IMG/VR virus record: IMGVR_UViG_3300030329_001726
Coordinates: 1-21,449 of that record
Source: a virus
Reading direction: 5' to 3' (one strand)
DNA length: 21,449 bases
Shown: piece by piece, positions 1 through 21,449 of the stretch
Position numbering within the stretch: position 1 is the stretch's first letter
Layout: every line of letters starts with the position of its first letter
Notes under the pieces: model-generated
Told to the model about the DNA's origin: nothing
Seen by the model: only the letters and a program-made list of their open reading frames with translations
Databases searched by the model: none
Made by a program: the position numbers and the translations under genes

Positions 1-796
1 ATACCGAAACCATATTCGCCAACGCTTCACGAACGCTTTTCGGTTGCTCACTCAGCGGCTTGTCCCAATCAAGATACTTGGCAACGTCAGCGTCGGGGAG
101 GTCGAGCTTGTAAAGGGTGCCTTCGGTATTGCTTATTCTTGGCGCAAGCTCTTGCATTTCTTGTAGAATATTCTCTTCGCGTTTAACTATCTCCACATTT
201 CCTTCAGCCTTATGTCTTGCAATATTGTACCTCTGGCTTTTAAACGCTTCATCTAGGCTATCATACCCATCAAACAAATACGCAGCGCGTCTCGCTTCTG
301 GGTCACCTCCTATATGGAAAGGGCTAGGAAATTCTTTATCAATATCTGCAAAAGGCACTCCGTCAAACTCCCATGCTTTGCTTGACGTTTTATAACTTTC
401 CGCAACCCCAGGCGCATCGGCACTATAAAACCCGTAACCATACGCCTGATGGCCTTCGCCCGTTCCCATCTTATCCAGCCGTGGCCTTCCATGCGGAAAG
501 TCAGGCTCTGGCGACCATCTGTGCGGCCCGCCATGAAATACGTTAGCACCAAGCGCACCCGCTGGAACCTTTGTTGCCATGCTTGCGACCGCTGACATTG
601 GCATAATATCTACGGCCATATTTGTCGCACCCTCTAGCGTTGGCTCCTTGTAACCCGTCACAACATCACCGGGGTACAGCAACGCTTGCCCCATGTCTTT
701 TAAGGCTTGCGCTGTCATTGTGCCTTTCCATCCCGGCACTCCCGGCTGAATGCCGCTTAAATATTGCGCTACCTCGTCACGATTAAACAATGGCAT
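1..796 (-). CDS. Virion-associated protein with ART-like (polyvalent protein) domain, partial
   Basis: The leftward frame stays open from an ATG at 796 to the window edge, so about 265 N-terminal residues are visible and the C-terminus is missing. Residues 86-92 read VFHGGPH. Residues 111-136 read GTGEGHQAYGYGFYSADAPG followed by VAESYK, and a later stretch reads LYKLDLPDADV...LDWDKPLSEQP. This H...G-x-G-EG-x-Q-x-YG-x-G-x-Y pattern is known from phage 'polyvalent' proteins, where it is read as an ADP-ribosyltransferase fold (ART-PolyVal); H88 and Y124 would be NAD-binding candidates. Such proteins are usually long virion or ejection proteins that modify host targets soon after DNA entry. The gene lies 3 nt after the adaptor stop with no clear Shine-Dalgarno, so translation is probably coupled. 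The fold call rests on motif memory; the catalytic glutamate cannot be assigned and activity is unproven. Confidence 0.75.
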   Translation of the reverse strand, partial: MPLFNRDEVAQYLSGIQPGVPGWKGTMTAQALKDMGQALLYPGDVVTGYKEPTLEGATNMAVDIMPMSAVASMATKVPAGALGANVFHGGPHRWSPEPDFPHGRPRLDKMGTGEGHQAYGYGFYSADAPGVAESYKTSSKAWEFDGVPFADIDKEFPSPFHIGGDPEARRAAYLFDGYDSLDEAFKSQRYNIARHKAEGNVEIVKREENILQEMQELAPRISNTEGTLYKLDLPDADVAKYLDWDKPLSEQPKSVREALANMVSV

Positions 797-799
797 GGG

Positions 800-1516
800 T
801 TAGCTGCCATACGCGCTTTCGGGTACGTTGACCCCCAAATAACCATATTCCACGCCACCCATGTCTATATTGGGCTTCGCACCGTCTTGGTTCTTCACAA
901 GCTCCACCCGCTCCCGGTATTCCATTAATACGGCTTGGAAATCTAACCCCCGGCCCTTTAGCCATCTGTAGGTGACCCCAAGCGTCATTAATTCCTCGTC
1001 AAAAACCACGGTATTCGCATCATTATTGAAACCCGATCCGTCTGCCGCCGCTGGCGTTGCGCCCGAACCTAAGTCTATCCAGTTTTTAGAATAATACTCA
1101 AACTTCACAGTCTGGCTGGCTGTGGGATTCGGGGTAAAAAGCAACGACCCGCCCCGTATCCGAAACCAGTTTGTAACCCCGCTGGTGACATCTGCCTTTA
1201 CCCTCTGCCACTGGACATCCGTTAAAGGCCCATAGATTTTTTCGCTGCTTGTCCTGTTCCACATAGTGTCATTGGCGAAGCGGTCGAAATCAGACGCTAT
1301 GGTTGTCATTACGCCTTGGCTCTCTTGAGCCGCCGTCGTAACCGAACCCTCTTTCTTTATTATCTCCCAATTATACGCCTTGGCGAGATACTTACCCTCC
1401 TGTGTAGCCGCACGTAATAGCTGACGCACTTGCGGGTCTGAGTTTGATACAACGGTAGCGGGACGCTCTAAACCTATTTCGTCTGCCGCGCTCTCAATGA
1501 TCGTTAAAAGTGTCAT
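800..1516 (-). CDS. Head-tail adaptor/connector protein (SU10-adaptor-like)
   Basis: A 238-residue protein. Its start, MTLLTIIESAADEIGLERP, followed by SDPQVRQLLRAATQEGKYLAKAYNW, is typical of the adaptor that sits under the portal ring in podoviruses of the SU10/P22 type. Helical N-terminal adaptor segments are followed by a beta-rich middle (GGSLLFTPNPTASQTVKFEYYSKNW), and a C-terminal helical part ends in a glycine/tyrosine-rich tail. Its ATG overlaps the stop of the preceding HhH gene as ATGA, so it is translationally coupled. Its role is inferred: it extends the portal channel and docks the tail after packaging. Length is normal for the family. The alternative label would be a generic 'phage tail-tube/stopper protein'. 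Confidence 0.72.
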   Translation of the reverse strand: MTLLTIIESAADEIGLERPATVVSNSDPQVRQLLRAATQEGKYLAKAYNWEIIKKEGSVTTAAQESQGVMTTIASDFDRFANDTMWNRTSSEKIYGPLTDVQWQRVKADVTSGVTNWFRIRGGSLLFTPNPTASQTVKFEYYSKNWIDLGSGATPAAADGSGFNNDANTVVFDEELMTLGVTYRWLKGRGLDFQAVLMEYRERVELVKNQDGAKPNIDMGGVEYGYLGVNVPESAYGS

Positions 1517-1902
1517 CCAACCAATCCAACAGGCTCTTCTTTTTTATCGCCTAATAATTCCCTAGCAGACTGTCTGTGGGTATAGGCTCCCATGCCAACC
1601 GCATCCAAACCGCCATCATGCACACTGGCTAACTGCTCCGCTGTATGAATATCGTTCGCTATTAACTTCGCCGCTAATTTTGGGCCAATTCCCTTAACAT
1701 CTGTTAGCGGCGTACCCTCAACAGGGTCAGGAGCATGTCCTTCAGAGAACGCCGCCCACTCTTTTGGGAACCGTTGTTTATGCTCTTCGCGCACCTTTGC
1801 GACACAGGTTGACGGATCTCCGACAACGCTGATTTCCACCAAAGTAGCAGAACCATTTGCTCTAGGCTCCTCGTAAAATTTAGCTCTTACATTGCCGTCC
1901 AT
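1513..1902 (-). CDS. Helix-hairpin-helix domain protein of the structural operon
   Basis: A 129-residue protein. Residues 64-95 contain LTDVKGIGPKLAAKLIAND, a classic helix-hairpin-helix with the GIGPKLAAKL hairpin, followed by HTAEQLASV. HhH motifs bind DNA backbones without sequence specificity. The N-terminal 60 residues look like a small beta-alpha unit (VEISVVGDPSTCVAKVREEHKQRFP) that I do not recognise. The start overlaps the preceding stop as TAATG, and its own stop overlaps the adaptor start as ATGA. Similar HhH proteins occur next to adaptors and capsid genes in phages, where they may be head-completion or DNA-end-contacting proteins. That role is inferred; the motif is clearly visible. 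Confidence 0.7.
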   Translation of the reverse strand: MDGNVRAKFYEEPRANGSATLVEISVVGDPSTCVAKVREEHKQRFPKEWAAFSEGHAPDPVEGTPLTDVKGIGPKLAAKLIANDIHTAEQLASVHDGGLDAVGMGAYTHRQSARELLGDKKEEPVGLVG

Positions 1903-2027
1903 TATGCTTTCCTCGTTTTTGGTTTTGAATTTGCCCTACGCCGCTTTATAGCCGCCGCCATTTTCTTGCCCTTCTTCGTATATGGAAGGTGAACCGTTTT
2001 ACCCGTTGACGTTTTAACTTTTGGCAT
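1902..2027 (-). CDS. Small highly basic phage protein
   Basis: A 41-residue protein starting MPKVKTSTGKTVHLPYTKKG and ending in a lysine/arginine-rich tail (KRRRANSKPKTRKA). The start at 2027 is preferred because the minus strand reads AAAAGGTAATAAA before the ATG; the longer frame to 2084 would run back through the promoter. Short proteins with the 'PYTKKGKK' pattern are common between structural genes of marine and alphaproteobacterial phages. Their function is unknown; the charge suggests binding to nucleic acid or to the packaged genome. It is the first gene of the leftward adaptor transcript, just downstream of the divergent promoter region 2044-2077. Confidence 0.65.
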   Translation of the reverse strand: MPKVKTSTGKTVHLPYTKKGKKMAAAIKRRRANSKPKTRKA

Positions 2028-2043
2028 TTTATTACCTTTTCTA

Positions 2044-2077
2044 TTGACAGTTAGATTATAACCAGTTATATTATAAC
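2044..2077 (+). promoter_or_regulatory. Consensus sigma70-type promoter with palindromic operator over the -10
   Basis: TTGACA (2044-2049), a 17-nt spacer and TATATT (2067-2072) form a near-perfect promoter for the gene at 2101. The -10 is embedded in the inverted repeat GTTATA-T-TATAAC (2065-2077). TTATAACCA occurs twice as a direct repeat (2056-2064 and 2071-2079), 15 bp apart, which suggests a second binding site. The same layout recurs at 20111-20145. A protein bound at the palindrome would block the -10; which protein does so is unknown. Confidence 0.75.
2055..2075 (-). promoter_or_regulatory. Leftward -10 candidates for the 2027 to 1 genes
   Basis: On the minus strand, TATAAT occurs at 2060-2055 and again at 2075-2070, each preceded by GGT or a similar G-rich step (TGGTTATAAT for the first). 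No good -35 is visible, so this would be an extended-10 type promoter. Use of the 2060-2055 hexamer would start a transcript about 20 nt before the ATG at 2027. It is needed because a strong minus-strand terminator at 2797-2823 cuts this block off from the capsid transcript. The same palindrome would then regulate both directions. Confidence 0.45.
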
Positions 2078-2100
2078 CATACACAGACAGGAGAGAGAAG

Positions 2101-2274
2101 ATGATCCGTTACGAAGTAAAAACCCCGCACAAAACATTCGCTGGCTGCGAAGGCACTATCGAAGAAGCCAAAGCATACATTAACGCCTTAACCGACGCTG
2201 GCGTTGAAATCCTCAACGTCGAGTACTTTGACAAAGATCAGCGCATCGCAGACATCCGCGCTGGCAAGGTTTAA
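2101..2274 (+). CDS. Small hypothetical protein, first gene of the 2.1-2.8 kb rightward island
   Basis: A 57-residue protein starting MIRYEVKTPHKTFAGCEGTI. It has alternating strand-helix-strand character: an N-terminal strand, a helix EEAKAYINALTDAG, then VEILNVEYFDKDQRIADI. The start is set by AGGAGAGAGAAG directly before the ATG, the same extended leader used by several right-side genes. The promoter at 2044 lies 28 nt upstream. I do not recognise the family. It is small and acidic, with a compact alpha/beta look that would suit a regulator or an anti-host protein expressed early; this is a guess from context. Confidence 0.7.
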   Translation: MIRYEVKTPHKTFAGCEGTIEEAKAYINALTDAGVEILNVEYFDKDQRIADIRAGKV

Positions 2275-2297
2275 CCCGCCAGATAAAGGAGATTATC

Positions 2298-2555
2298 ATG
2301 GCCCATTTTCTTCCCCGCCACCCTTCCATTATAGAGCGTTTTGACGTTGCCACGGATTTAGTTCCGCTTGGCACAGGTGAGCGTCATGCTCCTACATTTG
2401 GAGAGGCCAAGGCTAACGCCATCCGCACAATGAAAGCGGAAAAAGCCATCGCTTCTGTTACCGCCATTGCCCTTCGCGCCAATGACGATCTGGAGTTAAT
2501 TGAGTTTGGCCCACGGGGTAGAGCCACAACTCTCTGGAATTTTACCACGGGTTAA
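2298..2555 (+). CDS. Small hypothetical protein of the rightward island
   Basis: An 85-residue protein starting MAHFLPRHPSIIERFDVATD. AAAGGAGATTATC precedes the ATG, so the start is well supported. The middle is helical (GEAKANAIRTMKAEKAIASVTAIAL) and the end is beta-like (DDLELIEFGPRGRATTLWNF). There is no signal peptide, membrane segment or cysteine motif. It lies 23 nt after the previous gene and just before a GC hairpin with a T-run. Function is unknown. Its orientation opposite to the flanking capsid and adaptor genes is its main distinguishing feature. Confidence 0.7.
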   Translation: MAHFLPRHPSIIERFDVATDLVPLGTGERHAPTFGEAKANAIRTMKAEKAIASVTAIALRANDDLELIEFGPRGRATTLWNFTTG

Positions 2556-2584
2556 TATTTAACCCATCGCGTTCATCGCCGCTT

Positions 2585-2608
2585 CCCCGGATACCGCGCC
2601 GGGGTTTT
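2585..2608 (+). terminator. Rightward intrinsic terminator candidate
   Basis: CCCCGG (2585-2590) pairs with CCGGGG (2599-2604) across an 8-nt loop and is followed by TTTT. The T-run is short, so it is probably leaky, and a further small gene follows at 2635. It would lower readthrough from the 2044 promoter. Confidence 0.5.
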
Positions 2609-2634
2609 GCGGTGTAAACTCTAGGAGAAAAACA

Positions 2635-2796
2635 TTGGATATTCAGAAAATCAGAACCGACCTAAAAAATAGTGGCGATAAGCACCTTGTTAGTTTGGAA
2701 GCCACCTTTTCCGATGAGCAACTTGTACGCCTTGCCGACGCCTTTAATAAAACTGACGGCACTCCCGAAGCAGTTATTAAACGCCTCGCAAGTTAA
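2635..2796 (+). CDS. Small hypothetical protein with TTG start
   Basis: A 53-residue frame read from TTG at 2635, with TAGGAG placed 7 nt upstream. The product begins MDIQKIRTDLKNSGDKHLVS and continues with SDEQLVRLADAFNKTDGTPEAVIKRLAS, a short all-helical protein. There is no ATG in frame at this end, but the spacing of the Shine-Dalgarno and the amphipathic helices support coding. It ends at the base of the leftward terminator. It is probably the third gene of the rightward island, beyond the leaky hairpin at 2585. Function unknown. Confidence 0.5.
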   Translation: MDIQKIRTDLKNSGDKHLVSLEATFSDEQLVRLADAFNKTDGTPEAVIKRLAS

Positions 2797-2823
2797 AAAG
2801 AAAGGGGGGCGCGAAGCCCCCCT
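2797..2823 (-). terminator. Strong leftward terminator of the capsid transcript
   Basis: On the minus strand an 8-bp stem AGGGGGGC/GCCCCCCT (2803-2810 with 2816-2823) closes a 5-nt loop and is followed by TTTCTTTTT. It lies just after the stop of the 2830-3285 gene. On the plus strand no T-run follows, so it acts leftward only. Confidence 0.8.
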
Positions 2824-2829
2824 AACTAA

Positions 2830-3285
2830 TTACCAAGGAAAGTCGCAAGCAACTTCCTTGTCCGATATATCACCCGCAATCGCGCAGACGTTATCCGTCA
2901 CCGCCGCAGATACATCCAACGTACCGTCAGAAGAACCCGTGGGAGTGAGAGGATCACCATCCGCACCAGCGGTTAGGGCTGTGGTTAATGTCGCTGGCCC
3001 TTTAATCTGAATCCAGCAATATTCACCGTCACCCGGTGCCGACTGAAGAACACCCGCACCGATCTCAACAGAGTCGGACAGGTCAGAAGTTACCTGATTG
3101 TTCTTATAGCCATCTAGCGTGTAGTAGTAACACACGTTTCCTGATGCAGCCGCAACACTACCCGACCCTGTATCGTACAGGACGTATTTGTAGATTTTAT
3201 TGGTTCCATCGCTAGTACCCAACTGCCCAAGCAGAAATTCCGCTGAGGTGTGGACGGCGGTTTCGTCAATACCGACTTGATACAT
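2830..3285 (-). CDS. Capsid-associated small protein (decoration/stabilising protein candidate)
   Basis: A 151-residue, beta-rich acidic protein lying 12 nt downstream of the major capsid gene and last before the terminator. Recognisable stretches are GDGEYCWIQIKGPATLTTAL, TAGADGDPLTP and the C-terminal SDKEVACDFPW. These resemble small proteins that follow the capsid gene in many podo- and siphophages and are thought to decorate or stabilise the shell. AAGGGGGC before the ATG supports the start. No membrane segment or signal. The decoration role comes from position and the compact beta content; a head-fibre base is an alternative. Confidence 0.62.
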   Translation of the reverse strand: MYQVGIDETAVHTSAEFLLGQLGTSDGTNKIYKYVLYDTGSGSVAAASGNVCYYYTLDGYKNNQVTSDLSDSVEIGAGVLQSAPGDGEYCWIQIKGPATLTTALTAGADGDPLTPTGSSDGTLDVSAAVTDNVCAIAGDISDKEVACDFPW

Positions 3286-3297
3286 AACAAAGCCCCC

Positions 3298-4251
3298 TTA
3301 TGCTACTATGACGCCTTGGCGCGCCCGGTTGGAGACGGTCATATTCCCCGCCCATACAACTGGCATTACCATAGCATCTTGGTTGACAGAAGCCTTCTCA
3401 CCCAAAGGCACAAACTCACGACCCTTCGCAGGGCGCACGAACAGATAATCCGTGTTGAGCATGTACATATGTGTGGTAGGCGATTGATCGTCGTAAAACA
3501 CCGGGGCATCCATAAACATTAAGTTCATGAATCCAGCCGCAGCATTACGATCCGAAGCAAACCGCTGATTGGTTTGCAAGCTCGACCAGTAATATTTGAA
3601 ATAGGTCGAGTCAGCCGTGATTACGTCTGGCTTGTCCGCACCACGAATGGTGTTTAGCCAAAGCGTGTTCATAGCATCTTGAATCGTAGTGGCCGAAGCC
3701 GTGACGCTCTCACCAGAGAAATCATAGAACTGATTTTTCCACCAAGTGTACGTCGAGGAGTTGATGCCACCAACAGTACCAGTGCCCGCATCAGCCACAA
3801 GGCTTTGCAGACCACCGATTTCTTTACCGCTGGTTCCCGTGCCGTCCGCATACATTGCGGTAGCGACGGTGTTTTTAAGCGACTTTTCAAGGTTTTTGAT
3901 ACGCGACTTGAGAAGGTTGTGAATCGCTTCGCGACCACTGTTTTGTACTTCTTCAAGACCCGAAATCACTACGTTGCCAGCCAACTGCTTATAGTTGAAC
4001 TCAGCCGCGCTGAAAACATCGCTTGGTGACGTGTCCAGAGCTTCATACCCACTATACCACTTTGTGGTAGCATTCGTGGTGTATTCTAACTCTTGGACGA
4101 TTGTGCGCCCGGTGGCGACTTGCTTGTTGCCTTTCTCGTCCATATGTCGGAGCAAGGCATTATGGTTCGTAACGTTATCCGCAAGCTGTTTAGAATATCC
4201 TTGCAGAGTAGTTGTTACGATTTCCGTAAACGATGAGTTGGGTGAAGCCAT
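3298..4251 (-). CDS. Major capsid protein
   Basis: About 317 residues, starting MASPNSSFTEIVTTTLQGYS. I prefer ATG 4251 to the GTG at 4260 because AGGAG lies 8 nt upstream of the ATG. The middle segment LWLNTIRGADKPDVITADS followed by YFKYYWSSLQTNQRF is typical of a large group of phage coat proteins. The C-terminus VMPVVWAGNMTVSNRARQGV completes the HK97-type fold. There is no protease or delta-domain gene nearby; a separate scaffold gene lies directly upstream in transcription, so the shell is probably built on a scaffold without cleavage, as in P22/T7-like phages. Place in operon: scaffold, capsid, decoration candidate, terminator. Confidence 0.88.
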   Translation of the reverse strand: MASPNSSFTEIVTTTLQGYSKQLADNVTNHNALLRHMDEKGNKQVATGRTIVQELEYTTNATTKWYSGYEALDTSPSDVFSAAEFNYKQLAGNVVISGLEEVQNSGREAIHNLLKSRIKNLEKSLKNTVATAMYADGTGTSGKEIGGLQSLVADAGTGTVGGINSSTYTWWKNQFYDFSGESVTASATTIQDAMNTLWLNTIRGADKPDVITADSTYFKYYWSSLQTNQRFASDRNAAAGFMNLMFMDAPVFYDDQSPTTHMYMLNTDYLFVRPAKGREFVPLGEKASVNQDAMVMPVVWAGNMTVSNRARQGVIVA

Positions 4252-4283
4252 CTCATACACTCCTAAGTTAAGGTTAAATCACC

Positions 4284-5372
4284 TCACATCCCTGCACCGT
4301 CCAAAACTCCAGCTAATACCCCGTCTAGATCATTTGCCTGTACCGAACCCGAAGGTGGGTTGGCTGATCGACGCGTTGGAACCTTTTTGGCTTTGGCAAC
4401 CGCTTCCTTTCGGCGTTTGTCTTCAGCCTCCTTAACTTTCGACTTCTCAGCCTCAATGCTCTCTTGATACAATGTATCATCAAGCCTTAACGCTTTTTGA
4501 TAAGCCTCATTAAGATCATTAGCCGCACCCGCTGTCATCAACTGCCCCATATTGGCACGGAGCGCCTCAAAATGCGGATGCTTTAGGTTTCCAGCCTCGT
4601 CTTTCTCGTTGGCAAATCCATCTATTGAATATTGAAGCCCGGCCAGACGCTCTTGTTCTGCCCGTTGTTCACTAGTCTGGATATGTCCTTGAAGGTTTCG
4701 CACTTCTTGCTGCAAGGTTGTAAGTAGCGGGTCAGGTTGTGGAACCGTTGCCGCTGGTTGCTCAAGCGCCTCTAGAGATATACCCGCATTACTAGCAATA
4801 TGTCGGATGGCCCCTAACGGATTTTGCTGAATAGACCTATCACCTTGGATAAGCTGCGCCATGTATTGCTGTGGCGTAAGGCCAGCTTGTCGAATAGCTG
4901 GCATCATAGGTTCTAAAACGTGCATTAAGGGTTCTAACTGTTGCCGCATTTGGGCGGTCTCTTGAGTCTTGCGCGTATAATCGGCAGTCATCGACTTGTC
5001 GCGCTCTAGCACATATTCCTGTGCATCACGCGGCATTCCGCTGAACCGCTCCTTATCCGCTGCCGACCAATGCTCTGGTGCATCTAACGGTGGAACCTCT
5101 GGGGTTTCCGCTACCACTTCCTCTTGGTCAGTATCGCCCTCGCTGGCCTCAACTTCTTCGGGTGGAGGTGCTTCGGCGTTTTCTTCTTCTGGAGCCTCTT
5201 CGTCTTCAGAGGTGGACCCGGCGTCTTGAGGCTCTTCGGGTTCCTCTGTAAATGCTTTATCTAGACTTTCCGTAAGTAATTCGTCTAGTTGAACTTCGGT
5301 TGTATCGTCAGCGGCGTCCGTCTCCGGGACGTCTTGACCCGCCGACTCCTCTTCGGGAGTGCTGTCAGCCAT
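4284..5372 (-). CDS. Scaffolding protein
   Basis: About 362 residues. I chose ATG 5372 because GGAGAAAGTA precedes it; an upstream in-frame ATG at 5384 has no ribosome site. Roughly the first 100 residues are extremely acidic and proline-rich (repeats of EEAPEEEN/PEEVEASEGD). Next comes DAPEHWSAADKERFSGMP, a known element of phage scaffolds and internal capsid proteins, then long helices (DYTRKTQETAQMRQQLEPLM). The C-terminal part is lysine-rich (KEAEDKRRKEAVAKAKKVP) and ends LDGVLAGVLDGAGM; in P22-type scaffolds a basic C-terminal helix-loop-helix binds the coat protein. It lies directly before the capsid gene. Function is from composition, motif and position. Confidence 0.8.
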   Translation of the reverse strand: MADSTPEEESAGQDVPETDAADDTTEVQLDELLTESLDKAFTEEPEEPQDAGSTSEDEEAPEEENAEAPPPEEVEASEGDTDQEEVVAETPEVPPLDAPEHWSAADKERFSGMPRDAQEYVLERDKSMTADYTRKTQETAQMRQQLEPLMHVLEPMMPAIRQAGLTPQQYMAQLIQGDRSIQQNPLGAIRHIASNAGISLEALEQPAATVPQPDPLLTTLQQEVRNLQGHIQTSEQRAEQERLAGLQYSIDGFANEKDEAGNLKHPHFEALRANMGQLMTAGAANDLNEAYQKALRLDDTLYQESIEAEKSKVKEAEDKRRKEAVAKAKKVPTRRSANPPSGSVQANDLDGVLAGVLDGAGM

Positions 5373-5392
5373 TACTTTCTCCATTAGTGAAT

Positions 5393-5406
5393 ACCGCTAA
5401 CGCGGT
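5393..5406 (-). promoter_or_regulatory. Small intergenic hairpin before the scaffold gene
   Basis: ACCGC (5393-5397) and GCGGT (5402-5406) form a 5-bp stem with a 4-nt loop in the 37-nt gap between the portal-side genes and the scaffold. There is no T-run, so it is not an intrinsic terminator. It could mark a processing site that lets scaffold and capsid mRNA accumulate separately; this is speculative. Confidence 0.3.
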
Positions 5407-5409
5407 GAA

Positions 5410-5652
5410 TTACTGGTGGCGGTTATCCCACCAGCTAGGTTTTTCAGACGAGGTGTAATCATTCCCACATTGCCTCACCTGATGCTTGCGCTCGTATTCT
5501 CTAACCTGTGAGCGCGAAGTTAATACCGTGCCATCAATCGGTGACTTAAACGGCTCAACGTCACTTATAACGCTATGCCCTCTAACACTTTGAAAAACAC
5601 TTTTTGGGATTACCTTGCCTTGAGCCTTGTCGTAGACATAAGTGGTTCGCAT
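5410..5652 (-). CDS. Small conserved phage protein between portal and scaffold
   Basis: An 80-residue protein starting MRTTYVYDKAQGKVIPKSVF. The middle reads SVISDVEPFKSPIDGTVLTSRSQVREYERKHQVRQCGNDY, which recalls the small proteins found after the portal in many podoviruses ('ISD..PY.SPI.G..I.SRS..REH...HG..E.GN'). Its start overlaps the portal stop as TAATG. The family has no assigned function that I know. A single cysteine argues against a zinc ribbon. Recognition of the pattern is fair; the role, possibly in head assembly, is inferred from position only. Confidence 0.68.
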   Translation of the reverse strand: MRTTYVYDKAQGKVIPKSVFQSVRGHSVISDVEPFKSPIDGTVLTSRSQVREYERKHQVRQCGNDYTSSEKPSWWDNRHQ

Positions 5653-7598
5653 TACATCAACCCCGTGCCTTTCATTAGCTCCACTTCGGCGTCGGTCATT
5701 ATCTTCTCTCTGGCTATCTCCGCATCTACCGCCATCTTCTCACGATCAATCTGCGCCTCTTGATTCATCTTCGCCCGTTCAATCTGCATATCTTGCTGTA
5801 GCTCTGCCGATTTTAACTGGCCCTTTTGTTGTAACTCTGCCTGATCTAATTGCGCTTTCTGTTGCACCATCATCATGGCCGGGTCAGGTTGTTGCTGTTG
5901 CTGCATCTGTAGAGCTTGCATTGCATTTTGTTTCGCTTCTTCAATCGTGTCTTCAAACTCCCGGCCAATCTTAAAGCCGCGCACCATAAACTCCATCGCT
6001 TGGAATGCTAACGGCGTCAATTCCGGGGCCACCTGCACAACCGACAACGCTTTCTCTAAATACCCACCCAGCGTATTTACAAATTCTATTCGGCTCTGCC
6101 GCTCTTGCTGGGCATCTTCAAACACCGTCGAGTCTGTCTCAATATCTATTCTGTAAGACCGCAGCTTGTCCGACTTCATTATTTGTTGCATTTGCGGCGT
6201 GACTTGCATCCCCGTCATATTCTGCAAAACGTAAATTTCAAAATGCTCCGATATTAATTCTGCCCGTATTCTATAAAGATCACGGATAAACCTTTGAACG
6301 GCCTCTTGTCTCTGCTTTAACCGCATGGACCCAAATTGACCCTTTAGCCTTTGCGCCGTGGCTGTTTCATTAGGATTCGTTGCGCCCCGAATCACATCAC
6401 TTATCCCCGTCACCTCGTAAATGGTCTGGATAAGTTGCGTCCGCTGTTGATACAACCCGGTTAATACACTCGCCGTTTGGGTTATGTCTTCCGATTGAAC
6501 CGCACCTTGCAACCCACCTTTTTGCGTTAAGTTCGCGTAATTTTCAGCCGGGACAAACGTGTTATCCCCGGCCTCCGCTAACTTTGCTAATTCGGGAACG
6601 GATGCGTCATAAATACCACGCCGCCGCAACGCATCGGTCAGCTTGGCAATCCTTGTGGTAATTCTATCAAGCTCATCGGCTTGGTCTTGATATAGCCGAA
6701 ACTCTGGTATGGGGACTCCACTGCCATTCGTTTTAACCGACACCAGCGGTTTCGGCGTGGGAAAGAAACCCTCTAGCTGGTATGGGTCATCCTCTTCAAA
6801 TAAAACGGATGGATAGCCCTTAACAATATAATACCGCTTTAACGAATCATTATCCCATATCTCCCAAACCTCTGCCCGTCTAAATACGTCAGCAACGTCC
6901 TTTTTATCCCCGTCTACTGGTGACCAGTTTAGTGGAACCTTGTCTGCATGCTTTGGAGATAACGACTCTAACTCTTCCCGGTTCATCAAATGACGCCGCG
7001 CTTTCCACCTTACGTCCTCTGGCCGCTTTGACGGGCTTTCTCTGTAATCTTGCCAATGGACATATTCAAACCAACACCGTTGATCCCCGACCACTTCCTG
7101 AGTTTCGCCCGTAGGCATTCCAAACTCATCGGTCATCGGCAGACCGAACTCGTCGGTAGTTTCCACGTCTACCATTATGTCTTCTTTTAAAACCCAAACG
7201 ACACCACGACCCGGCAATAAATAGTCCTCTATCGCCCCTGCGATTATGTCTCGTTCGTCATGCACGTCCGTTGAATATTCTAACGCCCGCTCTAAAAGAG
7301 TAGCCACTTGTCTGCCCGCAGGGTCTTGGTCAAGATACCGCCGCCGCACATCAGGTTTCGCCATCCTTGCAAACAACGCACCCTTTAGAGTTTCAGTGTT
7401 CGACCATAAGACGTTAAAACGTTTCTCCCGACCCATCTGCACCGTGCTTTGGTCTGCCCGGTAGCGGTCAATTACGTCATCGCTTTCCTTGCGCCAATCT
7501 TGCTCCTCTTCATCGGCAGCACTTAACTCAATGGCCCAATAACGGGCAGTGCCGTGCGCCCCTTCGTAATCTTCCCGGCTTTCAATTTCTTCGCTCAT
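5652..7598 (-). CDS. Portal protein (P22/SU10-type)
   Basis: A 648-residue protein, within the usual length of podovirus portals. The N-terminus contains DYEGAHGTARYWAIELSAA and RADQSTVQMGREKRFNVLWS, followed by a clip/stem region with YQDQADELDRITTRIAKLTDAL and the conserved TGISDVIRGATNPNETATAQ, which is diagnostic for this portal family. About 95 residues at the end are glutamine-rich and helical (QMQQQQQPDPAMMM, then heptad-like AELQQ/AQIDREKM repeats) and should form a coiled-coil barrel extending into the capsid. The dodecameric ring forms the DNA entry channel and docks the terminase. The start overlaps the preceding stop as ATGA. It lies between two small paralogues and the scaffold. 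Confidence 0.9.
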   Translation of the reverse strand: MSEEIESREDYEGAHGTARYWAIELSAADEEEQDWRKESDDVIDRYRADQSTVQMGREKRFNVLWSNTETLKGALFARMAKPDVRRRYLDQDPAGRQVATLLERALEYSTDVHDERDIIAGAIEDYLLPGRGVVWVLKEDIMVDVETTDEFGLPMTDEFGMPTGETQEVVGDQRCWFEYVHWQDYRESPSKRPEDVRWKARRHLMNREELESLSPKHADKVPLNWSPVDGDKKDVADVFRRAEVWEIWDNDSLKRYYIVKGYPSVLFEEDDPYQLEGFFPTPKPLVSVKTNGSGVPIPEFRLYQDQADELDRITTRIAKLTDALRRRGIYDASVPELAKLAEAGDNTFVPAENYANLTQKGGLQGAVQSEDITQTASVLTGLYQQRTQLIQTIYEVTGISDVIRGATNPNETATAQRLKGQFGSMRLKQRQEAVQRFIRDLYRIRAELISEHFEIYVLQNMTGMQVTPQMQQIMKSDKLRSYRIDIETDSTVFEDAQQERQSRIEFVNTLGGYLEKALSVVQVAPELTPLAFQAMEFMVRGFKIGREFEDTIEEAKQNAMQALQMQQQQQPDPAMMMVQQKAQLDQAELQQKGQLKSAELQQDMQIERAKMNQEAQIDREKMAVDAEIAREKIMTDAEVELMKGTGLM

Positions 7599-7885
7599 AT
7601 CGAATCCACAGAGTTAAAGTTAAGCACACCCTTAGCCGTCGCTATCGACTGCAAGGCCGCATTTAAATTCGTATAGCCTTCCGCATTCTCGCCCCACTCA
7701 TCTCTATCCCACACGCTGTCATCCCACGCGCTTTTTTGAGCATTTCTCCACGCCAACATCCGACCCGGAAATGTGCCAGCCGCTATGTTGTCTTGGTCAA
7801 ATAGCGCATGCCAATCACCCATATAGGTATACGCCGTTCCTGTTAGAGCGCGGACGCTTTGATGCACTGATGATTGATTGCTCAT
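7595..7885 (-). CDS. Small paralogous phage protein A (pair with the next gene)
   Basis: A 96-residue protein starting MSNQSSVHQSVRALTGTAYT and ending NFNSVDSI. It aligns along its length with the neighbour at 7882-8124: NQSS, S[VI]R, T..T[YF].GD, F, G..F/FN, LAW.N, YTN[LI]N.A, A..K and a C-terminal S(V/I)-rich end. Compared with the neighbour it carries an insert of about 16 residues after LAWRNAQ (KSAWDDSVWDRDEWGENAEG). ATGA overlaps couple it to both the neighbour and the portal. Small proteins of this kind ('GD.HALFD....AGTFNERLLAWIN') are known between terminase and portal in phages but have no assigned role. The sequence supports a gene duplication followed by divergence. Confidence 0.7.
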   Translation of the reverse strand: MSNQSSVHQSVRALTGTAYTYMGDWHALFDQDNIAAGTFPGRMLAWRNAQKSAWDDSVWDRDEWGENAEGYTNLNAALQSIATAKGVLNFNSVDSI

Positions 7886-8124
7886 ATTGAGGTCACGTTG
7901 TGCCAGCTTGTTTTGCTTTTTGATACCGCAAACGCCACCATCGCACTATTGATGTTTGTGTAACTTGTTGATAACTCACCATTAATCCACGCCAACAGCT
8001 TTTCATTAAACGTCACGCCGCCCGTAGAAGAATCGGCAAACTCTTTCATAAAGTCACCGTTAAATGTGTGAGTGGTACTCGTTGCGCTTCTTATTGAAGC
8101 CTGGAGGCTGCTTTGATTTGTCAA
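7882..8124 (-). CDS. Small paralogous phage protein B (pair with the previous gene)
   Basis: An 80-residue protein starting MTNQSSLQASIRSATSTTHT, with GDFMKEFADSS, FNEKLLAWINGEL and SYTNINSAMVAFAVSKS. It is the shorter copy of the tandem pair; see the gene at 7595 for shared positions. Its ATG overlaps the TerL stop as ATGA, so it is translated directly after the terminase. Function unknown. The two copies could form a hetero-oligomer or serve two particle positions; nothing in the sequence decides this. Confidence 0.7.
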   Translation of the reverse strand: MTNQSSLQASIRSATSTTHTFNGDFMKEFADSSTGGVTFNEKLLAWINGELSTSYTNINSAMVAFAVSKSKTSWHNVTSI

Positions 8125-9428
8125 AACTCTGTCCTTTTTTCGTCAAGCCCTTCTAACAGTTCATTTACTGTTAGTGGCTCTGGTGCAATGAAATCGGGTA
8201 TTACTTTCGGTGCGTCTGGTTTGATTTGTTTGTACGAAATACTAGCGTAGCGAACCGCATCACTTGAATGGCTTGTCCAATCGTGCAGGGGTTTTGATTT
8301 AAGCGTTAGTAATTTCTCGTCGTAGTCTTCACGGTACTGCATCAAGCACTCTAAAAGGTACTCGCATTTGTCCGCGTCAAAATACATCTGCGGTAAAAGC
8401 TCACGAACCGCGTTTATACCATCGTCTACCTTGTGCGTTGGTACTATCCGCACATTGCGCTTTTTACGTCGAAGCACTTCCACCCTAGTTAAACCCGTGC
8501 CAAGCTCTCTCACCCTTGCGTCTTGCGGAAGCCAGTCCACGTCTACTTTATACGGTAACGATTCCAGCCACTTAACGTAATGAGGCAGTGGTTGGGAGTG
8601 GTTCTCGTAAGCGTTTATAAACCTAATCTCTTTTGCTACTTGCTGCCACAGAACGAGAGCAAGGCTGTCCCCGATTCCTAAATCCCATGCGCTGTAAACT
8701 GGCAAATCTGGGTCATATTCTACTTTAGTGATGTGACCAGCCTTGCGAATCTCTGATATTAGCGCAGCGTAATACGCCCCCCCTGTAACTGAGGCATACT
8801 CCCCATCCCAGATATGTACAGCCTTCTCCGGGTCTTGAGAACGATCCCGCTCCATGTCCGCTTTGAGCGACTTTGGGAACCACTTATTGTCCCTCCAATT
8901 CGCCTCAACAATAATTGAATCCTCTGGCTGATACCTTCTTAACAGCTTATCAATCGGGTCTAACCTAGATACAGGGTTCCAGCTAAACCATAACTCCGAA
9001 CCCTCTGCCCGTATGGTAGGGGTTAATAAATCAAGGCTGCGCTGGCTAATCGTCTGGGCTTCTTCCAGCCACGCCACCTGTACGCCTTCTAATGACTTAA
9101 TCGACGCTGACGTTGAATTATGTAGCCCTCTAAAAATACACGTTGAACCCTGCGGCCCACGGATCTCTTGCTCCGTAATGTCGAATAAACTCTCTAACCC
9201 GTGCCGCTCAATAATGTCTTCAATTAACTGCTTCACAGAGTCCTTGATGGAGTTCTGCACCTCTCTTAAACAAACGACACGCTTGCCTTCTAACAACGCT
9301 ATCACGGTCATCAGGCCAAAGAACCATGACTTGCCCGAACCACGGCCACCCCATGCGCCTTTGTATCGCGCTGGTTTAATCAGAGGCGAGAATACCTCTG
9401 GAAAATCAATTTTTAGATTTAACTGCAT
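8121..9428 (-). CDS. terL: Terminase large subunit (PBSX/phage_terminase_3-like)
   Basis: A 435-residue packaging motor and nuclease. Walker A is GGRGSGKS at residues 27-34. Walker B and the catalytic acid are VQVAWLEEA at 116-124. The coupling motif is FSWNP at 148-152. The C-terminal RNase H-like nuclease has acidic residues at D249 (YSAWDLG), D303 (LPQDAR) and D390 (SHSSDAVRY). All elements of ATPase and nuclease are present, so it is likely functional. It hydrolyses ATP to drive DNA through the portal and cuts concatemers. The start overlaps the TerS end by 23 nt and has no clear Shine-Dalgarno, so expression probably depends on TerS translation. Confidence 0.94.
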   Translation of the reverse strand: MQLNLKIDFPEVFSPLIKPARYKGAWGGRGSGKSWFFGLMTVIALLEGKRVVCLREVQNSIKDSVKQLIEDIIERHGLESLFDITEQEIRGPQGSTCIFRGLHNSTSASIKSLEGVQVAWLEEAQTISQRSLDLLTPTIRAEGSELWFSWNPVSRLDPIDKLLRRYQPEDSIIVEANWRDNKWFPKSLKADMERDRSQDPEKAVHIWDGEYASVTGGAYYAALISEIRKAGHITKVEYDPDLPVYSAWDLGIGDSLALVLWQQVAKEIRFINAYENHSQPLPHYVKWLESLPYKVDVDWLPQDARVRELGTGLTRVEVLRRKKRNVRIVPTHKVDDGINAVRELLPQMYFDADKCEYLLECLMQYREDYDEKLLTLKSKPLHDWTSHSSDAVRYASISYKQIKPDAPKVIPDFIAPEPLTVNELLEGLDEKRTEF

Positions 9429-9756
9429 TTAACTGAATATTCACTGCCACGTTACCAGCGTGTTCCGTTACATTGGTTTCTTTCCAGCCCATCCGTGTCT
9501 TGGCCCAGAATATTGCCGCTGACGTGTCTCCGTTGACCGCCTTGTTAAATAGCGTCCCGCCTATCTTCGCATTGGCCTTTGTCGCCGCTGTATCCAATTC
9601 CTTACGGAAATGCTTTCTCAGCGTCTTGTCATCAATGCCATCACGGATGACCATCGCTATATTAGACTGCGGTATGCCCACCGCCGACATCTGTTCAACC
9701 AGCTTCCGCTCTTCGTCCGTTGGCTTAAACGCTGGCTGGCCCTTACTACGCGGCAT
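9406..9756 (-). CDS. terS: Terminase small subunit
   Basis: A 116-residue protein. Residues about 15-50 form a helix-turn-helix (DEERKLVEQMSAVGIPQSNI followed by AMVIRDGIDDKTLRKHF), then a helical oligomerisation segment (AATKANAKIGGTLFNKAV) and the conserved SAAIFWAKTRMGWKE. That pattern is typical of TerS proteins paired with PBSX-type TerL. It recognises the packaging site and loads TerL. It overlaps the upstream methyltransferase stop by 11 nt and TerL by 23 nt. The pac/cos site is often inside or beside terS, but I saw no distinct repeats here that mark one. Confidence 0.85.
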   Translation of the reverse strand: MPRSKGQPAFKPTDEERKLVEQMSAVGIPQSNIAMVIRDGIDDKTLRKHFRKELDTAATKANAKIGGTLFNKAVNGDTSAAIFWAKTRMGWKETNVTEHAGNVAVNIQLNAVKSKN

Positions 9757-10978
9757 CAGCTTTTATAGACGGGAAGTATTGACCGCTATCCTCCAGCTTT
9801 GCCTTTTCACCCGTAAAATCTTGCCACCGTTTTGTAGCTACATCAACGTAGGCAGGGCTTAATTCCATTGCGTAAATACAACGCCCGGTCATCTCTCCCG
9901 CTATGATTGTTGTTCCGCTACCAGAGAACGGTTCATATACGGCCTGACCGGGGCTTGAGTTATTCTCTATGGGACGCTTCATACACTCAACAGGCTTTTG
10001 AGTGCTGTGGCCTGTTTCTGATTTTAACGGTTTATTGATGTCCCATACTGTTGTTTGCTTTCGGCCCCCTACATAGTGACCTTTTTTATTTTTACGAACC
10101 GCGTACCAGCACGGTTCATGCTTTGGATGATAGTCTCCCCGGCCTATAACAATGTTATTCTTTGCCCATATTATTTGGGCGCGAATATTAAACTCGTTTG
10201 CCTCTAGGCTTTCAGCAACTATGTGCGCTTTGTTTCCCGCATGCCAAACATAAGCAACATCACCAGAGAATAATGCCCATGCATCTGACCAATCTGCCTG
10301 ATTGTCATTTTCTACTTTGCCAATAGCCCTGCCCCCCACGGCTTGGCCATTATTTCGCACTGCTTGATTTCTCCAATTTGCATCATAATTTACGCCATAA
10401 GGCGGGTCGGTCACCATTAAGTGAGGCTCCACACCCGCTAACAGCTTTGTGACGCTCGTCTCGACAGTGCTATCGCCGCACATCAATCTGTGCTTTCCCA
10501 ACAACCAAACGTCACCCTCTTTTGTAACAGGCTCGTCAGGTAGGTCAGGCACCTCGTCGGGGTCGGTTAAGCCTTCATTCTTGTCTGCAAGTATCGCCGC
10601 CAGTTCGTTGTCATCAAAACCAATCAGCGAGAGGTCGAACCCTTCCTTGTCTAAGTCCCCCATCTCTAGGGAAAGCATCTCCATATCCCAACCCGCATTT
10701 AACGCCAGTTTATTGTCTGCAATGACATATGCTTTGCGTTGGTTTGGAGTCAGGTGCGCCAATTCAATGGTTGGCACTTTATCCAGGCTGAGTTTCCTTG
10801 CCGCTAGGACGCGCCCATGTCCCGCTATGATGCCCCCCGTTTCGTCAACAAGCACAGGGTTATTGAACCCGAACTCCTTTATAGACGCGGCTATTTGTGC
10901 CACCTGTGCGTCATCGTGTGTTCTTGAGTTAGAGGCATAAGGGATTAACCCTGCAACCTCTTTGTCGATTACTTCCAT
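9746..10978 (-). CDS. ParB-domain / DNA N4- or N6-methyltransferase fusion
   Basis: A 410-residue two-domain protein. Residues 1-95 form a ParB/Srx-like domain (LIPYASNSRTHDDAQVAQIA; ASIKEFGFNNPVLVDETGGI; GHGR at 53-56; VIADNKLAL). Residues 155-390 are an amino-methyltransferase of the beta order: the catalytic DPPYG at 191-195 comes before the AdoMet-binding FSGSGTT at 351-357, with GHSTQKP at 323-329 between them. It should transfer a methyl group from S-adenosylmethionine to adenine N6 or cytosine N4. Such fusions are common next to phage terminases. Likely roles are protection from host restriction or marking of packaging DNA. No cognate endonuclease is visible in this window, so it looks like an orphan enzyme. 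AGCGGAGTAGTT precedes the ATG. Confidence 0.92.
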   Translation of the reverse strand: MEVIDKEVAGLIPYASNSRTHDDAQVAQIAASIKEFGFNNPVLVDETGGIIAGHGRVLAARKLSLDKVPTIELAHLTPNQRKAYVIADNKLALNAGWDMEMLSLEMGDLDKEGFDLSLIGFDDNELAAILADKNEGLTDPDEVPDLPDEPVTKEGDVWLLGKHRLMCGDSTVETSVTKLLAGVEPHLMVTDPPYGVNYDANWRNQAVRNNGQAVGGRAIGKVENDNQADWSDAWALFSGDVAYVWHAGNKAHIVAESLEANEFNIRAQIIWAKNNIVIGRGDYHPKHEPCWYAVRKNKKGHYVGGRKQTTVWDINKPLKSETGHSTQKPVECMKRPIENNSSPGQAVYEPFSGSGTTIIAGEMTGRCIYAMELSPAYVDVATKRWQDFTGEKAKLEDSGQYFPSIKADAA

Positions 10979-11022
10979 AACTACTCCGCTGGCCCCGTGG
11001 GGTGCTACAAGTGTGGATAATT

Positions 11023-12249
11023 TTAAAGTGGGGTTCTATCGATAACAGCCGAATAATAGTCTTGATAACTTTGTGGAAGTGTATCTATCGGCATTCTGTT
11101 AAGGTTTTGACCTACTAAATCGGAATAAAACCCGTGTTGTAATGCTTGGATAATTTCTTGCGGTTTATAATTCCCTAAATCTATGCTGGAACGGGTTTTT
11201 GATCTGTCATTTATTGGGATTAAATCTAAAGGTGGACCCAGTTTAGTTTCATATTCGATTGGATCACTCGATGTTACTGGGTGGGACTCGCGCCAAGGGA
11301 CGACTAGCTCTCTAGAAGGTAAACCAAAATAATAGTCTTGAGCCCATTCATCAATCGACCCGTATGGGTCAGCTATTTCGTCCCGATCACTCCATCCATG
11401 AGTGTAGCCACTGGGCTGACCGCTATAGTGCATTATTGCACCTGTGTCTGGGTCTTGAATGAAACCCGGCATGGTGTCTTCCAAGGGGACTAAGGCCGAA
11501 TCAACATTCTCATCAACAACCCCCAGTGTTGGTGCGTTTAGATCTGACATATTAGTCGGCGTTGTTATGGCTTCCCTTGCATCAATGGCTTGTGCCGATG
11601 CGCTTCCCGGTTGTTCATCCCCGTAATTAAAGCCTAAATCAAACAAATCCGACACCGCGCCACCCACTGCACTCGCTACGGGGTTTGAGCTATATGAAAA
11701 CGTTTGTCCGGTTGTCGCATCATAGCCATACGTTGGCGAGGCCAACCCCCCAACTAGTTCTCCTATGCCAGGAGCAAATAATCCACCAACAGCCGCGCCG
11801 GGATTAAATTCTATTCCCGGTGGCTGTGGCGTATCTATACCCGCTAACGCTCTACTCCAATCTGGCCCAATTAAATCCTGACCCGTAAATTCTGGATCAA
11901 ACCCTAAAACATTTCCCGCAACTTCAAGTGGTGCGGTAATTGCGGTTAATAATAAATTGCCCAGTTCCGTATTCGGTTCACCATCGTATGCCGTTGGGTC
12001 ATACCCCTCTGGTGGGCTTCCTGATATGTCCTCTGAATCAGGAACATCCGTAAACATTCCCGGTTCTTCAAATCCTGTCATATCATCAATAAAAAACTCT
12101 GGCATACCTGTTATGGGATTTATTGAACCCCCATCGGTCACAGCATCCAACAGCATGGCCTCCTGGGGGTTTATGTGGGCTAGAATAGTATCGCCACCCC
12201 TCCCCATACCTTGAAGAAGCGCAGCCATTTCACGAATTTGACCTTGCAT
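11023..12249 (-). CDS. Virion-like protein with GRGGDTxLAHxxPxE motif
   Basis: About 408 residues. I chose ATG 12249 because the longer frame to 12294 runs through a terminator hairpin. The N-terminus reads MQGQIREMAALLQGMGRGGD followed by TILAHINPQEAMLL and GSINPITGMPEFF. This block is widespread in phage tail and internal virion proteins, often near the end of a long protein, but here it starts a mid-size one. The rest is acidic, low-complexity and rich in G, P, S and D, with a hydrophobic glycine-rich stretch (GAAVGGLFAPGIGELVGGLA) that could touch membranes. Role suggested: a minor virion or ejection protein. It lies between the early-operon terminator and the methyltransferase gene. Function is uncertain; the motif is clear. 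Confidence 0.65.
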   Translation of the reverse strand: MQGQIREMAALLQGMGRGGDTILAHINPQEAMLLDAVTDGGSINPITGMPEFFIDDMTGFEEPGMFTDVPDSEDISGSPPEGYDPTAYDGEPNTELGNLLLTAITAPLEVAGNVLGFDPEFTGQDLIGPDWSRALAGIDTPQPPGIEFNPGAAVGGLFAPGIGELVGGLASPTYGYDATTGQTFSYSSNPVASAVGGAVSDLFDLGFNYGDEQPGSASAQAIDAREAITTPTNMSDLNAPTLGVVDENVDSALVPLEDTMPGFIQDPDTGAIMHYSGQPSGYTHGWSDRDEIADPYGSIDEWAQDYYFGLPSRELVVPWRESHPVTSSDPIEYETKLGPPLDLIPINDRSKTRSSIDLGNYKPQEIIQALQHGFYSDLVGQNLNRMPIDTLPQSYQDYYSAVIDRTPL

Positions 12250-12260
12250 GATTTTCCCAT

Positions 12261-12286
12261 AAAAAAAGCCCCACGGGTTGCGGGGC
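12261..12286 (-). terminator. Leftward terminator of the early operon
   Basis: On the minus strand GCCCCGC and GTGGGGC (12286-12280 with 12274-12268) form a 7-bp stem including one GT pair, with a 5-nt loop, followed by seven T's. It closes the leftward operon that begins at 14667 and separates it from the virion-like gene at 12249. Confidence 0.82.
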
Positions 12287-12310
12287 GGGTTCAATATATT
12301 GTGATGTAAT

Positions 12311-12484
12311 TTATCTCAGCTTATCTTTTTGTACTACATTTGGTTGCAACTCTTCAAGTTTTTTCTCACCATCACAACAATCTAAGAGGGTATTCTTACA
12401 GACCGGGCAACTATAGTGACCCCTGACTTGTTCTAAATAACTGGTATAAACGCCGCACCACCCGCATTCCTTTTCATACCGCAT
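12311..12484 (-). CDS. Small zinc-ribbon protein
   Basis: A 57-residue protein read from ATG 12484, which overlaps the end of the preceding gene. Cysteine pairs C7-x2-C10 (CGWC) and C26-x2-C29 (CPVC) form a zinc ribbon; an extra CC follows at 36-37. The remainder is charged (GEKKLEELQPNVVQKDKLR). It is the last gene before the terminator. Such phage zinc ribbons bind DNA, RNA or RNA polymerase, but no particular function can be read here. Confidence 0.62.
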   Translation of the reverse strand: MRYEKECGWCGVYTSYLEQVRGHYSCPVCKNTLLDCCDGEKKLEELQPNVVQKDKLR

Positions 12485-12911
12485 AATGGTCCGCAAGCTG
12501 ATCCAGAACTATTCTTAACGCTCCTAAAATCTCTCTGACATCTTTCCCGCTTTTTGTAACAGGCTTTTCTAGCCCCACATAATTCCATAAATAAAACCCC
12601 CCGACTTTTCCCACACTCTTTATTGCTTTGGCCACTCGCTTTCTTGCGTCTAAAGCCTTAACCGCAATGTGATCCGCTGCCATAACCCTCGCCACCTTTT
12701 CCAAATCCACGATGGCATAGTTGTCTCCAAATTGGGCCGTCTCAAAATCAAAGTTAAACATCCACGCAGCGGTAGCGTGACGCTGTTCTAGCTTTCCTTC
12801 TTTGTGCCAGCGCTCAAATACACTCAACCGCCTTTGCCTATAAACTCCCGCCTTCGAGGTTTCCTCAATGACTACGGGTTCACCGGGGTCAATTTTAAAA
12901 ACGTTTTTCAT
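12474..12911 (-). CDS. DUF6456-like protein, candidate late-gene regulator
   Basis: About 145 residues, starting MKNVFKIDPGEPVVIEETSK, with AAGG before the ATG at 12911. The central part reads LSVFERWHKEGKLEQRHATA and AAWMFNFDFETAQ. The C-terminal part reads AKAIKSVGKVGGFYLWNYVG and LGALRIVLDQLADHYAV. The ending 'LR..LD.LA.HY', preceded by 'VG...G..LW..VGLE', resembles the DUF6456 family found in alphaproteobacteria and their prophages. Position near the end of the early leftward operon is where lambdoid phages keep the late antiterminator, so a late-gene regulator is a reasonable but unproven idea. Confidence 0.55.
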   Translation of the reverse strand: MKNVFKIDPGEPVVIEETSKAGVYRQRRLSVFERWHKEGKLEQRHATAAWMFNFDFETAQFGDNYAIVDLEKVARVMAADHIAVKALDARKRVAKAIKSVGKVGGFYLWNYVGLEKPVTKSGKDVREILGALRIVLDQLADHYAV

Positions 12912-13077
12912 CAAACCGCCTTGATGCCTTGCATTCTCTTGCCAACCTCAAAAGGTCTTCAGCCAATCGGATAGCTTGGTCATCCGATACTTTAACCATC
13001 GAATAATCACCCCTATCCTCACCTTGGAGACAAATCCCAACTTCTCCATCCTCATACCTTGCCCAAATCAATCTCAT
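12895..13077 (-). CDS. Small hypothetical protein
   Basis: A 60-residue protein, MRLIWARYEDGEVGICLQGE and onward, ending in a helical, basic segment (QAIRLAEDLLRLARECKASR). GAGGGTTGG precedes the ATG. The end overlaps the next gene start by 17 nt. The layout, two strands then helices, resembles small phage accessory proteins. No family recognised. Confidence 0.6.
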   Translation of the reverse strand: MRLIWARYEDGEVGICLQGEDRGDYSMVKVSDDQAIRLAEDLLRLARECKASRRFDEKRF

Positions 13078-13377
13078 CCAACCCTCTATGTCCTTCTTTT
13101 CTCTCTCATTCCTTTGTTTGACTCTTGGTGAGCGTCTGAAGCTAAAGGCATAGCAAGACCACCCTGATAAGAATCAAGGCGGTGCTAGCCTAAAGCGTGA
13201 AGTTTGACTCCCGGAGCCGCGCCTTCGCTTTCGGCCCATTGCGTCAGATAGCTCCGCAACGGTTTGTGTCTGCTTCCGACCTCGCTATCAGGCCGCTAAC
13301 CGCCCCCACACATTTCGCACCGGGCTTGCCCTTGGTTAGACCCCACAGTAGGGCTTTAAATTGAGGTGCTGCCGTTT
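13078..13377. other. 300-bp non-coding, GC-rich, possibly structured segment in the early operon
   Basis: No convincing gene is present on either strand. Several self-complementary pieces occur: TTGCG (13239-13243) with CGCAA (13255-13259), GATAGC (13247-13252) with GCTATC (13284-13289), and GGC-rich runs at 13208-13236 and 13291-13305. The first two pairings exclude each other or form a pseudoknot. The sequence is more GC-rich than its neighbours and lies between a replication-type gene and the later small genes. It could be an untranslated RNA, an antitermination site or an origin. No tRNA fold or iterons were found. Confidence 0.4.
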
Positions 13378-13722
13378 TTAGCCGACCACACTCAATCGAG
13401 GCTTCTCCATGCGCTCCATAAGCTCACGCATCTTGTTAGCCAGTTCTTTGCGTTCATCTTCGTCTTGGTCTTCAAATCTCGCTTGGTTTAACCAAGTTGA
13501 TGGCATTGGAATGAACCGCTCTTCTTGTTCTTCTTCAATCCGCATTTTCCAACGGAACGCCAACGCCGACTCAATCAATTCCTCTGGTGTAGCCTTCGCC
13601 AGAATCTTTACGCCACAAGTCGAGGTCATTTTCCCGCTTCCCGTAATCTCATCAAACGTCGCACGGGCCACCGCTTTTTGTGACTTGCGAGGGTAGGCTT
13701 TCCAGAAATCGTCAAAACTCAT
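13378..13722 (-). CDS. Phage replication-accessory protein (replisome-organizer C-terminal-like)
   Basis: A 114-residue protein starting MSFDDFWKAYPRKSQKAVAR. The FWKAYPRK start, the middle ATPEELIESALAFRWKM and the MPSTWLNQARFED block are typical of the C-terminal part of phage replication-initiation proteins ('F...YP.K..K..A...F' then 'YI..P.TWLNQ..WED'). Here that module stands alone, with no N-terminal winged-helix DNA-binding part, so it could be a helicase-loader or a stand-alone partner protein. The start at 13722 overlaps the preceding stop as ATGA, with AAGGA 8 nt upstream. The C-terminus is a charged helix (RKELANKMRELMERMEKP). Confidence 0.72.
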   Translation of the reverse strand: MSFDDFWKAYPRKSQKAVARATFDEITGSGKMTSTCGVKILAKATPEELIESALAFRWKMRIEEEQEERFIPMPSTWLNQARFEDQDEDERKELANKMRELMERMEKPRLSVVG

Positions 13723-13925
13723 GTCACTGTTCCTTGATAAACCGCTTCGGCTAGGCGTTGGCACTCTGGGCAAGCATCAATGCCGCCAATCTCCCATTCC
13801 TCTTCAACCACAATCGGCAACCATTTCGCTTCATGATAATTATAATAAGTGCCTCTTTCGTGTTCTGCCGTCAGAGTGCGGATTGGGCGGTAAATAATGC
13901 GCTCACCACTACACGTCTGACACAT
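13719..13925 (-). CDS. Small two-CxxC zinc-binding protein
   Basis: A 68-residue protein starting MCQTCSGERIIYRPIRTLTA. C2-x2-C5 and C52-x2-C55 (ACPEC) give one four-cysteine zinc site with a long loop between the pairs. AAGGA lies 8 nt before the ATG. The start overlaps the upstream gene by 17 nt and the stop overlaps the replication-accessory gene as ATGA, so it is co-translated with that gene. Function unknown; a small nucleic-acid-binding partner of the replication gene is possible. Confidence 0.65.
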   Translation of the reverse strand: MCQTCSGERIIYRPIRTLTAEHERGTYYNYHEAKWLPIVVEEEWEIGGIDACPECQRLAEAVYQGTVT

Positions 13926-14070
13926 CGTCTAATTCCTTGACCGCCAAGACTGAGTAATAGCTGTGGTGGCAATTCATCTCTTTAATTTCCCAACCATCAG
14001 CCTTGTAAGATGCTATCGCTTCGTGATCGTCTCGCAGAATCCACTGGCACATTTTAATTTCAGCTTCCAT
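13909..14070 (-). CDS. Small hypothetical protein
   Basis: A 53-residue protein, starting MEAEIKMCQWILRDDHEAIA and ending VLAVKELDDVSDV. It overlaps the NinG-like gene by 11 nt on one side and the zinc protein by 17 nt on the other, which keeps the operon continuous. The layout is helix (DDHEAIASYKADG) then strands (WEIKEM, YYSVLAVKEL), as in several short phage proteins of unknown role. No better start is present. Confidence 0.55.
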   Translation of the reverse strand: MEAEIKMCQWILRDDHEAIASYKADGWEIKEMNCHHSYYSVLAVKELDDVSDV

Positions 14071-14482
14071 ATGGACTCTCAAAATCTATGCGGCCCGTAA
14101 TGCCGTCCGCCCGTTGCATTTCAATCTGCTTTAGGCTGGATTTTAAATTCTGGTAAATGTCTTCTAATTGAGGCTTTGAATACTTGCCGATAGGTTGGCT
14201 CAGTTCCGACAGCCTATCTGAAACGCTGCGGCCCAATTTCTCATCAACCCAACGCCCAAATTCGTGTGGCCTATCCGTGAGATGGCTGTGACACATGGCG
14301 CAGTGAGCCACGGCGTTAATTGGCTCCCAACGTAGGCGGCGATACTTTCTCGATACTATGTGACTACAGTGGAGCCGTTGGCGTTCACCCTCTGGGACAT
14401 AACAACCGCATCTTTCACAAGTCCAGTTCGACCGCTCTCTAACTAGCTGGCTGAATACAGTGTCTCGTTTACACCGTTTCAT
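14060..14482 (-). CDS. HNH-type / NinG(Rap)-like recombination protein
   Basis: About 140 residues from ATG 14482, which overlaps the Cro-like stop as ATGA; the longer frame to 14560 lies inside that gene. Zinc ligands C22/C25 (TCERC) and C61/C64 (CAMC) flank the core LHCSHIVSRKYRRLRWEPIN with H41 and N57, an HNH-like ββα-metal nuclease site. The order C-x2-C ... H ... R-L-R-W ... N ... C-x2-C matches NinG/Rap proteins, which cut recombination intermediates in lambdoid phages. The C-terminus is helical. A role in phage recombination fits the ERF/exonuclease/SSB module on the other side of the switch. A homing-type HNH nuclease is the alternative. Confidence 0.75.
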   Translation of the reverse strand: MKRCKRDTVFSQLVRERSNWTCERCGCYVPEGERQRLHCSHIVSRKYRRLRWEPINAVAHCAMCHSHLTDRPHEFGRWVDEKLGRSVSDRLSELSQPIGKYSKPQLEDIYQNLKSSLKQIEMQRADGITGRIDFESPYGS

Positions 14483-14667
14483 GCCGCCTCTAGGAAATCT
14501 TTGGGAAGCCGCACACGGGCAACCATCGCCATTCGTGCGATTTTGTTCCTGTACTTCCAAGGAATGCCTCGCCGCTTCCAGTTGCTAATATTCTGTGTGG
14601 GCAACCCAAAAGCCTCTGCGACCCGTGCGGTTCCACCAACCTTTTCAATAATAATATCGTGGTTCAT
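14479..14667 (-). CDS. Cro/YdaS-like HTH repressor
   Basis: A 62-residue protein with one helix-turn-helix: IIEKVGGTARVAEAFGLPTQ, then NISNWKRRGIPWKYRNKIA. The pattern 'GG...A..FG....NISNWK.RGIP..Y...IA' is typical of Cro-like and YdaS-type phage regulators. The operator at 14675-14693 ends only 8 nt before the ATG, and no Shine-Dalgarno fits in that gap, so the mRNA is probably nearly leaderless. It would bind the shared operators and open the leftward early operon, whose first gene it is. It is divergent from the XRE gene at 14789. Confidence 0.8.
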   Translation of the reverse strand: MNHDIIIEKVGGTARVAEAFGLPTQNISNWKRRGIPWKYRNKIARMAMVARVRLPKDFLEAA

Positions 14668-14674
14668 AGTTTAT

Positions 14675-14693
14675 GCGTAACAAATTGTAACGC
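14675..14693. promoter_or_regulatory. Operator O1 of the immunity region
   Basis: GCGTAACAAATTGTAACGC is an inverted repeat with eight of nine pairs matched around a central A. It lies 8 nt upstream of the Cro-like start codon. Related copies lie at 14738, 15075 and 15103. Confidence 0.72.
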
Positions 14694-14716
14694 GCAATGC
14701 AACAAGAAAATTGCTA

Positions 14717-14757
14717 TTGACTCAAATCGCCAGATGCCATAAACAGTTTGTTACGCG
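14717..14757 (+). promoter_or_regulatory. Promoter of the XRE repressor gene with operator O2
   Basis: TTGACT (14717-14722), a 17-nt spacer and TAAACA (14740-14745) form a promoter for the rightward XRE gene. The operator copy at 14738-14756 (ending TTTGTTACGC) covers the -10 and start region; it matches the reverse of O1 at 13 of 19 positions, almost all in the right half. The gene's product would thus control its own synthesis. Confidence 0.62.
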
Positions 14758-14788
14758 ACAACAACAAAAGGTAGAAGGGCCGACAGTC

Positions 14789-15055
14789 GTGATAGCCTCT
14801 TTAACTACGATAGAGTACCGTGTCGAAATGGCCGACAAGAAGTTCATGGTAGCGTTTGCAAAACGGCTCACTGCATGCCGTATCGCTGGCGGCTACGAAA
14901 ACGCCGCAGACCTTGCCGCCGCTTTAAATATTCCACCGCATACATATAGGCGATACGAACGGGCTGAAGTACTTCCAGCTTATGACCGCCTTAATGAAAT
15001 AGCTCGACTTACTAAGTCGGACTTTCATTTTCTCGCCACCGGGGAAAATAATTAA
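14789..15055 (+). CDS. XRE-family phage repressor (CI candidate)
   Basis: An 88-residue protein from GTG 14789, with AGAAGG 10 nt upstream; ATG 14828 (MADKKFMVAFAKRLTACRIA) is the alternative and begins at the HTH domain itself. A longer frame from TTG 14711 would begin inside the promoter and is rejected. The domain reads ENAADLAAALNIPPHTYRRY followed by ERAEVLPAYDRLNEIARLT, a standard XRE helix-turn-helix. There is no LexA-like peptidase domain, so induction by RecA-dependent self-cleavage is not expected. It lies between operators O1/O2 and O3/O4 and probably binds all four. Whether it acts as the maintenance repressor or as a second Cro-like factor cannot be decided from sequence. Confidence 0.72.
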   Translation: MIASLTTIEYRVEMADKKFMVAFAKRLTACRIAGGYENAADLAAALNIPPHTYRRYERAEVLPAYDRLNEIARLTKSDFHFLATGENN

Positions 15056-15064
15056 ACTTTTTAT

Positions 15065-15094
15065 TTGACTTCTCGCGTTACAATTTGTTACTGT
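15065..15094 (+). promoter_or_regulatory. Rightward early promoter with operator O3
   Basis: TTGACT (15065-15070) is followed after 18 nt by a weak -10, TACTGT (15089-15094). The operator copy at 15075-15093 matches the reverse complement of O1 at 17 of 19 positions and fills the spacer. This would be the repressor-controlled promoter of the rightward operon that carries the recombination genes. Confidence 0.6.
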
Positions 15095-15102
15095 CTCCTC
15101 AT

Positions 15103-15121
15103 TAGTAACAGATTGTTCCTG
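15103..15121. promoter_or_regulatory. Operator O4 of the immunity region
   Basis: A weaker copy around GTAACAGATTGTTCC, in the same orientation as O1, 9 bp after O3 and just before the GGAGAGAGAG ribosome site of the 15131 gene. Close pairing with O3 suggests cooperative repressor binding. Confidence 0.5.
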
Positions 15122-15130
15122 GAGAGAGAG

Positions 15131-15406
15131 ATGAGTATTGTAGATGGCTGGACTTTAAATAATCACACTACTGCTGAGAACCTCGCAAAAGAGGCAGAAC
15201 ATATTTGTGACCGCCTCGCTGAAATTGCCCTAAAAATTGATTCGCTCACCAATGTATTAAATGCCCAAGACCCTAACGAAGGCAAGTGTTGGGAGATTGA
15301 TGATTTGCGCGGTGACGGCTTAGACGAAGTTCAAAGTTTTTTCGTTAAATCCCGCGATGACATTCGCGAAGTAATCGAGACTTGGACCGAAAGTAACGCA
15401 GCATGA
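15131..15406 (+). CDS. First gene of the rightward early operon, hypothetical
   Basis: A 91-residue acidic protein starting MSIVDGWTLNNHTTAENLAK. GGAGAGAGAG directly before the ATG fixes the start; the frame can be extended upstream from TTG 15065, but that part is promoter and operators. The helices EAEHICDRLAEIALKIDSLTNV suggest a small coiled-coil or all-helical protein. No family recognised. Position directly after a repressor-controlled promoter suggests an early regulator such as an antiterminator, but no arginine-rich RNA-binding motif is seen. Confidence 0.65.
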   Translation: MSIVDGWTLNNHTTAENLAKEAEHICDRLAEIALKIDSLTNVLNAQDPNEGKCWEIDDLRGDGLDEVQSFFVKSRDDIREVIETWTESNAA

Positions 15407-15714
15407 CCCCCGACCTTTTTGAAACTCATCCAGTCCCCGTTGCCGCGTTCGATGGTGCTGACTATGAAGCAAAGTTCGATGCGGAACGGCTCACTGGTCA
15501 GCTTCGCAAAATTTACGATCTTATGAAGGATGGTAATTGGCGGTCCTTGGATGAAATTTCTATGCGAACGGCTGCGCCCCACGCATCGGCGTCAGCGCAA
15601 TTACGCAACCTTAGAAAATTGAAGTTTGGGGGACATACCGTTGATAGGACGCGGGCTGGCGATAGAGAACGAGGATTTTACAAATACAGATTAGTTTTGG
15701 AGACAAACCAATGA
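15403..15714 (+). CDS. Winged-helix phage DNA-binding protein
   Basis: A 103-residue protein. Residues about 28-95 read AERLTGQLRKIYDLMKDGNW, RSLDEISMRTAAPHASASAQ, LRNLRKLKFGGHTVDRTRAG. This is a winged-helix seen often in phage early regions ('L..QLR.I..LM.DG.WRTL.EI...T..P.ASISAQLRDLRK..FGGH.V.R'). The start overlaps the previous stop as ATGA and the end overlaps the next start as ATGA. It may act as a transcription or replication factor; its targets are unknown. The fold call is good. Confidence 0.72.
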   Translation: MTPDLFETHPVPVAAFDGADYEAKFDAERLTGQLRKIYDLMKDGNWRSLDEISMRTAAPHASASAQLRNLRKLKFGGHTVDRTRAGDRERGFYKYRLVLETNQ

Positions 15715-15941
15715 CATATCTTAGAGATTACACTCTTGAACAGAAAGCCGCTGTTAAACGTGAGCTTCACAAAGCCAACCGCTACACTGAACAGGTGTCA
15801 CGAGGCAAAACACCGAAGCCAAGTCTTCTACAAGTACATGAAGACGCCTTTGAGTCAGCTAAGCAGCAAAATATTTATTTGACTGCCAAGCCTTATCAGC
15901 AAGCCGCCGCTGCATACGAAATTGCGGATGAGTTAGCGTGA
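15711..15941 (+). CDS. Small hypothetical protein
   Basis: A 76-residue helical protein starting MTYLRDYTLEQKAAVKRELH, with KPYQQAAAAYEIADELA at the end. It is linked to both neighbours by ATGA/GTGA overlaps, which is the main support for its being translated. No motif recognised. Confidence 0.6.
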   Translation: MTYLRDYTLEQKAAVKRELHKANRYTEQVSRGKTPKPSLLQVHEDAFESAKQQNIYLTAKPYQQAAAAYEIADELA

Positions 15942-16144
15942 CTGAAAACCTTTACCACATTCACGGCCCGTCCATGATGGCCGCTGACATCGTGAACAAA
16001 CTAAATGAGATCAGTGAATTTACTGACCCGCTACCCGATGAGTGCATCGAGTCGCTACGAGTCGCAGGGAAACAAATTCTAATATTGACCAACAGGAGAG
16101 AGAATTATGAGCCAAAAAGTCCAGAAAGTCCAGAAATCGCCTAG
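15938..16144 (+). CDS. Small hypothetical protein overlapping the ERF gene
   Basis: A 68-residue protein read from GTG 15938, overlapping the previous stop as GTGA. It contains HIHGPSMMAADIVNKLNEIS and ESLRVAGKQILILTNRRENY. Its last 38 nt run into the ERF gene, whose ribosome site GGAGAGAGA lies inside it. A short helical protein with a C-terminal strand; function unknown. Coding is supported by coupling rather than by homology. Confidence 0.5.
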   Translation: MTENLYHIHGPSMMAADIVNKLNEISEFTDPLPDECIESLRVAGKQILILTNRRENYEPKSPESPEIA

Positions 16145-16823
16145 CGTTGAACAGAGCAGCGTAGTCACTCCATATAGGTTGATTCAAATAGCCGTTGAGA
16201 AGAACGCCGACCCTGATCAGTTGAATAAACTTCTCGACTTTCAAGAGCGGTGCGAGGCGAAAGATGCACGGATGGCTTTTGAGAAGGCCATTACACAGTT
16301 TCGCCAAGAATGCCCCGCCATCGAAAAAACACGCGAGGGATACGGTTACAATTACGCGGGGCTTGCCGAAAGTTTGGACACTATCAAAGAAGCCCTTGGA
16401 AGCCACGGCCTTAGTGTCCGATGGAACACCGATGCTGATGCTTCGCAGATTGTTGTCACTTGTATTTTAAGCCATGTCGGGGGCCACCAAGAAAAAACAT
16501 CCCTGCCAGCCCCGCCCGACACATCGGGGAAGAAAAACTCAGTGCAAGCTGTCGGGTCTACCGTCAGTTACTTGTCGCGGTACACAATGTTTTCACTTTT
16601 AGGAATAGCCGCGCAAGACCAAGACACGGACGGGGTTCCACCGAATGACCCAGAGTTTATAACCGCCGCCGAAGCCGCTCACCTAGAGAAACTTGCGGAT
16701 CAGGTTGAGGCCAACAAGAAGAAGTTCCTCGCATATTTGAAGGTCGAATCCTTTGCACAGATTCCAGCCGCTCAATACAGCGCAGCCGAATCCGCCCTTA
16801 AAAAGAAGGGAGCCGCAAGATGA
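16107..16823 (+). CDS. erf: ERF-family single-strand annealing protein
   Basis: A 238-residue recombinase. The ERF pattern is clear: RMAFEKAITQFRQECPAIEK (55-74), GYNYAGLAESLDTIKEALGS (80-99), HGLSVRW, LSHVGGHQEKTSLPAPPDTS (121-140), GKKNSVQAVGSTVSYLSRYT (141-160) and FSLLGIAAQDQDTDG (162-176). It anneals complementary single strands and, with the exonuclease and SSB encoded next, makes a Red-like recombination system for genome circularisation or concatemer formation. AGGAGAGAGAATT before ATG 16107 sets the start. The stop overlaps the exonuclease start as ATGATG. Confidence 0.92.
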   Translation: MSQKVQKVQKSPSVEQSSVVTPYRLIQIAVEKNADPDQLNKLLDFQERCEAKDARMAFEKAITQFRQECPAIEKTREGYGYNYAGLAESLDTIKEALGSHGLSVRWNTDADASQIVVTCILSHVGGHQEKTSLPAPPDTSGKKNSVQAVGSTVSYLSRYTMFSLLGIAAQDQDTDGVPPNDPEFITAAEAAHLEKLADQVEANKKKFLAYLKVESFAQIPAAQYSAAESALKKKGAAR

Positions 16824-17440
16824 TGATGCAAGGCTCACCCGAATGGCTCCAAGCAAGGTTGGGTAAAGTAACCGCATCCCGGCTGAGTGATGTTACCGCC
16901 AAAACCAAATCGGGATGGGGCGCAAGCCGGGCGCGGTACATGGGCGAACTAATAGCCGAAACAATGACGGGCGTATCGGCAACCGCCTTCGTCAATTCCG
17001 CAATGCAACATGGGATTGACACAGAACCCCAAGCTGCCGCCGCCTACTCGTTTTATACGGATCATGAATTAGACGAGGTTGGGTTCGTCAACCATCCTAA
17101 AATCAAACACGCTGGTTGTTCACCTGACCGACTCATTGGTAAAGATGGGCTGGTAGAATTTAAATGCCCTCAAACCCACACGCATATTGACACGCTTTTG
17201 GGCGAATCGGTTCCCAAGAAATACATGGAGCAAATGTACTGGCAAATGGCTTGCACTAAGCGCAAGTGGTGCGACTTCGTTTCCTTTGATCCAAGGATGC
17301 CGCCAGAGACACAATTATCTATTCAGCGGATTGAACGGGACAAAGAACGCATCAAGGAATTAGAGGAAATGGTTGTCGATTTCCTTGCCGAAATGAACGA
17401 AAAAATTGACCGCCTGACAAAATTGGAGAAAGCCGCATGA
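16820..17440 (+). CDS. YqaJ/lambda-exonuclease-like recombination nuclease
   Basis: A 206-residue nuclease. [20 protein letters not shown] at 5-24 is the N-terminal YqaJ signature. Active-site residues are visible: E69 ([12 protein letters not shown]), D103 (GCSPDRL) and E113-x-K115 (LVEFKCP), followed by [12 protein letters not shown] at 135-146. This is the PD-(D/E)xK exonuclease that degrades one strand to make 3' tails for the ERF protein. Three successive ATGs start the frame (16820, 16823, 16826), so the exact first residue is uncertain. The C-terminal 40 residues are a charged helix. It is flanked by erf and ssb with 4-nt overlaps. Confidence 0.92.
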
Positions 17441-17868
17441 GTGTTAATAAAGTTATTCTAGTGGGAAATTTAGGAAAAGACCCCGAAGTTCGTTTTCTGC
17501 AATCAGGGAAAAAAGTTGCTAACCTTTCGGTTGCTACCTCTGAGAAATGGAAAACGGGTGAGAAAACTGAGTGGCACAAGGTGGTCATCTTTAATGAAAA
17601 GATTGTTGAGGTGGCTGAGAAATTCTTGAAGTCAGGCAGCAAGGTTTATCTTGAGGGCCAGCTTCAAACTCGCAAGTGGGATGATAAAACCGGGAATACC
17701 CGATACACCACAGAAATTGTATTGTCGCCTTACAATTCCACCCTTCAAATGCTGGATAGCCGTTCTAACGCCCCACAAGGCCCCGTTGTTTCGTCCGATG
17801 CACCCAAGCCCCAAGCGGAGCCGCAAGGCGCACCAGTGGGCGAATTAGACGATGAAATCCCGTTCTAG
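17437..17868 (+). CDS. ssb: Single-stranded DNA-binding protein
   Basis: A 143-residue protein. The OB-fold starts [20 protein letters not shown], continues with [20 protein letters not shown] and [15 protein letters not shown], and ends the domain with [17 protein letters not shown] proline/glycine-rich linker leads to the acidic tip DDEIPF, the partner-docking tail that recruits repair and replication proteins. All key parts of a bacterial-type SSB are present. ATG overlaps the exonuclease stop as ATGA. It completes the three-gene recombination module. Confidence 0.95.
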
Positions 17869-17877
17869 GACCGCAAA

Positions 17878-18195
17878 ATGGACATAGATAAAGCAAGCGA
17901 TAACGCATTAGAAAAAGCGGTCAAAGCTGCCGAATTGGATGGGGCTGCGCGGATGCTGGAAGAAATGAAAAAGATTCTTTTGTCCGAACTGGCTAACCAA
18001 TCTGGCGAAAGTAGCGTTGCCGCAGCGGTACACTGGGCGCAAAAACATGAAAAGTTTAAAACGCATATTACCGAAATGGTGACGGCCAGAACCGCAGCTA
18101 ATATTGCCAAGGCCGAATGGGAAGCTACCCAAATGCGGTTTGAGGCATGGCGAACAAAACAAGCAACCCACAGAGCAGAGATAAATTTACGATGA
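17878..18195 (+). CDS. Conserved phage protein of the recombination operon
   Basis: A 105-residue, almost wholly helical protein: AELDGAARMLEEMKKILLSE, then HWAQKHEKFKTHI and a charged end with MRFEAWRTKQATHRAEINLR. The MRFEAWRT.QA..RAE ending is found in similar small phage proteins near erf/recT genes, where no function is known. It starts 9 nt after ssb. No cysteines or membrane segment; a coiled-coil partner of the recombinase is plausible but unproven. Confidence 0.65.
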   Translation: MDIDKASDNALEKAVKAAELDGAARMLEEMKKILLSELANQSGESSVAAAVHWAQKHEKFKTHITEMVTARTAANIAKAEWEATQMRFEAWRTKQATHRAEINLR

Positions 18196-18389
18196 CGAAC
18201 TGGGGGAAAATTATAAGGGAGTGCAGAGAAGATGCTGGCATGTCGCAAGAGGAAGCTGCGAACGCCGCTGGCCTATCACCGACATGGTTGGGATCACTTG
18301 AACGAGGAAACCAACGTAATCCGACAGTTCATAGACTTGAGCGAATCCTTGATGTCTACGGTTATGATTTGGAAGCGATACAGCGGTGA
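18192..18389 (+). CDS. XRE-family HTH regulator
   Basis: A 65-residue protein from ATG 18192, overlapping the previous stop as ATGA. The whole protein is one helix-turn-helix: IIRECREDAGMSQEEAANAA, GLSPTWLGSLERGNQRNPTV, HRLERILDVYGYDLEAI. It matches classic Cro/C1-type DNA-binding domains. It is the third HTH gene in the window and lies at the end of the rightward operon, before the integration genes, so it may control excisionase and integrase or the island promoters at 2044 and 20111. Targets are not visible from the sequence. Confidence 0.82.
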   Translation: MTNWGKIIRECREDAGMSQEEAANAAGLSPTWLGSLERGNQRNPTVHRLERILDVYGYDLEAIQR

Positions 18390-18520
18390 AGTGGCTATTG
18401 CGATTGCTGCAATGGTTTCGGGGCTACCGACAAGTTCGCCCACAACACACGCCTAAAACACCCCACAAGGTTGGGATGCCCGGGCGCACTAGGAAAGAAC
18501 GAGGGGCTGGAATGCAATGA
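18386..18520 (+). CDS. Possible small basic protein, GTG start
   Basis: A 44-residue frame read from GTG 18386, overlapping the XRE stop as GTGA, as many neighbours do. The product starts MKWLLRLLQWFRGYRQVRPQ, an amphipathic aromatic/basic segment, then runs basic to RTRKERGAGMQ. Only the overlap and the lack of a better frame support it; the ribosome site is weak. Confidence 0.35.
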   Translation: MKWLLRLLQWFRGYRQVRPQHTPKTPHKVGMPGRTRKERGAGMQ

Positions 18521-18541
18521 ATTTAGAAAAGGAGTTAAGTG

Positions 18542-18631
18542 ATGTTTCCTACTTTATTGGAAGCCCTCGCCTCAACAGCCCTCTTATATAGCGGCTATGT
18601 TGTTATTGAGTTAATTGGAATCGTGATGTGA
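18542..18631 (+). CDS. Possible tiny membrane peptide
   Basis: A 29-residue frame with AAAAGGAGTTAAGTG before the ATG, a good Shine-Dalgarno at 7 nt. The product, starting MFPTLLEALASTALLYSGYV, is hydrophobic from end to end and could span the membrane once. A second tiny hydrophobic frame occurs at 20910. Such peptides can be real in phages (toxin-like or membrane-associated), but chance cannot be excluded. Confidence 0.35.
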   Translation: MFPTLLEALASTALLYSGYVVIELIGIVM

Positions 18632-18635
18632 TTAA

Positions 18636-18705
18636 GAGTGCGTCACAATCCCGTGGTCGGGCCTCTCTCTCTTCTACCCGGCGAGTCGGAAACGGCTCCG
18701 CACTC
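18636..18705 (+). promoter_or_regulatory. Structured RNA leader candidate upstream of excisionase (three-way junction)
   Basis: GAGTGCG (18636-18642) pairs perfectly with CGCACTC (18699-18705) as a closing helix. Inside, CCCG-TGGT-CGGG (18650-18661) is one hairpin and GAGTCG-GAAA-CGGCTC (18683-18698) is a second with a GNRA tetraloop. CGGG can pair instead with CCCG at 18677-18680, giving exclusive folds. CCTCTCTCTCTTC between the hairpins is complementary to the GGAGAGAGA leader used by other genes here. The excisionase ATG lies 5 nt after the closing helix and lacks its own ribosome site. Confidence 0.5.
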
Positions 18706-18710
18706 ACCTC

Positions 18711-18932
18711 ATGAAAAGTCTCCCTTTATCCGAACTTCCCCATTGGCCTCGCTTAATGAAGCGGCCCGTAGCCGCCGCATATTTAGGAATCTCACCGAAT
18801 ACGTTTGACCGCCATATCGCCGTTGAACCCCTGCCATTACAGAATGGTAATGTAGTTTACGACAAGAAAGACCTTGATGCTTTCGTTGACTCCCGCAAGA
18901 GTAACAACGGAAGCGAGTGGGATGAGGGTTAG
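18711..18932 (+). CDS. xis: Excisionase-like HTH protein (Xis/AlpA type)
   Basis: A 73-residue protein. Residues 13-65 read PRLMKRPVAAAYLGISPNTF then DRHIAVEPLPLQNGNVVYDK and KDLDAFVDSRK, the winged-helix pattern of excisionases and AlpA regulators ('L....AA.YLG.S..TF.R...PLP....VY...DLDA..D'). The integrase starts inside its last codons (18922). Excisionase binds the attP arm and directs the integrase toward excision. It may also repress integrase. No Shine-Dalgarno lies before the ATG, and the RNA fold described at 18636 ends directly upstream. MKRPVAA, 15 codons in, is a possible shorter start. Confidence 0.75.
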   Translation: MKSLPLSELPHWPRLMKRPVAAAYLGISPNTFDRHIAVEPLPLQNGNVVYDKKDLDAFVDSRKSNNGSEWDEG

Positions 18933-19941
18933 AATCAAATATCTGAACACATTTAAAGACCGCCACGGGATACCACGGCACTATTACCGCCGTGGGGAAA
19001 ACCGCGTTCCATTGCGCGGCCCTATAGGATCACCTGAGTTTTGGGAAGACTATTTAAACGCCCACGGTTCCCGCATTGATGTTCAACCTTCGGGAATACC
19101 CCAAGGGTCAATGCGCTGGCTGTTCATTGAATATTTTAAATCGGGAGACTTTAAACAATTAAAAAGCCGCACCCAGAAAGTCAGGCGCGGCATATTGGAA
19201 CGGTTTTGCGAGGATCACGGGTCTAAAAGGTATTCGACACTCAAGCCAAAACACTTGAGAAGGATACGAGATACCAAGGCCGAAACACCCGAATCAGCGA
19301 ACAGCTTAATCAAAGCCCTGCGACAAGTGTTTCGTTGGGCCATTGAAGACGAGCAAATGGACTCCAACCCCGCCGCCGATGTTGCATATCTAAAGCCTAA
19401 AAGAATTGGAGGCTGGCATACTTGGGAACTGCATGAAGTCGAGCAATACGAATCCACCCATCCGATAGGGACAACGGCGAGGCTTGCCCTTGCTTTGTTA
19501 CTTTATACAAGCCAGCGGAAATCAGACGTTGTTAATATGGGTCGGCAACATATCCGTGATGGCTGGATGACTCTTGTTCAAGGGAAAGGTGATAAGCGTC
19601 TGGAGATTCCAATACTTGCCGAATTGCAGCGCATCATCGACCAAAGCCCTACGGGAGAACTGACCTTTATTATCGGGGAACATGGCAGACCCTACACGCC
19701 CGAATCATTTGGGAACAGAATGCGGAAGTGGTGTGATGCCGCTGGACTCAAGCATTGTTCCGCGCATGGCTTACGGAAAGCGGGAGCGGTTCGCATGGCT
19801 CACCTTGGCTGCACCACCCACGAAATCGCCTCTATTACAGGCCATGAAACATTAAAAGAGGTCGAGCGATACACCCGACAAGTTAAACAAAGGACGCTGG
19901 CAGAGGCGGCTAAACTTAAATTAAATGGCAACCCTTTATAA
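18922..19941 (+). CDS. int: Tyrosine recombinase integrase
   Basis: A 339-residue integrase from ATG 18922 (MRVRIKYLNTFKDRHGIPRH), overlapping the excisionase end; the frame is open further up but that part overlaps the other gene. N-terminal region: arm-binding (1-60). Core-binding SAM-like domain: about 60-150 (LKSRTQKVRRGILERF). Catalytic domain: 165-325 with R199 (TSQRKSDV), lysine in GKGDKR (221-226), H282 and R285 (AHGLRKA), H308 (ITGHE) and nucleophile Y317 (VERYTRQ). All catalytic residues are present. It joins attP (19996-20011, 55 nt downstream) with a bacterial tRNA gene. Confidence 0.95.
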   Translation: MRVRIKYLNTFKDRHGIPRHYYRRGENRVPLRGPIGSPEFWEDYLNAHGSRIDVQPSGIPQGSMRWLFIEYFKSGDFKQLKSRTQKVRRGILERFCEDHGSKRYSTLKPKHLRRIRDTKAETPESANSLIKALRQVFRWAIEDEQMDSNPAADVAYLKPKRIGGWHTWELHEVEQYESTHPIGTTARLALALLLYTSQRKSDVVNMGRQHIRDGWMTLVQGKGDKRLEIPILAELQRIIDQSPTGELTFIIGEHGRPYTPESFGNRMRKWCDAAGLKHCSAHGLRKAGAVRMAHLGCTTHEIASITGHETLKEVERYTRQVKQRTLAEAAKLKLNGNPL

Positions 19942-19973
19942 AAATTGGCAACCCGCGCCAAATTTATTTTATT

Positions 19974-19986
19974 TATCAAACCCTTA
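19974..19986 (+). promoter_or_regulatory. IHF site, left of attP core
   Basis: TATCAAACCCTTA matches the IHF consensus WATCAANNNNTTR at all defined positions. It lies 9 bp left of the core and would bend the left arm in the intasome. Confidence 0.65.
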
Positions 19987-19995
19987 TAAAAGGAG

Positions 19996-20011
19996 TGGTG
20001 CCCAGGGGCGG
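19996..20011 (-). other. attP core, matching the 3' end of a tRNA (tRNA-Phe candidate)
   Basis: Read on the minus strand this is CCGCCCCTGGGCACCA: T-stem 3' strand CCGCC, acceptor 3' strand CCTGGGC, discriminator A and CCA. It matches the end of alphaproteobacterial tRNA-Phe as I remember it (acceptor GCCCAGG). The match stops at the T-loop, where CC replaces the tRNA sequence, so this is attP and not a full tRNA. Integration would restore the tRNA 3' end. Some tRNA-Leu genes have a similar acceptor stem and are the main alternative. Confidence 0.72.
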
Positions 20012-20029
20012 GGCTACATTAATTAATAA

Positions 20030-20042
20030 TATCAAACACTTG
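20030..20042 (+). promoter_or_regulatory. IHF site, right of attP core
   Basis: TATCAAACACTTG matches the IHF consensus WATCAANNNNTTR at all defined positions. It lies 18 bp right of the core. With the left site it frames the core. Confidence 0.65.
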
Positions 20043-20110
20043 CCCTAAAGGTTGCCACTATTACGTCCCATAAATACCAATAATTTATTTTAATTTTGGC
20101 AAACTTTTCC

Positions 20111-20145
20111 TTGAGGTTATATGCTAACTAGGTTATATTATAACC
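20111..20145 (+). promoter_or_regulatory. Second consensus promoter with the same palindromic operator
   Basis: TTGAGG (20111-20116), a 17-nt spacer and TATATT (20134-20139) form the promoter of the 20167 gene. The -10 lies in GGTTATA-T-TATAACC (20131-20145), a perfect 7-bp inverted repeat. An extra GGTTATA half-site is at 20115-20121, one step of 16 bp upstream. It is the twin of the promoter at 2044, including the GGAGAGAGA ribosome site that follows. Confidence 0.75.
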
Positions 20146-20166
20146 ATAGCAACAAGGAGAGAGAAA

Positions 20167-20490
20167 ATGCAAGCTACACCAATCGAACTTTATAATGCCG
20201 ACGGTGACTCAATTATGATGCCAGCCAGTTTAGGTATTTGCCCGACGTGCCAAGGCAAAGGCGTTCAAGCCTTACACGGCGCGGCGTTTACGCATGAGCA
20301 ATTTTCCGAATGGCATGGCGATGAGCGCGATGCTTATTTTCGCGGTGACTACGACACAAAGTGCGAAACGTGCAACGGCACCGGGCGGGTTTCTGTTCCT
20401 GATCGCTCACAGTGGACCGACGCTGAACTGCAACAGTATGAGAACCAACAGAGTGAAGCGTCTAGTTGGGAATCACGGGTTGGGGCATAG
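20167..20490 (+). CDS. DnaJ-type zinc-finger-like small protein
   Basis: A 107-residue protein, first gene after the 20111 promoter. C25-x2-C28 (CPTCQGKG) and C66-x2-C69 (CETCNGTGRV) are a pair of CxxCxGxG motifs, as in the zinc-binding region of DnaJ, joined by a loop of about 35 residues. The C-terminus is acidic and disordered (TDAELQQYENQQSEASSWES). AAGGAGAGAGAAA before the ATG fixes the start. Phages often carry single CxxCxGxG modules; roles in protein folding or nucleic-acid contact are possible but not shown. Confidence 0.7.
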   Translation: MQATPIELYNADGDSIMMPASLGICPTCQGKGVQALHGAAFTHEQFSEWHGDERDAYFRGDYDTKCETCNGTGRVSVPDRSQWTDAELQQYENQQSEASSWESRVGA

Positions 20491-20539
20491 GCGAAGCTGC
20501 CAGGGAAGCATTTAACGAAGTAAACTAAGGAGAGAGAAG

Positions 20540-20731
20540 ATGTCCAACATTTTTGAAACCCCAAAAAAATATGCGATTAAACTTTACGAAAGAGGTTTGA
20601 GAGCTACCAAAGGATATGACTCAAGGATTATCATTTTTGAACTGAGGAAGTATCACGCCACTTACGATTACACGGTTGAGGTTCTGAACGAGCTTGAAGA
20701 ACTTGAATATGTAAACGAACGAACGGCATAG
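20540..20731 (+). CDS. Small hypothetical protein
   Basis: A 63-residue protein, MSNIFETPKKYAIKLYERGL and onward, with AAGGAGAGAGAAG directly before the ATG. Helices with FELRKYHATYDYTVEVLNEL and a final EELEYVNERTA could form a small helical bundle. The gap of 49 nt from the previous gene carries only this ribosome site. No family recognised. Confidence 0.65.
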   Translation: MSNIFETPKKYAIKLYERGLRATKGYDSRIIIFELRKYHATYDYTVEVLNELEELEYVNERTA

Positions 20732-20742
20732 GGAGAGAATAA

Positions 20743-20907
20743 ATGAAAGTCAAAATTGAGTTCACCGTCGAAATCGATCCAGATGCCTGGATTTTAAATT
20801 ACGGCTGCGAACCGCATCAGGTTCGTGATGATGTGAAAAGCTATTGCCGGTACGGCGTTTTCGGTCAACTTGAACATGTCGGTGTTCTAAAAGAAACGGG
20901 AGAGTGA
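20743..20907 (+). CDS. Small hypothetical phage protein
   Basis: A 54-residue protein with GGGAGAGAATAA before ATG 20743. The sequence starts MKVKIEFTVEIDPDAWILNY and continues DDVKSYCRYGVFGQLEHVG. The layout 'V.IEF.V..DP.AW...Y......VR.DV..Y......L...G' is common to small phage proteins of unknown function. Strand then helix, compact and acidic. Confidence 0.65.
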   Translation: MKVKIEFTVEIDPDAWILNYGCEPHQVRDDVKSYCRYGVFGQLEHVGVLKETGE

Positions 20908-20909
20908 AA

Positions 20910-20966
20910 ATGACGACACTTACAATAATCCTAATCGCATCATCAATCGTCGCTCTAATCTTTTAG
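20910..20966 (+). CDS. Possible 18-residue membrane peptide
   Basis: ATG 20910 follows GGGAGAGTGAAA and begins 2 nt after the previous stop. The product reads MTTLTIILIASSIVALIF, hydrophobic throughout and long enough to cross a membrane once. Too short for homology; the ribosome site and position between two real genes are the only support. Confidence 0.4.
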   Translation: MTTLTIILIASSIVALIF

Positions 20967-20979
20967 AGGGGGGGGAGTG

Positions 20980-21147
20980 ATGGCTGCTTTATCAAACCCT
21001 GAGAAACAAACGGCGTATTACAACCGTCAGAAGGAGAAGGGATTGCGTAAAGAGTGCGTCTATATCCCTGATACTGAAGAGGCCAAGGAGTCGCTTAGAA
21101 AACACGCGGCCAAGCTGGTGAAAAAACAGGCCAAAGAGTCAACATGA
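20980..21147 (+). CDS. Small RHH-like regulator candidate
   Basis: A 55-residue protein read from ATG 20980 after a G-rich ribosome site (GGGGGGGAGTG). It begins MAALSNPEKQTAYYNRQKEK and continues GLRKECVYIPDTEEAKESLR, ending in a lysine-rich helix. The pattern 'EK...Y..RQK.KGL....V.IP....E.LR..A..L' is that of small ribbon-helix-helix-like phage proteins: a short strand (KECVYIP) followed by helices. As the last gene of the cassette with the palindromic promoter it is one candidate for the operator-binding protein. The fold is inferred. It meets the leftward holin gene tail to tail, with no gap at 21147/21148. Confidence 0.6.
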   Translation: MAALSNPEKQTAYYNRQKEKGLRKECVYIPDTEEAKESLRKHAAKLVKKQAKEST

Positions 21148-21449
21148 TCATTTTTTTGGCCTCATAGCTCGATCTCCAAACCACCAAAGAACAGCCGTGG
21201 AACTCATATAGATAACGCTCTGAATAATAGTTTCCTGTTGGGCAAGGTCATCGCTCACAGAATAGATATACCAAACGATTCCAACGAGCATTACGGTCAA
21301 TGTCGGTCTCATCAATCTGAGGATCGCAGCCACCCAAGGATACGGAACCTCAACGCCCGTCATCATTGAATAGCTTGCGGCCCGTGCAACGCCTGACGCT
21401 TGTTCTTCTACAATAGCCCGTTCGTTCTCTAATTCTTCAGCCCGTAACT
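21148..21449 (-). CDS. Holin, GTA 3TM-type, partial at the right edge
   Basis: The leftward frame is open to the end of the window, giving 99 C-terminal residues; the start lies outside. The visible part begins with an acidic helix (LENERAIVEEQASGVARAAS), then the first membrane helix RLMRPTLTVMLVGIVWYIYS and, after a polar loop, VIYMSSTAVLWWFGDRAMRP. The RP at the first helix and the WWFGDR ending are typical of the three-helix holins linked to gene-transfer-agent release. It makes membrane lesions that release the lytic enzyme; other lysis genes presumably lie to the right. The short frame from 21366 is only the C-terminal part. Confidence 0.75.
   Translation of the reverse strand, partial: LRAEELENERAIVEEQASGVARAASYSMMTGVEVPYPWVAAILRLMRPTLTVMLVGIVWYIYSVSDDLAQQETIIQSVIYMSSTAVLWWFGDRAMRPKK

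Follow-up and report, generated by a model that had tools for sequence, protein, structure and literature searches.

Several described systems resemble, in different respects, the locus analyzed here. A moron is an inserted element with its own promoter, flanked by two genes that adjoin each other in related phages, and usually but not obligatorily differs from its surroundings in base composition (PMC4378225); the acr genes of Mu-like Pseudomonas phages lie in a region of genomic plasticity (PMC4378225). The acr-aca operons have near-consensus -35 and -10 elements and a core promoter that harbours one or two inverted repeats (PMC9410906), and encode small variable cargo followed by a small regulator in the last position, a logic of burst and subsequent shut-off (PMC9410906). 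In IncQ plasmids, UrfF/RepF is a proven autorepressor that acts on the operon encoding it by binding to promoter P4 (PMC6201506, PMC2200642). The establishment regulon of plasmid p576 (EGeRS2, Reg-p576) consists of one repressor gene and several promoters with a common operator (PMC8708921), and its highly variable operons are transiently expressed on entry (PMC8708921). Lastly, the early anti-defence regulon of SIRV2, with Aca8, comprises dispersed, variable early genes that share one conserved strong promoter sequence (PMC11065993).

The window considered here, that is, the entire 21,449-base virus fragment that was analyzed, contains leftward structural genes and a rightward block with an integrase; the source phage is temperate. 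The leftward genes encode a tail protein (phrog_6013), an HHH-domain protein, a capsid-associated protein (so labelled from the position of its gene only), the major head protein (phrog_9953) and others towards the terminase. As originally predicted, this block is interrupted by three ORFs on the + strand, isl1 (2101-2274), isl2 (2298-2555) and isl3 (2635-2796), hereafter the island. The GC content of the island (0.44-0.52) shows no shift relative to the neighbouring genes (0.49-0.51), and an Rfam search of positions 1900-3300 yielded no family. We propose, with a probability of about 0.6, that the island and a second variable cassette at the right end of the window are the two sites of a single accessory regulon, controlled by a UrfF-like autorepressor, the product of the gene denoted r4.

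The status of the island as an insertion is apparent from the comparison of gene order among the closest relatives by capsid (78-90% identical), 55 of which extend across the junction of the capsid-associated gene with the HHH gene. The relatives do not all carry the same genes at this position: the flanking genes adjoin each other in nearly all of them, and the island is absent from 54 of the 55, the exception being L006. In 46 of the 55, the boundary consists of only 46-94 bp; longer regions are found in nine of the closest relatives, eight of which have no counterpart of the island. Among the longer boundaries that were inspected, that of L005 has a 41-aa gene, separated by a gap of 57 bp and 100% identical to the 41-aa gene of the window, and the others are occupied by leftward genes of 84, about 70 and 178 aa. 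Because three or more leftward genes of the above sizes replace the 41-aa gene in L003, L004 and L006-L012, this boundary is variable on both strands.

The antisense island of L006 has the same promoter as that of the window, an unrelated first gene (66 aa), no second gene and a third gene that is 45-50% identical to isl3. The island-less L008 and L009 share 97.7-97.9% identity with L006 on the capsid side and 88-94% beyond, yet L006 has about 508 bp of island in the same interval against 8-9 bp in the other two. A third version, in the partial contig L089, combines new genes of 70 and 117 aa with a third gene 97% identical to isl3. Thus, in the window, L006 and L089, the first genes of the structural-site islands differ whereas the last gene and the promoter are constant. 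At the DNA level, the segment 2579-2739, which covers a hairpin and isl3, is 98.8% identical to L089, compared with 72% in the adjoining backbone, which argues for recombination of the hairpin-isl3 module. The empty site in L008 and L009 reads CTATTGA-AACCCGCCA-AAAGAAAGG, and AACCCGCCA is also found at the end of isl1 (about 2272-2280 in the window), possibly a scar of island loss.

The proteins encoded in the island are small, and none of the three produced a significant match in Pfam, NCBIfam or PADLOC. The first one, isl1 (57 aa), is a variable cargo gene detected as an ORF, for which no homologue was found and which has no counterpart in L006 or L089; its best hint is a match to Pfam DUF6555 below the cut-off (E=0.009). 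Its position, behind the conserved promoter and a ribosome-binding site, AGGAGAGAG (2089-2097, + strand; repeat family D1), of the same type as in the right-end cassette, supports isl1 as a real gene. The isl2 product (85 aa) matches phrog_15793 (E=7.6e-12) and has relatives 37-55% identical in Yuavirus-type phages, although a search of viral_contigs found none; in Yuavirus LKO4, a related gene family is located upstream of the terminase genes, which would fit, short of proof, an early role. AlphaFold modelled isl2 alone with low confidence (pLDDT 67). The last gene, isl3, encodes 53 aa from a TTG start. The roles in superinfection or host modification that the original prediction had suggested for these proteins are possible.

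A consensus promoter belonging to the island itself had been predicted, and the sequence agrees: on the + strand, a -35 element TTGACA (2044-2049) and a -10 element TATATT (2067-2072) are separated by a 17 bp spacer (promoter 2044-2072), with 11 of 12 consensus matches, and the same predicted promoter precedes the islands of L006 and L089. What had not been noticed are two tandem palindromes of the form GTTA-N5-TAAC that cover the spacer and the -10 element. These putative operators, identified by a palindrome scan and a weight matrix, are GTTAGATTATAAC in the spacer (operator 1, 2050-2062) and GTTATATTATAAC over the -10 element (operator 2, 2065-2077). Furthermore, 54 bp of this promoter region recur at 20116-20169 with 80% identity (E=1.2e-6), at a second copy of the promoter (20111-20139, + strand, TTGAGG-17-TATATT) with putative operators at 20116-20128 and 20132-20144. 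In the promoter alignment, the GTTA and TAA(C) half-sites are kept at both operators.

The recurrence and the tandem operators exceed what chance would produce. A tandem-operator score of at least 30 was reached in 0 of 100 Markov windows; in a weight-matrix scan of 718 kb of relative and comparison loci, the L006 island was the only match at the set threshold; and a degenerate pattern comprising the -35 element and two palindromes was found in 6 viral contigs and in 1 contig among 84,980 genomes. A blastn search with the promoter against named phages returned only weak matches (E of 0.5 or more).

The second promoter, which like the regulon and its candidate repressor was no part of the original prediction, drives, by prediction, a right-end cassette. 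The cassette consists of four + strand ORFs: r1 (20167-20490; 107 aa), a variable cargo gene with a DnaJ-like CXXCXGXG motif and weak zinc-motif matches; r2 (20540-20731) and r3 (20743-20907; 56% identical in G003), further cargo; and r4 (20980-21147; 55 aa), which encodes a UrfF/RepF-like putative autorepressor and is the invariant final gene of such cassettes. G001 has a variant of the promoter, followed by different genes (76, 91 and 399 aa) and then by r4 at 87% identity; L106, L108, L109 and L111 add to the variety of cargo in r4 cassettes, and both of the cassettes present in L091 contain the promoter together with an r4-like gene. Both sites of the window therefore show the same plan, variable cargo followed by a constant last gene specific to the site, isl3 at the structural site and r4 at the right end. 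The structural-site island lacks r4, which is placed last in its cassette, as a downstream small regulator would be. A toxin-antitoxin operon was considered and rejected since the cargo is not a fixed pair: the genes before r4 and isl3 are unrelated between relatives and vary in number.

The promoter is present at every locus with an r4 homologue for which enough upstream DNA is available (L107 and L110 end 363 and 497 bp upstream of the homologue). Among the 45 relative records, r4 was found in five, all of which have the promoter, a co-occurrence that may in part reflect shared descent of the right-end cassette. The competitor for the role of regulator is the XRE protein encoded at 18147-18389, or else an unseen gene located in the part of the genome that is missing, with r4 only a frequent cargo gene of the two-site regulon. 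The XRE protein clearly belongs to the helix-turn-helix type, and G042 and G045 have it along with the promoter; however, searches for its DNA-binding domain found none in G001, G002 or G051, although the promoter and r4 are both present there, and the G003 homologue differs in the helix-turn-helix part even though the operators of G003 are identical to those of the right-end copy in the window. The search matches in G001-G003 include a leader that is common via an overlapping frame. The XRE protein does not track the promoter and is disfavoured as the regulator; we regard control by this protein, or by an unseen gene, as rather improbable. The XRE gene overlaps the preceding gene, and in relatives a different helix-turn-helix domain follows the shared leader in the same place.

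The affinity of r4, the preferred candidate, came to light through profiles: tblastn with r4 against phages and plasmids yielded nothing at the set limits, and Pfam nothing convincing, in particular no helix-turn-helix match. The NCBIfam family UrfF (plasmid repression protein F) was matched with E=5.6e-5, at 23 bits against a cut-off of 100, and hhalign against five UrfF proteins gave E=6.9e-8 and a probability of 94.6, from shallow alignments; judging by these similarities, r4 appears to be a weak relative of UrfF/RepF. AlphaFold models r4 (pLDDT 84, pTM 0.43) as an extended stretch flanked by two helices, with no paired ribbon; Foldseek found no match to the model, and a search of PDB sequences with r4 only designed or unrelated chains. 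With two helices and no fold match, the model does not support a ribbon-helix-helix fold. In L092, an inovirus-like contig with a Zot-type gene that is binned in a Cytophagales genome, operators of the GTTA-N5-TAAC type precede a gene scoring above the Pfam cut-off for ribbon-helix-helix proteins; the tandem promoter and several more sites of this type surround that gene (2275-2640 of L092).

The promoters of UrfF plasmids provide a further parallel. A search with the RSF1010 F protein matched 105 records at 99% or more, and most of those listed carry a urfF annotation; a literature search for UrfF returned no relevant paper. Palindromes of the form [AG]TTA-N4-TAA[CT] lie over the urfF promoter in eight of nine UrfF plasmid stretches, which represent only a few lineages, and nowhere else in 12.9 kb; the RSF1010-type stretch (L123) itself has no GTTA/TAAC palindromes. 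Given GTTA-N5-TAAC at the r4 loci, promoters of related proteins in phages and plasmids bear similar half-sites. In this plasmid set (L123-L131, IncQ-like and TrfA-type), the palindromes over the promoter of the urfF operon are paired 24 bp apart and likely represent the RepF operator. The geometry differs between the two groups, with an N4 spacer and 24 bp spacing in the plasmids compared with N5 and 15-16 bp in the phages.

Examination of the signals around the island modified the original prediction in several respects. The leftward terminator (2803-2823, - strand), proposed to close the capsid transcript next to the island, is real and closes the capsid-associated gene (8 bp stem at 2823-2803, U-tail, folding z=-4.0), but it belongs to the context, given that it is conserved in relatives without the island. 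The predicted rightward hairpin also exists (2585-2608, + strand; CCCCGG-N8-CCGGGG-TTTT), and its 3' part is common to L006 and L089; it stands, however, between isl2 and isl3, has only four T, shows no unusual stability on its own (z=-0.3) and did not pass the terminator scan, and is at most a weak terminator or attenuator. The idea that the adaptor genes use a leftward promoter of their own next to the island finds no support and was rejected: the minus-strand TATAAT motifs, which arise because the operators are palindromic, have no -35 element, the best candidate being TTCTCT (3/6, at 18 bp). The moron reading retains the insertion, the strong promoter of its own and the mosaic content, and loses the terminator and the adaptor promoter.

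The U-tail of the hairpin at 2803-2823 exists on the leftward RNA only. Rightward transcripts may thus read on past 2796, and one could imagine the island as an antisense regulator that tunes expression of the capsid-associated and capsid genes. We consider this highly improbable: the differences in isl3 fall mostly at third codon positions (23/14/34 at positions 1/2/3), as expected of a coding sequence, the cargo differs whereas the capsid genes do not, and the island is absent from nearly all relatives.

A more serious, although still unlikely, alternative is a classical lysogenic-conversion moron, steadily expressed from the prophage without control by r4 to the benefit of the lysogen, for example, through superinfection exclusion. 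The consensus promoter of the island, its insertion between genes that adjoin in relatives and the presence of an integrase all speak for this possibility. So does the immunity region, where four CI-like operators (14677-15119, consensus GTAACAANTTGTTAC) flank the repressor and Cro-like genes as a separate operator set; the consensus of the GTTA-N5-TAAC operators is unlike that of this set, and silencing of the island by CI would therefore not be expected. Two members of the CI-like set, at 14677 and 15074, form a perfect inverted repeat pair of 18 nt, and four matches at 3 mismatches are obtained also in 5 of 100 shuffles. Steady expression is, however, at odds with tandem operators over the -10 element and a promoter common to the autorepressor cassette, which predict repression in the lysogen. 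An autorepressed burst is favoured over steady lysogenic-conversion expression because the promoter is shared with the cassette of a likely autorepressor and the operators are unlike the CI-like ones; judged from these sequence features, the locus points to a burst on entry. Elsewhere in the window, a ParB-like/DNA methyltransferase fusion (9746-10978) is 69.5% identical overall to its counterpart in L103 (558-1796), with strong divergence in the middle part that looks like an exchange of the specificity part.

Under the two-site regulon model, each cassette would comprise a strong sigma-70 promoter, tandem palindromes over the spacer and the -10 element, cargo and a constant last gene. The small UrfF/RepF-like protein r4 would bind DNA and repress its own promoter and, in trans, that of the island. 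On entry into a repressor-free cell, both cassettes would fire at once and, as r4 accumulates, both would be shut off. The cargo would most likely be exchanged by recombination and serve early in host takeover or against host defences, although known anti-defence genes include no relative of any cargo gene.

How the locus relates to the known systems can now be specified. With acr-aca operons, it shares small variable cargo and near-consensus promoters, both of which in the window have two palindromes over the spacer and the -10 element; it differs in that r4 is UrfF-like and falls outside the ten helix-turn-helix Aca families, the cargo has no known Acr relative and one repressor apparently serves two loci. 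The likeness to IncQ UrfF/RepF lies in a small protein encoded in the operon that it represses (repression by r4 being predicted), in the profile similarity and in the GTTA/TAAC half-sites over the promoter in several plasmid lineages; UrfF/RepF, however, acts on the replication genes of plasmids rather than on accessory genes of phages, and is about 32% identical to r4. A single repressor, a common operator, variable operons and transient expression on entry link the p576 regulon to the two-cassette model, but p576 is a conjugative Bacillus plasmid with a ribbon-helix-helix repressor and an unrelated operator (TTATCCC heptamers beside the promoter). The SIRV2 regulon likewise comprises dispersed variable genes recognized by one conserved strong promoter, albeit in an archaeal virus with archaeal promoter elements and a winged-helix regulator. 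As a promoter-bearing insertion between genes adjacent in relatives, the island resembles a moron; it departs from one in having several genes, no clear rightward 3' terminator, no shift in base composition and an apparent regulon operator.

Beyond the regulon itself, we tentatively suggest that temperate phages recruited a plasmid-type UrfF/RepF autorepressor as an Aca-like master repressor of a dispersed regulon of plug-in anti-defence genes, with one site antisense between the capsid and adaptor genes, and that the tandem GTTA-N5-TAAC promoter may serve as a new bait for such genes. If this is the case, a new type of repressor with a precise operator would be added to the acr/aca-like principle, and a single phage repressor would serve two separate variable cassettes. 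Candidate anti-defence genes could then be collected by means of a short DNA motif, with r4 as a marker gene, and the reversed island among the structural genes would be explained as an optional, separately controlled unit.
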